Source of the DNA: an uncultured Bermanella sp.
Lineage (GTDB): Bacteria; Pseudomonadota; Gammaproteobacteria; Pseudomonadales; Oceanobacteraceae
Assembly: GCA_913058575.1 (NCBI GenBank)
Contig: CAJXRF010000015.1
Coordinates: forward strand, 1 to 64,000
DNA length: 64,000 bases
Direction of reading: 5' to 3'
Below, piece after piece: positions 1 to 64,000 of this stretch. The translations under genes and the position numbers were made by a program. How positions within the stretch are numbered: the first letter of the stretch is position 1; each line of letters starts with the position of its first letter. The notes below the pieces were generated by a model. That model had not been told where the DNA came from and searched no databases. It was given only the letters and a program-made list of their open reading frames with translations.

Positions 1-775
1 ATGCCTTGGCGAGCTTTGGTAAACCTTTCCCCATCATGCCCACAGGGTCTTGGGATCCGCCCATAATCAAAATGGGTAAATTGCTCTGAACGTTTTCTAA
101 TGTCCCTTTAGAATATAACTGCACTAAAGCGGATAGGAAATCGTGCCATAGGCCGGTACTGCAAGGAAAGCCGCATAATGGATCTGATATGTAGAGGTCC
201 ACCTGTTGATTGTCTCGGCTTAACCAGTCGAATTCAGTTCTATTAGGCTTAAAGGCTTGATTAAATGTGCCAAATGACAAGAATTGTAAAAGACCACTGC
301 TTTTATTCGGACCTAGTCTTTTGCGTTCTATTTTTGCAACAAACTTTCCTGCTTTACTTAATAATACTGGTTGTAGGTTTGAGCCTGACAGTACAAGGCC
401 ATCAATTTTACGTGTGCAGTTAGCTAGATAAGATTGAACAATAAATGACCCCATGCTGTGGCCAAACAAATAATAAGGCAGGGTAGCATCACAGGCCTCG
501 TCTCTTACTACTTCTAAGTCTTCAAGCACTTTTTCCCAGCCTAAGTCTTTGGCATAAGAGCCCAATTGAGTTGTCTTGCTTTCGCCATGACCCCTATGGT
601 TATGGGCGACTACGGCATATCCAGCTATGACTAATTGCTGAGCAAAATGATGATAGCGCTTAGCGTGTTCAGCCATGCCATGATTAATATGTACCCAAGC
701 TTTGGCTTCATGATTTGGCCAAATATAGGCTTGAATTTGATGGCCATCTTTGGCAAATATAATTTTCTCTATCAT
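1..775 (-). CDS. alpha/beta hydrolase, lysophospholipase/monoacylglycerol lipase-like (3' end cut by window)
   Basis: The reverse strand encodes an open frame of 258 codons that runs off the left edge, so the C-terminus is missing. It starts at an ATG at 773–775. The protein begins MIEKIIFAKDGHQIQAYIWP. It shows an oxyanion-type NHGMAEH (about residues 31–37), the RGHGES block after strand 4, the nucleophile elbow GHSMGS with Ser107, and a late GGSQDP carrying the probable catalytic Asp. This order is typical of the Hydrolase_4 family (monoacylglycerol lipases, PldB-like lysophospholipases), soluble esterases that release fatty acids from glycerides or lysolipids. No signal peptide is visible. 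It is divergent from fadD, which would suit a lipid-degradation role (inference). The substrate is not determined. Confidence 0.85.
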   Translation of the reverse strand, partial: MIEKIIFAKDGHQIQAYIWPNHEAKAWVHINHGMAEHAKRYHHFAQQLVIAGYAVVAHNHRGHGESKTTQLGSYAKDLGWEKVLEDLEVVRDEACDATLPYYLFGHSMGSFIVQSYLANCTRKIDGLVLSGSNLQPVLLSKAGKFVAKIERKRLGPNKSSGLLQFLSFGTFNQAFKPNRTEFDWLSRDNQQVDLYISDPLCGFPCSTGLWHDFLSALVQLYSKGTLENVQSNLPILIMGGSQDPVGMMGKGLPKLAKA

Positions 776-911
776 GATTTTGGCTCTTATTTTTAAGTAT
801 TACATGTACCATAACATCGCTTAATTATGTATCTAAAAAAAGCCCCGCCTATAAATAATTGTAGGGCGTGTCTATAAATTGATCATGGGTAGGCGTCAGG
901 TGGTTTTAGGG

Positions 912-933
912 GCTTTGCGCAACGTGGCAAAGC
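912..933. other. short inverted repeat upstream of fadD
   Basis: Seven-base perfect arms GCTTTGC (912–918) and GCAAAGC (927–933) are separated by 8 bases, in the divergent gap between the hydrolase and fadD. There is no T-run after it. It could be a regulator site or part of the fadD leader. No PsrA- or FadR-like site was recognised nearby. Confidence 0.3.
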
Positions 934-1024
934 TGGTAATCTTGCGGCTCTTCCAGAAGTTTCTGTATGATAACTGTACAATAATAATAAACTTTAGGCT
1001 TAACAAAAATTTAAGTGGGGCGGT

Positions 1025-2710
1025 ATGAACCAGAATTTTTTTAGTGATAAATATCCAAAAGGTGTTCCTGCATCTGTTGATGTTGAAAAGTACAAGAACG
1101 TTGTAGAAGTTTTCAACAAAAGCGTTAAAAAATTCGCCGATCGTCCAGCTTTTACAGCGTTAGGGCAAACCCTAAATTACGGTGATATTGATCGTTTATC
1201 TGCCAACTTTGCTGCCTATCTTCAAAACGAAACAAAATTACAAAAGGGTGATCGAATAGCCGTTCAATTGCCTAACTTGTTGCAATACCCAATAGTGGTG
1301 TTTGGGGCTATGCGTGCGGGTTTAATTGTGGTGAATACCAACCCTCTTTATACCGAAAGGGAAATGGAACATCAGTTTAACGATTCAGGTGCTAAAGCCT
1401 TGGTTGTATTGGCTCAAATGGCCGGTAAAGCAGAGCGTGTTGTTGCAAAAACTCAAATAGAACAAGTGATTGTTACCCAGGCGGGTGATATGTGCAGCCC
1501 CCTTAAGCGCACACTTGTAAACTTTGTGATTAAGAATGTTCGTAAAGAAGTTGAAGCTTATTCTTTGCCTGGCCATAAAAAATTATTAGATGTATTGAAG
1601 GCCGGTACCAAGTCTCAGTACAAAGAAGTAGAAGTGGCGCCAGATGATATCTGTGTATTGCAATACACAGGTGGAACCACTGGTGTGGCAAAAGGTGCCA
1701 TGTTAACCAACCGCAACCTAGTATCTAATATGATGCAGGCGCACCCATTCTTCATTATGGGGTTAGGCGATAATAAAAATGATGAGGACTCTAAAAATAT
1801 TATTGCTCCTCTGCCTCTTTATCACATCTATGCCTTTACTGTTAACTGCATGATTTTAATGGAAACGGGTAACCACAACGTATTAATCCCAAATCCTCGC
1901 GATCTTATTGGCTTTATTAAAGAGCTTAAGAAATGGAGAGTGGATGCCTTTTTAGGTTTAAACACTTTGTTTGTAGGGCTTTGTAATAATGAAGACTTTA
2001 GAAATCTAGATTTTAGTTCTATGAAATTGACCATTTCCGGCGGCATGGCGTTAACCAAAGATGCTGCTGATACATGGAAAAAAGTAACTGGTTGCGATGT
2101 GTCTGAAGGTTACGGCATGACGGAAACATCTCCAATCGCTTCATTTAATCCTCCTGGTTATTCCCAGTTAGGTACAATCGGTATGCCAGTTCCAAATACG
2201 GTTTGTAAAGTTATTGGCGAAGATGGTGCTGACTTACCATTGGGTGAGTCTGGTGAGTTGTGCGTTAAAGGCCCACAGGTAATGAAAGGCTATTGGCAGC
2301 GTCCTGAAGCTACTGCTGAAACCATCACTGAAGATGGTTGGTTGAAAACCGGTGATGTGGCCGTGATTCAAGAAGACGGTTACATGAAAATTGTTGATCG
2401 TAAGAAAGACATGATTATCGTCTCTGGCTTTAACGTATACCCAAATGAGATTGAAGACGTGGTTTCTAGCCACCCTGATATTGTTGAATGTGCTGCTGTC
2501 GGTATTCCAGACAGTGTGAGCGGTGAAAAAGTGAAAGTCTTCGCTGTTAGCTCTAACCCTGCCTTAACAGAAAAAGACGTGACTAGCTTCTGCCGTGAAC
2601 GTTTGACTGCTTATAAGGTGCCTAAATTAGTGGAGTTCCGTGAAGACTTACCAAAAACCAATGTAGGTAAGATTTTACGTCGCGAACTGCGAGATGAAGA
2701 AACCGCCTAG
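1025..2710 (+). CDS. fadD: long-chain fatty-acid–CoA ligase FadD
   Basis: This 561-aa adenylate-forming enzyme activates fatty acids to acyl-CoA with ATP and CoA, the entry step of beta-oxidation, at the inner face of the membrane. The AMP-binding P-loop YTGGTTGVAKG starts at residue 214 and the second signature YGMTETSP at residue 363. The C-terminal hinge and FACS region DGWLKTGDVA…DRKKDMIIVSGFNVYP follows at about 435–475, and the catalytic Lys region NVGKILRRELR is at the end. Length matches FadD of Pseudomonas and E. coli (about 560 aa). The ATG at 1025 has a GTGGGG ribosome site just upstream. A strong terminator follows, so the gene is probably monocistronic. A medium-chain or aromatic substrate cannot be excluded from sequence alone. 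Confidence 0.93.
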   Translation: MNQNFFSDKYPKGVPASVDVEKYKNVVEVFNKSVKKFADRPAFTALGQTLNYGDIDRLSANFAAYLQNETKLQKGDRIAVQLPNLLQYPIVVFGAMRAGLIVVNTNPLYTEREMEHQFNDSGAKALVVLAQMAGKAERVVAKTQIEQVIVTQAGDMCSPLKRTLVNFVIKNVRKEVEAYSLPGHKKLLDVLKAGTKSQYKEVEVAPDDICVLQYTGGTTGVAKGAMLTNRNLVSNMMQAHPFFIMGLGDNKNDEDSKNIIAPLPLYHIYAFTVNCMILMETGNHNVLIPNPRDLIGFIKELKKWRVDAFLGLNTLFVGLCNNEDFRNLDFSSMKLTISGGMALTKDAADTWKKVTGCDVSEGYGMTETSPIASFNPPGYSQLGTIGMPVPNTVCKVIGEDGADLPLGESGELCVKGPQVMKGYWQRPEATAETITEDGWLKTGDVAVIQEDGYMKIVDRKKDMIIVSGFNVYPNEIEDVVSSHPDIVECAAVGIPDSVSGEKVKVFAVSSNPALTEKDVTSFCRERLTAYKVPKLVEFREDLPKTNVGKILRRELRDEETA

Positions 2711-2735
2711 TCTCTTAGGCTGTTAGTGATATAAA

Positions 2736-2758
2736 ACGCCCTCTATTGAGGGCGTTTT
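2736..2758 (+). terminator. Rho-independent terminator of fadD
   Basis: Perfect 8-bp stem ACGCCCTC (2736–2743) / GAGGGCGT (2748–2755) with a TATT loop and a short T-run, 25 bases after the fadD stop codon. Confidence 0.9.
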
Positions 2759-2765
2759 GCGTTCA

Positions 2766-2912
2766 GGGATGAACGTATGCAGCGAATCCATGGATGGATA
2801 GGAGCGGCGGCGTAGGGATGAACGTATGCCACGAATCCAGGGATGGATAAGAGTAACGGCGTACGGATGAACGTATGCCATGTACCCAAGGGTGGATTGA
2901 GAGTGGCGGCGT
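2766..2912. repeat. three tandem copies of a 49-bp intergenic repeat
   Basis: Three head-to-tail units begin at 2766, 2815 and 2864 with exact 49-base spacing. Each begins GGATGAACGTATGC (first base variable). Each then carries a middle block like CGAATCCAnGGATGGAT and ends in a CGGCGT block. Units 1 and 2 are closely similar; unit 3 is more diverged. The array lies between the fadD terminator and hrpA, in DNA with no convincing gene. The remainder of the 389-bp gap (2913–3099) shows nothing clear; the two short open frames there have no recognisable domain. Confidence 0.85.
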
Positions 2913-3099
2913 TAAGGGTGGAGGTAGCCATTAATCAAGTAAAAATGGCAGTGACAAAACCAATGTTTATTGCGGCCATAAGCAGGAAGATGCACCCGCG
3001 AGCATGTTCCTGTAATATCAGCGCCATTTTTACAATATTGGCCAATCTTATGTTCATCTCTTTGTCGGCCAGTTATATATTCAAATTCATTACGGGTAT

Positions 3100-6000
3100 T
3101 TGAAATTCGTGTCAGATCAATTGAAACAGCTTGAACAATTATTACCGGCTTGCATGATTCAAAAGCGTTTTGCTTTTTCGCGTCAATTGGTAAAAATAAA
3201 GCAACTTCAAAAGCAAAATAAGCCCATTGAAGAGGCATTATTTAAGCTTTCAGCTCAAGTGGTAAAGAACGTCGAGCTGGCACAAAGTCGCGCAAACTCA
3301 ACCCCTAAAATCACCTACGACGACCATTTACCCATAAGCCAAAAACGCGATGCTATATCAAAAGCCATTGATGAGAATCAAGTGGTGGTCATCGCAGGCG
3401 AGACAGGCAGTGGTAAAACCACGCAAATTCCTAAAATATGCCTTGAATTAGGCCTTGCCAACAACGGCATGATTGCTCATACCCAGCCCAGACGAATTGC
3501 AGCACGGTCGGTGGCACAACGCATTGCTGATGAAGTGCATGTGGAACTGGGTAATGAAGTGGGCTTTCAAATACGTTTTAGTGATCAATCTAAAGACACC
3601 ACTTTAGTAAAGCTCATGACCGATGGTATTTTATTAGCAGAAACTCAGCATGATAAATTCCTAAATAAATACAGCGTTATCATCATTGATGAAGCTCATG
3701 AGCGAAGCTTAAATATCGACTTTTTGCTGGGTTATCTAAAACAATTATTATCTAAGCGCAAAGATTTAAAAGTGATTATTACATCTGCCACCATTGATGT
3801 GGAGCGTTTCTCAAATCATTTTGATAAGGCGCCGGTCATTGAAGTATCAGGGCGAACCTTTCCCGTTGAAACCCGTTACCGTGCGCTGTTAGATTTAGAA
3901 AAAGAAGACGAAGACAGTGAAGAAAGCGAAGGAGATTTATACCGAGGCATATTAGATGCCGTGGAAGAATTACAAACTGAAGATGCCCAACGCCAACAAT
4001 TGGGTGACGTTTTGGTATTTTTAAGTGGTGAGCGAGAAATTCGTGAAACTTCTTTATTATTAAAGAAAGCCAATTATAAAAGCACCATTGTTTTACCCTT
4101 GTATGCGCGACTCAATAGTTCTGAGCAAAATAAAATATTTAACCCCACATCGGGCCAGCGCCGCATTATTTTGGCCACTAACGTGGCTGAAACGTCATTA
4201 ACAGTGCCCGGTATTCGCTATGTTATTGACACAGGTGTTGCGCGAATAAGTCGTTACAGCTATCGCTCTAAGGTGCAGCGCTTACCTATAGAAGCTATTT
4301 CACAGGCCAGTGCCAATCAACGTAAGGGTCGTTGTGGGCGTGTCAGTGAAGGGGTGTGTATTCGCTTATATAGCGAAGAAGATTTTAATTCTCGTCCTGA
4401 ATTTAGCGAACCTGAAATACAACGCACCAATTTGGCCGCCGTTATATTGCAAATGCTGTCACTTAAATTAGGAGACGTCACTGATTTTCCTTTTGTGGAT
4501 GCCCCTGATAACCGCTTTGTAAAAGATGGCTACAACCTATTAAAAGAACTTGGCGCCATTTCATCTGGTAATTCTATTAATTCGGTGGGCATGGCGCTCT
4601 CTAAATTACCAGTAGATCCTCGTATTGCTCGTATGCTAATTGCAGCGGGTAAGAATAATTGTTTGTCGGAATTACTAATTGTTGCTGCTGCCTTAAGTAT
4701 TCAAGATCCAAGAGAGAGGCCAGAAGAAAAGAGACAGGCGGCCGATCAAAAACATGCCGAGTTTAAACATGAAGATAGCGACTTCTTAACGCTTTTTAAT
4801 ATCTGGCAACGTTTTGAAGAAGAGCGTCAAAACGGCACAAATAATCAGCTACGACAATTTTGCAAAAAGAATTTTTTAAATTACATGCGTATGCGCGAAT
4901 GGCGGGATGTGCATTACCAATTACGTTTGCAATGTAAGCAGTTAAAGCTAACTGAAAACTCTGAAGCGGCTGGCTACGCCACTATTCACCAAGCAATTTT
5001 GACGGGCTTTTTAAGTCACATTGGTAACAAGTCAGATGAAGGAGATTATCACGGTGCTCGTAATCGTCGCTTTATGCTGTTTCCAGGAAGTGGCATTTTT
5101 AAAAAGCGCCCGAAATGGGTGGTAACCGCTGAATTAGTGGAAACCAGCCGTTTATATGCCCGTATGAATGCCAAGATAGAACCGGAATGGCTAGAGCCTC
5201 ACGCAGGACACTTGGTTAAGAAAAAATATCTTGAACCTCATTGGTCCAGTAAGCGTGGCCAGGTGGTGGCTTATGAACAAGTCTCTTTGTTTGGGCTGGT
5301 TATTGTGCCTAAAAGGGCTATTGCTTATGGCAATATTGATGAACCCATCAGTCATGATATTTTTATTCGCGAAGCACTGGTATTGGGGAATATTCGCACT
5401 AAGGGCGCTTTTCTTAAGTACAACCAAAACCTAATTGCTGAAATTTCAGAATTAGAGGATAAAAGTCGGCGCCGCGATATTGTCGTAGATGAAGAGCGAT
5501 TATATGAATTTTACAGTGAGCGTGTGGCTCAACACATTACTTCCACTGCCAGTTTTGAAAAATGGCGTCAGCAACAAGATGACGGTTTATTAAAAGCCAC
5601 CAAATCATATTTAATGCAGCATGGGGCAGAGAATGTCACTGAAGCACTTTTCCCCGATCACTTCTCTCAAAGCAGCATTATTTACCCATTAGCTTACCGT
5701 TTTGAGCCCACCCATAATGAGGACGGTGTCAGCGTGAGAGTGCCCGTTGCCATGTTAAAGCAATTGCCAGTGAGCCGCTTACAGTGGTTAGTTCCCGGCA
5801 TGATTCGCGACAAAGTTATTGCGCTGGTAAAAAGTTTAAGTAAGACCATTCGTAAACAACTGGTGCCAGTCCCAGATTTTGTAGATGAATTCTTGGCTAA
5901 GAATCAGGCTTGTGATCAACCTATAACAGATGTGTTATCGCAGTTTATTTACCAAACTAGGCGAATAAAAGTGAATGCTGAAGATTGGAATCTTTCTCAG

Positions 6001-7020
6001 CTAGATAGGCATTATCTAATGAATATCCAAGTGGTAAACGATGACAATAGCATGATCGTTCAAGGTCGTAATTGGCATGATTTACTAGAGGAAGTGGGCG
6101 ACAGGGCCAATGTGGCGGTACAAGCAAAAGGGAATGATCTAGAGCGTAAAGATATAAAACGCTGGGATTTAAACAGCTTGCCGGAAACTTACCACATGAA
6201 GCAGGCAGGAATACAAGTCACCTTATTCCCAGCCTTAATAGATGAGCAATCAAGTGTCTCTCTACAATTATTAGAGCGCAAAGATGAAGCAGACCTTAAT
6301 ACCCGCTTGGCGGTGTATCGACTATTACAGTTAGAGCTTACGGATCAAGTGAGCTGGATACACAAAGAAGTGCAAAAACGTTTGGTTCAAGAAATTATTT
6401 ATTATTCTAACATTGGTAATAAAACAGAGTTATTAAATGGCGTGACACAATTAGTGTTCAAATGCAGTTTTGAGTTTATTGACATTCCCAGAAATGAAGA
6501 TGCCTTTAACGAAATAAAGCAACAAGGTCGTGGAAAAATTGGCCAAACTCTAGATGACATAGTGGGTTTAATAAAACAAATTATGTCTGAATATCATCTA
6601 TTGAAAAAGAAAATGAAAAAGCAAAATCAACTAGCCTTTGCCTTTGCGGTGAGCGATATTAACGGTCAAGTTTCACAAATTATGCCTAAAGGTTTTATTG
6701 GCTTAGTGGATTATGAATCGCTTAAACATTATCCAAGGTATATTAAAGCGATGATGATACGCATGGACAAGCTGCAGGGAAATTTGCAAAAAGACAAACT
6801 TTTGCAATTGAAAATCATGGATTGGCAAGAACAATATCAGGATTTGTTGGGCAAGTTGCCAGCTCATTTGAACTGTTATCCTGAAGTACTGCCGCTTAAT
6901 TGGATGATGCAGGAATTTCGAGTGTCTTTATTTGCGCAAGAATTAGGCACTGCTATTCCTGTTTCAGAAAAGCGTTGGAAGGCACAATTTGAAAAAGCAT
7001 TACAAAGTGTCAATCAATAA
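3100..7020 (+). CDS. hrpA: ATP-dependent RNA helicase HrpA (DEAH box)
   Basis: This 1306-aa DEAH-box helicase has the usual HrpA length (about 1300 aa). In order: an N-terminal basic region, Walker A GETGSGKTT at residues 100–108, the DEAH box at 197–200, motif III SAT, the helicase C domain with QRKGRCGR, and then the OB-fold and DUF3418 C-terminal half. HrpA-type helicases unwind RNA and act on stalled or colliding ribosomes and fimbrial mRNA processing (family knowledge). The frame opens at TTG 3100. A GTG at 3109 (MSDQLKQLEQ…) is an equally possible start because the only purine-rich stretch, GGG at 3094–3096, fits it better. The gene stands alone. Confidence 0.93.
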   Translation: MKFVSDQLKQLEQLLPACMIQKRFAFSRQLVKIKQLQKQNKPIEEALFKLSAQVVKNVELAQSRANSTPKITYDDHLPISQKRDAISKAIDENQVVVIAGETGSGKTTQIPKICLELGLANNGMIAHTQPRRIAARSVAQRIADEVHVELGNEVGFQIRFSDQSKDTTLVKLMTDGILLAETQHDKFLNKYSVIIIDEAHERSLNIDFLLGYLKQLLSKRKDLKVIITSATIDVERFSNHFDKAPVIEVSGRTFPVETRYRALLDLEKEDEDSEESEGDLYRGILDAVEELQTEDAQRQQLGDVLVFLSGEREIRETSLLLKKANYKSTIVLPLYARLNSSEQNKIFNPTSGQRRIILATNVAETSLTVPGIRYVIDTGVARISRYSYRSKVQRLPIEAISQASANQRKGRCGRVSEGVCIRLYSEEDFNSRPEFSEPEIQRTNLAAVILQMLSLKLGDVTDFPFVDAPDNRFVKDGYNLLKELGAISSGNSINSVGMALSKLPVDPRIARMLIAAGKNNCLSELLIVAAALSIQDPRERPEEKRQAADQKHAEFKHEDSDFLTLFNIWQRFEEERQNGTNNQLRQFCKKNFLNYMRMREWRDVHYQLRLQCKQLKLTENSEAAGYATIHQAILTGFLSHIGNKSDEGDYHGARNRRFMLFPGSGIFKKRPKWVVTAELVETSRLYARMNAKIEPEWLEPHAGHLVKKKYLEPHWSSKRGQVVAYEQVSLFGLVIVPKRAIAYGNIDEPISHDIFIREALVLGNIRTKGAFLKYNQNLIAEISELEDKSRRRDIVVDEERLYEFYSERVAQHITSTASFEKWRQQQDDGLLKATKSYLMQHGAENVTEALFPDHFSQSSIIYPLAYRFEPTHNEDGVSVRVPVAMLKQLPVSRLQWLVPGMIRDKVIALVKSLSKTIRKQLVPVPDFVDEFLAKNQACDQPITDVLSQFIYQTRRIKVNAEDWNLSQLDRHYLMNIQVVNDDNSMIVQGRNWHDLLEEVGDRANVAVQAKGNDLERKDIKRWDLNSLPETYHMKQAGIQVTLFPALIDEQSSVSLQLLERKDEADLNTRLAVYRLLQLELTDQVSWIHKEVQKRLVQEIIYYSNIGNKTELLNGVTQLVFKCSFEFIDIPRNEDAFNEIKQQGRGKIGQTLDDIVGLIKQIMSEYHLLKKKMKKQNQLAFAFAVSDINGQVSQIMPKGFIGLVDYESLKHYPRYIKAMMIRMDKLQGNLQKDKLLQLKIMDWQEQYQDLLGKLPAHLNCYPEVLPLNWMMQEFRVSLFAQELGTAIPVSEKRWKAQFEKALQSVNQ

Positions 7021-7085
7021 CGAATAAGCTGTGGCACACTGTGGTACATATTTTTCAATGAATGATTAAACCTATCGAATGGCCA

Positions 7086-7109
7086 GTGACTTTGGTTCAC
7101 AAAAGTCAC
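7086..7109. promoter_or_regulatory. 8-bp inverted repeat upstream of the FabH-like gene
   Basis: Arms GTGACTTT (7086–7093) and AAAGTCAC (7102–7109) are perfect, with an 8-base gap and no T-run. It sits about 210 bases before the coding start, in the hrpA–ketoacyl synthase intergenic region. It looks like an operator for a dimeric regulator rather than a terminator; the regulator is unknown. Confidence 0.35.
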
Positions 7110-7315
7110 ACAAAGTATTCGCCGCTAAGGGGTATACTGGCTTATATTCGATTACAACTAAAAATAATTATTTAAGTCTGCTGCTAAGTGGCATCCCCAT
7201 GGGGATTGCATTATAGTTTTGTCTCAATATAAATTATGTACATGTGCGCAATTTAGAGTCAGAGCCGCTAGGGAATGCACGGCCAACAATATTAGAACGT
7301 ATTAGGGGAAGTTTA

Positions 7316-8437
7316 GTGAAACAAGTGGTAATCAGTGGTACAGGTCTATATACCCCAAGTCATTCCATTTCAAATGATGAGCTAGTCGCAGCGTTTAACG
7401 CTTATGTTGATGACTTCAACGAAACAAATAAAGCTGCGATAGAAGCGGGTTCGGTGCAAGCTTTGGCTCAAAGTAGTAGCGCCTTTATTGAAAAGGCCTC
7501 GGGCATTAAAAGCCGCTTCGTCATTGATAAAGCCGGTATTTTAGACCCCAAGAGAATGACGCCTTATATTGCTGAGCGCAGCAACGATGAGCATTCCATT
7601 CAGTGCGAAATGTCCATTGTGGCCGCTAAGCAAGCTCTACAGCAGGCTGGTAAGACAGTTGATGACGTGGACATGGTGATTGTAGCCTGTTCAAACCTAC
7701 AGCGTGCTTACCCAGCTGTGGCCGTTGAAGTGCAAACAGCCCTGGGCATTCAAGGCTTTGCTTATGATATGAATGTTGCCTGTAGTTCTGCCACATTTGG
7801 TATTCAGTCGGGTGTTAACGCTATTCAGGCGGGCTCTGCCCGTTGCGTGTTGATGCTTAACCCTGAAATTTGCAGCAGCCATTTAAACTTTCGTGATCGC
7901 GACAGTCACTTTATTTTTGGTGATGCTTGTACAGCGGTTATTTTAGAAGACAGTGAGCAAGCCGTTAGCTCAGTGCAATACAATATTTTGGGTACCAAGC
8001 TGCAAACGGTTTTCTCTAACAATATTCGAAATAACGCTGGTTTCCTGAACCGCTGTGACGAATCTGGCTTGGGCAAACCTGATAAGTTGTTTATTCAGAA
8101 CGGACGCAAAGTATTTAAAGAAGTATGTCCTATGGTGGCAACTCAAATATCAGAGCACCTTGAAGAGCTCTCAGTGTCTTCAGATCAGCTTAGTCGTATG
8201 TGGTTACACCAAGCCAATTTAAGCATGAACCAGCTTATTTCGAAGCGTGTATTGGGCCGTACGGCCGAAACCCATGAAGCCCCGGTGATTCTAGACAGTT
8301 ATGCTAATACCAGCTCGGCGGGCTCTATTATTGCTTATCACCTTCATAAAGAAGACCTTAATAGCGGTGACTATGGGGTGATTTGCAGTTTTGGGGCGGG
8401 ATACTCCATTGGCAGTGTAATTGTGCAAAAGTGCTAA
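7316..8437 (+). CDS. beta-ketoacyl-ACP synthase III-like (FabH family)
   Basis: FabH-fold condensing enzyme of 373 aa from the chosen GTG at 7316, which has a clean AGGGGAA ribosome site at 7304–7310. The open frame extends 24 codons further upstream to GTG 7244, but without a comparable site. The protein begins MKQVVISGTGLYTPSHSISN. The catalytic triad is visible: Cys156 in NVACSSATFG, His298 in WLHQANLSMN and Asn331 in YANTSSAGS. This long FabH type (about 373 aa versus 317 for E. coli FabH) is common in Pseudomonas and relatives. It is predicted to condense an acyl-CoA starter with malonyl-ACP to start fatty-acid synthesis. Which starter it prefers, and whether it is the main initiating enzyme, cannot be told. 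Confidence 0.85.
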   Translation: MKQVVISGTGLYTPSHSISNDELVAAFNAYVDDFNETNKAAIEAGSVQALAQSSSAFIEKASGIKSRFVIDKAGILDPKRMTPYIAERSNDEHSIQCEMSIVAAKQALQQAGKTVDDVDMVIVACSNLQRAYPAVAVEVQTALGIQGFAYDMNVACSSATFGIQSGVNAIQAGSARCVLMLNPEICSSHLNFRDRDSHFIFGDACTAVILEDSEQAVSSVQYNILGTKLQTVFSNNIRNNAGFLNRCDESGLGKPDKLFIQNGRKVFKEVCPMVATQISEHLEELSVSSDQLSRMWLHQANLSMNQLISKRVLGRTAETHEAPVILDSYANTSSAGSIIAYHLHKEDLNSGDYGVICSFGAGYSIGSVIVQKC

Positions 8438-8468
8438 TCGGACACAATCAACACTTTTTATAATTTTA

Positions 8469-8490
8469 GGGCCTTTTAAGGCCCTTTTTT
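8469..8490 (+). terminator. terminator after the FabH-like gene
   Basis: Stem GGGCC (8469–8473) / GGCCC (8480–8484) with loop TTTTAA and a run of six T. Confidence 0.85.
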
Positions 8491-8695
8491 GTGGGTGAAA
8501 GTTTAAAAATATTACCCAAATGTAATACTTTTGTGATGATTTAAAAAATACGACATTTTTATTAATAAATGCCATTTATTTCTCATTAAAAATGAACCAT
8601 CTTTCTTGGTGTAACTCCTATTAGGTATTGAAAATAGAGCTTGATTCTACTTTCAGCCAATAACTAATAATTTTATACATAATGAGGGGACTCTC

Positions 8696-9073
8696 ATGGC
8701 GAATAACAAAATGAAACCTTTGGCGATGGCATTTGGTGCATCACTTCTAGCAAGCGTTGCAACGACCACAGTGGCAGCTGAAAACCCGTTTGTTTCTCAG
8801 TCTTTAGAATCTGGCTACAAAGTAGCGATGGAAGGCAAGTGCGGCGAAGGTAAGTGCGGTGGTGATAAGGCTGCTAAAGAAGGTAAGTGTGGTGAAGGTA
8901 AGTGCGGTGGTGATAAGGCTGCTAAAGAAGGTAAGTGTGGTGAAGGCAAATGTGGTGGTGATAAGGCTGCTAAAGAAGGTAAATGTGGTGAAGGCAAATG
9001 TGGCGGCGATAAAGCAGCCAGTAAAACCAAAGAAGGCAAATGTGGCGAAGGCAAGTGTGGTGGTAAGTCTTAA
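8696..9073 (+). CDS. bufA: bufferin-type RiPP metallophore precursor (ten EGKCG motifs)
   Basis: This 125-aa exported precursor has a Sec signal peptide (residues 1 to about 28, ending TVAA) and a short linker. The remainder is built from EGKCGEGKCGGDKAAK blocks. There are five double-EGKCG blocks, giving Cys at 49, 54, 65, 70, 81, 86, 97, 102, 116 and 121. In the described bufferin family, a DUF692 (MNIO) enzyme with its DUF2063 partner converts EGKCG cysteines to thiooxazole-type heterocycles, and the exported product binds copper. The next three genes are exactly these partners. The ATG at 8696 follows a GAGGGG site. The motif count is higher than in the founding examples I remember. Metal specificity is inferred from the family, not seen. 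Confidence 0.88.
   Translation: MANNKMKPLAMAFGASLLASVATTTVAAENPFVSQSLESGYKVAMEGKCGEGKCGGDKAAKEGKCGEGKCGGDKAAKEGKCGEGKCGGDKAAKEGKCGEGKCGGDKAASKTKEGKCGEGKCGGKS
8831..9070 (+). repeat. in-frame 48-bp tandem repeat inside bufA
   Basis: Four 48-bp units start at 8831, 8879, 8927 and 8975. A fifth, partial unit starts at 9032 after a 9-base insertion coding SKT. Units differ mainly at third codon positions (GGT/GGC, AAG/AAA), so the array is under protein-level selection and open to slippage or recombination that would change the number of cores. Confidence 0.9.
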
Positions 9074-9095
9074 CGGCTAATGGAAAGGAACGCAC

Positions 9096-9926
9096 ATGAC
9101 GCTTAACGGTTCTGGTCTGGGGTTACGCCGAGGCATGATGGAAGAAATGAAACAACTGACGACTCAGGATGTGGATTTTCTAGAAGTAGCCCCTGAAAAC
9201 TGGATAGGCGTTGGTGGGCGTTTGGGAAAGGCGTTTCGGGAATTTACCGAGCGCTTTCCTTTTGCTTGTCACGGTTTGTCGCTCTCTATTGGCAGCCCTG
9301 ACGAGCTAGATATTGAGTTCGTGAAATCTGTAAAGTCATTTATGGATGAACACGATATCAACATTTACAGTGAACACTTAAGTTATTGCAGTAATGAAGG
9401 TCACATGTATGACCTTTTACCCATACCGTTTACAGAAGAGGCTGCTAACTATGTGGCCAACCGCGTTAAACAGGTGCAGGATATTTTACAGCGCCCGTTA
9501 ATTCTTGAAAACGTTTCCACCTATGCATCCCCAGGCCAAGAGATGTCAGAACTCGACTTCATGACTCACGTACTGAATAAAGCCGACTGTAAAATGCTAT
9601 TAGATGTGAACAACGTTTATGTAAATAGCATTAATCACGGTTTTGATGCCAAGCAATATATAAAAGCACTGCCAACTAATCGAATTGAATATATGCACGT
9701 GGCGGGGCATTTTGATGAAGCTGAAGACTTACTGGTCGATACCCATGGCGCCAGCATTAAATCACAAGTCTGGGAGCTGTTAGCGTTAAGTTATGCTCAA
9801 CATGGTCCATTACCGACTTTACTTGAACGGGATTTTAACTTCCCGCCCATGAGCGAATTGCTTAGGGAAATTAATCAAATTAAACAATACCAGCAAGGGG
9901 CTCAGCATGAACGCCAACTTGCCTAA
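9096..9926 (+). CDS. bufB: multinuclear non-heme iron oxidase, DUF692 family (bufferin maturase)
   Basis: DUF692 protein of 276 aa with a TIM-barrel MNIO fold. Conserved residues expected to hold the iron cluster are visible: His59 (ACHGLS), Glu93-His94 (YSEHLSY), Glu138-Asn139 (ILENVS), Asp170-Asn172-Asn173 (LLDVNNVYVNS), His201 and His205 (HVAGH), Asp215-His217 (VDTHG) and Glu244 (LLERD). Family enzymes such as MbnB and bufferin maturases oxidatively rearrange peptide cysteines; here the substrate is presumably the preceding precursor. It starts at ATG 9096, 22 bases after the precursor stop, with an AAAGGAA site. It overlaps the next gene by 20 bases, which implies translational coupling. 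Confidence 0.92.
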   Translation: MTLNGSGLGLRRGMMEEMKQLTTQDVDFLEVAPENWIGVGGRLGKAFREFTERFPFACHGLSLSIGSPDELDIEFVKSVKSFMDEHDINIYSEHLSYCSNEGHMYDLLPIPFTEEAANYVANRVKQVQDILQRPLILENVSTYASPGQEMSELDFMTHVLNKADCKMLLDVNNVYVNSINHGFDAKQYIKALPTNRIEYMHVAGHFDEAEDLLVDTHGASIKSQVWELLALSYAQHGPLPTLLERDFNFPPMSELLREINQIKQYQQGAQHERQLA

Positions 9927-10659
9927 ATCATTATTACCTTTTCAGGAAGTGCAAAAGCGTTTTTCCCAAGCCATTCGCGACCCTGAAAATCATCCGCATA
10001 TTGAAGGCATTGAAAATCGTCGTCTTAAAATATACAGCGAGTTATTCTTCAACAATGTTGAGGGGTTTATTAGCGGCGGTTTTCCAGTTTTAAAAGAGTT
10101 ATTAACCGGTCAGCAATGGACCACCCTAGTACGAGATTTCTTTATAAACCACACGTGTGCCAGCCCTTATTTTTTAAAAATCAGTGAAGAGTTTCTAGAT
10201 TACCTACCCAGTAGCAGCTTGGATTTTTTACCTGAGTTTAGCTACCAATTAGCACATTGGGAATGGTTGGAATTGCATGCAGATGTATACCCAATAACGA
10301 AGCCAAAGCCGGCTCCTACACAGCTTCTTGAAAACCAAGTGCTTAGTATCATCGAGAGTGCATGGTGTCAGGCTTATGATTTTCCTGTACACACCATAAG
10401 TGCGGATAATTTGCCTGAACAACAAGCTACCTACTTATTGATTTACCGAAACCATGATTTGGAAGTAGGCTTTAATGAACTCAATCCATTAAGTGCCGTG
10501 TTATTTGAAAGTCTGCAAAACAATACTGAGCAATCTAGTGAAGCCATCCTTAAAAATATTGCTGATCAATTCAACATGGAAGAGAGCACGGTGATTAATG
10601 GAGGTCAGCAAATCCTTACTCAGTGGCTAGAGCTGGGCATATTGATTGAATTAAATTAA
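9907..10659 (+). CDS. bufC: DUF2063 partner protein of the MNIO enzyme
   Basis: 250-aa protein with the DUF2063 N-terminal domain (about residues 10–100: FQEVQKRFSQAIRD…NRRLKIYSELFFNNVEGFISGGFPVL) and a C-terminal winged-helix-like region. DUF2063 proteins act as the precursor-recognition partner of DUF692 enzymes (family knowledge). The ATG at 9907 lies inside the bufB end, 20 bases before its stop, with purine-rich AGCAAGGGG upstream. It is soluble and lacks a signal peptide, consistent with modification of the precursor in the cytoplasm before Sec export. Confidence 0.88.
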   Translation: MNANLPKSLLPFQEVQKRFSQAIRDPENHPHIEGIENRRLKIYSELFFNNVEGFISGGFPVLKELLTGQQWTTLVRDFFINHTCASPYFLKISEEFLDYLPSSSLDFLPEFSYQLAHWEWLELHADVYPITKPKPAPTQLLENQVLSIIESAWCQAYDFPVHTISADNLPEQQATYLLIYRNHDLEVGFNELNPLSAVLFESLQNNTEQSSEAILKNIADQFNMEESTVINGGQQILTQWLELGILIELN

Positions 10660-10690
10660 ACGATTTTTACTAACAACAAAGTACCTGACT

Positions 10691-11281
10691 ATGTATCAAC
10701 TATATAAACAAAGCCATGATTGGTTAGATAAATCCCGTAAACTTGATTTTCTTGGCCCCTTGCTGCTGCGATTGTATTTAGCCCCAGTATTTTGGTTGGC
10801 TGGAACCAATAAGTTAGCTGACATGGACAGCGTTATCAGTTGGTTTGGAAATGATGATTGGGGCTTAGGTTTGCCTATTCCTGCTTTTTTTGCTTGGGCG
10901 GCAGTATTAACGGAAGTGTTAGGAGCCATTCTATTGGTCGCTGGGCTGGCGGTGCGTTGGATTAGCATTCCGCTCATGATTACGATGTTAGTGGCCATGT
11001 TTGCCGTGCATTGGCCCAATGGCTGGCAAGCGGTAGCTGACCCCATGTCAGCGTTTGCTGGTGAAGGCGTGGGTGAGGCGATTCGCCGTTTAGACATTGC
11101 AAAAGATATTCTTAAAGAACACGGTAACTATTCTTGGTTAACCGAAAAAGGCAGTTTAGTGGTAAGTAACAACGGCATCGAATGGGCTTTCACTTATTTT
11201 GTCATGTGTTTGGTGTTGTTTTTTAATGGTGCTGGTCGCTATGTAAGTGTTGATTATTATTTGGCTAAAAAATTTAAGTAA
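10691..11281 (+). CDS. bufD: DoxX-family membrane protein of the bufferin operon
   Basis: 196-aa inner-membrane protein with about four hydrophobic segments (roughly residues 20–40, 65–85, 90–110 and 160–180) and a DoxX-like opening (LGPLLLRLYLAPVFWLAGTNKL). DoxX proteins are regular members of DUF692/DUF2063 operons; their exact role is not settled, with redox or quinone-linked functions proposed. It is 31 bases after bufC and the operon ends with a strong terminator directly after it. A generic DoxX unrelated to metallophore work is possible but less likely given the context. Confidence 0.83.
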   Translation: MYQLYKQSHDWLDKSRKLDFLGPLLLRLYLAPVFWLAGTNKLADMDSVISWFGNDDWGLGLPIPAFFAWAAVLTEVLGAILLVAGLAVRWISIPLMITMLVAMFAVHWPNGWQAVADPMSAFAGEGVGEAIRRLDIAKDILKEHGNYSWLTEKGSLVVSNNGIEWAFTYFVMCLVLFFNGAGRYVSVDYYLAKKFK

Positions 11282-11298
11282 ATTCCTTTATTGGCCAT

Positions 11299-11327
11299 AA
11301 AAAAACCGAGCATTGCTCGGTTTTTTT
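11299..11327 (+). terminator. terminator of the bufferin operon
   Basis: Stem CCGAGC (11306–11311) / GCTCGG (11315–11320), extended by flanking A and T runs. Loop ATT and a seven-T tail, 17 bases after the bufD stop. Confidence 0.92.
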
Positions 11328-11339
11328 ATGGCTTTTAAG

Positions 11340-11935
11340 ATTACAGTGACAAGTTAAGTTTTTAAATCGTGCCGGTTTTAGCAGCTTTTCCAATACAGGG
11401 TAGTCACTAGAGCCTTTGGCTCTTTCTAGGTGAAAGGCGAATGCCCACTTTACTTGGTCCAATTCTGTCACATACTGCATGCACCGCCTCCATCATGAAT
11501 TGCAGACGATTATCAATATTGCCGCCATATTCGTCATTGCGTTGGTGGCTGCTGTCACGGGTGAACTGGCCAATTAAAAATCCGTTGGCACCGTGTACTC
11601 CACCCCATCTAAACCGGCATCGACTGCCCGCTGAGCCGCTGCTGCATATCTTTCAATTTGTTGTTTGATCTCTTTTGGGTTAAAGACCTTGCTTGTTCAA
11701 AAGCGCGATCGCGCCCCTTAGGTGTAGGTAGCTGTCCATTTAAAGAAAATTCACTTGCCGAAACAGCTTGCTGCCCTTCAATAAAGTCGGGTGAACAGCC
11801 GCACCAATGTGCCAAATTTACACAAAAATAACGACATGTTTTTCATGTGCTCCGCGAGCAACTTTTTTGCCAGTCATCTTGCTATGCTTGGTTAAATTGG
11901 GTGGCTCAAAGTGAGAAGCGCAATGAAGGTGTGTG
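11340..11935 (-). pseudogene. decayed Old Yellow Enzyme (NADH:flavin oxidoreductase) gene
   Basis: The reverse strand carries pieces of an OYE/NemA-type flavoenzyme in different frames. An N-terminal piece like VARGAHEKHVVIFV then a stop then IWHIGAAVHP lies at about 11795–11860 (the stop replaces the Gln of VQIWH). Then come SPDFIEGQQAV…SLNGQLPTPKG (about 11700–11790), QIERYAAAAQRAVDAGLDGVE (about 11605–11670), and after a frameshift GANGFLIGQFTRDSS and NDEYGGNIDNRLQFMMEAV (about 11470–11600), the OYE hallmark. It ends at KVGIRLSP; the C-terminal third is missing. At least two frameshifts and one stop are present, so no functional enzyme is expected. Sequence from about 11935 to 12130 may hold further N-terminal debris but is not readable as protein. 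Confidence 0.8.
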
Positions 11936-12190
11936 CTTAAGCAGGTATCAAAGCGCCATCTTGGCATACAAGTAGCCGTTTTGCACATGGTTCTCTAGCC
12001 TTTTAATGCCTTGGTTGGCATGGGTAGATGAGTACCTTGGCCATGTGAGGCTCCATTTTAGGAGTAAATGAAAGCCCAGTTACAACGTAAAGCTAGGAAC
12101 TAGCCATTAATGGACAAATTGGGCTGGTTAAATAGGGCAAGTCATAAATATTTCATAAAAATTTCACCTAATGGTTATGAAAATGAAAGA

Positions 12191-12233
12191 TTGTAACAAA
12201 AGTGTCATATTGTCTTTGTAATATTGCTGTCAC
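12191..12233 (+). promoter_or_regulatory. Pho-box-like promoter of the porin gene
   Basis: Two matches to the PhoB pattern (7-base direct repeats CTGTMAY separated by 4 bases) are present: TTGTAAC-AAAA-GTGTCAT at 12191–12208 and TTGTAAT-ATTG-CTGTCAC at 12216–12233. A −10 box TAATAT (12219–12224) begins 11 bases after the first box, the spacing of PhoB-activated promoters that lack a −35. This predicts transcription from about 12231 and a leader of about 33 bases. The two boxes start 25 bases apart rather than the usual 22, so the second may be incidental. Phosphate control is inferred. Confidence 0.6.
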
Positions 12234-12263
12234 TTAATTCAGACACAAAAATAGGTGAACAAA

Positions 12264-13181
12264 ATGAAAAAGTCCTTACTTGCATTAGCCACTTCCATGG
12301 TAATGGTTTCAACTGCTCAGGCAGACGCTAAATTTTACGGCAAAATGAATGTTTCTCTTGCCTATCAAGATGAAGCAGAAACCTTCACTTTAAACAGCAA
12401 TGCCAGTCGCCTTGGTGTGAAAGGTTTTGAAGAAATCGGTTCTACTAAAGTTATTTATAAAGCGGAATATGAAGTGGCCATTGATGATGGTTATGCTACG
12501 GATGATGGTACTGATACAAATACAATTAAGCCTCGTGACGCTTACATCGGTTTGGCTTACAGCGGCATGGGTAGCGTTAAAATGGGTAACATGGATACCC
12601 CTCTTAAAAAGTCACAGGGTAAGTTCGATTTATTTAACGATGTAGTAGATATTAAAAATGTATTGGATGGTGAGAATCGTTTAGGTAATTCAATCAATTA
12701 TACCACTGAAAAAATGGGTGGGTTTCAAAGTTCTGTTTCGGTGATTTTGTCTGAAAGCGATACGACTGAAGGTATTTCTGCTAATGCCATTTACAATGTA
12801 GGCGCTTTATATGTAGCGGCTGCTTTCGATAATAAAGTAAAAGGCGCCGAAGGTACTCAACGTATTACGGCTATTTACACCTTGGGTGATGTAAAAGTAG
12901 GTGCGCTTGTAAATAATGTTGATTCTGATGATGTGACAGACGGCGAAGACGAATTAGGTTACGCAGTGAATGCATCTATGAAAATGGGCATGAACACCTT
13001 GAAAGCGCAATATGAAGCAGGCGATCAAAAAGTAGAAGGTGCTACCAGCACCACAGTGGGCATGGATCATAAATTGGGTAAAGCCACGAAAGCATTTGTA
13101 TTTGTAAATCAAATGACAGCAGATGCAGTTGGTGTTGAGGACGAGACAACCCTAGCGCTGGGTCTTGAGCACAAATTCTAA
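12264..13181 (+). CDS. outer-membrane porin (Gram-negative trimeric porin family)
   Basis: 305-aa porin with a Sec signal peptide (MKKSLLALATSMVMVSTAQA) and mature start DAKFYGKMNVSLAY. It shows the typical TSRLGVKG-like motif (NASRLGVKGFEEIG), alternating beta strands and a C-terminal Phe (LALGLEHKF) needed for BamA insertion. ATG 12264 is preferred over GTG 12255 because AGGTG at 12253–12257 is its ribosome site. The barrel is rich in Asp and Glu, and no anion-selective Lys cluster was pinned down. The Pho-box-like promoter suggests induction under phosphate starvation (inference). A terminator follows, so it is monocistronic. Confidence 0.88.
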   Translation: MKKSLLALATSMVMVSTAQADAKFYGKMNVSLAYQDEAETFTLNSNASRLGVKGFEEIGSTKVIYKAEYEVAIDDGYATDDGTDTNTIKPRDAYIGLAYSGMGSVKMGNMDTPLKKSQGKFDLFNDVVDIKNVLDGENRLGNSINYTTEKMGGFQSSVSVILSESDTTEGISANAIYNVGALYVAAAFDNKVKGAEGTQRITAIYTLGDVKVGALVNNVDSDDVTDGEDELGYAVNASMKMGMNTLKAQYEAGDQKVEGATSTTVGMDHKLGKATKAFVFVNQMTADAVGVEDETTLALGLEHKF

Positions 13182-13212
13182 TTTATACTGATCCAAATAG
13201 CCTTGAAATTAC

Positions 13213-13235
13213 AGCCCCTTATTAGGGGCTTTTTT
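13213..13235 (+). terminator. porin terminator
   Basis: Stem AGCCCCT (13213–13219) / AGGGGCT (13224–13230), loop TATT, T-run to 13235. Confidence 0.9.
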
Positions 13236-13408
13236 ATGCAAGGTGCATTGTTCTTAAGCTATACGTGATCATTTACAGTCTTATTTCTGCTGACATTTCA
13301 CTTAACTTCTGACTAACGCCATGGGCTTAATTGAATTTGCTATGCTAACTATATTGAGTTTCTAACACCTGCTTGTTTTAATGTGCGCTCATTTTAGGGA
13401 AGCAGCTA

Positions 13409-14125
13409 ATGCGTTTAATGTCTTTATTGCTCTGTATGAGCCTTTCATGGTGTGTTCAAGCCAATGAGCAAGACCCTTGGGAGTCTTGGAATCGTGGTGT
13501 TTTTGAATTTAATGACACTATGGATCATTACGCTCTTAAGCCTGTGGCACAAGCCTATCGCAATGTGGCACCTGCGGCCGTGGACGATGCCATTAGCAAT
13601 GTGTTCAGTAACCTTGGGGAGCCCATAGTTATTGTGAGTGATTTAGCCCAAGGAAAATTTCTTCAATCGCTTTCTGATACGGGCCGCTTCCTAATTAATT
13701 CTACCATTGGAATTTTGGGCATTTTTGATGTGGCAAGGCACATGGGCCTTGAAAAACATAATGAAGATATTGGCCAAGCCATGGCTTTTTGGGGGATTTC
13801 TTCAGGTCCTTATTTGGTTTTGCCTCTTTTAGGCCCAAGTACCGTAAGAGATGCATCGGGTCTATCTATTGAAACCTTTGCGCTGACACCGGTTGATGTG
13901 CGAAAGCAAACCATAGACAGCACCGAACTGTATTACAGTACTGTTTATGCGCAATATTTGGATGTTCGTGCTGATTTAATCTCTAGTGAAGGCCTCATTA
14001 GTGGCGATCGCTATTCGTTTATTAGAAGCTTTTATTTGCAGCGTCGTGAATATTTAATTAATGACGGTGAAGTGGAAGACGAATTTAGCGATGACTTTGA
14101 CGATGAGTTTGAAGAAGACTTCTAA
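13409..14125 (+). CDS. mlaA: MlaA/VacJ-like phospholipid-asymmetry protein
   Basis: 238-aa MlaA homologue, the outer-membrane component that removes mislocalised phospholipids from the outer leaflet and passes them to MlaC. The family core is clear: DPWESWNRGVFEFND, NVFSNLGEPIVIVSDLAQG, FLINSTIGILGIFDVA, and WGISSGPYLVLPLLGPSTVRD. Its signal peptide (MRLMSLLLCMSLSWCVQA) lacks a canonical lipobox (Leu-Ser-Trp before Cys), unlike E. coli MlaA, so it may be cleaved by signal peptidase I. The C-terminus is a very acidic tail (EVEDEFSDDFDDEFEEDF). The other mla genes are not in the window. ATG 13409 follows TAGGGAAG. Confidence 0.9.
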   Translation: MRLMSLLLCMSLSWCVQANEQDPWESWNRGVFEFNDTMDHYALKPVAQAYRNVAPAAVDDAISNVFSNLGEPIVIVSDLAQGKFLQSLSDTGRFLINSTIGILGIFDVARHMGLEKHNEDIGQAMAFWGISSGPYLVLPLLGPSTVRDASGLSIETFALTPVDVRKQTIDSTELYYSTVYAQYLDVRADLISSEGLISGDRYSFIRSFYLQRREYLINDGEVEDEFSDDFDDEFEEDF

Positions 14126-14144
14126 AAAGAAGAACTTTAAAAGC

Positions 14145-14175
14145 AGGCCCTCGGATGTAGGGCCTAATCTTGTTT
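14145..14175 (+). terminator. terminator after mlaA (convergent region)
   Basis: Perfect 7-bp stem AGGCCCT (14145–14151) / AGGGCCT (14159–14165) followed by a T-rich stretch. It sits between convergent mlaA and the PilZ gene. Confidence 0.8.
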
Positions 14176-14180
14176 AGTGA

Positions 14181-14477
14181 TTACCCTAAAATTTCAATAA
14201 TCTCTGCACCGTAACAATACACGTCTCCGTCTTCCATGACCCTTCGAATTCGAATGCACGCATTAAGTGGTGCAAATTTGTTTTGATAGGAGGGCAAAAA
14301 GGCCACAGCTTCGTCGCCAATATTTAACTTTTCTTTCATTTCAATACACATGCCTGTGCCGCTCAAATCAAGACAAACACACTCTAAGGCGCGATCTCCA
14401 AGGGTAAGAGTGACAGGGCTTTCCACTCTCATGCGTATAAAATCGCGTTTTTCTTCATAGGCAGTGGCTAAGTTCAT
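14181..14477 (-). CDS. PilZ-domain protein (c-di-GMP receptor)
   Basis: 98-aa single-domain PilZ protein. Starting at the ATG at 14475–14477 (AAAAGGA site 8–14 bases upstream) it reads MNLATAYEEKRDFIRMRVES; a longer frame to 14549 lacks support. The two c-di-GMP-binding motifs are present: the RxxxR-type RDFIR near residues 11–15 and the D-x-S-x-x-G motif DLSGTG. PilZ proteins bind c-di-GMP and signal to motility or exopolysaccharide targets. It is divergent from rssB; the gene order mlaA, PilZ, rssB, rssC resembles that in Pseudomonas aeruginosa as I remember it, which suggests a shared signalling theme. Confidence 0.85.
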   Translation of the reverse strand: MNLATAYEEKRDFIRMRVESPVTLTLGDRALECVCLDLSGTGMCIEMKEKLNIGDEAVAFLPSYQNKFAPLNACIRIRRVMEDGDVYCYGAEIIEILG

Positions 14478-14728
14478 TATTATTAATCCTTTTCCAGGTG
14501 GCCGGCGCAAAATCTTCACCAGCAACTTTGTCAAAAAGTTGGCCTTCATTCAAGTATTTGTGTTTCAACTTGCTAACCCTGCAATTTGCGTGACAAAAAT
14601 AGTAGTTTTTTAGATGGCGAGAATGATTATAATGAAGTGGATTGGCGGCGAATTCATACTTCTTGCGCCGCGTGGGAGTGCCATGTAAGGTGGCCCAGCT
14701 AAAAATAACAAGACGGTGAAGGCATCTG

Positions 14729-15910
14729 ATGGAAGAGATAACCGGGAGAATTCTGGTCATCGATGATGAAGCTATCGTACGCAATAGCATCGTGGCTTAT
14801 TTAGAAGACAGTGGCTTTGACGTACTTGAAGCTGAAAATGGTCGCGAAGGGGTGGCTTGCTTTAACAGCCAGTCTCCGGATGTTGTTTTGTGCGATTTAC
14901 GAATGCCCCATATGGATGGTTTGGCTGTATTAAAAGAAATTAGCCAAACTCGCCCCAATACCCCCTTTATTGTTGTTTCAGGCGCTGGTGTCATGGCAGA
15001 TGTAGTAGAAGCGCTTCGCTTAGGGGCCAGTGATTACCTCATTAAGCCTATAATTGACCTTGAAGTACTGGAACACAGTGTACGCCGTAACCTCAAGCAG
15101 CAGCGCCTCATTGAAGAAAATGCGGTGTATCGCAATCAGTTAGAAATTAAAAACAAAGAACTAGAGCACCGCTTGCAAGAGCTTCGCTTAGATCAACAAG
15201 CAGGCCGGGAAGTGCAAAAGCGCATGCTTCCAGACAATCAGTCTCAAATAGACGGCATAGAGTTTAATTATCACATCATTCCAAGCCTGTATTTAAGCGG
15301 TGATTTTGTCGATTACTTCCCTATTAGCGCCGATAAAGTGGTATTTTATATTGCGGATGTCAGTGGCCACGGGGCTTCTTCAGCATTCATTACAGTATTA
15401 CTTAAGAACCTAACCAATCGTTTAAGGCGCAATTTGAGACGCCAGTCCACCGATGATCTACTCACACCTGATAAAGTCTTAAATCGCATTAATAAAGAGT
15501 TGGTGGATGCGGCATTGGGTAAGCATGTAAGCGTCTTTTGGGGCATGATTGATTTGCCAAGCAGAACGCTTTCTTATAGTGTTGCCGGCCAATATCCCAT
15601 GCCTATTTTACGCAATCATGAGGGTGTACAGTTTTTAACCGGGCGATCTCAACCAGCTGGTCTCTTTGCCGAAGCGCAATACAGCACCTATTCTGTTGAA
15701 TTAGGGGAAGAGTTTGAGTTAGTGGCATTGTCAGATGGTATTTTAGAAGTATTGGAGCATGATAGTTTGCTAGAAAAAGAAACTTGCTTAATGAATTGGG
15801 TAGAGCAAGGAAAACTCAATATTGGGAATCTGGAAGGGCTGTTGAACCTTCAAGAAGGTAAAGAGATTCCTGACGACATCACTTTGCTCACGCTTTCTAG
15901 GACGCTTTGA
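14729..15910 (+). CDS. rssB: response regulator with PPM-type (SpoIIE-like) phosphatase output, RssB-like
   Basis: 393-aa protein with three parts. The receiver domain covers about residues 6–125, with Asp12-Asp13, phospho-acceptor Asp56 in LCDLRMPHMDG and Lys in LIKP. A coiled-coil linker spans about 130–170 (ENAVYRNQLEIKNKELEHRL). A PP2C/SpoIIE phosphatase domain follows to the end, with metal-binding Asp in SGDFVDYF, FYIADVSGHGASSAF and VALSDGILEV, and PDDITLL. It is predicted to dephosphorylate the downstream STAS protein in a partner-switching circuit. The pair matches RssB/RssC of Pseudomonas in architecture and length. The stop is two bases before the rssC ATG, so the genes are coupled. 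Confidence 0.88.
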   Translation: MEEITGRILVIDDEAIVRNSIVAYLEDSGFDVLEAENGREGVACFNSQSPDVVLCDLRMPHMDGLAVLKEISQTRPNTPFIVVSGAGVMADVVEALRLGASDYLIKPIIDLEVLEHSVRRNLKQQRLIEENAVYRNQLEIKNKELEHRLQELRLDQQAGREVQKRMLPDNQSQIDGIEFNYHIIPSLYLSGDFVDYFPISADKVVFYIADVSGHGASSAFITVLLKNLTNRLRRNLRRQSTDDLLTPDKVLNRINKELVDAALGKHVSVFWGMIDLPSRTLSYSVAGQYPMPILRNHEGVQFLTGRSQPAGLFAEAQYSTYSVELGEEFELVALSDGILEVLEHDSLLEKETCLMNWVEQGKLNIGNLEGLLNLQEGKEIPDDITLLTLSRTL

Positions 15911-15912
15911 AT

Positions 15913-16395
15913 ATGGAAGCGGGAAAAATTCTGGTGGCGAAAAGCCAAGGCATATACATCGTCAAATTTGTTGGGGATGTGCGTTTAAACTTATGCACCA
16001 CATTAGATCAATATACAGATCAAATGTTTGCCGACAGTGATTTTAAAACGGTTATTATTGATCTAACTGAAACTAAGTGCATTGACAGTACTTCCTTAGG
16101 GCAACTCGCTAAAATATCTATTTTATATAAAGAAAAATACGGACAATTGCCCACCATCGTGTCTATTCAAGAAGATGTAAACCGTATATTGATTAGCATG
16201 GGATTTGATAAAGTTTTTTATATCGTTAAAGAGTTGGTCTCCCGAGTGGAATACATGGAAGAATTGCCGCTTAAGTCAGTTGATGAAAAAGAAATGAAGC
16301 ATCGAGTGTTGGAGGCGCATAAGTTATTAATGGATATGAATCAAAACAATCGCGCAGCCTTCCAAGATTTAGTCCAAAGTTTGGAAAATAATTAG
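15913..16395 (+). CDS. rssC: STAS-domain anti-sigma-factor antagonist, RssC-like
   Basis: 160-aa protein from ATG 15913 (the frame also contains TTG 15907); AGGAC at 15899–15903 is the likely ribosome site. The STAS domain fills residues 5–105, with the phosphorylation loop KCIDSTSLGQL (Ser59/Thr60). A helical tail of about 50 aa (LEAHKLLMDMNQNNRAAFQDL) extends past the domain. Such antagonists bind a kinase/anti-sigma partner when unphosphorylated. Its phosphatase is the coupled RssB-like protein. The opposing HPt or kinase is not in this window. The target sigma factor (RpoS or FlgM-linked in relatives) is not shown by the sequence. Confidence 0.87.
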   Translation: MEAGKILVAKSQGIYIVKFVGDVRLNLCTTLDQYTDQMFADSDFKTVIIDLTETKCIDSTSLGQLAKISILYKEKYGQLPTIVSIQEDVNRILISMGFDKVFYIVKELVSRVEYMEELPLKSVDEKEMKHRVLEAHKLLMDMNQNNRAAFQDLVQSLENN

Positions 16396-16402
16396 TTTGC
16401 CT

Positions 16403-17458
16403 ATGATCCCCACCGAGTTAGACACATCACCTAAACTGAATTCTAAAATTGCAACCGTATTGGGAGGTGGCAGCTTTGGCACCGCCATTGCCAATATCCT
16501 TGCCGAAAACGGTTTTCAAGTTCGCCAATGGATGCGCAGCGCCCAAGCCATCAGTGAAATAAATAGCATTCATGAAAACAAAAAATACTTACCCGGTGTT
16601 ACCCTGCATGAAGGCATAGAAGCCACAGACGATATTGGCTATGCCGTGCAAGAATCCAGTGTTTTATTTTATTCAATTCCCAGTAAGTCATTTCGAGAAA
16701 TAGTAGAAAAAACAAAAGACGTGGTCGTAAAAGAACAAATACTTATCAGTACTACAAAAGGCATAGAACCAGATGGGTTTAACTTGATGAGCGATGTATT
16801 GCGTCAAGTCTTTCCTACTAACTCTGTGGGTGTGATTAGTGGCCCTAATCTCGCCAAAGAGATCGCACAGGGACAATTGGCAGCCACGGTGATCGCCAGT
16901 AAAGATAAGCGTGTTCGTGATTTCATTCAACAAAGCCTAAGCTGCAAATTTTTTAGAATTTATGTCAATGCTGATATGTACGGCGTTGAATTAGGCGGCG
17001 CTCTTAAAAATATATACGCCATTATTACCGGCATGGCTGCGGCACTGGGCTATGGAGAAAATACTAAAGCCATGCTGATCACTCGAAGCTTGGCTGAAAT
17101 GAGCCGATTTGCTGTTTCTCAAGGTGCGAACCCCATGACCTTTTTAGGCTTGGCGGGAGTCGGTGACTTAGTGGCCACTTGTGTTTCCCCTTTAAGCCGA
17201 AATTATCGAGTAGGCTATGCTGTAGGAAAGGGTGAGAATTTAGATCAAGCCATTGAGTCTTTAGGCGAAGTGGCCGAAGGGATCAATACCCTTAGATATA
17301 TTCGACATCAGGCCAATGAAAATGGCATTTACATGCCATTAGTTAATGCTTTGTACGCAGTATTATTTGAGAATGCCAGTGCTGATCAAGTGGCTTCAGC
17401 TTTGATGACTGGCGAGCACAATACCGATGTAGAGTTTTCCTTACCAAGAGGGGCATAA
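16403..17458 (+). CDS. gpsA: glycerol-3-phosphate dehydrogenase [NAD(P)+] GpsA
   Basis: 351-aa cytosolic dehydrogenase that reduces dihydroxyacetone phosphate to sn-glycerol-3-phosphate for phospholipid synthesis. The Rossmann fingerprint GGGSFGTAIANILAENG is near residue 22. The catalytic Lys lies in GVELGGALKNIYAI, and the family block NTKAMLITRSLAEM…FLGLAGVGDLVATC follows, so all core motifs are intact. The N-terminus is about 12 aa longer than E. coli GpsA. ATG 16403 is chosen; TTG 16397 is in frame and no strong ribosome site favours either. It lies directly after rssC and one base before the DUF4389 gene, indicating one transcription unit. Confidence 0.93.
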   Translation: MIPTELDTSPKLNSKIATVLGGGSFGTAIANILAENGFQVRQWMRSAQAISEINSIHENKKYLPGVTLHEGIEATDDIGYAVQESSVLFYSIPSKSFREIVEKTKDVVVKEQILISTTKGIEPDGFNLMSDVLRQVFPTNSVGVISGPNLAKEIAQGQLAATVIASKDKRVRDFIQQSLSCKFFRIYVNADMYGVELGGALKNIYAIITGMAAALGYGENTKAMLITRSLAEMSRFAVSQGANPMTFLGLAGVGDLVATCVSPLSRNYRVGYAVGKGENLDQAIESLGEVAEGINTLRYIRHQANENGIYMPLVNALYAVLFENASADQVASALMTGEHNTDVEFSLPRGA

Positions 17459-17459
17459 C

Positions 17460-17783
17460 GTGGCAAAGATTTGGAAAGACAATATTAAGTCGGAGTCTTT
17501 TTGGCTGCGCAGCTTGTTCATGGTTTTGTTTCTAGTGATTTATCGCTTAGTCGATGTGTTGGTGCTGTTAGTGGCCATTAGCCAGTGGCTATATATGCTT
17601 CTTACAGGCGATGCCAGTACCAGCCTAAGCCGTTTTGCCGGTGGGTTAGGGGCTTATGTAGCGCAAATCATTAGTTACTTGAGTTACAACACGGAAGAAA
17701 AACCGTTTCCATTTACCGATTGGCCCCAGACGCGAATAGAAGAAAATCGCTCAAGTATTGAAACAAGCGAAAGCGAATCTTAA
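17460..17783 (+). CDS. DUF4389 small membrane protein
   Basis: 107-aa protein with two hydrophobic segments (about residues 17–45 and 60–80), a short basic N-terminus and an acidic Ser/Glu-rich tail. The sequence SFWLRSLFMVLFLVIYRL and the later RFAGGLGAYVAQIISYLSY fit DUF4389, an uncharacterised inner-membrane family often beside gpsA and sixA in Pseudomonas-like bacteria. It starts with GTG at 17460, with AGAGGGG of the gpsA end as ribosome site, and its stop overlaps the ATG of sixA (TAATG). Confidence 0.8.
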   Translation: MAKIWKDNIKSESFWLRSLFMVLFLVIYRLVDVLVLLVAISQWLYMLLTGDASTSLSRFAGGLGAYVAQIISYLSYNTEEKPFPFTDWPQTRIEENRSSIETSESES

Positions 17784-18247
17784 TGCATCAGCTGTATATT
17801 ATGCGTCATGGAATGGCGCAGTCTCAGGCACCTAAAGACGAGTTAAGGCCTTTAACTCAGTCTGGTGCCCATCAAGCTTTTGACAGCGCTCAGCAGTTCC
17901 TTGCTAATATTAAGTTTGATTATGTCTTTGTCAGTCCCTATTTGCGGGCGCAACAAACTTTTTCGCAAGTACAGGCGGCCTCTGTTCAATTTTCTAAAAT
18001 GCAGACTGTTGAATGGGCAACACCAGATGTGCCAGTCCAACCTGCCATTGATGCATTAATGGCATTGCCTGGCAAAGATTTAAAGGTGCTGGTGGTGTGT
18101 CATCAAACGTTCGCAGGTAGGCTTGCCACGCAGCTGTGTGATGGACATGAGCGCGGAATGCACCTAGATACCGCTAATATTGTTAAAATTGAAGCAGAGA
18201 TTTTCGCCAGTCAATGTGGAATATTTCAAGAAATGCTCGCCACTTAA
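17783..18247 (+). CDS. sixA: phosphohistidine phosphatase SixA
   Basis: 154-aa histidine-phosphatase-fold protein with the catalytic RHG motif at residues 8–10 (YIMRHGMAQS), the second Arg in SPYLRAQQTF, and the late His in VVCHQTFAG. SixA removes phosphate from histidine phosphocarriers such as HPt domains and NPr of the nitrogen phosphotransferase system. Its ATG overlaps the DUF4389 stop. The following gene begins inside its last 34 bases, so the operon is tightly packed. Confidence 0.88.
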   Translation: MHQLYIMRHGMAQSQAPKDELRPLTQSGAHQAFDSAQQFLANIKFDYVFVSPYLRAQQTFSQVQAASVQFSKMQTVEWATPDVPVQPAIDALMALPGKDLKVLVVCHQTFAGRLATQLCDGHERGMHLDTANIVKIEAEIFASQCGIFQEMLAT

Positions 18248-19101
18248 TCCTTTTAAGCTGTTTTTTTTCATTGCCTTGCCAAGCCGTGGTGGGGCAAGGA
18301 TTGTTGTGGCGTGTGCATCTGCCTAAGCATCCCGCTAACTTTTTGTTTGGCACCATTCATGTGGATGACAAACGGGTAAAAAAGTTAAATCCTCAAGTTA
18401 TTCGCCGTTTTAATGAAGCTAAAACCCTATGTCTTGAAATTTTGCCCGACCGTGAAATGCAGGTGGGAATAGGGTTGGCCATGTTATTGCCCGAATCACA
18501 ATCTCTAGACGAAATTTTAGGTAATCGTCTATTTAGTCATTTAAGTTTGTCTTTAAATAAATTGGGTATGGACCCATTGCAAGCCACACGCTTAAAGCCT
18601 TGGGCTGCCATGATCGTTTTGAGCCGCTCTGCAACCCGTGGCGGGTATGCCTTAGACGAACAACTTTATCACTGGGCTGTGTATCAATATAAGCAGCTCT
18701 GTGCACTAGAGACGCTTGAAGAGCAGTTGTCGGTATTTGACTCCCTAAGTTTGAGTGATCAAGTGGCTTTATTGAAAGACTCATTAGGGCATCAGGACAT
18801 GCTGCATGAGATGAATGAAGAGTTAATCCAAGCGTATTTGCAAGGAAACCTAGATGAAATTTATCGACGCAGCTTAGAAATGGGGGCAGCTAAAAATAAT
18901 TTGTCACAAAGATTAAGAGATACCCTCATTGACCAAAGAAATTTACGCATGTTAAATCGCATGATGCCTGAATTAAAAAAAGGGCGAAGTTTTATTGCCG
19001 TTGGCGCTCTGCACCTGCCGGGGAAAAATGGTTTATTGAATTTACTGCGTCAACAAGGCTATGTGGTGACACCCCCCAGTGTTTCTATTACCCCTTGGTG
19101 A
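18214..19101 (+). CDS. exported TraB/GumN-family protein
   Basis: 295-aa protein with a hydrophobic N-terminal signal (RNARHLILLSCFFSLPCQA) and the two TraB/GumN-family GxxH signatures: FGTIHVDD near residue 46 and VGALHLPGKNGLLNLLRQQGY near the C-terminus. Some members of this clan are metal-dependent proteases (Tiki-like); the bacterial function is unclear. ATG 18214 lies within sixA (34-base overlap in another frame). A start after the overlap would remove the signal peptide, so this start is favoured. Confidence 0.78.
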   Translation: MWNISRNARHLILLSCFFSLPCQAVVGQGLLWRVHLPKHPANFLFGTIHVDDKRVKKLNPQVIRRFNEAKTLCLEILPDREMQVGIGLAMLLPESQSLDEILGNRLFSHLSLSLNKLGMDPLQATRLKPWAAMIVLSRSATRGGYALDEQLYHWAVYQYKQLCALETLEEQLSVFDSLSLSDQVALLKDSLGHQDMLHEMNEELIQAYLQGNLDEIYRRSLEMGAAKNNLSQRLRDTLIDQRNLRMLNRMMPELKKGRSFIAVGALHLPGKNGLLNLLRQQGYVVTPPSVSITPW

Positions 19102-19138
19102 TCCTTCTCGTATTTTACGTCTTCGCTAGTGATACATT

Positions 19139-19963
19139 ATGAAAAAAGACATTATTCATTTCTCCCATGCCAATGGCTTCCCTGCAAAAAGCTATCAAGC
19201 CATGTTTGATGCGCTAGGCGAGCATTATGAAATTGGTTACATCGATACTCTAGCCCATAACCCCAATTATCCCGTGAGCCAGAACTGGCCGAACTTAGTG
19301 GAAGAATTAACCGAGCATTTACAAAACACCTACCATGAACCGGTGATTGCTGTGGGCCACAGCTTTGGAGCGGTTTTAAATTACATGGTGGCCCAAAGAC
19401 GCCCCGATTTAATTAAGCAGGTCATTTTACTGGATGCTCCCATTCTTGAGCGGGTGGGGTCCTTGGTGGTTCGTTTTGCTAAAGCCTTTGGGTTTATTGA
19501 TAAAATCACACCGGCAGGGCGAACCCAAGGGCGCCAAGAAACTTGGGATAGTGAAGCGCAGGCCATTGAGTACTTTAAAGGGAAAAGTTTGTTCCGAAAT
19601 GTAGACTCCCGCTGTCTGCAAGATTATGTAAAATACGGAACAGAGCCCATGCCAGGGGCTAAAAATAATGATGCCATTCAACTTCGCTTTAAAGCGAATA
19701 CGGAAGTCAAAATATACCGTACTTTGCCACATAATTTGCATCGCTCTTATGCCAATTTAAAGGTTCCCGGCGCTATGATATATGGGCGTCAAAGTAATGT
19801 AGTTCGCCCATTTCAAGTGCAATACATGCGCAAAAGCATGGGTCTGTATACCAGTTGGTTAACAGGGTCTCACTTGTTTCCTTTGGAATGCCCTGAAGGG
19901 ACGGCTGATAAAATTCATCAGACCATTAAAAAGTTGGGCACATGGCAGGCTCCAAGGGCATAA
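19139..19963 (+). CDS. alpha/beta hydrolase
   Basis: 274-aa cytosolic hydrolase: oxyanion region HFSHANGFP near residue 8, nucleophile elbow VGHSFGAV (Ser about 74) and catalytic His in TGSHLFPLE near the C-terminus. The HANGFP opening is typical of a proteobacterial alpha/beta hydrolase subfamily of unknown substrate. It lies 37 bases after the TraB-like gene and 37 bases before another alpha/beta hydrolase in the same direction, so probably in the same operon. Confidence 0.82.
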   Translation: MKKDIIHFSHANGFPAKSYQAMFDALGEHYEIGYIDTLAHNPNYPVSQNWPNLVEELTEHLQNTYHEPVIAVGHSFGAVLNYMVAQRRPDLIKQVILLDAPILERVGSLVVRFAKAFGFIDKITPAGRTQGRQETWDSEAQAIEYFKGKSLFRNVDSRCLQDYVKYGTEPMPGAKNNDAIQLRFKANTEVKIYRTLPHNLHRSYANLKVPGAMIYGRQSNVVRPFQVQYMRKSMGLYTSWLTGSHLFPLECPEGTADKIHQTIKKLGTWQAPRA

Positions 19964-20000
19964 CGCTTAATTAAAATAAAAACATTAGAGACTATTCATA

Positions 20001-20852
20001 ATGGAAAGTGCTTTGCGTCTAGAAATAAAAGGCATTGATATTCATGCCATGCAGTGGGGCAACCCTGAAGGTGTGCCTGTGCTGGCTTTACATGGTTGGC
20101 TAGACAATGCTGCTACGTTTACGCATTTGGCTCCCCTATTAAAAGACTGTTATGTGGTGGCGGTGGATTTACCTGGCCATGGTTTAAGTGGTCATTGGCC
20201 AGAGCACAGCCATTATCATATGTGGGAAGGGGTTGAGGATGTAGAGCTGATTCTTGATGCCTTGGGCTGGGAATCTTGCCATTTGTTGGGCCACTCCATG
20301 GGGGCGGTTATTTCCACTCTATACGCAGGCACCTTTCCTAAACGATTAAAGTCTCTTACCTTAATTGAAGCCATCGGTCCCATGGCTGGCACATTAGAAG
20401 ATGCTCCCAAGCGCATGGCTGAGACAATCATGAGCATGAAAGCACACAACCCTAAGCAAAAACCAAAAACCAATATTAGCAGTTTTGTACAAACTCGTTT
20501 GCAAGGGCCGTTAAAGCTATCTGAAAACTCAGCCACTTTGTTAATGAATCGCAGCGTCATACAAAAAGACGCCGGACTGTGTTGGTCTAATGATAAGCGC
20601 TTAAAGTACACCTCAATGATGCGCTTGCCTGAAGCGGTTGTTGTGTCTTTTATTCAGGCCATTGAGTGCCCTGTGTTGGGTATATTTGCATCAGATGGCA
20701 TGTTCTCTAAAGAAGGGCTTCAGCCCCGTTGGCAAGAATTAAAAAGCGAAAGTCAACAGATGTGGTTCAAAGGAGGTCATCACCTGCATTTAGACGGAAA
20801 CGTGGCCGAAATTGCTCAAAGTATCCATCAATTCATTTTTTCTCATGCTTAA
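20001..20852 (+). CDS. alpha/beta hydrolase
   Basis: 283-aa hydrolase of the common serine esterase/lipase type: LHGWLDNAATF (oxyanion), VDLPGHGLS, nucleophile LLGHSMGAVIS (Ser about 98), a probable acid near ASDGMFS and catalytic His in GGHHLHLDG. No signal peptide. It is unlike its upstream neighbour in sequence detail, so the pair is not a recent duplication. Substrate unknown; similar enzymes act on carboxyl esters. It ends a run of co-directional genes that starts at rssB. Confidence 0.82.
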   Translation: MESALRLEIKGIDIHAMQWGNPEGVPVLALHGWLDNAATFTHLAPLLKDCYVVAVDLPGHGLSGHWPEHSHYHMWEGVEDVELILDALGWESCHLLGHSMGAVISTLYAGTFPKRLKSLTLIEAIGPMAGTLEDAPKRMAETIMSMKAHNPKQKPKTNISSFVQTRLQGPLKLSENSATLLMNRSVIQKDAGLCWSNDKRLKYTSMMRLPEAVVVSFIQAIECPVLGIFASDGMFSKEGLQPRWQELKSESQQMWFKGGHHLHLDGNVAEIAQSIHQFIFSHA

Positions 20853-21023
20853 GGTTTAAGATCATATGGCTGTTTAGTCTAGATCCATGCGCCCATATAA
20901 CTGTAAATTTATGGTTTATGTGGCGTACCTCAAAAAGAAACATTCTGTTACTAAGCCTTCGTGGCGATCTTTCCCTTCTAAACTATTGTTAGTGCATATT
21001 CACAAGGTTTGGGTGGGTTGGGC

Positions 21024-23384
21024 ATGGCACAAAAAACTGTTTTTAAGATCCTATTTACCCTATTGGTTTGCTTTTCTGTGGCAGCTTGCCAGAAAGATTA
21101 TGACGGCGATGTGGTGGCTGATCGCGAAGTAGAAACTGACATCGTTATCAATGAGCAAGGTCGGGTGGAATATATTGCCCAATGTGCCAACTGTCATGGA
21201 AGCGACGGCTCAGGGGGCCCAGGCGGCACGGTGATTAATTGCGCCCAATGTGGCAGTTTGTCTGAATTAAGTGAGTACATAGAACAAACCATGCCCACAG
21301 GCGGTAATGAGCACCTATGTAGCGGTGACTGCGCCCAAGACACCGCTGAGTACATATTAGCGGCTTTTCATGACAGAAGTTTTGGTTCAGTGCGCTCAGA
21401 ATTAGAAGGGCTTGAAAACCTTGATGCCCGTGGCACGTTACGTAAAGCTGCCATGCACCTTGCTAGCCGTTTACCTACCCAGCAAGAGCAAGATTTAGTG
21501 GACACCCAAGGGGAGGATGGCCTTGATGGGGCGTTAGATTTATTACTGGAAGACGAAGCCTTTTATGAGCGTCTCATGTCTTTTTACAATGAACAATTAC
21601 TAACCGATAAATACATCACCAGTAACGACGAAAATGGTGCCCTGCGTTTAATTAGCCAAGACGATTTTGAAAATGTTTATTGGTTTAACGATGACGCAAC
21701 CATCGAGGATGACCAACGCCGCTGTTATCAAGTGGTTACCAATGATGCGCTGGCCCGTGAACCCTTACAGTTGGTGCGTCACCTTGCCAAGCAAAACCTG
21801 CCCATTACCGATGTGGTGGCGGCCGATTATATAATGGTCAACTGGTACAGCTTAAAGTCTTATGATGCGCAGCTGGTCAGTGGTGAAAATCCAGACGATG
21901 CATTTGAAGCGGCCAGCAGCGTTCAGCAAATAAGTGCGCAAAATCAGTATTGGCAGTGCCGCGATTCACGGGAAACACTTTTACCTTTCAATCCAAATCA
22001 CTTTTTACCAGCCCGTATTAATAAGGCCACTGAATGGAGCGCTTCCGGGGTTCCTCATGCGGGCATATTAAGTTCAGTGATGTTTTTAAATCGCTTTCCC
22101 ACCACCTTTACTAATCGAAATAGAGCACGGGCCAGCACTATTTTTGACTTGTTTTTAGACACCGACATTTTAGCCATTGAAGGGGCTCGCCCTGAAGATG
22201 CCATTGATTTAGGCAGCAGCAACCCAACCCTTGAAAATCAAGCCTGCTACAGCTGTCATCACATTATGGATCCCGTGGCGTCCTCTTTTCAACACTGGAC
22301 AGATACTGGACGTTACGTGCAAACCACCACTCAAACCAATGACAATAACTGGAGCAGTGACGGCATACAGCCCCCAGGGCTTGCCGGTACTGTGGCGCCG
22401 GTTTCTGGCGGCAATAGCGTATTTAGTAATTTACTGTCTTGGCTTGGTCAGCAAATTGCTGATGACCCAAGGTATCGTCGTGCGGTTACCCGAATTATTT
22501 ATCAGGGGTTAATCGGTGCCGACACATTGGTGGCAAACCAAGGTTCAAGTGAAGCTGTAAAGGCGGCGGTTGATGCGCAAAGTGAAATACTTGATGCCGT
22601 GGCGCTTGAGATGCAAGATCAAAATTTCAATATCAAGGTGGCAGTTAAAGGCATATTAAAAAGCCCATATTTTCGTGCCAATGTGTTAACGCAAAGCAGT
22701 GATTTAGTAGATGCGAATACAGGCTCTTCCCGGTTAATTGAACCTGCACAATTGCAGAAAAAATTAAAATCAGTTCTGGGCAATACTTGGTCTGATTTAG
22801 ATAACACCAATAATCAAATTTTGTTTGGGGGCATGGACAGTGATGACGTCACTACACGCATTAAAGACCCTAACGGCATCATGATCGCAATGCAGCAGCG
22901 TATGGCGGTGGAAATGTCGTGTAACACTGTGGCCCCAGATTTTGTGCGCACCCGCAGCCCACAAGAAAACCTGCGTTTGCTTTTTCCTTATGTCAGTACC
23001 GATACGGTGCCTCAAGATAAAGATGGTTTTGAATTAGAGTCAAATATCGCCGCCATTAAGCACAATATTCAATACCTGCACTGGCGCTTATTGGCTGAAG
23101 ATGTCACCGCCAATAGTGACGAGGTGAATCATACTTATGCTCTATTTCAACAGATATGGCTACAGGGCAATCAAGCATTAAAAGAAGATGCCCAAGACAA
23201 TGAGCGTTTTACAGTGCGCCCCAGTGTGTATCTAAACTGGCGTTGTGATGCTTACGAACACCCTGATACAGGTGAAGAGTTGTCGGGTGAAGCGCGCATT
23301 AACCGAGATGACAATTATGTGATTCGAGCTTGGACGGCTGTTATAGCGTACTTAATATCCGATTACCGCTTTATTTTTGAGTAG
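21024..23384 (+). CDS. cytochrome-like lipoprotein with DUF1549/DUF1588-type domains
   Basis: 786-aa exported lipoprotein. ATG 21024 gives the signal MAQKTVFKILFTLLVCFSVA with a lipobox ending at Cys22; an upstream TTG at 21009 is less likely. A class-I cytochrome c-like segment follows: CANCH at 54–58, a non-haem CAQCG at 73–77, and a possible Met axial ligand in TMPTGG. Next is a helical region like DUF1549 (LRKAAMHLASRLPTQQEQ). A second haem motif CYSCH at 408–412, in the DUF1588-like ACYSCHHIMDPVASSF, precedes a DUF1585-like tail. These domains are best known from planctomycete cytochromes, usually beside DUF1501 proteins, and a DUF1501 gene is 11 bases downstream. Redox partner and substrate are unknown. 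Confidence 0.78.
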   Translation: MAQKTVFKILFTLLVCFSVAACQKDYDGDVVADREVETDIVINEQGRVEYIAQCANCHGSDGSGGPGGTVINCAQCGSLSELSEYIEQTMPTGGNEHLCSGDCAQDTAEYILAAFHDRSFGSVRSELEGLENLDARGTLRKAAMHLASRLPTQQEQDLVDTQGEDGLDGALDLLLEDEAFYERLMSFYNEQLLTDKYITSNDENGALRLISQDDFENVYWFNDDATIEDDQRRCYQVVTNDALAREPLQLVRHLAKQNLPITDVVAADYIMVNWYSLKSYDAQLVSGENPDDAFEAASSVQQISAQNQYWQCRDSRETLLPFNPNHFLPARINKATEWSASGVPHAGILSSVMFLNRFPTTFTNRNRARASTIFDLFLDTDILAIEGARPEDAIDLGSSNPTLENQACYSCHHIMDPVASSFQHWTDTGRYVQTTTQTNDNNWSSDGIQPPGLAGTVAPVSGGNSVFSNLLSWLGQQIADDPRYRRAVTRIIYQGLIGADTLVANQGSSEAVKAAVDAQSEILDAVALEMQDQNFNIKVAVKGILKSPYFRANVLTQSSDLVDANTGSSRLIEPAQLQKKLKSVLGNTWSDLDNTNNQILFGGMDSDDVTTRIKDPNGIMIAMQQRMAVEMSCNTVAPDFVRTRSPQENLRLLFPYVSTDTVPQDKDGFELESNIAAIKHNIQYLHWRLLAEDVTANSDEVNHTYALFQQIWLQGNQALKEDAQDNERFTVRPSVYLNWRCDAYEHPDTGEELSGEARINRDDNYVIRAWTAVIAYLISDYRFIFE

Positions 23385-23395
23385 GAGAAAACCAA

Positions 23396-24754
23396 ATGAA
23401 TCGTCGTCATTTTCTTCAAAATTTAATGATAAGCGGTCTTGGCAGCACTATGCCTTTTACCATGCAGCGCGCTTTTGGTGCCGCCACAGTGCCCCACTTC
23501 TTTGTGATGGTGAACGCCAGCGGTGGGTGGGACCCTACTCAATTTTGCGACCCCAAAGGCCTGAATCAAGCGTATCCAGATAGAGCCGGCAGTTTTAATG
23601 GTTATGATGGATCGGTTAATCGCGTGGCATTGGATGAAAATAAAAAGGTGGGCAACATACAGTGGAGTGACATACCTGATGCGTTTGGCGAAACTGAGCA
23701 TGACCGAATTGAAGATCAGTTCGATAATTTATTTCAAACATATGGGTCGCGGATGACGGTCATTAATGGCGTGGATACAGGCACCAATAACCATGCCACA
23801 GGAAATCGCTTTGTTTGGAGTGGTCAAGCAGATATGGGTTACCCCAGTTTTGCAGCTCTTTACGCGGGTGCTACGGCGCCCAGTTTACCCATGTCATTTA
23901 TTAGTAATGGCGGCTATGACGAAACTGCAGGACTGGTAGCACGCGCACGCGCTAACAACGCCAGTTATTTAAGCGAGCTGGCGGATTCAAATTTTCAAGA
24001 CAATACCAATGGTTATTTTTATCGCAGCAGCGACGATGAAATCGATTTATATCAAGCGGTATTAGATGCGCAGCAACAGCGCTTATTGCGCCAACAAGAA
24101 CAAGAAACGTTGCCACTAAGGCGAAAGCAATTGGCGCAGATGTTATCGGTGAGGCAAGAGGACGCGAATCTTGGCGCCATGAAAGAAAAAGTGGATACCT
24201 TAAACGAGCACTTAAACCCCAGTGATCATATGTATAACCGTAATAGAGGCTTTAAAACACAAGCTCAAGTGGCTGCCTCAGCATTTTCAGCCGGATTAAG
24301 TGCGGCAGTGATGTTAAATAGTGGCGGGTTTGACACCCATGGTAACCATGATGTCAGCCAAACTCGAAGTCTTGGGGATTTATTTGAAGGCGTGGATTAT
24401 CTAATGCAGTGCTTAACGTTATTGGGGATCGCTGATAAAACTACCGTGGTGATGGGCAGTGACTTTGGTCGCACCCCTTATTACAACTCTGGACAAGGTA
24501 AAGATCATTGGCCAGTCAGTAGCATGATTGTGCTGCATGATAGTACAAATATTACCGGTGGTAAGGTCTTTGGTGCCAGCAACGCACAATTTCGTGCATT
24601 GCCTGTGAACTCATCCACAGGTTTGTATGACGAAGCTGGTACAATACCAACGCCCGCTCATGTGCAAAAAGAACTGCGCCGATTGGCGGGTATTGATCAG
24701 GCAACTGCCACATTGGAATTTCCAATTGCACAGCAGGTGCTAAGCTTATTTTAG
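23396..24754 (+). CDS. DUF1501 protein with Tat signal
   Basis: 452-aa protein starting MNRRHFLQNLMISGLGS, a twin-arginine signal (NRRHFLQ), so it is exported folded to the periplasm. DUF1501 landmarks are present: FVMVNASGGWDPTQF near the start, LNSGGFDTHGNHD in the middle, and VVMGSDFGRTPYYNSGQGKDHWP towards the end. The family is sulfatase/alkaline-phosphatase-like in fold and of unknown function, and pairs with DUF1549-type cytochromes. A TAGGAG ribosome site precedes ATG 23396. A helical stretch at about 225–275 (QQQRLLRQQEQETLPLRRKQLAQ) may form a coiled coil. Confidence 0.82.
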   Translation: MNRRHFLQNLMISGLGSTMPFTMQRAFGAATVPHFFVMVNASGGWDPTQFCDPKGLNQAYPDRAGSFNGYDGSVNRVALDENKKVGNIQWSDIPDAFGETEHDRIEDQFDNLFQTYGSRMTVINGVDTGTNNHATGNRFVWSGQADMGYPSFAALYAGATAPSLPMSFISNGGYDETAGLVARARANNASYLSELADSNFQDNTNGYFYRSSDDEIDLYQAVLDAQQQRLLRQQEQETLPLRRKQLAQMLSVRQEDANLGAMKEKVDTLNEHLNPSDHMYNRNRGFKTQAQVAASAFSAGLSAAVMLNSGGFDTHGNHDVSQTRSLGDLFEGVDYLMQCLTLLGIADKTTVVMGSDFGRTPYYNSGQGKDHWPVSSMIVLHDSTNITGGKVFGASNAQFRALPVNSSTGLYDEAGTIPTPAHVQKELRRLAGIDQATATLEFPIAQQVLSLF

Positions 24755-24778
24755 CGTTATTAGGGAGTGAATGGTTTT

Positions 24779-25270
24779 ATGATGCGCGTTTTAATATTGG
24801 CCGCTTTAATTTTTGTATCTAACTCGGTAATGGCGTTATCGGTGGGGGACATGGCTCCAAATTTCAAACTTAAGAACCTTGAATCTGGAAGATACGAAAG
24901 CCTTAAAAAATATCGTGGTAAAGTGGTGTATTTAGACTTTTGGGCTTCTTGGTGCGGGCCTTGTCGTCAATCTTTGCCATTACTCAATGAGTTACGAAGT
25001 GAATTAAAGCGAAAAGGTTTCGAAGTATTGGCGGTAAATTTAGATGAAGACACTGAAGATGCAAAAACCTTTTTAAAACAATTTCCAGTGGTGTATCCAG
25101 TTTTATTAGATCCAAAAGGCAAAGTTCCTCAAAAATACGAACTACCGGGTATGCCCACTTCTTTCTTGATTGATAAGAAAGGTCGTGTACAAAAAATTCA
25201 CGTGGGCTTTAAGCCTAAAGACATGAAAGGCATTCGCAGTGAAGTCATTTCTTATTTAAGAAAGAAATAA
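24779..25270 (+). CDS. TlpA-like periplasmic thioredoxin
   Basis: 163 aa from ATG 24779 (the frame opens at GTG 24767, which overlaps the TAGGGAG ribosome site itself). Signal peptide MMRVLILAALIFVSNSVMA, then an AhpC/TSA-Redoxin fold: GDMAPNFKLKNL, the redox-active WASWCGPCRQS, and the cis-Pro loop GMPTSFLID. It is predicted to reduce disulphides or haem-binding cysteines of exported partners. Position between the cytochrome-like pair and the DUF4266/DUF3570/ApbE genes suggests it services these proteins; for example, the CXXC of the haem motifs or the Cys-rich tail of the next gene (inference). Confidence 0.87.
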   Translation: MMRVLILAALIFVSNSVMALSVGDMAPNFKLKNLESGRYESLKKYRGKVVYLDFWASWCGPCRQSLPLLNELRSELKRKGFEVLAVNLDEDTEDAKTFLKQFPVVYPVLLDPKGKVPQKYELPGMPTSFLIDKKGRVQKIHVGFKPKDMKGIRSEVISYLRKK

Positions 25271-25489
25271 ATGATGAGTAAAAAACTAATCTTAATGACT
25301 TGTTTAATGGCTTTTTTGTTAAGTGCTTGCAGCACAGTTAAGCCGTGGGCGAGAGGGAATTTGGCTAAGCCGAATATGCAAGGGGCTCCCATTGCACAAA
25401 AGGCGATACTGAATAACCACATTTATTTTAGTAAAGAAGGCGCTTCTGGCGGCGGGCAGGCCGCTGGTGGCGGTTGTGGTTGTAATTAA
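25271..25489 (+). CDS. DUF4266 small lipoprotein with Cys-rich GGGCGCN tail
   Basis: 72-aa lipoprotein: MMSKKLILMTCLMAFLLSAC with lipobox LSAC, then VKPWARGNLAKPNM and HIYFSKEGASGGG, ending GGGCGCN. This pattern is the DUF4266 signature. The gene begins immediately after the thioredoxin stop codon. DUF4266 genes usually travel with DUF3570 and ApbE, as here. The function is unknown. The conserved EGASGGG and the two-Cys tail suggest a modification or cofactor site, but the full ApbE flavinylation pattern (Asp-x-x-Ser/Thr-Gly-Ala-Ser/Thr) is not met. Confidence 0.85.
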   Translation: MMSKKLILMTCLMAFLLSACSTVKPWARGNLAKPNMQGAPIAQKAILNNHIYFSKEGASGGGQAAGGGCGCN

Positions 25490-25517
25490 ATGCTAGCGGC
25501 TTTTGGAATACAAAATT

Positions 25518-26687
25518 TTGATTAAAAAACAAACGGCACTTTCTGCTCTGACCATGTCTGCATTAGCCATTCCCAATGCTGCTACCGCCATGGTGGCTCC
25601 AGATAAAAAAACCTTAAGTTTGCGTTACACCCAATATCAAGAAGCAGAAATGCCTGTGGAACGAGTTAATGGTGGTAATACAGGTCGTTATAATATTGAT
25701 ATTCTGCAAATTCGGTATTTTACTCCTGTTCTTGAACAGTACAGTTTAGATACCAATGTGAGTTATGAAACCATGAGTGGCGCCAGTCCTTATGGCAGCA
25801 GTGTGAATGGCAGCGGCCAAACTGAGGTTCACATGAGTGGTGCTTCCATTGAAGAGTCTAGATTCGATGCCAGCGTACTGGGAACTCGATACTTCGAAGA
25901 TGGCAGCTTAGGCACAAGCGTTGCCATGTCCACTGAAAATGATTACAACTCATTGGCCTTCGGGTTATCTGGTGCACTGGAGTTATTTGAAAAGCACACT
26001 ACTTTATTGGCTTCAGCTAGTCTTTCTTACGATGAACTATCACCTACTCAGGCCCAATTATTTGGTGGTGGCCGAGAAGAGGCTGATGGCGAAACCAAGC
26101 GTACCTTTTCTATGTATCAAGGGGTCTCGCAAGTCATTGATAAATTCAGCACCTTGCAAGTGGGGTTTGGTTATACCCGTTTAGCGGGGCATTTATCTGA
26201 CCCTTATCGTACTCGGGATGATCGCCCAGAGCTGCGTGAACAAAATACCTTGTCAGTGCAGTATCGCTATTACTTAACCCAATGGGGCGGCATGGCGTGG
26301 CATTTAGATTACCGTTATTACCAAGATGATTGGGGTATTTTAGCCAACACTATTACCAGTAGTATTTGGAAAGATACAGAATTGGCTGGTTTGCATCTAA
26401 CGCTTGCACCTAATATTCGCTACCACTGGCAACACGCTGCGGATTTTTATTCAGTAGACAGCACCAGTACCAGTGAATTTTACAGTGATGATTTTCGATT
26501 ATCGGCTTATGGCGCCATATCGGTAGGAATTGATATCCAATATCATCACCAAGACATGAGTTTTACATTGGGCATGAGCCAATATTTAAGCTCGGAAGAT
26601 TGGGGTTTAACTGGGGCTGAAAGCTCAGAAACCCCCGCCTTAGTAGATTTTACAACCTTGAGTTTAGGCGTTGACTATCACTTCTAG
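25518..26687 (+). CDS. DUF3570 protein, probable outer-membrane beta-barrel
   Basis: About 389 aa. The start is uncertain: TTG 25518 (ribosome-like GGA at 25505–25507) gives a neat signal peptide MIKKQTALSALTMSALAIPNAATA, while TTG 25503 adds five residues. The mature part is full of alternating beta strands ending in aromatic residues (LSLRYTQYQEAEMPVERVNGG, LQIRYFTPVLEQYSLDTNVSYETMSGASPYG) and closes with LSLGVDYHF, an aromatic C-terminus expected of barrels. It matches DUF3570. Its constant neighbours DUF4266 and ApbE suggest it anchors or exposes a flavin- or redox-carrying protein at the outer membrane (inference). Confidence 0.8.
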   Translation: MIKKQTALSALTMSALAIPNAATAMVAPDKKTLSLRYTQYQEAEMPVERVNGGNTGRYNIDILQIRYFTPVLEQYSLDTNVSYETMSGASPYGSSVNGSGQTEVHMSGASIEESRFDASVLGTRYFEDGSLGTSVAMSTENDYNSLAFGLSGALELFEKHTTLLASASLSYDELSPTQAQLFGGGREEADGETKRTFSMYQGVSQVIDKFSTLQVGFGYTRLAGHLSDPYRTRDDRPELREQNTLSVQYRYYLTQWGGMAWHLDYRYYQDDWGILANTITSSIWKDTELAGLHLTLAPNIRYHWQHAADFYSVDSTSTSEFYSDDFRLSAYGAISVGIDIQYHHQDMSFTLGMSQYLSSEDWGLTGAESSETPALVDFTTLSLGVDYHF

Positions 26688-26709
26688 GTCGTCGATTTCT
26701 AGTAATGAA

Positions 26710-27597
26710 ATGACGTATCAAGTTCATCAATTTAAAGCCATGGGCAGTCCATGTGCTTTTTGTGTTTATCATTCGTCCTCCAGTGTTATTCAAAATGCAC
26801 TTCAGCTTGCTGAAGAGGAAGTGCTGCTACTTGAAAAAAAATATTCCCGGTTTATCAAGGACAGCGTGTTATCCAGCATTAATGAGAAGGCAGGAGTTGC
26901 TTCTGTGCAGGTTGACGCAGAAACGGCTGGCTTAATCAATTATGCCGCTCAATGCTATGCATTAAGTGATGGCCTTTTTGATATTACCTCAGGTGTGTTT
27001 AGGCAAATTTGGGATTTTAAATCATCCAAATTACCCAGTTTAATGGCCATTGAACATACTCTTAAAAAAGTAGGTTTTCACAAACTAAATTGGGATGGTC
27101 AAACGCTTTATTTACCTAAACATATGGAAATTGATTTAGGTGGTGTGGTTAAAGAATACGCAGCAGATTGTGCCCGGCAGATTTTATTTAATAACGGAAT
27201 TCAACATGGCTTGGTGGATCTAGGGGGCGACATGGCGGTGGTAGGTGAGAAGCCTGATCAAACTCCATGGCTCATTGGTATACGTGATCCTAACAACCCG
27301 GCGAAAGCCATTGTGAACATTCCGTTGATGCAAGGCGCCATTGCCACGAGCGGTCACTATGAGCGTTTTATGATGATTAACGGCAAGCGCTATTGCCATA
27401 TCATTAACCCTAAAACTGGCTGGCCGGTGGAATACTGTGCCACAGTGTCGGTGGCATCCTCTCAATGTTTGGTAAGCGGCAGTTTAGCCACCATTGCCAT
27501 GCTAAAAGAAGAGCAAGCGCAAAACTGGTTAACAGAGCAAGAAGCAGTATTTTTTGTGCAGAACTCCCAAGGCCAGTGCTTTGGATCTTTAGCCTAG
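26710..27597 (+). CDS. apbE: FAD:protein FMN transferase ApbE
   Basis: 295 aa from ATG 26710; the frame opens at TTG 26671 inside the end of DUF3570. ApbE transfers FMN from FAD to Thr/Ser of exported proteins. Seen here: the FKAMGSPC opening, KYSRFIKDSVLSSIN, the FAD/Mg region LGGVVKEYAADCA and VDLGGDMAVVG, ATSGHYERF and the signature HIINPKTGWP. Unlike most ApbE proteins it has no lipobox or obvious signal peptide at either start, so its location is unclear. No Na+-NQR or RNF genes are nearby; the acceptor may be one of the exported cluster proteins (inference). Confidence 0.88.
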   Translation: MTYQVHQFKAMGSPCAFCVYHSSSSVIQNALQLAEEEVLLLEKKYSRFIKDSVLSSINEKAGVASVQVDAETAGLINYAAQCYALSDGLFDITSGVFRQIWDFKSSKLPSLMAIEHTLKKVGFHKLNWDGQTLYLPKHMEIDLGGVVKEYAADCARQILFNNGIQHGLVDLGGDMAVVGEKPDQTPWLIGIRDPNNPAKAIVNIPLMQGAIATSGHYERFMMINGKRYCHIINPKTGWPVEYCATVSVASSQCLVSGSLATIAMLKEEQAQNWLTEQEAVFFVQNSQGQCFGSLA

Positions 27598-27698
27598 TTT
27601 AATAGCATTTTTCACCAATTAAATGAAAATAAATCATTGGTAATTTAATCTTTGCTGGCTCATGCTGTCCGGCGAAATTATTGGCACTAAGGTCTATT

Positions 27699-28115
27699 AT
27701 GTCGTTGGACGAAATCATTGAGTACCGTAAGCAACAAGCTCAAACTCGCGTGACAAAAGCAGTTTTCCCAGATACCACTAACCATCATGACACCCTTTTT
27801 GGCGGAACTGCATTGCAGTGGATGGATGAAATTTCTTTCATTGCCGCCACACGGTTTTCTCGTCAAAACATCGTGACGGTGAGTTCAGATAAAATTGACT
27901 TTAAACACCCTGTGCCAGCTGGCTCAGTAGTCGAGTTAGTGGCCAATGTCATTGAAGTGGGGCGCACCAGTTTAAAAGTACAAGTGGATATGTATGTGGA
28001 AAGCTTATACAAAGATGGCAGCCAAAAAGCCATCACCGGCTCGTTTAGCTTTGTGGCCATTGATGAAAACAAAAAGCCTACCCCAGTGATTCCTCAAGCG
28101 TCTATCGATCAATAA
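27699..28115 (+). CDS. acyl-CoA thioesterase (hotdog fold, YciA-like)
   Basis: 138 aa from ATG 27699, with a TAAGG site just upstream; TTG 27681 is in frame but poorer. The hotdog signature FPDTTNHHDTLFGGTALQWMDE near the N-terminus and the second helix-strand block FKHPVPAGSVVELVANVIEVGRTS are those of YciA/ACOT-type enzymes that hydrolyse acyl-CoAs to free acid and CoA in the cytosol. It stands alone, convergent with the RluA-like gene. Confidence 0.87.
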   Translation: MSLDEIIEYRKQQAQTRVTKAVFPDTTNHHDTLFGGTALQWMDEISFIAATRFSRQNIVTVSSDKIDFKHPVPAGSVVELVANVIEVGRTSLKVQVDMYVESLYKDGSQKAITGSFSFVAIDENKKPTPVIPQASIDQ

Positions 28116-28152
28116 AATAAGCGTTTCATTCACCAATAAAGCTTAAGCCTTT

Positions 28153-28758
28153 TTAAAACGGGGCTTTACACTGAAACGTTAACGGTTGCCCGGTCATGGG
28201 GTGCTTAATGCGTAAGGTTTTTGCGTGCAGATGAAGGCGTGGGGATAAATTAAGGGCCTTTGGGGGTGCATAAAAATAGTCACCCACCATCGGAAAGCCC
28301 ATGGCACTCATATGTACCCTGAGTTGATGAGAGCGCCCTGTATGGGGAATCAATTCAACTCGGCTGCAGTTATCTTCAATTTGTAATAGGCGCCAATGGG
28401 TTAAAGATTGTCTGCCCTCTGAATGTACTTCTTGGCGTGGTCTATTTGGCCAGTCGCAACGCAACGGCAAATCTACATGGCCTTTGCTAGCTGGTAATCG
28501 GCCAAATACTCTTGCTTCATATACCTTAAAGGTAAGCCTGTCTTGAAATTGTTTTGCAATGTTTGATAGCGCAAAAGGGGTTAAAGCCAGTACCATTACC
28601 CCTGATGTGGCTTGATCTAAACGATGTATCAAGCCCACAAAGCCAAATTGAGACTGCAAGCGAGTATGAACGCTGTCTATTATACTGCCCGGTTGTGACA
28701 ACAATCCTGAAGGTTTGTTTACCACAATAAGGTGTTTATCCTGATATAAAATCTGCAT
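28153..28758 (-). CDS. RluA-family pseudouridine synthase
   Basis: 202 aa from the ATG at 28756–28758; the open frame continues upstream to 28998, but that part is antisense to the DTW gene and has no family similarity. It starts MQILYQDKHLIVVNKPSGLL, then the catalytic motif GLIHRLDQATSGVMVLA (Asp of HRLD), RVFGRLPASKGHVDLPL, and IPHTGRSHQLRVHMSAMGFP. It converts uridine to pseudouridine in rRNA or tRNA. Length and motifs suit RluA/TruC-like single-domain enzymes without an S4 domain. The exact target is not determined. It starts only 10 bases from the divergent tapT gene. Confidence 0.88.
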   Translation of the reverse strand: MQILYQDKHLIVVNKPSGLLSQPGSIIDSVHTRLQSQFGFVGLIHRLDQATSGVMVLALTPFALSNIAKQFQDRLTFKVYEARVFGRLPASKGHVDLPLRCDWPNRPRQEVHSEGRQSLTHWRLLQIEDNCSRVELIPHTGRSHQLRVHMSAMGFPMVGDYFYAPPKALNLSPRLHLHAKTLRIKHPMTGQPLTFQCKAPF

Positions 28759-28768
28759 TTGTAGCAAT

Positions 28769-29395
28769 ATGCCAAGAAAATTATGTGATCGATGTGATCG
28801 CCCAGAAAACGTGTGTTTATGTGCACATTTAGTGAATCTACAGGCGCCTTGTAAGGTGCTGATTCTACAGCACCCATCCGAGCAAAAACAGGCACTTGCC
28901 ACCGTTCCTATTTTGCAAAAATGTTTATCACCATTGCAAGTTTGGGTGGGAGAAGATTTTTGTGAGCACCAGGACTTGTCAGTGTTGTTAAAAAACAAAG
29001 AACAGTGCCGGGTTTTATTTCCAAGTGAGCACTGTGTTGAATTGGATGTTAGTGAAAATAATGTTCAGGGAAGCGGTGGTGAACGCGAAAATGTCGATAC
29101 ATTAATTGTCTTGGATGGCACTTGGCGAAAAGCCAAAAAAATATGGCATCTTAATCCTTGGCTGCACAATTTCCCTGGGATTATTTTAAAGAATGCACCA
29201 CCTAGTCAGTATCAAATTCGTGCTTCTAATATTTCAGGGGGCGTGTCCACACTTGAAGCCATAACCCTGTATTGTAATTATCTTTCAAACAGTAGCCAAT
29301 TTAATGCTTTGAATAAACCGTTTAGGGCCATGATTGATATGCAGATTGCCAGTATGGGAGAGGAGGTGTTTAAAGCTCACTATTTAAATAAGTGA
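28769..29395 (+). CDS. tapT: DTW-domain tRNA-uridine aminocarboxypropyltransferase
   Basis: 208-aa protein with the N-terminal zinc-type motif CDRCDRPENVCLC, the DTW signature LDGTWRKAKKIW near residue 117, and ASNISGGVSTLEAI. TapT (YfiP) adds the 3-amino-3-carboxypropyl group from SAM to tRNA uridine 47 (acp3U47). ATG 28769 gives the full family N-terminus but no clear ribosome site precedes it. It and the divergent RluA-like gene leave no room for a promoter between their start codons. Confidence 0.88.
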   Translation: MPRKLCDRCDRPENVCLCAHLVNLQAPCKVLILQHPSEQKQALATVPILQKCLSPLQVWVGEDFCEHQDLSVLLKNKEQCRVLFPSEHCVELDVSENNVQGSGGERENVDTLIVLDGTWRKAKKIWHLNPWLHNFPGIILKNAPPSQYQIRASNISGGVSTLEAITLYCNYLSNSSQFNALNKPFRAMIDMQIASMGEEVFKAHYLNK

Positions 29396-29405
29396 GCTTT
29401 AAATT
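29371..29405 (+). terminator. terminator overlapping the end of tapT
   Basis: Perfect 11-bp stem TAAAGCTCACT (29371–29381) / AGTGAGCTTTA (29391–29401), loop of nine. The hairpin includes the tapT stop codon and could serve both convergent genes. Confidence 0.7.
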
Positions 29406-29416
29406 TGTGTAGTAAC

Positions 29417-30037
29417 TTATTGATTGGCGACTTGAGCAGGCACTTTAGGCATGTGAAGGCCTAATATACTTTCTTTAAAATCGCGGCCCACAGGGGTTTT
29501 GCCAATCCAAATCGACAGCATGGCTTGAAAATAGGCTTTTCCAGGAATAATGCCTTTTACTTCACCATTCATGGTAATACGAGTGCCTTTTCCTGGAATA
29601 TAGTCAAATGAGGTTTCTTGCCCTTCATACATCTTGCCTTCGAAATAACTCAGCATTTGGGCTAATTCTTTGTCCAGTGCTTTATGCTCATCCGCCGTTA
29701 AGTTCACCACCAGTGCTTCTTGCAGGGCATTGGCAATGCGCCGAGCGCTGACCTTCTTAAGTAGGGTAATAAACACCATGCGCTTGTGAGTTTCACTGGC
29801 AAGGATCACTTCAGGGTCTTCATTGTGTTCTTCTAAATACAAGGCACCGACGTAGGTTTTTACGAGAAAGTACATTTCCCTAAGAGCCGCGCCGTTTAAT
29901 GTGAGCTCAGGACGTTCTTGGGTGGCCGCTATGGTATCTTGCAATGTAACATCATCAATGGTGAAAGCTTGGGCTGAATTCCACATGAAAATGGAGGCGA
30001 TCATACTGAGTGCGAGGGTGAGTGGTAGCGTTTTCAT
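29417..30037 (-). CDS. exported chalcone-isomerase-like protein
   Basis: 206 aa from the ATG at 30035–30037 (the frame extends 12 codons further without support). Signal peptide MKTLPLTLALSMIASIFMWNSAQA, then the chalcone isomerase-like domain: LNGAALREMYFLVKTYVGALYLEEHNEDPEV, KRMVFITLLKKVSARRIANAL and SIWIGKTPVGRDFKESILG. Bacterial members of this fold are periplasmic and thought to bind fatty acids or similar ligands; true isomerase activity is doubtful. It is separated from rdgC by a 316-bp divergent gap (30038–30353) with no recognised gene. Confidence 0.83.
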   Translation of the reverse strand: MKTLPLTLALSMIASIFMWNSAQAFTIDDVTLQDTIAATQERPELTLNGAALREMYFLVKTYVGALYLEEHNEDPEVILASETHKRMVFITLLKKVSARRIANALQEALVVNLTADEHKALDKELAQMLSYFEGKMYEGQETSFDYIPGKGTRITMNGEVKGIIPGKAYFQAMLSIWIGKTPVGRDFKESILGLHMPKVPAQVANQ

Positions 30038-30353
30038 TGGGTGACTCTTTATTATTATGGAACTGCACGGCACTCTTATATCACTAGATTGTTAAGCTGA
30101 ACAAGCTTTGCTGAGGTAAAAGCATTAAGGCGTGGGAAAGCGTCAATGATTTGTCTTACTTTGAGATAAAAACGTCTTAAAATGATCACGAGATTAATCT
30201 TAAAGCATTAGGGATTGGCAATGTCTTTTAGAGTTAACGCTTGACCTAAAAATTGCTCTGGTCAGTTAATGAGAGGGAATAACGGACAAAATTAGCACTT
30301 GTTTGTGTTAATAGATGTTAGGCATAATGCCCGTTTTTTGCGGAAATGGGCTA

Positions 30354-31298
30354 ATGCAAGTTAGAAATTTTATATGGTACGTTCTTAATAAGCCCTTACC
30401 CTCTCTTGAAGGTATTTCAGAAGCGCTGTCTAAAAAAGCGTTTGAGCCTTGTTTGTCACAGCAGCAAATAAGCCAAGGTTGGGTGGCACCAGTACATCAC
30501 GGTGAATGGGTATTTGAAGCCCATGGCGCTCAGCTTATCATGCTTAAACAAGAGCGTCGTTTACTGCCAGCTTCCGTGGTAAATGAATATTTACAGACGA
30601 AAGTAGAAGAATTTGAAGCCGCTGAAGGGTATGCGCCCAGTCGTAAAATTCGTCAACAAATGAAAGAAGATCTTACCTTAGAATTATTACCTAAGGCGTT
30701 TACTAAGGCTTCAAAAATTCCCATATTGATATTTCCTCGCCAGGGCTGGCTATTTGTTTTGTCTTCAAGTGCTAAAAGCGCCGATGACGCCACCGCATTG
30801 CTGCGTGAAACCCTTGGCACTCTGCCGGTATCTTTGGCCAATAGTGATGTGAGCCCAAGTCACATGATGACTCGCTGGTTAAGTCACCCGAATGAATTAC
30901 CCGAAGAGTGGAGTCTAGGGGAAGAGGTTGAGCTTCAAGAGCCTGAAGCAGGCGTAGTAAAGGTTAAAAATCAAGATTTACTGGCAGAGGAAATTACCGT
31001 GCACTTAGATGCGGGTAAATTAGCCAGTAAATTGGCATTGGTGTGGCGTGAAGACATTAGCCTAATGTTAGAAGAAGATTTGGGTGTAAAGCGTATTAAA
31101 TTACTGATGGAAGATGATGATGCGCCAAGCTCTTCAGATCCTCAAGAAGCCAAGTTTGCCCATGAATTTGCAGTAAGCTGCAATTGGATGGTGCCCATGT
31201 GTCAGTCTTTATTAGCGGCTCTGGGCGGCCTTGAGAAAACCTTGGCAGCCAGCCAAAGTCGTGCGTTTGATGAAGCGAATACTGCGGTTCCAGCCTAG
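30354..31298 (+). CDS. rdgC: recombination-associated protein RdgC
   Basis: 314 aa from ATG 30354; the frame opens 13 codons upstream. Similarity to E. coli RdgC runs along the whole length: FEPCLSQQQISQGWVAPV, PASVVNEYLQTKVEEFEA, RQQMKEDLTLELLPKAF, LLRETLGTLPV, KNQDLLAEEITVHLDAGKLASKLAL, and C-terminal LIALGG-like SLLAALGG. RdgC forms a ring dimer on double-stranded DNA and restrains RecA. The N-terminus MQVRNFIWYVLNKP replaces the common MWFKNL-type start, a mild divergence. Monocistronic. Confidence 0.92.
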   Translation: MQVRNFIWYVLNKPLPSLEGISEALSKKAFEPCLSQQQISQGWVAPVHHGEWVFEAHGAQLIMLKQERRLLPASVVNEYLQTKVEEFEAAEGYAPSRKIRQQMKEDLTLELLPKAFTKASKIPILIFPRQGWLFVLSSSAKSADDATALLRETLGTLPVSLANSDVSPSHMMTRWLSHPNELPEEWSLGEEVELQEPEAGVVKVKNQDLLAEEITVHLDAGKLASKLALVWREDISLMLEEDLGVKRIKLLMEDDDAPSSSDPQEAKFAHEFAVSCNWMVPMCQSLLAALGGLEKTLAASQSRAFDEANTAVPA

Positions 31299-31342
31299 AC
31301 TCAGATTGCCTTCATTTAAAATCTAAGGGGATAAAATGGCAT

Positions 31343-31370
31343 CCCTAAAAATCCTTGCTAGGGTTTTATT
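31343..31370 (+). terminator. weak terminator after rdgC
   Basis: Stem CCCTA (31343–31347) / TAGGG (31359–31363), loop of 11, then TTTTATT. Flanking ATAAAA/TTTTAT may extend it. Confidence 0.55.
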
Positions 31371-31377
31371 AAGACGT

Positions 31378-31419
31378 ACAAAACAAGATCAGGAAGTTCG
31401 ATAGTCGGTCTTGTTTTGT
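31378..31419. other. 11-bp inverted repeat between rdgC and the rhombosortase gene
   Basis: Perfect arms ACAAAACAAGA (31378–31388) and TCTTGTTTTGT (31409–31419) with a 20-base loop. No long T-run follows. It could be a second terminator, an RNA hairpin in the leader of the next gene, or an operator. Confidence 0.5.
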
Positions 31420-31494
31420 GTTGTCTGCTTACGCTGCTTTGTGATATTTCTCATTGGCTGTTAGAGTCAGCATTTTCCTGTTAAAGCGTTTTTC

Positions 31495-32085
31495 ATGCTT
31501 AGTTTCTTGCGTCGTTACCCTGTTTCTTTTTGGCCCCTCGTCATGTTAGTGATGGTTTTGCTGCTTAATGCAGGCGGCTCCTTCATTACCCAATTATTGC
31601 GCTTTGATCACTTGGCTATCGCGCAAGGAGAGTGGTGGCGTCTATTGAGTGCTCATTTTGTTCACTTAGGTTGGGCCCATGCCTTGCTTAATTCAGGTGG
31701 TTTGTTGTTGGTGGCTTGGATGCACCCTAGGGGGCCTGCTTGGCGCTGGTGGGGTTTCTATCTAATAAGTGCATTATGCATATCAATTGTGATGTACATG
31801 AAAGGCGAAGTGTCCACTTACGTAGGGGCCTCTGGCGTGTTGCATGGGTTGCTCATATTAGCCGCCTTTTTTAGTCGTTGGCTTGAAACTTGGCGTCGCG
31901 TTCTCATTGTGGTTTTGATTTCAGCCAAACTTATATGGGAGCAAAGCCCCTGGTATGAGGACACAGGCGTCGGGGAGATGATCGGCGGGTATGTGGTGGT
32001 CGATGCGCATTTTTTAGGCGGTGTGACAGGGCTGATGCTAATGATAGTGGTACTGATAAAAAACCACATAAAGAGCGCCAAATAA
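31495..32085 (+). CDS. rhombosortase-like intramembrane serine protease
   Basis: 196-aa rhomboid with about six membrane spans. Catalytic Ser in YVGASGVLHG and His in DAHFLGGVTGL; WWRLLSAHFVHLGWAHALLNSGG is the HxxxN oxyanion region. The GASGVLHG and late AHFLGG patterns, and the short length, fit rhombosortase, which cleaves GlyGly-CTERM tails of exported proteins after type II secretion-linked sorting. No GlyGly-CTERM substrate was seen in this window, so the assignment rests on the enzyme motifs alone; an ordinary GlpG-like rhomboid is the alternative. Confidence 0.78.
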   Translation: MLSFLRRYPVSFWPLVMLVMVLLLNAGGSFITQLLRFDHLAIAQGEWWRLLSAHFVHLGWAHALLNSGGLLLVAWMHPRGPAWRWWGFYLISALCISIVMYMKGEVSTYVGASGVLHGLLILAAFFSRWLETWRRVLIVVLISAKLIWEQSPWYEDTGVGEMIGGYVVVDAHFLGGVTGLMLMIVVLIKNHIKSAK

Positions 32086-32142
32086 GTTTATTTACCTCTA
32101 CACTTTTAAAAGCGGTTCATTCTTAGCCGCTTTGAGGGGCGT

Positions 32143-33060
32143 ATGGGGCGGCAAGAAAGTGTTAACAAGCGACTAAAACGGATTTTATGGCTGCTAAGTA
32201 TTGGTTGCTGTGCCCATGTGTATGGGAGTTCTGGTGAGTGGGAGCACGAACTGGACCCGTATTACACAAATATTGCTTATTTCAAAACCCTTGATGACTC
32301 CCCTGTGCCTGAGCTAGGTGAGCGCTCAGAAAGTGAAGTGTACCGCGATTTATTTTACCGCTCTTATTTACCGCGCTTTGTTTTGGTGGAAGCCAGTGTT
32401 AACCCCATGCCCGTATTGGGCGTGATCTTAAAAAGTGATGATGCCTCAGGCATATACGACAATATGAAAGTCACCCAAGATTTAAATTTAGTCGAAGTGG
32501 CCACCGCGGGTTTCGAAGAGCCTTATGCGTTATCTTTATTTTTAGGCAATATGGTGAAGTATGAATCAGCCGATGGCTCAGGAATACAGAGTAAAGGTTT
32601 CATGGGGTATTTGGCCAGCTACGGGCATCTGCATATTCGTAAAAACAAGTTGGTAGATGATCGCTGGGGTGAATTTGAGTGGAAATTAAAAGGTGATCAA
32701 ATTTTAAGTGATAGAAATTTAAGCTGGTCTTTTAGATTGGGGTTTAAAATACATGATAATCCATTGATCACAGATGAGTTTTATGTGGCACTTAAGCGAG
32801 AAAGGGTACAAGAAAAAGGGGATATATACTCTTGGATAGAAAACGGCGGCATTGAGTTTAAATATAGAATGGATCGTGAAACTGGTGCCACCATAGGTCA
32901 GCAGTTAATTGTCGATAAAAAAATCCCCATCGTGAAAAAGGGTTGGGTGGTGTCTTTGGGAATTGGCTTTGTACGAGATACCCCCCGGAAATATAAGGGC
33001 GAATTACTGATAGATGAAACAACAACATCGTTTGTATTGCGTCCCAGTATTGCTTTTTAA
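32143..33060 (+). CDS. exported protein of unknown function, possibly an outer-membrane barrel
   Basis: 305 aa, not recognised. A basic start and hydrophobic stretch (RLKRILWLLSIGCCAHVYG) form a signal peptide. The remainder is beta-rich and acidic, with an amphipathic C-terminal region (VVSLGIGFVRD…TTSFVLRPSIAF) that ends in Phe, as in outer-membrane barrels. ATG 32143 has a GAGGGGCG ribosome site. It follows the rhombosortase gene by 57 bases but lacks a GlyGly-CTERM tail. Confidence 0.65.
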   Translation: MGRQESVNKRLKRILWLLSIGCCAHVYGSSGEWEHELDPYYTNIAYFKTLDDSPVPELGERSESEVYRDLFYRSYLPRFVLVEASVNPMPVLGVILKSDDASGIYDNMKVTQDLNLVEVATAGFEEPYALSLFLGNMVKYESADGSGIQSKGFMGYLASYGHLHIRKNKLVDDRWGEFEWKLKGDQILSDRNLSWSFRLGFKIHDNPLITDEFYVALKRERVQEKGDIYSWIENGGIEFKYRMDRETGATIGQQLIVDKKIPIVKKGWVVSLGIGFVRDTPRKYKGELLIDETTTSFVLRPSIAF

Positions 33061-33111
33061 ACGAGTTAATTAATCTAAGCCCCCATAAAGCGTACAGATA
33101 AGAGTCATTAA

Positions 33112-34029
33112 TTAAACATTGGGCCAAGCGTCTGCCACAATGAAATAGCGTTTTATCTCCTCATGAGCATTTTGTTTTTCAGCGAGTTTTATTAAAATTA
33201 ATGCATAGTTATTTGGACTACTGAAAAAATGATTACGGACAAATTCATTTACCTTTTCTTTGTTCATAATTAGACAACCGCTTTCTAATTTAGGCAGTTT
33301 TAATGGGCCGAGCCATTGTGGTTTCTTCACAAAGGCCCAAGTGTCATGCGCATGTGTTAATTCAGTGATGTTCTTTTGATGCAACCACTCTCCCATATGG
33401 CACTGTGGATTTACATCTATTGGCAGTGAATAGGTATGATTAAACTGGTGAAATAAATAGCCTTTTAATATTAAGCGCTGGTGGATGGGTGGCTTTATTT
33501 CAAGGTTAGTCAGTAACGCTTGGCATTGAGGGTGATTCAATATCGGAAATTGCTTTTCATTTAATGTTTTTAGCTTTATGTCTAGTCGGTCTCGACTTTG
33601 AGGGCCTAGCCAATGGTGGGTTTCTTGGCCTGATTGATTGGGCTGTTGTAAATAAAATTTCACCGCCAGCTCCATGTGCAGGTAACCCAGGCTAGCATTG
33701 TGTGCCAATACGTCGAGCTCTCCCAGCGTTTGCTTTTTCTCAATGATCTGTAAATTATGATTTAGCAGCTGCCAGTTTGGCCCATTCTCTAGGTAAAATT
33801 GCCAGAGGCTTTCAAAGTAGAGCCCTAATCGTTGGGTCTTTCTCGTCTCTAAAAACCGGTGTAGTGTGTCTGGTTTTTGATCAAGTGCCGTAAGCCAATG
33901 GTTTAAACAGGAATCGGCTTGGCTTTTTAGTGGTAGCACTTCATTGGCATAGGCCAGTTCAGGGCTATTAATGCTCCACTGTAATTGCCTAACTTTTGGG
34001 TCAATTAATTGCATAGGGAGTGGATTCAC
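33112..34029 (-). CDS. DUF1853 protein (PD-(D/E)xK nuclease-like)
   Basis: 305 aa with the DUF1853 pattern: LDPKVRQLQW-like opening (LIDPKVRQLQWSINSPELA), RLGLYFESLWQFYLE, TLGELDVLAHN…HMELAVKFYL, and HHWLGPQSRDRLDIKLKTL. The GELDVL…ELAVKF arrangement matches a PD-(D/E)xK active site (Glu/Asp and Lys), so a nuclease-like role is possible, though function is unknown. It is divergent from nadK. The same neighbour pair occurs in Pseudomonas, as I remember it. Confidence 0.82.
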   Translation of the reverse strand: MNPLPMQLIDPKVRQLQWSINSPELAYANEVLPLKSQADSCLNHWLTALDQKPDTLHRFLETRKTQRLGLYFESLWQFYLENGPNWQLLNHNLQIIEKKQTLGELDVLAHNASLGYLHMELAVKFYLQQPNQSGQETHHWLGPQSRDRLDIKLKTLNEKQFPILNHPQCQALLTNLEIKPPIHQRLILKGYLFHQFNHTYSLPIDVNPQCHMGEWLHQKNITELTHAHDTWAFVKKPQWLGPLKLPKLESGCLIMNKEKVNEFVRNHFFSSPNNYALILIKLAEKQNAHEEIKRYFIVADAWPNV

Positions 34030-34097
34030 CTGTCCTATTAGGCCGGTATTTATGATATAAATAGCGCAATATTTAACAAATTTCCGCGGTATTTAAA

Positions 34098-34982
34098 ATG
34101 GATGAATTTCGTAATGTTGGCATCATTGGCCGACTTAACAGCGCTAAGGTTATCGAAACCATTAAGCGCTTGCGACGTTTTTTGGCCTCAGAAGGCATTA
34201 ACATCATTCTGGAGGAGAAAATTGCTTCCGTTATGATGGGTCACGGTCTACAGGTTTGCAGCCCTAAAATGATGGGTGAAATTTGTGATTTAGTAATTGT
34301 GGTGGGTGGTGACGGGAGCTTACTGGGCGCTGCTCGGGCGTTGGCGAAATCGAATGTGCCCATTTTAGGGGTTAACCGTGGTCGTTTAGGGTTTCTAACC
34401 GATATTAGTCCCAATAACCTTGAAGAAAAAGTAGCCGAGGTATTAGAAGGGCAGTACGTTACCGAACGGCGCTTTATGCTGGAAGCCGAAGTGAAAAGAA
34501 ATGGTGAACCCATAGGGTATGGCGAAGCACTTAATGATGTGATCCTACACCCGGGTAAATCAGCCCGTATGATTGCCTTTGATTTAACCATCGAGGGTCA
34601 GTTTGTATACCACCAGCGCAGTGATGGCATGATTGTCAGTACTCCCACTGGATCAACTGCTTATTCGTTAAGTGGCGGCGGCCCCATCATGCATCCTAAA
34701 TTAGATGCGGTGGCGTTAGTACCCATGTTTCCCCATACATTGAGTTCTCGTCCAATCGTGGTGGATGCCAACAGTGAAATTAAAATCACCATCAGTGAAG
34801 AAATCGACATCTATCCGCAGATCAGTTGTGATGGTCAAGTGCATATAACCGCGGCTCCTGGGGATACCGTGACCATTCGCAAACTGGCTCATAAGGCTCG
34901 CCTGATTCACCCTGTGGATCATGATTTTTACGAAACTTGCCGCACTAAACTTGGCTGGGCAGCCCAAAACGGAGAAGGCTAG
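34098..34982 (+). CDS. nadK: NAD kinase
   Basis: 294-aa enzyme phosphorylating NAD+ to NADP+ with ATP. GGDGS lies near residue 72 (VIVVGGDGSLLGAAR), then NRGRLGFLTD, the NE/D-type block ALNDVILHPGKSARM, and the glycine-rich TPTGSTAYSLSGGGPIMHP with DGMIVST. Length matches the bacterial enzyme (292–296 aa). Its stop is one base before the start of the metallophosphatase gene, so the two are translated together. Confidence 0.95.
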   Translation: MDEFRNVGIIGRLNSAKVIETIKRLRRFLASEGINIILEEKIASVMMGHGLQVCSPKMMGEICDLVIVVGGDGSLLGAARALAKSNVPILGVNRGRLGFLTDISPNNLEEKVAEVLEGQYVTERRFMLEAEVKRNGEPIGYGEALNDVILHPGKSARMIAFDLTIEGQFVYHQRSDGMIVSTPTGSTAYSLSGGGPIMHPKLDAVALVPMFPHTLSSRPIVVDANSEIKITISEEIDIYPQISCDGQVHITAAPGDTVTIRKLAHKARLIHPVDHDFYETCRTKLGWAAQNGEG

Positions 34983-34983
34983 C

Positions 34984-35946
34984 ATGGCTGCTGTGCAGGG
35001 CTATGATCTTATTGGTGATGTGCACGGCTGCGGTAAAACCCTGTGTGCTTTGCTTGAGCAAATGGAATATAAAAAGATCAATGGTGTTTATCAGCATAAG
35101 AGCCGTAAAGTGGTTTTTATTGGTGACATCGTCGATCGAGGCCCTAATATTCGATTGGCATTAACCGTTGTGCGCGACATGGTTGAACATGGACATGCTC
35201 ATTTGATCATGGGGAATCATGAATACAATGTCTTGGCTTTTTGTACACCTTCAAGACCTGGAAGCCCATACCCTCATTTACGTGAGCACACTTCACGAAA
35301 CAGTTTTATTGTAGATGAAACGTTAAAGCAGTTTGCCCCTTACCCGCAAGAATGGCGCGACCACTTGTCTTGGTTTTTAACATTGCCTTTATATCAAGAA
35401 TTTGAACACTTCAGAGCGGTGCATGCTTGCTGGGATCAAGAACTCATTAATGAAATGGAAGCCACTCAGGGCTGCAATCATATGAATGAGGAGTTTTTAC
35501 ATGCCTCCATGGACCGTGATTCATTTGCTGGACGTTTGGTTGATCGCTTAACAAGAGGGACGGCTCTTAAATTACCTGATGGGCGCAGTATTACCGCCAA
35601 AGACGGTTTTGTTAGGCACTTCTTTCGAACTAAATTTTGGGAGTTAGACCCTGTTGTGTATGACGAAGTGGTGTTTCAGCCCGACCCTTTACCGGAAGAT
35701 ATCGCTGAGCGCCCCATAACCGACAGTGATCGAGCACAGCTTCATTATTATGCTCCTGAAGAGAAAGCATTGTTTATTGGCCATTACTGGATGAAAGGCA
35801 TTCCTGGCCCTATAACTCCAAATATCGCTTGCCTTGATTACAGTGCGGTGAAATATGGGCGCTTGGCAGCTTATCGAATGGATAGTGAAACACACTTAGA
35901 TCCCAGCAAATTTGTTTGGGTACGTGTTGATCGCAAAGAAGATTAA
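34984..35946 (+). CDS. metallophosphoesterase (Ser/Thr phosphatase-like)
   Basis: 320 aa from ATG 34984, which has a strong GGAGAAGG site; the frame extends 21 codons upstream inside nadK. Calcineurin-like motifs appear in order: GDVHGCGKT, VFIGDIVDRGP, MGNHEYN, then the late His in AVHACWD and IGHYWMKG. It is predicted to use two metals to hydrolyse phosphoesters in the cytosol. Coupled to nadK and followed two bases later by a rhomboid gene. The natural substrate is unknown; a link to NADP turnover is only positional. Confidence 0.85.
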   Translation: MAAVQGYDLIGDVHGCGKTLCALLEQMEYKKINGVYQHKSRKVVFIGDIVDRGPNIRLALTVVRDMVEHGHAHLIMGNHEYNVLAFCTPSRPGSPYPHLREHTSRNSFIVDETLKQFAPYPQEWRDHLSWFLTLPLYQEFEHFRAVHACWDQELINEMEATQGCNHMNEEFLHASMDRDSFAGRLVDRLTRGTALKLPDGRSITAKDGFVRHFFRTKFWELDPVVYDEVVFQPDPLPEDIAERPITDSDRAQLHYYAPEEKALFIGHYWMKGIPGPITPNIACLDYSAVKYGRLAAYRMDSETHLDPSKFVWVRVDRKED

Positions 35947-35948
35947 TC

Positions 35949-36746
35949 ATGCCATTAGCATTTGTTTTTGATAATCAACACGCTCTGGAAAAGATTCTAC
36001 CTAAATTAGATAAGCAAGCTATCGCTTACCAAGTGAAGACGAGCGGTGCTAAAACAGAGCTTTGGGTAAATGACCCGAATGCTGCGCTGGCTGTAAAAAA
36101 ATATTGCCAAAGGCAGTTTTTAAATCAGCAAAGAACTGTGAACATTAAAAACCTTAAAGCCGCACCAGTGACTAGCGCGTTAATCGTGATTAGTTTGCTG
36201 GTGGCGTTAGTGACTCAGCTGGGAAGTCATTTTATTGAGCTGTTTTTAATGGCGCAAATGCAGTACTACCCAAGGGACTGGTTTTACTATGACGGGGCTG
36301 GCTTTGCATGGCATGCCATAAGCCCTATATTTCTGCACTTTAGTATTGAGCACTTAGTATTTAATGCATTGTCACTTTGGTATTTAGGGAGTGTTCTTGA
36401 GCGCAGTGTAGGGCATGTATTTTATAGTGGCATGATCGTTTTGTTGGGATTGCTGGGTAACTTCGCTCAGCTTTGGGCGTCAGGCCCATTATTTGGTGGC
36501 CTGTCTGGTGTGGTTTATGGCTTGATGGCGTTTGCGTGCGTGTATCAATATTTTAAGCAGGATTTAGGCATTCCTAAAGCACTTTTTTATGTGGCTGCCA
36601 TATGGCTTTTATTGGGCGTGAGCGGCGTATTTTCCAGTATTGGACTTTTCAATATGGCCAATGCTGCCCATATGGGAGGCTTGTTAGGAGGGTTGATTTT
36701 CTCTCTTGCCTATCTTGGCTTTGAAAAAATTAAGCCGCTAAATTAA
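35949..36746 (+). CDS. glpG: rhomboid intramembrane protease GlpG-like
   Basis: 265 aa with an N-terminal cytoplasmic domain (about 1–70) like the GlpG N-domain and then six membrane spans. Oxyanion region ISPIFLHFSIEHLVFNALSLWYLG (HxxxN), catalytic Ser in GGLSGVVYGL and His in ANAAHMGGLLGG. It cleaves transmembrane segments of membrane proteins. It is distinct from the rhombosortase at 31.5–32.1 kb. Part of the nadK–pepN run. Confidence 0.87.
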   Translation: MPLAFVFDNQHALEKILPKLDKQAIAYQVKTSGAKTELWVNDPNAALAVKKYCQRQFLNQQRTVNIKNLKAAPVTSALIVISLLVALVTQLGSHFIELFLMAQMQYYPRDWFYYDGAGFAWHAISPIFLHFSIEHLVFNALSLWYLGSVLERSVGHVFYSGMIVLLGLLGNFAQLWASGPLFGGLSGVVYGLMAFACVYQYFKQDLGIPKALFYVAAIWLLLGVSGVFSSIGLFNMANAAHMGGLLGGLIFSLAYLGFEKIKPLN

Positions 36747-36771
36747 TTGAAAATATCTAGAGAATTGAAAA

Positions 36772-37026
36772 ATGAATGTTGATGAATTAATTAATGCCAT
36801 GACACCTGAAATTTATTTGAATATGAAGCAAGCCGTTGAGTTGGGGCGCTGGGGTGATGGGCGCATCATGACAAAAGAGCAGAAATCTCATTCACTTGAA
36901 GCATTAATACGTTATGAGCATCTGAATAATATCGCCGAGACAGACCGGGTGGGTTATGTGGATATGAGCAACAAACGAAAAAAGAAAGCCGCCAACGACA
37001 CGCAAACCATTAAAATTATTGAGTAA
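36772..37026 (+). CDS. DUF1315 (YeaC-like) small protein
   Basis: 84-aa soluble protein: MNVDELINAMTPEIYLNMKQAVELGRWGDGRIMTKEQK…LEALIRYEHLN matches DUF1315/YeaC of proteobacteria, function unknown. The C-terminus is basic (NKRKKKAAND). Located 25 bases after the rhomboid gene in the conserved nadK–pepN order. Confidence 0.85.
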   Translation: MNVDELINAMTPEIYLNMKQAVELGRWGDGRIMTKEQKSHSLEALIRYEHLNNIAETDRVGYVDMSNKRKKKAANDTQTIKIIE

Positions 37027-37072
37027 TTTTTAGTCTCAATTTATTTACACTTATTTATGTAGAACATTATTT

Positions 37073-37897
37073 ATGGCATACCAGGGTTACCTTCGAAAAA
37101 TGCACATCTCACCAGAAGCTGGGATTGCGCAATACCAGCTGAGATTAGATGAGCAATTAATATCCCTCAATGAAAAGATTGGTCAGCCGATACGCATAGA
37201 GTACCAAGGGGATATTAAGTGTCAGGAATGCCAACGAAAAACCAATAAAAGTTTTGCGCAAGGGTATTGCTATCCATGTTTTAGTAAATTAGCGCAATGT
37301 GATCGCTGCATAATGAGCCCAGAAAAATGTCACTATGATCAAGGTACATGCCGTGACCCTAAGTGGGGAGAGGAATTCTGCATGCAGGATCATATTGTGT
37401 ATTTAGCCAATTCATCGGGCATAAAAGTGGGCATTACTCGTCACAGTCAAGTGCCCACCCGTTGGTTGGATCAGGGCGCCATGCAGGCCATGCCAATAGC
37501 TCGGGTGGCTACCCGACAATTGTCGGGTTTACTTGAAGTGATCTTTAAGCAGCACGTGGCTGACAAAACTAATTGGCGCACACTGTTAAAACAAGATGCA
37601 GATGAATTGGATTTAGCGCAAAAAAGAGATGAGCTGTTTGAATTGTGTCACGAAGAAATAGAAGAGTTGCAAGCTGAATATGGTTTGCAAGCCGTTCAGC
37701 TGGTTTACGATGGTTTTCAAGACGCATTTAAATACCCAGTGACCCAATACCCAACCAAGGTCAGCAGTTTTAACCTAGATAAAAACCCTGTGGTTGAAGG
37801 GACGTTAATGGGAATTAAAGGGCAGTATTTAATTCTTGATAGCGGAGTTATTAACCTACGAAAATATACATCTTATCACGTTGCCATTGATTGCTAA
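37073..37897 (+). CDS. DUF2797 zinc-finger-like protein
   Basis: 274 aa with a four-Cys motif CQECQ…YCYPCF (about residues 50–70), followed by CDRCIMSPEKCHYDQGTC, then the family core VYLANSSGIKVGITRHSQVPTRWLDQGA and ARVATRQLSGLLE, which resembles a GIY-YIG-like fold. DUF2797 proteins are conserved but uncharacterised; nucleic-acid binding is plausible from the zinc cluster. It is followed 16 bases later by pepN. Confidence 0.82.
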   Translation: MAYQGYLRKMHISPEAGIAQYQLRLDEQLISLNEKIGQPIRIEYQGDIKCQECQRKTNKSFAQGYCYPCFSKLAQCDRCIMSPEKCHYDQGTCRDPKWGEEFCMQDHIVYLANSSGIKVGITRHSQVPTRWLDQGAMQAMPIARVATRQLSGLLEVIFKQHVADKTNWRTLLKQDADELDLAQKRDELFELCHEEIEELQAEYGLQAVQLVYDGFQDAFKYPVTQYPTKVSSFNLDKNPVVEGTLMGIKGQYLILDSGVINLRKYTSYHVAIDC

Positions 37898-37913
37898 TTT
37901 AAGGGATACTTTA

Positions 37914-40568
37914 ATGAAAGATGCTCAGCCAAAAGCGATATTTTTAAAAGATTATCAAGCGCCAGATTACTTGATCGAAGAAACTCAATTAACCTTTGAG
38001 TTATTTGAAGATTACGCCATTGTTTCATCAAATTTGAAGATGGCTCTCAATAAAAGTTCGAATGCATCGCCCACATCTAATTTAGTATTAGACGGCCAAG
38101 AGCTTGAGCTATTAAGCATCGCAGTAGATGGTGTTGCTCGTGATGAAAGTCAATACATATTAACCCCAGATACATTGACTCTTGGTGATTTGCCCGAGCA
38201 ATTTAACCTTTCGATTCAAACCAAAATAAAGCCTCAGGAAAATACCGCTTTAGAAGGCTTATATAAATCCAGCAAAATGTTCTGTACCCAGTGTGAAGCC
38301 CAAGGCTTTCGTCGCATCACTTATTACCTTGACCGCCCTGATGTAATGAGCGTTTTTGAAACACGTATTATTGCCGATAAAAGTAAGTACCCCGTTTTAT
38401 TATCAAACGGAAATCTTTGCGAAACCCAAGAGCTGGAAAATGACCGTCATTTAGCGGTCTGGCAGGACCCACACAAGAAACCTTGTTATCTATTTGCTTT
38501 GGTTGCAGGGGACTTGCAAAACATTGAAAGCATCTTTACCACTCAATCGGGTACCGATGTGACGTTACGTATTTATGTGGAGCCACAAAACATAGATAAG
38601 TGTGATTACGCCATGGATTCGCTAATTCGTGCCATGAAATGGGACGAAGAAGTATATGGTCGCGAATATGATTTAAATATTTTCAATATCGTAGCGGTTG
38701 ATGATTTTAATATGGGGGCCATGGAGAATAAGAGTTTAAATATATTTAATACCTCTTGTGTATTGGCTAACCCAAAAACGGCCACTGACTCAGCTTACCA
38801 GCGAATTGAAGCGGTGGTGGCGCATGAGTATTTCCACAATTGGTCTGGTAATCGAGTCACTTGTCGCGACTGGTTTCAGTTAAGTCTTAAAGAAGGCTTT
38901 ACTGTTTTCAGAGACGCTGAATTTTCCGCCGATATGAGTTCTGCCACTGTTAAGCGCATTGAAGATGCGACCTTACTTCGAACGGTGCAATTTGCTGAAG
39001 ATGCAGGTCCCATGGCCCATGCTATTTTACCGGCCTCTTTCATTGAAATTTCAAATTTTTATACTGTGACTATTTATGAAAAAGGCGCGGAAGTGGTGCG
39101 CATGATTCATAACTTATTAGGGGCTGATTTATTTCGAAAGGGCTCAGATTTGTACTTTGAGCGCCATGATGGACAAGCAGTTACCACTGAAGATTTCGTT
39201 AAGGCCATGGAAGATGCCAGTGGCATAGATTTACGACAATTTAGAAATTGGTACCACCAAGCGGGTACCCCATCTTTGCAAGTAACTGACCACTATGATC
39301 AAGCTAGTCAGCAGTATCAATTAACGATCTCTCAGACTTGCTCTGAAACAGCAGAGTCAATTAAAAAACAGCCGTTTCATATTCCTGTTGAAATCGGGTT
39401 GATGCTCGACGATGGAAGTGAGTGTGAGCTTGATTGCATCTCAGGCGGAGAGTTTAATGCTCAAACTCAGGTGTTGGCACTAAAAGAAGCTCAACAAACA
39501 TTTGTGTTCGCAAATGTACCAAGTAAGCCTGTTCCTTCCTTGCTAAGGCGCTTTAGTGCCCCGGTTAAGCTGCACTATGGTTACGATTCAGATCAGTTAT
39601 TGTTTCTAATGGCCAATGATAGCGATGGCTTTAATCGTTGGGATGCCGGGCAAACGTTGGCATCGGGTATTATCTTAGATTTAGCAGATGATGTGTTAGC
39701 GGGTAAAACTTTGCAGCTTGACAGCAAGTTCACTTCGGTTTTTGCGCAATTGCTAAATCAACAAGACATAGACAAGGCTATGTTGGCTCATATGCTGACT
39801 CTGCCTAGTTTGAACTTTCTAATTGAGCAGCAAAACCCGGCTCAAATTCATGCTCTGTACAGTGCTCGCACCTTTGTGAGGCAAACCTTGGCCCGTGAAC
39901 TTCACGAGCAATTTCATGAAACCTATCTAAGTAATGTCGATTCAGGCGTTTATTCACCTAAGCCTGACGCCATGGCACAGCGCGCTTTAAAGAACCTATG
40001 TCTGCAATATTTAACTGAAAGTGGCCAGGAGGAATATCTAAATATTGCCCTGAAACAGTTTGAAGTGGCCAACAATATGACCGATCAAAGTGCTGCTTTG
40101 TCTGCCATTGTTAATAGCCATTTTCAAGCAGCTGCACAGGATGTATTAGCTCAATTCTATGAGCAATGGAAGTCAGAGCCGTTAGTGGTGAACCTGTGGT
40201 TAAGTATTCAGGCTGGTAGTGACCGCCTTGAGGGGGTTAAAGCGGTCAATGCGCTTATGGCTCACGAAGCGTTTGACATGAAAAACCCAAATAAGGTGAG
40301 ATCTGTCATTGGGGTGTTTGCAGGGCAAAACTTAAGGCATTTTCATGGGGTCCAAGGAGATGGCTATCAGTGGCTAGCAGATAGAATTATCGAGCTAGAC
40401 AAGCTGAACCCACAAATAGCATCAAGGTTGTTAGGGCCTTTGACCAAATGGAAGCGGCTGGCCAAAGAAAACAGCATTATGATGAAAGAAGCCTTGGATA
40501 AAATTCAAAATAGCGGTAGTTTGTCGAAAGATGTCTATGAAGTTGTCAGTAAAAGTCTAGTAAACTGA
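37914..40568 (+). CDS. pepN: aminopeptidase N
   Basis: 884-aa M1 zinc aminopeptidase (E. coli PepN is 870). ATG 37914 has AAGGGA at 37901–37906; the frame begins 26 codons upstream within DUF2797. Motifs: substrate anchor GAMENKSLNIFN, zinc site VVAHEYFHNWSGNRVTCRDWFQLSLKEG with the distal Glu, and the catalytic Tyr region NFYTVTIYEKGAEVVRM. A C-terminal helical domain (about 540–884) is intact. It removes N-terminal residues from cytosolic peptides during protein turnover. Confidence 0.94.
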   Translation: MKDAQPKAIFLKDYQAPDYLIEETQLTFELFEDYAIVSSNLKMALNKSSNASPTSNLVLDGQELELLSIAVDGVARDESQYILTPDTLTLGDLPEQFNLSIQTKIKPQENTALEGLYKSSKMFCTQCEAQGFRRITYYLDRPDVMSVFETRIIADKSKYPVLLSNGNLCETQELENDRHLAVWQDPHKKPCYLFALVAGDLQNIESIFTTQSGTDVTLRIYVEPQNIDKCDYAMDSLIRAMKWDEEVYGREYDLNIFNIVAVDDFNMGAMENKSLNIFNTSCVLANPKTATDSAYQRIEAVVAHEYFHNWSGNRVTCRDWFQLSLKEGFTVFRDAEFSADMSSATVKRIEDATLLRTVQFAEDAGPMAHAILPASFIEISNFYTVTIYEKGAEVVRMIHNLLGADLFRKGSDLYFERHDGQAVTTEDFVKAMEDASGIDLRQFRNWYHQAGTPSLQVTDHYDQASQQYQLTISQTCSETAESIKKQPFHIPVEIGLMLDDGSECELDCISGGEFNAQTQVLALKEAQQTFVFANVPSKPVPSLLRRFSAPVKLHYGYDSDQLLFLMANDSDGFNRWDAGQTLASGIILDLADDVLAGKTLQLDSKFTSVFAQLLNQQDIDKAMLAHMLTLPSLNFLIEQQNPAQIHALYSARTFVRQTLARELHEQFHETYLSNVDSGVYSPKPDAMAQRALKNLCLQYLTESGQEEYLNIALKQFEVANNMTDQSAALSAIVNSHFQAAAQDVLAQFYEQWKSEPLVVNLWLSIQAGSDRLEGVKAVNALMAHEAFDMKNPNKVRSVIGVFAGQNLRHFHGVQGDGYQWLADRIIELDKLNPQIASRLLGPLTKWKRLAKENSIMMKEALDKIQNSGSLSKDVYEVVSKSLVN

Positions 40569-40599
40569 GTTATTCTAGATTTCTTTATGGAATAGACGT

Positions 40600-40640
40600 A
40601 CCAGTGGCGTATTTGGTTGTATGACACTGGTTTATTTTAT
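40600..40640 (+). terminator. probable pepN terminator
   Basis: Stem ACCAGTG (40600–40606) / CACTGGT (40625–40631) with an 18-base loop, followed by TTATTTTAT, 32 bases after the pepN stop. Confidence 0.6.
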
Positions 40641-40747
40641 ATGCTAGGCCAATAATAATAAATTGCATGTCGAAGTTGAAACTCCTGTGCTAATTTCGCT
40701 AGCTACAGCTGTGGTCATTCTTAGTCGTGGCTGGAGGTATAATAAAA

Positions 40748-42115
40748 ATGAAAAAGACAAGTATCTTGTTAACCAGTTTGTGTATTACCTTAAGTTTGAG
40801 CTCAATAGTTCAGGCAAAGGTGTCCAAACAAGAAGCCAAAAAACTAGGCACAACCCTGACCCCATTGGGTGGAGAAGTGGCTGGTAATGCAGATGGATCC
40901 ATACCTGAATGGCGTGGTGGCATCCAATTTCCCCCTAATTCCTATAAACAGCCAGGTCAACATCACCCAGACCCATTTCCAAGTGATGTACCTCTATTTA
41001 CTATTACCGCAGAAAACATGGGCAAATATTCCAAGTTTCTGAGTGATGGTCAAAAAGCGTTATTCAAAGCGTACCCAGCCACTTTTAAAATGCCCATCTA
41101 TAAGACTCGTCGTACCGCTTCTGCACCTCAGTGGATATACGACAAAACATTTAAGAATGCCACTTCAGCCCAATTGGTTAAAGATGGTAACGGCTTTACA
41201 GAGGCAGTGGGTGGAACCCCTTTCCCGATTCCTCAAAGTGGCTTAGAAGTGCTTTGGAATCACAATACTCGCTGGCGTGGTGAGTATGGAATTCGCAGAG
41301 CATCAGAAGTAGCCGTGCAACGAGATGGTAATTACAGTCTGATTACCACACAAGCCGAAGTAGACCATAACTATAATAAAAGAGGCATGACAGCAGAAGA
41401 ATTAAACAATGTCTTGTTTTACTACCTCTCTTTCACAAAGGCACCCGCCCGTTTAGCCGGTGGTGCCGTGTTAGCCCATGATACCTTGAATCAAATGACA
41501 GAGCCTCGCCGAGCTTGGGGCTACAATGCAGGTCAGCGCCGTGTTCGTAAAGCGCCTAACCTAGCTTACGATACACCGGTAGCCGCAGCAGATGGCCTGC
41601 GTACCATTGATGAAACCGATATGTTTAACGGCTCACCTAGCCGTTACGATTGGAAACTAATTGGTAAAAAAGAAGTCTTTATTCCTTACAACAATTATCG
41701 AGTGGGTTCTCCTGAGGTTTCTTACGAGAAATTGCTATTGGCTGGTCACTTAAATACCGATTACACCCGTTATGAAAAGCACCGTGTTTGGGTAGTTGAA
41801 GCCACATTGAAATCAGGACAGCGTCATATCTATCATAAACGTCGTTTACACATAGATGAAGATAGCTGGAATGCAGCGGTAATTGATTTATACGATGAAC
41901 GTGGTGAGTTATGGCGCGTCAGCATGGCTTATTTGAAGAATTTCTATGAGTTGCCGGGAGTATGGACAAGTATGGATGTGTTCCATGACATTCAAGCGCG
42001 TCGATATCATGTTCAAGGAATGGACAATGAAGAACGAACCACCATTGACTTTAGTCAGGTTTCACCAGGTGCTCGCTACTTTACTCCACAGGAATTACGC
42101 CGCCGCGGTCGATAA
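40748..42115 (+). CDS. DUF1329 exported protein
   Basis: 455 aa from ATG 40748 with GGAGGT at 40732–40737. Signal peptide MKKTSILLTSLCITLSLSSIVQA, then the DUF1329 pattern: LGTTLTPLGGEVAGNADGSIPEWRGG, PAPARLAGGAVLAHDTLNQ-like block, RRAWGYNAGQRRVRKAPNLAYD, DWKLIGKKEVFIPYN and RHIYHKRRLHIDEDSW. The fold is LolA-like, with a large hydrophobic cavity, so lipid or hydrophobic ligand handling in the periplasm is likely. It leads a three-gene cluster with YCF48 and MMPL proteins; the usual fourth partner, DUF1302, is absent here. Confidence 0.87.
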   Translation: MKKTSILLTSLCITLSLSSIVQAKVSKQEAKKLGTTLTPLGGEVAGNADGSIPEWRGGIQFPPNSYKQPGQHHPDPFPSDVPLFTITAENMGKYSKFLSDGQKALFKAYPATFKMPIYKTRRTASAPQWIYDKTFKNATSAQLVKDGNGFTEAVGGTPFPIPQSGLEVLWNHNTRWRGEYGIRRASEVAVQRDGNYSLITTQAEVDHNYNKRGMTAEELNNVLFYYLSFTKAPARLAGGAVLAHDTLNQMTEPRRAWGYNAGQRRVRKAPNLAYDTPVAAADGLRTIDETDMFNGSPSRYDWKLIGKKEVFIPYNNYRVGSPEVSYEKLLLAGHLNTDYTRYEKHRVWVVEATLKSGQRHIYHKRRLHIDEDSWNAAVIDLYDERGELWRVSMAYLKNFYELPGVWTSMDVFHDIQARRYHVQGMDNEERTTIDFSQVSPGARYFTPQELRRRGR

Positions 42116-42134
42116 AATAATAAAAAGCTTGTAC

Positions 42135-42158
42135 AAGCAGTGCTCTCTTGCACTGCTT
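42135..42158 (+). other. intercistronic hairpin between DUF1329 and YCF48 genes
   Basis: Perfect 9-bp stem AAGCAGTGC (42135–42143) / GCACTGCTT (42150–42158), loop TCTCTT, then an AT-rich stretch without an immediate T-run. It is probably an mRNA stabiliser or partial terminator that sets the ratio of the two products. Confidence 0.65.
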
Positions 42159-42198
42159 AATTATAAATATAAAAAATAATTTTTTTGGAGATTTACAG

Positions 42199-43410
42199 AT
42201 GCGATCACTGTGTTCAGTGCGCGCCATGTTTGGTGCTGTCACCCGTAGTGTGGGGAGCGGTGCTTTAATAGCGACTTTTGCATTCACTTCTTTGCAATCC
42301 CAAGCCCAGTGGCAGGATCCATTGCAAACCCCTGCCATGAAAACCCTTAAAGCTCCCCAATCTTTATTGCTGGATGTTGTCTCAGCAGGTGACCGTTTAG
42401 TGGCGGTTGGCGAGCGTGGCCATATTATTTTTAGTGATGACGATGGCTTTAGCTGGTCTCAAGCAAATGTCCCTGTGATTACTACCTTAACTGGGATTTA
42501 CTTCGTAGATGCCACCACAGGTTGGGCCATTGGTCATGATGCCGTAGTTCTGAAAACTGACGATGCAGGTAAAACCTGGGTTAAGCAGTTTGATGGCTTT
42601 GAAGCCAACAAAATGGTGCTAGAACAAGCCAAGCAAGTGAAAGCAGAGCTTGAAGATGAACTTAAAAAAGTCAATGTCATGGGGAATTCTTCGCGCATTT
42701 CTGATGTGGAAGAAGCCTTAGAAAATGCAGAATACGCATTAGAAGATGCCTTTATTGATTTTGAAGATAAATCAACCAAGCCATTATTGGATGTTTGGTT
42801 TAAAAACAAGCAAAACGGTTTTGTGATTGGTGCTTACGGCATGATCTTCAAAACGACAGATGGTGGTAATAGCTGGAATGACTGGTCAAGCCACGTAGAA
42901 AACCCTGATCGATTCCACTTAAACAGCATTGCAGATGCTGGCGATGGTCGTTTAATGATTGTAGGTGAAGCTGGACTAATGCTGCGTACAGTTAATGGTG
43001 GCGATCAGTGGGATCAAATGTTCAGCCCTTATGAGGGGTCCTTCTTTGGCGTGACCAGTTTAAATAAACAAGGTGTTCAATTTGCCTTTGGTTTACGTGG
43101 AAATTTAGCGCGCAGTGATAACTTTGGTAGCAGTTGGAAATTAATGAATACTCACACTGAGCAAAGCCTTATTGGTGGTACAGATCGACTGGGTCGAGTG
43201 GCTTACATTGTGGGTAATGGCGGCGCATTTATTAAGGGGATTGATGTGGGCCGTAAGTGGGAAAGTAAGATTCGTGCTGGTCGTGGCAGTGCCGCAGCCA
43301 TTATAGAAAGTAAAGCAGGCCATTTTGTATTAGTGGGCGAAAATGGTGTGGAGCTCTTAGATAAACTGGGCGATCGTTTATCTGTTTCCATCAAGAGCGT
43401 AGAGGGTTAG
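42199..43410 (+). CDS. exported YCF48/BNR-repeat beta-propeller protein
   Basis: 403 aa from ATG 42199 (TTGGAG site; the frame begins 17 codons earlier). A signal peptide of about 37 aa ends near SLQSQAQ. YCF48-type blades carry repeated TDDAGKTW, TTDGGNSW and TVNGGDQW motifs (Asp-box-like). Between the second and third blades is a charged helical insert of about 65 aa (KMVLEQAKQVKAELEDELKKV…EEALENAEYALEDAF), predicted coiled coil. Homologues in plants and cyanobacteria act in photosystem assembly; in proteobacteria the family sits with DUF1329 and MMPL genes, probably as a periplasmic scaffold. Confidence 0.85.
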   Translation: MRSLCSVRAMFGAVTRSVGSGALIATFAFTSLQSQAQWQDPLQTPAMKTLKAPQSLLLDVVSAGDRLVAVGERGHIIFSDDDGFSWSQANVPVITTLTGIYFVDATTGWAIGHDAVVLKTDDAGKTWVKQFDGFEANKMVLEQAKQVKAELEDELKKVNVMGNSSRISDVEEALENAEYALEDAFIDFEDKSTKPLLDVWFKNKQNGFVIGAYGMIFKTTDGGNSWNDWSSHVENPDRFHLNSIADAGDGRLMIVGEAGLMLRTVNGGDQWDQMFSPYEGSFFGVTSLNKQGVQFAFGLRGNLARSDNFGSSWKLMNTHTEQSLIGGTDRLGRVAYIVGNGGAFIKGIDVGRKWESKIRAGRGSAAAIIESKAGHFVLVGENGVELLDKLGDRLSVSIKSVEG

Positions 43411-43419
43411 GAGATTAAA

Positions 43420-45843
43420 ATGAGTAAAGACAATTTACCAAATTCAGAGCCAGAACATTACATCCTGAGCCCTGAAACAGAACCCTTTGTCGAACGTGTG
43501 TTGTTTGGCGGTCGTGGCATTATATTATTTATCCTATTAGCGCTAACGGTATTTCTAGCTTATAACGCTAGCCAAGTGGGGCTGGATTCACGTTCATCTA
43601 AATATATTCCGTTAGAACATGAATACATTAAAAACCACATGCGTCACGCCAGTGATTTAAGCAGTGGTCTTAACAACGTAAAAATAGTGGTCGCCAGTAC
43701 AAATGGTGATATTTTTAATGCTGAATATATGGAAACTCTTCGTCAAATCAATGATGAAGTGTTCTTTATTAAAGGCGCCGACCGATCCAAACTAAAGTCT
43801 TTGTGGACACCTAATGTTCGTTGGACAGAAGTAACCGAAGAAGGCTTTCAGGGTGGCCCTGTTATTCCTGCTACTTACAATGGTAGTGAAGATAGCATTA
43901 ACCAATTGCGTGAAAATATCCTTAAGTCAGGTCAGGTGGGTCGTTTAGTTTCTAATAACTTCACTTCTACTATGCTTGATGTGCCTTTGTATGCGCTTGA
44001 CCCAGAAACCGGAGAAGCGTTAAAGCCACAAGATTTAGCGCGGGCTTTGGAAGAAAATGTTCGTGATAAGTACAGCAGCGAACACATCACCATTCATATT
44101 ATTGGCTTTCCTAAGAAAATTGCTGATCTAATAGCCGGTGCCGCTAATGTTGGTATGTTTTTCTTAATGGCCATTGGCATCACAACGTTCCTTCTGTTTA
44201 TTTATTCTCGTTGTCCTAAAGGAACCATTATTCCGGTTATTTGTTCGGTTACAGCGGTTGTTTGGCAGTTAGGTATTCTGAATTTAATTGGTTTTGGTAT
44301 TGATCCATACTCGATGCTGGTGCCATTTTTGGTCTTTGCAATTGGCATAAGTCATGGTGTACAAATAATAAACGGCATAGCCATTGAGGCAGGCAAAGGG
44401 GCAAACCGTGAAGTAGCCGCCCGTTTGGCGTTCCGTGGTTTGTATGTTCCTGGCATGCTGGCTCTATTGTCTGACGCGATTGGTTTCTTAACTTTATTAT
44501 TTATTGATATTACTGTAATTAAAGAATTAGCCATTGCAGCCTCCATTGGTGTGGCGGTGATTATTGTGACTAACCTATTGTTATTGCCATTATTAATGTC
44601 TTACGTAGGTATTAGTCAGTCTGGTATTCGTCACGCTGAAAAATCTGAATCTTCAGAATCAGGCCTTTGGAAAATTATTGCTAAATTTACTCAACCTAAA
44701 GTAGCGATTACTGCAATTCTAGTATCAATTGTATTGGCCATTGGTGGTCTGATAACCAGTCAGGATTTGAAAATTGGTGATTTAGATAAAGGCGCGCCTG
44801 AACTTCGTCAGGATAGCCGATATAACAAAGATAATGCTTTTGTAGTGGCTAATTATTCAACCAGTTCAGATGTAATGGTGATTATGGCGGAAACACCAGA
44901 GGAGAAATGTGCAAGCTTTGAAGCGCTTGATGCCATTGATCGCCTAATGTGGACCATGGAAAATGTTGAAGGGGTTCAGTCTGCAGTGTCATTGGTAAGT
45001 GTTTCTAAACTTATGTCTAAAGGCATGAATGAGGGAAGCCTTAAGTGGTCTGCGTTATCTCGTAACCAAAATATTTTGAATTCTAGCGTGCAGCGTGCCC
45101 CAAGCGGTATGTTAAACCCGTCTTGTTCAATGGTGCCGGTGATTATTTTCTTGAACGACCACAAAGCTGAAACACTAGATCGAGTGGTTAAAGTAGCTGG
45201 TGACTTTGCAGTTGGCTATGAAAATAACGAAGCCATTCAGTTTAAACTGGCATCAGGTAACGCGGGTGTTGAAAGTGCAACTAACCAAGTTATCGCTAAA
45301 GCGCAAACTATGATGTTGGTATTTGTTTATATTGTCGTCGCTACTTTATGTTTCATTACCTTCCGTTCATTCAGGGCAGTATTGTGTGTTGTGACACCAT
45401 TAGCATTGACCTCTATTTTATGTGAGGCCTTAATGGCTCAAATGGGCATCGGTGTGAAGGTGGCCACTCTTCCGGTAATTGCTCTAGGTGTAGGTATAGG
45501 TGTCGATTATGGTATTTATATTTATAGTCGCCTTGAAGCTCTTATTATTAGCGGCGAAGACTTGCATAGCGCATATCTTAAAACGTTAAGAACAACGGGT
45601 AAGGCGGTATGCTTTACCGGTTTAACCCTAGCCATTGGCGTAGGTACTTGGATTTGGTCTCCCATTAAATTCCAGGCCGATATGGGTATCTTGTTAACCT
45701 TTATGTTTGTTTGGAACATGATTGGTGCGCTTGTGTTGCTTCCATCTTTGGCTCGTTTCTTATTGCGTCCTGAAAGGATTATTGCCAAGCACCAAGAGCG
45801 TCACGGTAATATTGTTCCGGCCGAAACATTTTCTAACGTATAA
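43420..45843 (+). CDS. MMPL/RND-superfamily transporter
   Basis: 807-aa inner-membrane protein with RND/MMPL organisation: a first span (about 30–50), a large periplasmic loop, a five-span bundle (about 235–410), a span at about 435, a second periplasmic loop, and a second bundle (about 630–790). The motif GVGIGVDYGIYIYSRLEALI is typical of MMPL/SSD proteins, as is FAIGISHGVQIINGIAIE in the first half. Related proteins export lipids or hydrophobic molecules (HpnN, MmpL). It starts nine bases after the YCF48 gene and ends with a strong terminator. Cargo unknown. Confidence 0.88.
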   Translation: MSKDNLPNSEPEHYILSPETEPFVERVLFGGRGIILFILLALTVFLAYNASQVGLDSRSSKYIPLEHEYIKNHMRHASDLSSGLNNVKIVVASTNGDIFNAEYMETLRQINDEVFFIKGADRSKLKSLWTPNVRWTEVTEEGFQGGPVIPATYNGSEDSINQLRENILKSGQVGRLVSNNFTSTMLDVPLYALDPETGEALKPQDLARALEENVRDKYSSEHITIHIIGFPKKIADLIAGAANVGMFFLMAIGITTFLLFIYSRCPKGTIIPVICSVTAVVWQLGILNLIGFGIDPYSMLVPFLVFAIGISHGVQIINGIAIEAGKGANREVAARLAFRGLYVPGMLALLSDAIGFLTLLFIDITVIKELAIAASIGVAVIIVTNLLLLPLLMSYVGISQSGIRHAEKSESSESGLWKIIAKFTQPKVAITAILVSIVLAIGGLITSQDLKIGDLDKGAPELRQDSRYNKDNAFVVANYSTSSDVMVIMAETPEEKCASFEALDAIDRLMWTMENVEGVQSAVSLVSVSKLMSKGMNEGSLKWSALSRNQNILNSSVQRAPSGMLNPSCSMVPVIIFLNDHKAETLDRVVKVAGDFAVGYENNEAIQFKLASGNAGVESATNQVIAKAQTMMLVFVYIVVATLCFITFRSFRAVLCVVTPLALTSILCEALMAQMGIGVKVATLPVIALGVGIGVDYGIYIYSRLEALIISGEDLHSAYLKTLRTTGKAVCFTGLTLAIGVGTWIWSPIKFQADMGILLTFMFVWNMIGALVLLPSLARFLLRPERIIAKHQERHGNIVPAETFSNV

Positions 45844-45860
45844 GAAAATAACAGGCTAAT

Positions 45861-45893
45861 AAAAAACCGCAGTGGCAACACTGCGGTTTTTTT
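45861..45893 (+). terminator. terminator of the DUF1329–YCF48–MMPL cluster
   Basis: Stem ACCGCAGTG (45866–45874) / CACTGCGGT (45879–45887), GCAA tetraloop, A-run before and seven T after. Confidence 0.95.
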
Positions 45894-45978
45894 GTGTTTG
45901 CTGAAAATACAAAAGTGTCATGAGTGAATAAAAAAAGAGTTAAAATGAATCCAAGAAGTCTAGAAAGTAGGTGAAAAC

Positions 45979-46662
45979 TTGACTGTAATTCAAATAGTGC
46001 ATGATCATCCAGATTGGTTGCTTTGTAATAAACCGCATGGTTTAAATTTCCATAATGAAGACGATGAATTGGGTTTGGTTTCATTAATTCGAAAGCAATT
46101 AGGCACTGATAACATTTGGCCAGTGCATCGATTAGATAAATTAACCTCAGGGTTAATCTTGCTGGCTAAGTCGAAAGAAAGTTGCAGTGTGCTTTGTGAG
46201 TTATTTGCCCAGCGTGAAATAGAAAAATATTATTTAGCCATTTGCCCTAAAACCATGAAAAAAAAACAAGGCTGGATAATTGGTGATATGGCAAAAGGGC
46301 GTCGTGGGGCTTACAAGCTATTAGCCAGTAAAGATAACCCCGGCATTACCCAGTTTTTTTCGCAATCCATAGGCGACGGATTGAGACTGTGTTTGTTAAA
46401 ACCTAAAACCGGAAAAACGCATCAACTAAGAGTAGCTTTAAAATCACTGGGGTCACCAATCGTAGGAGATCAATCATACGCTGGCAGCAAGAGTGATCGA
46501 CTATACCTGCACGCCTATGCCATTAAATTTACCTTTCAAAATGTAGATTTCACCTTTCAGCAAGCACCTGAGCATGGGGCGTTATTTCTTCAAGAGAGCG
46601 TCACTACTCAGCTGGATGTTTGGGGCGCTCCTTGGCTTATTGAGTGGCCTAAAGGCAATTAA
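45979..46662 (+). CDS. RluA-family pseudouridine synthase (TIGR01621-like)
   Basis: 227 aa starting with TTG 45979, preceded by AGTAGGTG. VHDHPDWLLCNKPHGLNFHNED is followed by the catalytic VHRLDKLTSGLILLAKS (Asp of HRLD) and PKTGKTHQLRVALKSLGSPIVGD. The short form and NFHNED opening fit the TIGR01621 group, whose RNA target is not established. It is distinct from the other RluA-like enzyme at 28.2–28.8 kb. Confidence 0.87.
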   Translation: MTVIQIVHDHPDWLLCNKPHGLNFHNEDDELGLVSLIRKQLGTDNIWPVHRLDKLTSGLILLAKSKESCSVLCELFAQREIEKYYLAICPKTMKKKQGWIIGDMAKGRRGAYKLLASKDNPGITQFFSQSIGDGLRLCLLKPKTGKTHQLRVALKSLGSPIVGDQSYAGSKSDRLYLHAYAIKFTFQNVDFTFQQAPEHGALFLQESVTTQLDVWGAPWLIEWPKGN

Positions 46663-46758
46663 CCCGTCGTTTATTGTGTAAGTGCGAAGCCATGTGCCTA
46701 ATAGTATGATTGCTATACTTCTTTCAACTACTGACGTAATTAACATAAGGTGTTTTTA

Positions 46759-48045
46759 ATGGCTTTTCCTCGTCCCGTTGCCATTGTGGCAAGCAATAGA
46801 ATCCCATTTGCAAAATCAAACACAGCCTATTTTGGTGTATCTAATCAAAAAATGCTTGGTGCTGCGATTCAAGGTTTGGTAGATAAAGCCGACCTTAAAG
46901 GCCAAATGGTTGGGGAGTTAGTGGCAGGGGCTGTTATGAAACACAGTCGTGACTTTAACTTAGCACGAGAAAGCTTATTGGATACTACTTTAAGCGCTGC
47001 CACCCCTTGTATCGATATGCAGCAAGCTTGCGGTACGGGTTTACAAGCAATATTTAGTGTGGCGAATAAAATTGCACTTGGAAAAATAGAGTCAGGAATA
47101 GCAGCAGGCTCTGATACCACTTCAGATGCACCTATTGCAGTGAGTGACCAATTTAGAACCTTGCTACTTAATCTTAATCGCAGTAAAACAACTGGCCAGA
47201 GATTAAAGACACTTGCAAAGTTTCGCCCTAGTTTTTTATTGCCCGCTTTGCCAAGAAATAGTGAACCCAGAACAGGGCTTTCTATGGGTGGACATACCGA
47301 GATAACAGCCAAAACATGGAGTATTCCTCGTCAAGAACAAGATGAAATGGCTTGGCTAAGTCATCAAAACTTAGCAAGGGCTTACGATAACGGCTTTATG
47401 GATGACTTAATTAGCCCATTTATGAGTCTTGATAAAGATAATTTATTGAGAAGTGAAACCACAAAAGAAAAGTTGGCCACATTAGCACCAGCGTTTGATA
47501 AAAATGCCGGAACATTGTCGGCGGGTAATAGCTCGGCCCTAACGGATGGCGCTTCAGCCGTTCTGCTGGCCAGTGAGGAGTGGGCTAAAGAGAGAGGCTT
47601 ACCGGTATTGGCTTATTTAACCGATTATGAAAGCAGTGCTGTAGATTTCACCGGTAAAGACTCGCCTTATAAAGAAGGTTTACTACTGGCGCCGGCTTAT
47701 GCCGTGCCAAAAATGTTAAAACGCAATAATATTTCCCTGCAAGACTTTGACTTTTATGAAATACATGAAGCCTTTGCAGCCCAAGTATTGGCGACTTTAA
47801 AAGTATGGAATGACAGCGCATTTTGCAAAGAGCACTTAGATTTAGAGAATGTACTAGGGGAAATAGACAGAGCTAAGTTAAATGTGAATGGCAGCTCATT
47901 GGCTACGGGGCACCCATTTGCTGCCACGGGCGGCAGGATTGTGGGCACGTTGGCTAAGTTATTAAATGAAAAAGGCTCAGGCCGTGGGCTTATCTCTATA
48001 TGTGCAGCAGGAGGGCAAGGGGTGGTCGCCATACTAGAGCGTTAA
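46759..48045 (+). CDS. acetyl-CoA C-acyltransferase (thiolase, FadI-like)
   Basis: 428 aa from ATG 46759 with ATAAGG upstream. Catalytic Cys in CIDMQQACGTGLQAIF (about residue 93), NGSSLATGHPFAATGGRIVG with the active His, and the second Cys in SICAAGGQGVV. Length and the inserted loop (about 130–175: RTLLLNLNRSKTTGQRLK…SFLLPALPRNSEPRTG) match FadI/long thiolases rather than AtoB. It cleaves 3-ketoacyl-CoA in beta-oxidation. No FadJ partner is adjacent, so a biosynthetic acetyl-CoA acetyltransferase role is possible. Confidence 0.88.
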   Translation: MAFPRPVAIVASNRIPFAKSNTAYFGVSNQKMLGAAIQGLVDKADLKGQMVGELVAGAVMKHSRDFNLARESLLDTTLSAATPCIDMQQACGTGLQAIFSVANKIALGKIESGIAAGSDTTSDAPIAVSDQFRTLLLNLNRSKTTGQRLKTLAKFRPSFLLPALPRNSEPRTGLSMGGHTEITAKTWSIPRQEQDEMAWLSHQNLARAYDNGFMDDLISPFMSLDKDNLLRSETTKEKLATLAPAFDKNAGTLSAGNSSALTDGASAVLLASEEWAKERGLPVLAYLTDYESSAVDFTGKDSPYKEGLLLAPAYAVPKMLKRNNISLQDFDFYEIHEAFAAQVLATLKVWNDSAFCKEHLDLENVLGEIDRAKLNVNGSSLATGHPFAATGGRIVGTLAKLLNEKGSGRGLISICAAGGQGVVAILER

Positions 48046-48053
48046 GTAATTTT

Positions 48054-48080
48054 AATGCCCTAAATATGCTTTAGGGCATT
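48054..48080. terminator. bidirectional hairpin between convergent thiolase and DUF1461 genes
   Basis: Perfect 11-bp stem AATGCCCTAAA (48054–48064) / TTTAGGGCATT (48070–48080), loop TATGC. Flanks are AT-rich on both sides without a long T-run. Confidence 0.7.
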
Positions 48081-48087
48081 AAGAATT

Positions 48088-48873
48088 TTAAAGGGTTTTA
48101 ATTTTAGAATGTTTTTTATTAATTGAAGGCTTGGGTGCTTTAGTAAAGTAATTCAACGTTTGGTGGGTGGTTATATTCATGGCAATAAATATAACCATAG
48201 CAAGTACTGTTAATATAATGGCAATGACACCAAATAAATCGGGGGCCTTCATTAATATTGTCATAAGGGACTCTTGATAGTAGAAAAACCACTGATGATT
48301 TTCAGGAAATATCCACTCATGAAATGCGTAAAATACGGTTACCGGACCTATTAAGAGAACCAGTATGCTGGCTGTGCCAACAAAGGCTGTAATGCCTAAC
48401 AGTTGTTGTTTGAAATTTGGTCTGGGTATTTTTTTTAGTAAAAAAAGAATTACAAAAGCAATCCATGAAATGCATGCCAGAGCCCCCAATACTTTTAACA
48501 CATCTAATAGATTGGCCACGTCCTTTAAGTGAATGATTTCAGCGTGATGCAAAAGTGTGCCTAATTCTTTTCCGTTTGGGTGTTTGTATTTAATGGCGCT
48601 TAGCCCCGCTCCGTGATTGTGAATGGAAGTATTGATCGCAGCAAAAAGCCTTATTTTTTCTTGGCTATTGGTGAATTGAAAGTTCTTTCGATAACGGTTT
48701 TCAGGACCGTACTTATCTGCGTGTTGCTGTATATGTAGCGTGTCGTGCAACCATGAGTAACCAAAATTAAATTGAGCTAATATTATCCAGCTGAACAAAA
48801 AAGCCGTGATTAGCCCGCACAGGCTATAAAGTACCCAGTTAAGGAGCGTAATAAGTTTGTTTGATGAGGTCAT
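48088..48873 (-). CDS. DUF1461 membrane protein, Lit-like
   Basis: 261 aa with four to five membrane spans (about 10–35, 122–147, 158–182, 212–235) and a large loop after the first. DUF1461 markers: EIIHLKDVANLLDVLK (His115) and TVFYAFHEWIFPENHQWFFYYQESLMTILMKAPDLFG (His185). In Firmicutes, DUF1461 includes Lit, which moves an acyl chain within lipoproteins to make lyso-lipoproteins, using conserved His. Whether this proteobacterial member does so is unknown. The C-terminus is basic. The ATG is at 48871–48873. Confidence 0.75.
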   Translation of the reverse strand: MTSSNKLITLLNWVLYSLCGLITAFLFSWIILAQFNFGYSWLHDTLHIQQHADKYGPENRYRKNFQFTNSQEKIRLFAAINTSIHNHGAGLSAIKYKHPNGKELGTLLHHAEIIHLKDVANLLDVLKVLGALACISWIAFVILFLLKKIPRPNFKQQLLGITAFVGTASILVLLIGPVTVFYAFHEWIFPENHQWFFYYQESLMTILMKAPDLFGVIAIILTVLAMVIFIAMNITTHQTLNYFTKAPKPSINKKHSKIKTL

Positions 48874-49113
48874 ATAAGTTGAGGCTTTAGCTAATAAGTA
48901 TTCTAAGGGCTAGCTTTGCTAGTTTATGGGCAATGGTCAAGATGTAAATATTATACCGTTATCTTATTTTTTGATTGGGTGGGAGAGTTTTAGTCTAACA
49001 AGTTTGTAATAGCTCTAATTTGAAGGCTGTCGGGCTTGTTTACAGCAGTCTGGCAAGGTAGGGTGTGCGAATAATTTCACCTTGTTTTTGTTAAATTTAT
49101 AGAAGTGGTCATC

Positions 49114-49521
49114 ATGGATCAAAAAAAATTCACCGCTACCGGTTTTTTACGTATTTTTAATGCCACAGGCTATTCCTTTAAGGGCATTAAACGCGCTTGG
49201 AAAACAGAGGCGGCAGTTCGTCAAGAATTCGTATTAGCTGCCGTTTTGGTTCCGGTGGCTTTTATGCTTGCCCAGAGTTTTGCTCAGCTTGCCATCATGA
49301 TAATGAGCCTTTTTATTGTGGTGATTACAGAGCTGTTGAATACCTCTATTGAATACGCCATTGACCGTATAGGCAGTGAGAAGCACGACTTATCTGGGGC
49401 CTCTAAGGATATTGCCAGTGCGGCCGTGTTTTTTAGTTTGGCGCAAGTGGTAGTGATATGGGGAAGCGTTATCGTATATAACCTAGAGTGGTTAACGTTT
49501 CCTTTATTTAATCTATTCTAA
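49114..49521 (+). CDS. dgkA: diacylglycerol kinase DgkA
   Basis: 135 aa from ATG 49114 (GTG 49105 is in frame). Three-span prokaryotic DgkA: NATGYSFKGIKRAWKTEAAVRQE at the N-terminus and the signature ELLNTSIEYAIDRIGSEKHDLSGASKDIASAAV. It phosphorylates diacylglycerol to phosphatidic acid for phospholipid recycling. It lies in the same region as plsC, another phosphatidate-producing enzyme, though on the opposite strand. Confidence 0.93.
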   Translation: MDQKKFTATGFLRIFNATGYSFKGIKRAWKTEAAVRQEFVLAAVLVPVAFMLAQSFAQLAIMIMSLFIVVITELLNTSIEYAIDRIGSEKHDLSGASKDIASAAVFFSLAQVVVIWGSVIVYNLEWLTFPLFNLF

Positions 49522-49625
49522 GTTAAGGAAACTTAAAAGCTCATCATTCATGCACATGGAAGTGTGGCGGCTTTCACGGCAATTTTCGCTTGTGTAAGTA
49601 CACTGCCTGGCGCAAGGGGTTTGAT

Positions 49626-50129
49626 ATGGAAATTGCTAGAATGATTAAAACTGCGCTAATATTGGGCACGTTAATGACGGTTATACATCAGTGGGCTTCT
49701 TTAATAGAAGCTCGGCCGGTGGACTGGCTGGCGTTGATATTTTGTTATGCCCTCTCTTTCCTTACCGCATATTGGTTTATTAAAACGAATACTGCCCCTC
49801 CCGCTAGCGCCAATTCATCCAGTGTCAGTATCGATCCCAAGCATATTGAAGCGCTTTATAAACAGGCGGGCTTGGTAGAGCGAAATGCCCATAAAGCCAA
49901 TGCCGTATTTACCCATCAGTTGCAATACATTAAAAAATTATTGGAAAAAACTAAGAATTTAGAAAGTGGTGTGGATTATGACCTAGCTCATCAAGACCTA
50001 GTTAAAGAACTGTCGGTTCTTGAGCAGCATGTGGAATTAATCGTTTCTGAAATGAATAAGAATGTAAAACTGGGTGAAAGGCTTCAGCAGTCGGTAGCAA
50101 ATATTGACCCTGAAATTGGTCTTCTATAA
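49626..50129 (+). CDS. membrane protein with coiled coil, function unknown
   Basis: 167 aa from ATG 49626 (AAGGGG site; the frame opens 12 codons earlier at 49590). Two hydrophobic segments (about 5–25 and 32–52), a Pro/Ser linker (APPASANSSS) and a C-terminal helical region (HIEALYKQAGLVERNAHKAN…HQDLVKELSVLEQHVELIVSEMNKNVK) likely to be a coiled coil in the cytoplasm. I do not recognise the family. Confidence 0.65.
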   Translation: MEIARMIKTALILGTLMTVIHQWASLIEARPVDWLALIFCYALSFLTAYWFIKTNTAPPASANSSSVSIDPKHIEALYKQAGLVERNAHKANAVFTHQLQYIKKLLEKTKNLESGVDYDLAHQDLVKELSVLEQHVELIVSEMNKNVKLGERLQQSVANIDPEIGLL

Positions 50130-50146
50130 ATATTAAAAGGTTAGAA

Positions 50147-50175
50147 AAGGGCTCTGCTGAATATAAAGAGCCCTT
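50147..50175. terminator. hairpin between the coiled-coil gene and plsC
   Basis: Perfect 9-bp stem AAGGGCTCT (50147–50155) / AGAGCCCTT (50167–50175), loop of 11. On the minus strand it is followed by TTTTC, so it may terminate both converging transcripts. Confidence 0.7.
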
Positions 50176-50182
50176 ATAAAGA

Positions 50183-50923
50183 TTAGTTAACGCTGGCAGC
50201 AGTAGTATCAGAGGTAGATGCACTGAGCTCTTCGATCACTTCCATCATACTGTCATGGCATTGCGCCATAAGTTCATCTATGTTGTCCATGGTAAGATTA
50301 TTTGTAGCTATTTCTGGCAATACACGAATACGAGCGGTGCCGTTATTTAATTTCCCCATACTAAAACCATCTAAATAAGCGCTGGTACAAACCCTGACGA
50401 TTGGAACGCCTGCATTAATGGCAGTAACAAAGGCGCCTTTTTTAAACGGCAGCATGTTCTTACCATGATTACGGGTGCCTTCAGCGAAAAACCAAATGTT
50501 AGTTTTAGATTCAATTAAGGCTTTCTTAGTAATATCCATGGCTTCCATGGCCTTTTTTGCATTGCCGCGATCAATCAATATATTGCCCGCTAACCAATAA
50601 AGTTGGCCAAATAATGGCACCCACTTTAGGCTCTTTTTACCAAGGCTAACCGTACGATTAGGCACAACGCTGCCGACTACAAATAAATCCCAATTACTTT
50701 GATGATTGGCCACCACGATAAAAGGCTTATCAGTTGGGTAGTTCTCTAGGCCTTCAGACTCAACATTAATGCCTATAGCAGGTAAACCTAGTGAACCATA
50801 CATACGGGCACACCAGCGGCTATTGGTGGGGTTAAATGGTCTAATTAAGCCTAGTAATACGCCTAATAGGGAACCCACAACAAAATTAAGGGCTAATAAC
50901 ACATATCGTACTGCACGGATCAT
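50183..50923 (-). CDS. plsC: 1-acyl-sn-glycerol-3-phosphate acyltransferase
   Basis: 246 aa from the ATG at 50921–50923, with AGGGGA seven bases upstream. An N-terminal membrane segment (YVLLALNFVVGSLLGVLLGLI) is followed by acyltransferase motif I NHQSNWD (HX4D), the GKKSLKWVPLFGQLYWLAGNILIDR block, and motif III FAEGTRN. It acylates lysophosphatidic acid to phosphatidic acid at the inner membrane. The C-terminus has a short Ser/Thr-rich tail. Confidence 0.92.
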   Translation of the reverse strand: MIRAVRYVLLALNFVVGSLLGVLLGLIRPFNPTNSRWCARMYGSLGLPAIGINVESEGLENYPTDKPFIVVANHQSNWDLFVVGSVVPNRTVSLGKKSLKWVPLFGQLYWLAGNILIDRGNAKKAMEAMDITKKALIESKTNIWFFAEGTRNHGKNMLPFKKGAFVTAINAGVPIVRVCTSAYLDGFSMGKLNNGTARIRVLPEIATNNLTMDNIDELMAQCHDSMMEVIEELSASTSDTTAASVN

Positions 50924-51312
50924 AAATGGTTCCCCTAAAAAAGGGCTGAGCATACAGGTGTTCGCCTAAATTTTCTACGATTTGACTGTTAAATAGACTA
51001 AATTGGCCATCAGTCACACAATTTGTAGCTTTGCCAGCTCAATAAATGTGGCTTATATCCGACCATTTATCTATATATACAGAGTCATCGATAATTTCCT
51101 TATTAAGTATATTACTAAGGAAATTGTCAGGCTGATTCTGGTGCTGTTGTAACTTTCATTATTTATAGGGGGAGGTTAGACCCTCTAGTTAATTAGAGCG
51201 AACGTGCTAAAAAACTGAAAGCTACGCCATTTTTAAAGGTTTAAATTGCACTGATACGGCCATCAGCATATTCTTAGCCCTGCAAACTCTCATACATATA
51301 ATAATAAAAGTA
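50924..51312. other. intergenic region with an inverted repeat (51093–51125)
   Basis: 389 bases without a convincing gene between divergent plsC and the lipoprotein gene. It holds a perfect 10-bp inverted repeat, AATTTCCTTA (51093–51102) and TAAGGAAATT (51116–51125), with a 13-base gap and no T-run. Nothing else clear was seen. Confidence 0.6.
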
Positions 51313-52995
51313 ATGGAATTCTTCGGCATGAGTCGTACTAATTTAAGTAGGTTAAATAACCTATTTGCTGCTATACCGTTTCTAATAATAGTTGCCTGTG
51401 GAGATGATGATGCTCTGGTAATTGATGACAGAGAGATTATTGTCATAAAAACAGGCTCTTTTATTGATAGTGCCGTTTCTGGTATTGATTACGCAACTGA
51501 AACTCAATTAGGTACAACTAACTCCTTTGGCGAATTTAAGTATGTTGAAGGTGAAACAATAACCTTTAGAATTGGTGGCATAGTTCTCCCTTCTGCACCT
51601 GCCCAATTTATATTAACCCCAGTAGAGTTAGTTGGAAATGGGGCCCAACCGACCAATACCACAGTGCTAAATATTACAAGGTTTCTGTTAAGCATCGATA
51701 CAGATTTCGATAGCTCCAATGGTATTGATATCAATGAAGATGTATATGATATTGCACAAAACCAGTTGGACTTCACCGTTACACCTGAGGTGTTCGGTGC
51801 AGAAGGCTCCCCTGCAACATTGTTCATAGAGTCTTTAGGCCGAGAAGATAAAGAAGGCGCACCGATTTCTTTAGTGGATAAAGATACCGCAGAGATTCAT
51901 TTAAAAGAAACGATAAATGGAATTGAAGAAAGCGAATTTTCTAATGAGTTTTTAAGTGAAAATACATTTAGTGTTGTGCATGATGACGGAGATGTTAGTG
52001 AGTTATATTTTAATGCCTATGAAAACGATGATATTAATACAGGCTCACTAACTACTCCTGATGGTGTCATTCATGAAATAACTAAATGGGCTGTGACTGA
52101 AGATGGAGAATTACATTTCACTGTATTTGATGGTTTATCACCTACGAATTGGGAGTTTGTGGAACCAACAGTAACAGCAAGCACCGCCAAATATACCTAC
52201 CAGAGGCCATTATTAGCTAACGATGTACCTGCTGAAGGGAATATGACTCTTATTGAGAATGTTATTACTCCAAACTTATTACTAGGAGACTTTTCCGAAG
52301 GAAAAATCTTCAATTTGACACAAACAAATAGTTCATTATCGAAGCTTTCTTTTATTGAACTAGAAAATGAAGATGGTGTTCTTGAACCATATTCCGGCAC
52401 GATGTTTAAGGGAGCGGACTCCAATGAATTTACCTGGTCTATTAAGTTAGGTGTCTTAAATATAACTGAGATAATTTCTGGTAACGATTTTTCTAACTGG
52501 AAGTTCACTGCAACATCCATAAGTGAAACAAGTATTGGGTACGATTTTGCTCAAAATGGGGAGTTGAGCGGTAATACTATTATAAGCAGTGGTCCAGGCA
52601 CCATGATTCAAGATGTGAATGTCTTTACAAAAAATTATCTACTAGGAAGTTTGCTAAAGGGCAATGTTTTACAGGTTACCCCTGTTGATGGAACCTTAAG
52701 CGAGTTGTCTTTTATAGCTGTAAAAGATGATCTAGAAGAAGATAAGCCGAATGTAGGCTTACTTGTAAGAGATGGAGTGTCGAGTGAATTTACTTGGTCT
52801 CTTGAGTTAGGAATATTAACGATAACTGAAATTACTGATGCTGATAATTCAGAATTTATTAAGTGGATATTTACAGTTACCTCTGTTACAGGAGATGAGA
52901 ATATAGCTTACACTGTTGATAGAAGCATTAAACTGGCGGATAGCACTACCACAGAAAGTGATACTGGCACGATGAACATTAAGGCTAGTGAATAA
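51313..52995 (+). CDS. large lipoprotein with three repeated beta domains
   Basis: 560 aa. The start is ATG 51313 or ATG 51328; both give a signal ending in lipobox IVAC (Cys29 from the first). An N-terminal domain (about 45–110: TGSFIDSAVSGIDYAT…NSFGEFKYVEGETITFRIGGI) is common in exported lipoproteins of marine gammaproteobacteria. After a helical linker come three units of about 110–120 aa (about 212–320, 321–440, 441–560). They share LSELSFI or SELYFNA, GVSSEFTWSLELGILTITEI or NEFTWSIKLGVLNITEI, and a WxFT ending. Rich in Asp, Asn and Thr. Function unknown; surface exposure or ligand binding is likely. Codon use looks more AT-rich than its neighbours. Confidence 0.75.
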   Translation: MEFFGMSRTNLSRLNNLFAAIPFLIIVACGDDDALVIDDREIIVIKTGSFIDSAVSGIDYATETQLGTTNSFGEFKYVEGETITFRIGGIVLPSAPAQFILTPVELVGNGAQPTNTTVLNITRFLLSIDTDFDSSNGIDINEDVYDIAQNQLDFTVTPEVFGAEGSPATLFIESLGREDKEGAPISLVDKDTAEIHLKETINGIEESEFSNEFLSENTFSVVHDDGDVSELYFNAYENDDINTGSLTTPDGVIHEITKWAVTEDGELHFTVFDGLSPTNWEFVEPTVTASTAKYTYQRPLLANDVPAEGNMTLIENVITPNLLLGDFSEGKIFNLTQTNSSLSKLSFIELENEDGVLEPYSGTMFKGADSNEFTWSIKLGVLNITEIISGNDFSNWKFTATSISETSIGYDFAQNGELSGNTIISSGPGTMIQDVNVFTKNYLLGSLLKGNVLQVTPVDGTLSELSFIAVKDDLEEDKPNVGLLVRDGVSSEFTWSLELGILTITEITDADNSEFIKWIFTVTSVTGDENIAYTVDRSIKLADSTTTESDTGTMNIKASE

Positions 52996-53022
52996 TTTGA
53001 GTTAATTTATTGACTCGGCAAC

Positions 53023-53058
53023 GCAGATGCTAAAAATGCTTAGCATCTGCTTGATTTT
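53023..53058. terminator. terminator between the lipoprotein gene and the SDR gene
   Basis: Perfect 11-bp stem GCAGATGCTAA (53023–53033) / TTAGCATCTGC (53040–53050), loop AAATGC, then TTGATTTT. It separates convergent genes. Confidence 0.85.
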
Positions 53059-53064
53059 GTATAT

Positions 53065-53892
53065 TTAACTTGCCCGCCTAACACCCCTATCCATAACCAA
53101 CTCCACCACCCGCGGGAAAAACCGTTTCATAACCACGCTAAACTTTCCAGCCACTCCAGGCACGATAAGCATATTACGTTTAGGCAAGGCTTTAAAAAAA
53201 GCATTAGCCACTTGTTCGCTGGTTAATAGACTGGCCGATTCTGAAACGGCATGAGTTTCAGCGGGCTTGGTTTTATTTTCATTTTCAAACCCAGGCGTGT
53301 CGGTATCAGGCGGGCACAGCACCATAACTTTAATATTGTGTTTTTTTACTTCGCTTCTTAAAGCTTCAGAATAGCCAATCAACGCAAATTTAGACGCTGA
53401 GTAATCTGTCATGCCAAATACCCCTATTATTCCGGCTAGGGAGGCTGTGTTCACAATTAAGCCGCCGCTTTCTTTTTTGTGAGACTTCATGTGTGGTATT
53501 AACGCGGCCACGGTATTTCTGCAACCGTACAAATTAATTTTTAAAGTTTCATCAAACTGCTCGTAGCTAATGTCATCATGGTGCTGAGGAATAGATCGGC
53601 CCGCACAATTAATTAACGCATCAGGCACACCAAAAGAGTCTACTAATTCATTTAATGTGATATGAGTTTGTTGGTGATTACTTACATCTAGGCTTGTGCT
53701 TTCAATCTTTTGTTGGGTATTTGTGCGCTTAGCTTCTAAAATGCTTAATGCTTTTTCCAAAGTAGTTAGGCTTCGGGAAATAATCATCACATGGGCCCCA
53801 GCCCCTACTAACTTTTCAGCAATGGCTAAGCCTATACCGGAAGAGCCTCCCACCAAGTAAACGTGTTTGTTCTGAAAGTCGTCTAATTTCAT
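53065..53892 (-). CDS. short-chain dehydrogenase, 3-ketodihydrosphingosine-reductase-like
   Basis: 275-aa SDR: cofactor loop GGSSGIG (15–21), NCAGRS, Ser in TASLAG, and catalytic Tyr164/Lys168 in YSASK. The segment CPPDTDTPGFENENKTKPAET (about 193–213) is the hallmark of KDSR/FVT1-type reductases, which make dihydrosphingosine from 3-ketosphinganine. No serine palmitoyltransferase or other sphingolipid gene is nearby. The natural substrate may therefore be another 3-keto lipid. The start ATG is at 53890–53892. Confidence 0.82.
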   Translation of the reverse strand: MKLDDFQNKHVYLVGGSSGIGLAIAEKLVGAGAHVMIISRSLTTLEKALSILEAKRTNTQQKIESTSLDVSNHQQTHITLNELVDSFGVPDALINCAGRSIPQHHDDISYEQFDETLKINLYGCRNTVAALIPHMKSHKKESGGLIVNTASLAGIIGVFGMTDYSASKFALIGYSEALRSEVKKHNIKVMVLCPPDTDTPGFENENKTKPAETHAVSESASLLTSEQVANAFFKALPKRNMLIVPGVAGKFSVVMKRFFPRVVELVMDRGVRRAS

Positions 53893-54108
53893 ATTTATTC
53901 TTATTGTTCATTTGAATGTGGCCAGTCTGATAATGCAAAGTGCCACCTTTGAATCGAGGTGAAAAGGGTATATCTGGACATCACAGCCACGAAGTTAAAG
54001 CTGTAAATCTCATGGTATAGGTAAAATATTCCTTAAGTATAAAAAAGTGATATTTTAACTATTGATTATATCTGATTAGGCTATAGCCTTTCATAAAGGG
54101 GCGCCAAA

Positions 54109-55026
54109 ATGATCCAGTTCAATAAAACATCCAATTCAGTGAGACTAATCGTTTTTACTTTAATATTGGTCGGAATAGGGCCTGTATGGGCGGTTGATAA
54201 GACTCAAAAAGTAGGCTTTTCGGTTATTAAAACAGCCAATACAGCTCCTATACCTGAAGCGGTCCTTGTGGAGGGGGGCAGTTGGTTTAAGCTTCGTCAG
54301 TTGGCGCAAAATGCGGTGCTCATCCATCACCCTAAGGGGGATGTGCTCATTGATACCGGCCTAGGCAAAAACATTCATCACCAATTTGAAGCCAATGGTT
54401 TTTTAGATAGGCAGCTTTTTCGGTTTGAAGACTTAAACCCTGTTTATAGCCAGTTGCAAAAAGAACAGTACCGGCCCAGCAGCGTCAGTAAGATTATCCC
54501 AACTCATCTTCACTGGGATCATGCCAGCGGCATAGAAGACTTTCCACACGCCAAAGTATGGGTACAAAAAGCAGAGCTGGGTGAAGCACAGGAGGGCATG
54601 GCACCAGCCTATCTGCAATCTCAAATTGATGCTACCAGTATTCAATGGCACTTTTTTGAATTGAATAACAAGGCTTATAAGGGCTTTAAACACAGTCTTG
54701 ACCTTTACCAAGATGGCAGCATTGTCTTGGTTGATTTAAGCGGCCACAGTGCTGGACAGGTAGGCGTTTTTTTAACCGTATCATCAGGGGCGCAGTACTT
54801 TTTCATTGGCGATACCACATGGACCACCAAGGGAATAAAAGATAATTCACCTCGCTCTGATCTTATAAAATGGTTAGTACACTTAAACTTCAGTGATGAA
54901 AAAAATGAAGCTCAAATTGCACGCTTACATCAACTGTCAAAAGAGCATAAAAACATCATACTGGTGCCCGCTCACGATGAACTTATTATGGCGCAGTTAC
55001 CTGTGTATCCAGCTGTAAAATATTAA
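54109..55026 (+). CDS. exported metallo-beta-lactamase-fold hydrolase
   Basis: 305 aa with a signal peptide (SVRLIVFTLILVGIGPVWA) and the metal-binding THLHWDHASG (HxHxDH) near residue 135, a further His in LSGHSAGQVG, Asp in FIGDTTW and the late His in VPAHDEL. The arrangement is close to quorum-quenching lactonase and similar MBL hydrolases, but in exported form. Substrate unknown. It is followed 54 bases later by a LysR regulator in the same direction and preceded by the KDSR-like gene on the other strand. Confidence 0.83.
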   Translation: MIQFNKTSNSVRLIVFTLILVGIGPVWAVDKTQKVGFSVIKTANTAPIPEAVLVEGGSWFKLRQLAQNAVLIHHPKGDVLIDTGLGKNIHHQFEANGFLDRQLFRFEDLNPVYSQLQKEQYRPSSVSKIIPTHLHWDHASGIEDFPHAKVWVQKAELGEAQEGMAPAYLQSQIDATSIQWHFFELNNKAYKGFKHSLDLYQDGSIVLVDLSGHSAGQVGVFLTVSSGAQYFFIGDTTWTTKGIKDNSPRSDLIKWLVHLNFSDEKNEAQIARLHQLSKEHKNIILVPAHDELIMAQLPVYPAVKY

Positions 55027-55080
55027 GCATTTCAAGTGAATGTAAACGTTAGCTTGTCAACTCTTTAAACGGATGTGGTA

Positions 55081-55980
55081 ATGGACCTTAAATCACTAGG
55101 ATATTTTGTGGCGGCAGTGGAAACCGGTTCCATCACTGCCGCCGCTGCCCGCTGTTACATAGCACAGCCCTCTATATCCGCGGCTATTTTTAAGTTAGAA
55201 AGCGAATTAAACGTGACCCTTTTAGTGCGTCAAAAAAGAGGTGTCAGTGTCACAGCAGCTGGGCAAGAACTGTATGACTCGGCAAAAAATTTACTCAACC
55301 ACGCGCTATCTATTAAAAATCGTTTTAATACCCCTGAATCCCAGCAAACACTTATCATTGAAGTCAGTCACGCCATTGCTTTTGAGTATTTAAACCAACT
55401 GATTAACGTAGTAAGAATTGATAATAGCCATATTCAAATAAAGCTAATTCGTCCTCAACAGCGCTTACTATCAAATGAAAAATCGAACGCTGATATTCGC
55501 CTGACTATGGAGCAATCGGTGCAAGCAGATGAAGAATTCATTGCCGCTTGGTCAGACCGGTACTGCCTAATAATCCCTCATCAGCACCCATTGGCCCATG
55601 AAGACAAACTCACTATTGAACAGCTCAATAATGTGCCGTTTATTAATCGCTCGTTTTGTGATCGAAGTCAGGCCATGGTGGATTTTTTAAATGAGCACCA
55701 AATACAGTTAAATTACGTAGCCGATGTTGAAAATGAAGAGTGGGCCGTGTCTCTTGTGGCTTCAGGGCTAGGCTTATCTATTGTCCCTTTGCCTTGTAAC
55801 TCACCTACTTCACAAGGCTTAACAAACAAAGATTATAAAGCGGTGCCAATAGGGGAAATAGCAGGCCTACAAGATTTTGAAAGACGTATTGGTGTGGCTA
55901 TTCATTACTCAAAATACACTCAGCCATTTTTTAAAGAGTTAGCGGGTACTCTAAAAGCATACTTTTCAAATACCCGTTAA
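55081..55980 (+). CDS. LysR-family transcriptional regulator
   Basis: 299 aa from ATG 55081 (GTG 55075 in frame). The N-terminal helix-turn-helix (LKSLGYFVAAVETGSITAAAARCYIAQPSISAAIFKLESELNVTLLVRQKRGVSVTAAG) is canonical, and a LysR substrate-binding domain follows from about residue 90. LysR proteins usually control a neighbouring or divergent gene and themselves; the MBL hydrolase upstream and the alpha/beta hydrolase downstream are the candidates. The effector is unknown. Confidence 0.9.
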   Translation: MDLKSLGYFVAAVETGSITAAAARCYIAQPSISAAIFKLESELNVTLLVRQKRGVSVTAAGQELYDSAKNLLNHALSIKNRFNTPESQQTLIIEVSHAIAFEYLNQLINVVRIDNSHIQIKLIRPQQRLLSNEKSNADIRLTMEQSVQADEEFIAAWSDRYCLIIPHQHPLAHEDKLTIEQLNNVPFINRSFCDRSQAMVDFLNEHQIQLNYVADVENEEWAVSLVASGLGLSIVPLPCNSPTSQGLTNKDYKAVPIGEIAGLQDFERRIGVAIHYSKYTQPFFKELAGTLKAYFSNTR

Positions 55981-56126
55981 TACTAAGCATGTCAGAGGAC
56001 TAGATAAGTGAAATTTTCTTATGTGAAGGGAGTAAAATCCCGGTTGTCGTCATGACGCTAAGCTTTTAAGATTTTTAACCTAAAGACTTACGTTAAAATT
56101 CAGCTTGAAAATGTAAAGTGGGCAAT

Positions 56127-56990
56127 ATGCAAACCATTCAAATCATCACTCAAGATGGTACCACCATCACAGGTTCATTATTTACACCCAACCAGGCCCC
56201 TAAAGCGGGCATCATTATTAATTCCGCCACGGCTGTGCCCAGAGGTTTTTACAGAAATTTTGCCAACTATTTAGCGGCTAAAGGTTATGTAGTGATCAGC
56301 TATGATTACCGTGGCATAGGCGACTCTAAAAACCTACCTCCCAAAGACCCCAGTCAAACCATGCAAGCCTGGGGTGAGCAAGATTTCAATTCAGTTATTA
56401 ATTGGGCCACGAAAAATCACCCCGCGTTTAATTGGCATTGCATCGGTCACAGTGTGGGTGGGCAGCTAATTGGTTTAGCTAAGGACAATCATAAAATAAG
56501 CAGTGTTTATAATGTGGCCGCACAAAGTGGCAATTGGCGGAATTGGCATTGGGCAAAAATGCCAAAACTATGGCTTATGTGGTATGTGTTTACACCATTT
56601 TTTACTCAGGTGTTGGGTTTTTTACCAGGCTTTTTAGTAGGGGGCCAGCCTTTACCAAAAGGTATAGCACAACAATGGGGGCAATGGTGTCGTAATAAAG
56701 ACTATATTTGTAATGAGAAAGGTCAATCTTTTCGACCTTATTTTTCAAGTTTCAATAACCCCATGAACTTTATTCAAATAAAAGACGATCTCGATTTTGC
56801 ACCTCTTAAAGCGGTTCAACAGCTGCATGGTTTTTACCACCAAGCGCCACGTACTATTGAGGTGTTATCTCCAAAAGATTACGGACAAAAAAAGATTGGT
56901 CACTTTGGATTTTTTAACAAACAAAATGAACAAGGCTTATGGCAGCATGCACTAAATTGGCTTGAGTCTGATTTAAAAGTTGCTGACTAA
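56127..56990 (+). CDS. alpha/beta hydrolase (COG4757-like)
   Basis: 287 aa from ATG 56127 (GTG 56118 in frame). It shows GIIINSATAVPRGFYRNFANYLAAKGYVVISYDYRG, the nucleophile elbow IGHSVGGQLIG (Ser about 111) and a late His in IGHFGFF. Trp-rich middle region. The opening and elbow fit the COG4757 family of predicted hydrolases of unknown substrate. It precedes the cupin genes by 122 bases. Confidence 0.78.
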   Translation: MQTIQIITQDGTTITGSLFTPNQAPKAGIIINSATAVPRGFYRNFANYLAAKGYVVISYDYRGIGDSKNLPPKDPSQTMQAWGEQDFNSVINWATKNHPAFNWHCIGHSVGGQLIGLAKDNHKISSVYNVAAQSGNWRNWHWAKMPKLWLMWYVFTPFFTQVLGFLPGFLVGGQPLPKGIAQQWGQWCRNKDYICNEKGQSFRPYFSSFNNPMNFIQIKDDLDFAPLKAVQQLHGFYHQAPRTIEVLSPKDYGQKKIGHFGFFNKQNEQGLWQHALNWLESDLKVAD

Positions 56991-57112
56991 ATGATCTAGT
57001 AATAATGGTCAACTTGGCTAAGAGTAAAGTGATACTTCGTTGTGGGCATTGCCGCTTAAATATGCACAAGGCTATGATTACTCCCTAAGTGTATTACTAG
57101 GGAATGATCTTA

Positions 57113-57454
57113 ATGACTAAACTAAATGGACAGCAAGAATACGTAAAACAAGTTAACGATATGGTGCCTTATCAAGAGGACATTATCGTCAGTAAAGTAC
57201 TGACAAATAAAGAAACCGGTAGCATTACTATGTTTTCTTTTGATAAAGGCCAAGGTGTCAGTGAGCAGTCTCTTCCATATAATTGTGTGCTGTTTATTAC
57301 CGATGGTCAGGCTGAAATAGTCATTGATAGTGATGATGGCAGAGTCATTACCAAAGATGAAATTATTTACATTCCCAAGTTTACCTCCCATGAAGTATTT
57401 GGTGTCGAAGCATTTAAAATGTTATCCATCGTAGTCGGCTGTGAATATGATTAA
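57113..57454 (+). CDS. small cupin-domain protein 1
   Basis: 113 aa from ATG 57113, which has CTAGGGA at 57096–57103 with good spacing; ATG 57104 directly abuts that site. Single cupin barrel: LTNKETGSITMFSFDKGQGVSEQSLPYNCVLFITDGQAEIVID and IIYIPKFTSHEVFGVEAF. The first metal-binding His of the motif is replaced by Gln (VSEQS), so metal binding may be lost. It is the first of three adjacent cupins and overlaps the second. Confidence 0.8.
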   Translation: MTKLNGQQEYVKQVNDMVPYQEDIIVSKVLTNKETGSITMFSFDKGQGVSEQSLPYNCVLFITDGQAEIVIDSDDGRVITKDEIIYIPKFTSHEVFGVEAFKMLSIVVGCEYD

Positions 57455-57773
57455 TAATATTGCATGTATGGTTGAGCACCTTGAAGACTCAATAATACAT
57501 AAAAAGTTATTGTCTTCTAAAAGTGGCTCGGTGACGGCCTTCGCAATTGCCGATAATGAAAGCATTGCTGAGCATAAAAATAGACATTGTGAATTCATTT
57601 ATGTCTTAAGTGGAGTCATTGAGTTAGACGTGGCAGGGCACAAGCATCTACTCGAAAAAGGTGCTTTTTATTCAATTAAGGCTAATACATTACACACCGT
57701 AAATGGCTATGACTTAGGGAAATTTGCCCTGGTTATATTGAAGAATAAAAAGGAAAACAAAAATGGATCTTAA
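57447..57773 (+). CDS. small cupin-domain protein 2
   Basis: 108 aa from ATG 57447 (GTG 57441 in frame), overlapping cupin 1 by 8 bases. The cupin motif NESIAEHKNRHCEFIYVLSGVIELDVAG retains His-x(4)-His and Glu, and the second motif AFYSIKANTLHTVNGYDLG retains its His. It is the most complete cupin site of the three. Ligand unknown. It overlaps cupin 3 by 11 bases, so all three are translationally coupled. Confidence 0.8.
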   Translation: MINNIACMVEHLEDSIIHKKLLSSKSGSVTAFAIADNESIAEHKNRHCEFIYVLSGVIELDVAGHKHLLEKGAFYSIKANTLHTVNGYDLGKFALVILKNKKENKNGS

Positions 57774-58122
57774 ACTACCCAAAGTGTTTAATTTAAATAC
57801 GATGATTAATTACAACGCCGAATCAGTGGTTAGCCGTACTATTTTAAGGGAAAAGGCCGGTACCATTACCATGTTTGCATTTGATAAAAATGAAGGGCTG
57901 CCCGAACATGTGGTGCCTTTCGATGCTTATTTGTACATTGTGGAAGGAAAGCTAACTGCCACCGTTAAAAATAGGCCAGCCATCTTGTGTGGTGAAAGGG
58001 ATTTTGTTTATGTGCCAGCTAATATTCCTCACGAAGTGAAAGCAGGCTCAAAATGTAAAATGTTTTTAATTATGATCCGCTCACAAGATAAGTCATTTAA
58101 TGAAATGGGTAAAATAGCTTAA
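57763..58122 (+). CDS. small cupin-domain protein 3
   Basis: 119 aa, closely similar to cupin 1: ILREKAGTITMFAFDKNEGLPEHVVPFDAYLYIVEGKLTATV and VYVPANIPHEVKAGSKCKMFLIMI. Here the first-motif His is present (PEHVVPFD) and the second-motif His is in IPHEV. Cupins 1 and 3 look like a duplication with one diverged copy. It is followed by the 316-bp regulatory region ahead of norC. Confidence 0.82.
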   Translation: MDLKLPKVFNLNTMINYNAESVVSRTILREKAGTITMFAFDKNEGLPEHVVPFDAYLYIVEGKLTATVKNRPAILCGERDFVYVPANIPHEVKAGSKCKMFLIMIRSQDKSFNEMGKIA

Positions 58123-58438
58123 TCACATCTATAACGTTCATTTCCCTATGGACATCCAGTCAGCGTTAAGTTGGTAGCCTCTTAATTTCTATCGAATTCA
58201 CCAATAACCCTACTTTAAAAAGGTTATTGGTAAATTATTCAATGTGGTCTTTTTTATTCTCTACTCCAAATTTGGTATACCCGAGCGCTGTGCTTGGTTA
58301 TTGATGTGCATCAATAACCAAACCTCAGCAAGGTTTATTCTTGTTCTGCAGTCATAAATCAAACTGTATTTAAACTATTCAAAAACATTTTTATTTATGG
58401 CTGCACGAAAAAATTGCTTTATAACGGGAGAGGATTGA
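58123..58438. other. regulatory region between cupin 3 and norC
   Basis: 316 bases with no gene. It contains an inverted repeat at 58200–58231 (arms ACCAATAACC and GGTTATTGGT, 12-base gap). It also holds an FNR/DNR site at 58301–58314 inside a 28-base palindrome, a −10-like TATTCT at 58336–58341, and a GGGAGAGGA ribosome site at 58427–58435 for norC. Confidence 0.75.
58301..58314 (+). promoter_or_regulatory. FNR/DNR-type binding site and promoter of norC
   Basis: TTGATGTGCATCAA is a perfect match to the FNR/ANR/DNR consensus TTGAT-N4-ATCAA. It lies within a longer perfect palindrome, 58294–58321, with 13-base arms. With a −10-like TATTCT at 58336–58341, the site centre falls about −41 from a start near 58349, the position of class II activation. 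It predicts induction of nor genes under oxygen limitation with NO present. Confidence 0.85.
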
Positions 58439-58885
58439 ATGAGTGACACCTTTACCAAGGAGATGGCCAGGAATATTTATTACGGCGGTGGCTTTGCCGC
58501 TTTTTTATTATTACTGGGTTTGACCTTTGACACCATGCGGGTTTTACCCGAGCGAGATCACAGAGAAAATATTACCCCAAGCGTTGCCCACGGTAAGGGA
58601 CTTTGGGAAAAAAATAATTGTGTGGGTTGTCATACCATTATGGGGGAAGGCGCTTATTTTGCACCAGAATTAGCCAATGTTTATGACCGATACGGCAACG
58701 GCAGTGAGGAGGCATTTAAAAGTTATCTTCAAGGTTGGATGGCTGCTCAACCATTGCAAATTCAAGGGCGTAGAAAAATGCCGCAGTTTAACCTTACGAG
58801 CGAAGAGGTCGACAACCTTGCCGATTTTCTTATCTGGACTTCTCGGATAAATGACAACGACTGGCCGCCTAATAAGCAGGGGTAA
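58439..58885 (+). CDS. norC: nitric oxide reductase subunit C (cytochrome c)
   Basis: 148 aa, one N-terminal membrane anchor (about 13–32: IYYGGGFAAFLLLLGLTFDT) and one c-type haem site CVGCH at 61–65 in NCVGCHTIMGEGAYFAPELANVYDRYG, with a Met axial candidate in RKMPQF. It donates electrons to NorB on the periplasmic side. The gene starts at ATG 58439 after GGGAGAGGA and is 9 bases before norB. Confidence 0.95.
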   Translation: MSDTFTKEMARNIYYGGGFAAFLLLLGLTFDTMRVLPERDHRENITPSVAHGKGLWEKNNCVGCHTIMGEGAYFAPELANVYDRYGNGSEEAFKSYLQGWMAAQPLQIQGRRKMPQFNLTSEEVDNLADFLIWTSRINDNDWPPNKQG

Positions 58886-60364
<1,479 letters not shown>

Positions 60365-60567
60365 TCGCAATAAAATACTCGGCTTATAAATTATTTAAGC
60401 CGAAATTCAATTTTAGGTGAGACTGTATTTACGGACAAAGCGGTATGTTAAATACAGTCTCATCTCTTTACCTATAAATATTGGCTTGTATTTTACTTCA
60501 GTGTTTATAGGTAAATCTTAAAAGTAGTCGCTTAACCTTTTACTGGAATAAGGGCCGAGAAGTATAA
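60365..60567. repeat. norB–norD intergenic region with three consecutive inverted repeats
   Basis: Three perfect inverted repeats stand in a row. CGGCTTA/TAAGCCG (60380–60386, 60396–60402) is a possible weak norB terminator. TGAGACTGTATTTA/TAAATACAGTCTCA (60418–60431, 60449–60462) has 14-base arms. TTTACCTATAAA/TTTATAGGTAAA (60467–60478, 60504–60515) has 12-base arms. No FNR box was seen. They may tune norD expression or mRNA stability. Confidence 0.8.
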
Positions 60568-62397
60568 ATGGAAGAATTTATTGGTGAAGTTTGGCACAAA
60601 TACATATCCAGCAAAGTCGCCACAGGCTTTCCAGAAGCGGGCGTTGAATTGGCAACTTTTCAGTCTCAACTGTCCACCTACTTTCATTGCTTAGGGGGCG
60701 CTCCTGGCAAAGTCGTTGAAGCGGCCGAACCTAGAATATTGGGCAATCATCGCCCCTTGTTACAACGCATTGCAGGCAGTCACCGGCGGGCCGCACTGTG
60801 CTGGCAAGATCAGCGCAGTTTGCGATTGCCTCCGGTAATCGACTACCTTCCTGAAAAGGAGCAAAACGAAGCCCTTTATTTTTGGTTAGCAGCATTGGGG
60901 GCAAAACTGCCCACCATGAAGCATTGGTTTGTTGAGAATCAATTGGCCACTCTGGCCATTTTAACCTCTCACCCAGGTTTAAAAACGGGTTACCAAATGT
61001 TGGCTAAGGCAGTGGTGGCGCAACGTCCTTTAATTGAGCATCTACCACAAAAATTGCAAGCTCGTGAGCAGGCCATTCAGCGGGCTATTTTAAAACCAGG
61101 CTCCGTAAAAAGTTTACCGTTGGCCATTGGTGAGCCCTTGTTTGTTCCTTTATGGTTATATCCAGCACCACTTTATGATGTGGGTGCGGGTAATGTTGAA
61201 GACAGTGACGAACAGGGCGCTTCTTCTGAAAAAAATAAAACCGAATCGCTTAATAGCCCAAGAAAAAGCGCACAATATTTTGATGACGAAAAACAAACCG
61301 ATGGCTTATTAGTATTTAAATTAGAAGCCCTGTTTAGTTGGGCTGAACAGGTAGATATGGATAGAAGCCAGCAAGAAGATTTAGATCAAGACCTGCAAGG
61401 GGCGGCAGATGATTTAGATGTCATTACCTTGTCACGAAAACGCAAAGCCGGGTCGGCCAAAGTTAAATTCGATATGGATTTACCCGCCCCCTTTAATGAT
61501 GATTTATATCTAGGGCCAGGTATTAAGCTACCAGAGTGGAACTACAAAAAAAGAGCCATGCTAAAAGATTTCTGCTTTGTGCAACCCATGTTAAGTGATG
61601 AGGCAGTACCCAGTAAGTTACCCGAAAACCTAAAAGAACAAGCTAATTGCTTAAAGCGCCAATTTAATCTATTGCGACCATTAAGTGTATTGCAAAGACG
61701 CCAACCCTTTGGGGATGAAATTGATCTAGATGCTTGGCTAGACATTAAAACCCAACCCAATGTCATGATCGATGGTGAAAACCTGTACTTGGCCAAAAAG
61801 AAAAATGCACGGGATATGTCAACCCTAGTGCTGGCCGATTTATCCATGTCCACCGATTCAGGTGTGACCACCGAGCAAAGAGTGGTGGATGTCATTCGTG
61901 ACAGCTTGTTGTTATTTTCAGAAGCATTATCAGCCTGTGATGACCCTTTTGCAATTTATGGTTTTTCATCCATTAAAAATAAGCAAATACGTTTTCAGTT
62001 ATTAAAGAACTTTTCAGAAATTTACAGCGACCACACACGCGGTCGAATCTTGGCAATCGAGCCTGGCTTTTATACCCGCATGGGAGCAGCCATACGGCAA
62101 TCGGTGAGTGTTTTAAAAATGCAGAATTCAAACCAGAAATTATTGCTCATTATTTCTGATGGAAAACCCAATGACATTGATCATTATGAAGGGCGCTACG
62201 GTATCGAAGATACCCGTCAAGCCATATTGGAAGCTAAGCGGCAGGGCATTCAGCCTTTTTGCATCACCATAGATGCACAAGCCAATGATTACCTTCCCTA
62301 TTTATTTGGCGATCAAGGCTTCACCTTAGTGCGAGACATTCAACAACTACCAAAAATGTTGCCAAAGCTATACCTAAATTTAAGCCAGTCCATTTAG
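60568..62397 (+). CDS. norD: NorD, nitric oxide reductase activation protein (VWA domain)
   Basis: 609 aa. A helical N-terminal two-thirds includes an acidic linker (about 205–280: EDSDEQGASSEKNKTESL), then a C-terminal von Willebrand A domain starting at about residue 415 with the MIDAS motif LADLSMSTDS and later ISDGKPND. With the MoxR-type ATPase NorQ it inserts FeB into NorB (family knowledge). It is soluble, with ATG 60568, and is followed 63 bases later by norQ, reversed relative to the norCBQD order of Paracoccus. Confidence 0.92.
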   Translation: MEEFIGEVWHKYISSKVATGFPEAGVELATFQSQLSTYFHCLGGAPGKVVEAAEPRILGNHRPLLQRIAGSHRRAALCWQDQRSLRLPPVIDYLPEKEQNEALYFWLAALGAKLPTMKHWFVENQLATLAILTSHPGLKTGYQMLAKAVVAQRPLIEHLPQKLQAREQAIQRAILKPGSVKSLPLAIGEPLFVPLWLYPAPLYDVGAGNVEDSDEQGASSEKNKTESLNSPRKSAQYFDDEKQTDGLLVFKLEALFSWAEQVDMDRSQQEDLDQDLQGAADDLDVITLSRKRKAGSAKVKFDMDLPAPFNDDLYLGPGIKLPEWNYKKRAMLKDFCFVQPMLSDEAVPSKLPENLKEQANCLKRQFNLLRPLSVLQRRQPFGDEIDLDAWLDIKTQPNVMIDGENLYLAKKKNARDMSTLVLADLSMSTDSGVTTEQRVVDVIRDSLLLFSEALSACDDPFAIYGFSSIKNKQIRFQLLKNFSEIYSDHTRGRILAIEPGFYTRMGAAIRQSVSVLKMQNSNQKLLLIISDGKPNDIDHYEGRYGIEDTRQAILEAKRQGIQPFCITIDAQANDYLPYLFGDQGFTLVRDIQQLPKMLPKLYLNLSQSI

Positions 62398-62460
62398 GTA
62401 ATAAGTAAAAGTCATTATGAATCAATGTTTCAAAAAATATTTAATGCAAACGGAGTGTCC

Positions 62461-63252
62461 ATGACTCAAACCAATGCCGATCAACCCATTCATTATCAAG
62501 CACAGAAAAGCGAATGTGAAATATTTGAAGCCGCGGCTAACAATAAACTGCCGGTCTTACTAAAGGGGCCCACCGGTTGCGGTAAAACTCGCTTTGTAGA
62601 ATACATGGCCCAGCAACTAAATCGCCCATTATTTACCGTGGCCTGTCACGACGACTTAAGTGCCACTGATCTTGTGGGGCGTCATCTTATTGGGGCCAGT
62701 GGCACCCATTGGCAAGATGGCCCTTTAACCCGTGCCGTTCGCGAAGGAGGAATATGCTACTTAGATGAGGTGGTAGAAGCTCGTAAAGATACCACAGTGG
62801 TCATTCATCCATTAACCGATCACAGGCGTGTCTTACCCATAGATAGAACAGGGGAGCAAATTCAAGCTCATGAAGACTTCATGTTGGTGGTGTCTTACAA
62901 CCCAGGTTATCAAAATTTGATAAAGGGTTTAAAGCCCAGTACCCGCCAACGTTTTATTGCCCTTGAATTCGACTACCCTCTAGCCAAACTTGAAACCCAG
63001 GTTATTTGCCAAGAAACCGGTTTGGATAAACAGCGAGCCGAGCAACTGGTATTACTTGGCCAAGATATTCGCCGTTTAAAAGATCACGATCTTGAAGAGG
63101 GGGCGTCTACTCGTTTGCTTATTTATGCGGCCAAGTTAATGCAAACCACGCTGACCACCACACAAGCCTGTATGGCCTCGTTGGCGCAACCTTTGAGCGA
63201 CGACCACGACACCATTAAAGCCATAGAGCGCCTAATTAATGCACATTTTTAA
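62461..63252 (+). CDS. norQ: NorQ, MoxR-type AAA+ ATPase for NO reductase maturation
   Basis: 263 aa from ATG 62461 (GGAGTG site; the frame opens 12 codons earlier at 62425). Walker A KGPTGCGKT near residue 34, Walker B ICYLDEVVEARKD, sensor VVSYNPGYQ, and arginine-finger block RQRFIALEFDYP. It forms a ring that works with NorD on NorB. Length agrees with known NorQ (about 260 aa). Confidence 0.95.
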   Translation: MTQTNADQPIHYQAQKSECEIFEAAANNKLPVLLKGPTGCGKTRFVEYMAQQLNRPLFTVACHDDLSATDLVGRHLIGASGTHWQDGPLTRAVREGGICYLDEVVEARKDTTVVIHPLTDHRRVLPIDRTGEQIQAHEDFMLVVSYNPGYQNLIKGLKPSTRQRFIALEFDYPLAKLETQVICQETGLDKQRAEQLVLLGQDIRRLKDHDLEEGASTRLLIYAAKLMQTTLTTTQACMASLAQPLSDDHDTIKAIERLINAHF

Positions 63253-63332
63253 ACCTCATGATTTAACCGTTTTATGAATTAAGTGGCCGTACATATTGGT
63301 CGGCGCACACGCTAAACAAGGAAGAAAAGCCC

Positions 63333-63974
63333 ATGCCCATATTAAATGCGTCACTGGATACAGAATTTATTCCAGAAGGCGATCCTAACCCTCAACAAGC
63401 GGTGGTGCTGCGTAAGAGCGATGAACCCATACCCGCGAACATGGCTGTCTGGATATTAATTGGGGCCGAATTAACCGAGTTTGCTTTATTTTTTATTATT
63501 TACTTGGTGGTACGGTCTCACAATCCTGAAATTTTCTCGCAAGGGCCAGAGCGTTTAAATCTGTTGGCGGGCACGTTAAATACACTGGCACTCATCACCA
63601 GCAGTTATTTTGTGGCGCGAGCCATTTCCGCTATTAAAATGAACAAGCCAAAACAAACCGTTAAGTGGTTAGGAGCCAGCTTATTAATGGGGGCCAGTTA
63701 TCTGGGAATTAAAACTTGGGAGTATTTTTGGAATGCTCAGGCCGGTTTAGATTCCCGCACCGATCTTTTTTATACCCTATATTACTATTTAACCTTTAAT
63801 CATTTATTACACGTAATGATGGGTATGTGCACGCTGGCATGGGTATTGGTGCGCGCCCATTATAATGCATACAGCAGTACAGATTACCAAGGTCTTGAAA
63901 GTGCCGCCTGTTATTGGCACATGATAGATCTGGCGTGGATTATTATTTTCCCATTACTGTATGTGTTGAGGTAA
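63333..63974 (+). CDS. norE: NorE, cytochrome c oxidase subunit III-like
   Basis: 213 aa with five membrane spans: MAVWILIGAELTEFALFFIIYLVVRS, LNLLAGTLNTLALITSSYFVARAI, TVKWLGASLLMGASYLGIKTWEYFWNAQ, HLLHVMMGMCTLAWVLVRAHYNAY and CYWHMIDLAWIIIFPLLYVL. The heme-copper oxidase subunit III signature is clear. NorE proteins support NO reductase activity in denitrifiers but are not essential everywhere. ATG 63333, 80 bases after norQ. Confidence 0.9.
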   Translation: MPILNASLDTEFIPEGDPNPQQAVVLRKSDEPIPANMAVWILIGAELTEFALFFIIYLVVRSHNPEIFSQGPERLNLLAGTLNTLALITSSYFVARAISAIKMNKPKQTVKWLGASLLMGASYLGIKTWEYFWNAQAGLDSRTDLFYTLYYYLTFNHLLHVMMGMCTLAWVLVRAHYNAYSSTDYQGLESAACYWHMIDLAWIIIFPLLYVLR

Positions 63975-63979
63975 TTGAA

Positions 63980-64000
63980 ATGAAAAACCAAACCCTAACC
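63980..64000 (+). CDS. start of a further nor-cluster gene (probably norF), cut by window
   Basis: ATG 63980 opens a frame of seven codons (MKNQTLT) to the window edge, preceded by GAGGTAATTGA as ribosome site and six bases after norE. In denitrifiers norE is commonly followed by norF, a small membrane protein. Identity is inferred from position only. Confidence 0.4.

Follow-up and report, generated by a model that had tools for sequence, protein, structure and literature searches.

The window analysed here, a stretch of 64,000 nucleotides from an uncultured Bermanella sp. (contig CAJXRF010000015.1), contains an operon whose first gene encodes a small cysteine-rich repeat protein. The locus raises the question of what kind of product the operon makes, whether its precursor is unusually large, and how its expression may be controlled. 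An earlier note, made from the sequence alone, had proposed a bufferin-type operon with an expanded, ten-core precursor. We analyzed which genes the locus contains and to which families they belong, together with its repeats, its conservation and its upstream motif (Table 1).

Table 1. Features of the operon region, with positions counted from the first nucleotide of the window.
Feature	Positions	Strand	Evidence or description
Candidate ECF sigma-E-like promoter	8593..8621	+	TGAACCA (-35), 16-base spacer, TCCTAT (-10)
Candidate leader hairpin or dyad	8630..8654	+	GAAAATAG - 9 bases - CTACTTTC, one mismatch
hvfA-like precursor, 125 aa	8696..9073	+	NF050137 108.9 bits (cut-off 19.5)
Repeat array, five EGKCGEGKCG pairs (ten EGKCG)	8831..9061	+	48-bp period, with a final step of 57 bp
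hvfB, MNIO (DUF692) maturase, 276 aa	9096..9926	+	NF003818 438.8 bits (cut-off 360); PF05114; nearest solved chain 3bww
hvfC, DUF2063 partner protein, 250 aa	9907..10659	+	NF050145 264.4 bits (cut-off 142); PF09836 + PF22106
hvfX, DoxX-like protein, 196 aa	10691..11281	+	NF050144 225.5 bits (cut-off 80); PF07681
Intrinsic terminator (two-way), 3' of hvfX	11299..11327	+	direct reading: AAAAAAACCGAGC-ATT-GCTCGGTTTTTTT

All four products match the NCBIfam models of HvfA, HvfB, HvfC and HvfX, and the operon is therefore of the hvfABCX type. With a probability of about 0.93, we regard it as the oxazolin/captophorin operon, hvfABCX, of a gammaproteobacterium resembling Bermanella, which would make a copper-binding modified peptide. 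HvfB, HvfC and HvfX pass the cut-offs of equivalog models, and the precursor passes that of a domain model, NF050137, which describes a repeated KCGExKCG unit and aligns to four stretches of the protein. The score of the precursor with the HvfA equivalog NF050188 (66.3 bits) lies below the cut-off of 95, so that we call it a family member and withhold the name HvfA proper. The DUF692, DUF2063 and DoxX genes that the earlier note had placed after the precursor are borne out by their Pfam matches, and so is its single terminator, which was read directly and is missing from the list of the consensus scanner. The uniform spacing of 20–30 bases proposed for the genes holds for the first and last junctions (22 bases between hvfA and hvfB, 31 between hvfC and hvfX) but not for hvfB and hvfC, which overlap by 20 bases. 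Residues N172, D215 and H217 of the window HvfB are invariant in the ten aligned HvfB proteins. Mapped indirectly, by way of 3bww and assuming an offset of one, they would correspond to residues N175, D242 and H244 of Haemophilus influenzae HvfB, which are reported to be essential there (PMC13419390).

A true bufferin operon, with a Buf1 (DUF2282) or a Buf2 (six-Cys) precursor, would have the same core genes, and the EGKCG group is itself named Buf_EGKCG in PMC12452194; the MNIO and partner logic is common to both. This assignment is nevertheless very improbable, as the precursor differs in sequence from Buf1 and Buf2, has no Pfam match at E ≤ 0.1, DUF2282 included, and the maturase scores 274.8 bits with the bufferin maturase model NF050167, below its cut-off of 310. 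What stands of the earlier bufferin-type identity is a predicted MNIO-modified, Cys-repeat RiPP with heterocycles; EGKCG precursors form the Buf_EGKCG/oxazolin (HvfA) group, and the maturase scores above the cut-off of the HvfB model NF003818 (438.8 against 360). Judged from sequence, the operon is of this 'captophorin' type, distinct from bufferins proper.

A further point against a bufferin is that operons of the other kinds are present separately in the same genome (5.72 Mb in 186 contigs), which has three MNIO genes in all. At L003, the MNIO gene adjoins a DUF2282 (Buf1) precursor, and a gene for an ECF sigma factor lies downstream. At L001, it adjoins a lipoprotein-like precursor with twelve Cys and a lipobox-like Cys, which was assigned to Buf2 (six/12-Cys) by eye, with no Pfam match found. 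The L001 and L003 loci lie on contigs C24 and C45, and the maturases of L003 and L001 are 32% and 39% identical to the window HvfB, respectively. Precursors of all three large groups described in PMC12452194 thus adjoin MNIO genes in this genome. A genome search that covered precursors of the EGKCG type, stand-alone ones included, returned one locus.

Two side observations concern the surroundings of the operon. Just downstream, on the minus strand (11422–11693), lie fragments of an alkene reductase gene (Old Yellow Enzyme, PF00724) that correspond to profile positions 139–229 in two frames, the second piece below the cut-off, and that are apparently what is left of a decayed gene. Elsewhere, 12 longer PF00724 matches occur in the genome, and a plasmid blastn also matches alkene reductase genes. 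Upstream, a 49-bp tandem repeat (2765–2912, three copies, 81% matches) precedes a long ORF (3100–7020) that appears helicase-like by eye.

The precursor begins with an apparent Sec signal peptide, MANNKMKPLAMAFGASLLASVATTTVAA, recognized by eye from a basic start, a hydrophobic stretch and VAA before ENPF (...TTTVAA|ENPF), which is followed by the leader ENPFVSQSLESGYKVAM. The ten EGKCG motifs start at positions 8831, 8846, 8879, 8894, 8927, 8942, 8975, 8990, 9032 and 9047, whereas 20,000 shuffles of the mature part gave a mean of 0.02 motifs and at most 2. The earlier description of five near-identical blocks is accurate for the five EGKCGEGKCG pairs but not for the linkers: three blocks share the identical 16 residues EGKCGEGKCGGDKAAK, block 4 carries the longer linker GDKAASKTK, and block 5 is the end of the protein. 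The 48-bp DNA repeat noted earlier was recovered by Tandem Repeats Finder (48-bp unit, 3.8 copies, 93% matches, 8831–9012). When the 30-base pairs are compared, adjacent blocks show 3, 3, 2 and 4 differences and those separated by two or three steps up to 8 (1–4), and block 5 differs from the other blocks at 4 or 5 bases. The pattern in blocks 1–4 is that which stepwise tandem duplication would give. A single-sequence AlphaFold2 prediction of the precursor has a mean pLDDT of 45.4, without a confident fold, and such a model neither supports nor excludes the published beta-helix.

The precursor could instead be an unmodified Cys-rich repeat protein, of low complexity or metallothionein-like, that merely adjoins the MNIO genes, as would be compatible with a repeat protein that alone lacks a confidently predicted fold. 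This reading is barely credible in view of the relatives, in which the EGKCG pairs are held despite linker turnover, the PF...GY leader is found in 49 of 49 distinct precursors, and the maturase and partner genes are intact. The order hvfA-hvfB-hvfC is kept in these loci, with hvfX next where the stretch reaches that far and hvfX was matched, and the HvfB proteins of order-keeping loci are 51–75% identical to that of the window. NF050137 matches were found in 56 of 93 genomes, own genome included, with 37 lacking a match; an HvfB homologue at E ≤ 1e-60 was found in 35 of 44 genomes of the family (own included). The closest named HvfB among the best 80 of 588 loci is that of Bermanella sp. MAAD01000049.1 (75% identical; lineage Gammaproteobacteria, Oceanospirillales). 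In one genome of the same genus, G004, the operon is split: hvfBC (L067) directly follows the beta-ketoacyl-ACP synthase gene and has no precursor there, and the precursor and hvfX are elsewhere (L033). A precursor with hvfX, with the MNIO unmatched in the fetched stretch, was also seen at L013, L023, L049, L050 and L051.

We then asked whether ten motifs amount to an expansion. KCG motifs, a few of which lie outside EGKCG, were counted in 49 distinct arrays drawn from profile-search loci (best matches first) and chosen regions, and thus from a non-random sample. The arrays of L025 and L039, which are truncated by contig ends, were set aside, leaving 47 complete arrays with the window included, and an isolated KCG lying far upstream in L030 was left out of the count. 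The commonest array size is 8 (20/47), followed by 10 (12/47), and 16 of the 47 have at least ten. A contig scan with a single HvfB did not find the relatives, and the named loci are the best 80 of 588 from a contig scan with an HvfB alignment. Among these best 80, a precursor was found in 61, of which 27 have at least ten KCG, the largest having 17; in the remaining 19, the retrieved stretch contains no precursor with at least three KCG on the strand of the match. For each locus, the frame richest in KCG was counted. Five of the loci are marked as cut, and the genomes of L123 and L124 seem to be represented already in the 49-array set, as G001:C235 and G031:C51.

The ten motifs of the window exceed the six or seven of three precursors with demonstrated modification, in which all motifs are reported to be modified: HvfA (6; PMC13419390), fontiphorin (7; PMC12668002) and MmrA (6; PMC12538549). 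The published range of the EGKCG group extends to a member with 58 Cys (PMC12452194). The notion of an expanded precursor was consequently abandoned, as ten is common in both sets of relatives; the finding is real but ordinary, with ten repeats within the normal range. The variability of the repeat number, suggested by the earlier note for strains, is seen between species: the genomes of the genus, G001 to G008, have 8, 8, 8, 10, 8, at least 5 (cut), 6 and 8 motifs, and its complete arrays range from 6 to 10.

The linkers vary more than the pairs. In relatives, the two motifs of a pair usually stay at a distance of 5, with single motifs and triplets also seen, and between-pair distances are 10–17, 24 and once 34, largely uniform inside one protein. 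With proteins treated as unrelated, 86% of the linker variance lies between proteins; 2000 shuffles averaged 28% and did not exceed 59%. Periods that span 15 to 29 are difficult to reconcile with a rigid 17-residue beta-helix. The last linker of the window, GDKAASKTK, resembles the long linker GKAESAAKTK of G003 from the same genus, on which ground the blocks with the short GDKAAK linker look like a newer amplification. A variant precursor occurs at L054 (G084), in which each pair consists of EGSCG followed by EGKCG, or in one case by EGNCG, with Ser replacing Lys before half of the Cys.

The upstream region of the operon is shared within the genus. In the window and seven relatives, the gene upstream is a beta-ketoacyl-ACP synthase gene (by NCBIfam in the window, by eye in the relatives), after which come TGAACYA, 16–17 bases, TCNNA, and the inverted repeat GAAAATAG...CTATTTTC, in this or a variant form; a leader follows, then (G)AGGGGACT or GAGGGACT before the start. 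An AATGAAC.AT box and CTC are invariant in the eight aligned genus sequences, window included, and the spacer is variable. Sigma-E promoters have the consensus GGAACTT with TCAAA or TCTGA, which the genus consensus resembles in sequence. The promoter pattern was drawn up with the genus sequences already known. It occurs in 8 of 9 genus upstream regions (eight related sequences and hence not eight independent observations; the exception is G004, with its split arrangement) and in 2 of 40 others, compared with a Markov null mean of 0.54 and maximum of 3 of 49. A sigma-70 scan gave 4 sites where 6.9 were expected, none of them on the plus strand before the operon. The genome itself has 16 matches to Sigma70_r4_2, 11 of them over the cut-off. 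A regulon defined by the -35 box alone was rejected, its 29 sites genome-wide against 31 for a reversed-pattern control being at chance level.

The stem of the inverted repeat is the best one in all eight genus leaders, with one mismatch each in the window and G006, and mononucleotide shuffling gave p values of 0.000–0.048 per sequence (0.048 for the window). The G007 stem has one double change, A-T to G-C, seen by eye. Rfam gave no match at the gathering score, and its 11 weak matches are all below cut-offs. The inverted repeat could equally be an operator dyad or a leader hairpin. The conserved sigma-E-like promoter and putative leader hairpin hint at control by envelope or oxidative stress, and are the one addition made here to the known operon type.

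A function mainly in envelope or oxidative stress and not in copper handling, under an ECF sigma factor, is accordingly a possible though tentative reading. Besides the genus-wide promoter footprint, it would draw on H. influenzae, in which an operon encoding DoxX, COG3220/UPF0276, DUF2063 and a periplasmic protein depends on RpoE2 and responds to HOCl, and is reported not to be significantly induced by HOCl in the rpoE2 mutant (PMC7907618); from its gene content, we infer that this is the hvf operon. Set against it are the post-hoc nature of the promoter pattern, its near absence outside the genus, the chance-level frequency of the -35 box, and the copper binding of published products (PMC12668002). 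On the other hand, Microbulbifer EGKCG proteins were undetected, with or without added copper, in the work reported in PMC12538549, and for this reason a copper-buffer role of the window operon is not certain. Together with the RpoE2 and HOCl dependence in H. influenzae, this also makes a copper-induced response of the operon an unsafe expectation, and the absence of such a response would leave the identity of the operon unrefuted.

The preferred reading, an hvfABCX operon for a copper-binding peptide, takes its ring chemistry, copper binding, export and stress role from published homologues. HvfA would be synthesised in the cytosol and presented by HvfC, the DUF2063, RRE-containing partner, to the iron enzyme HvfB, whose mixed-valent iron state requires HvfC in H. 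influenzae (PMC13419390). HvfB would oxidise each EGKCG Cys, with the loss of four hydrogens per Cys, to a 5-thiooxazole, giving up to ten per chain; the six Cys of H. influenzae HvfA are converted to 5-thiooxazoles (PMC13419390), and MmrA loses four hydrogens per Cys (PMC12538549). The product may then be exported via its apparent Sec signal peptide, bind periplasmic copper, buffer the metal, and probably help in envelope or oxidative stress, with HvfX in an accessory role; ring number would be set by tandem turnover of the paired-motif unit. FonBC modifies a two-repeat substrate and not a one-repeat substrate (PMC12668002), a need for two repeats that would fit the pairing in the window precursor. 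When Ala replaces one Cys of an MmrA pair, the other is still modified (PMC12538549). Copper binding is reported for EGKCG products and may be stochastic (PMC12668002); some of the ten Cys may stay unmodified in vivo.

The closest parallel is the HvfABCX/oxazolin operon of nontypeable H. influenzae (PMC13419390), with its precursor, MNIO, RRE partner and DoxX-like HvfX. HvfA has an N-terminal secretion signal, which by eye is apparent in the window precursor as well, and both have EGKCGEGKCG pairs, but HvfA has six motifs in three pairs instead of ten in five, and the window precursor misses the NF050188 cut-off. The Buf_EGKCG/oxazolin group and the captophorins likewise combine two-EGKCG repeats with MNIO, DUF2063 and DoxX genes (PMC12452194, PMC12668002); their stated period is 17 residues, in contrast to 16 in the window precursor, whose 125 aa and ten Cys compare with a published range of 31–506 aa and up to 58 Cys. 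The Microbulbifer mmr (bulbicupramide) system shares the paired-Cys cassettes and the MNIO and DUF2063 genes but has five to eight Cys, and is described as mmrABC (PMC12538549), to which the window operon adds hvfX.

A more specific scenario for the Bermanella-like operon, in which an ECF sigma factor switches it on in envelope or oxidative stress through the sigma-E-like promoter, the mRNA starts at the conserved hairpin, and evolution adjusts ring number through a turnover of whole arrays that resets linker length uniformly along the array, is rather doubtful. The operon adds a well-preserved member to the large class of modified, copper-binding peptides described in recent work, and its interest is limited to the candidate stress promoter and the comparative series. 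This natural series, with 3 to 17 KCG motifs and varied linkers in the counted loci (including the best 80 of 588), is suited to testing ring number against copper capacity.
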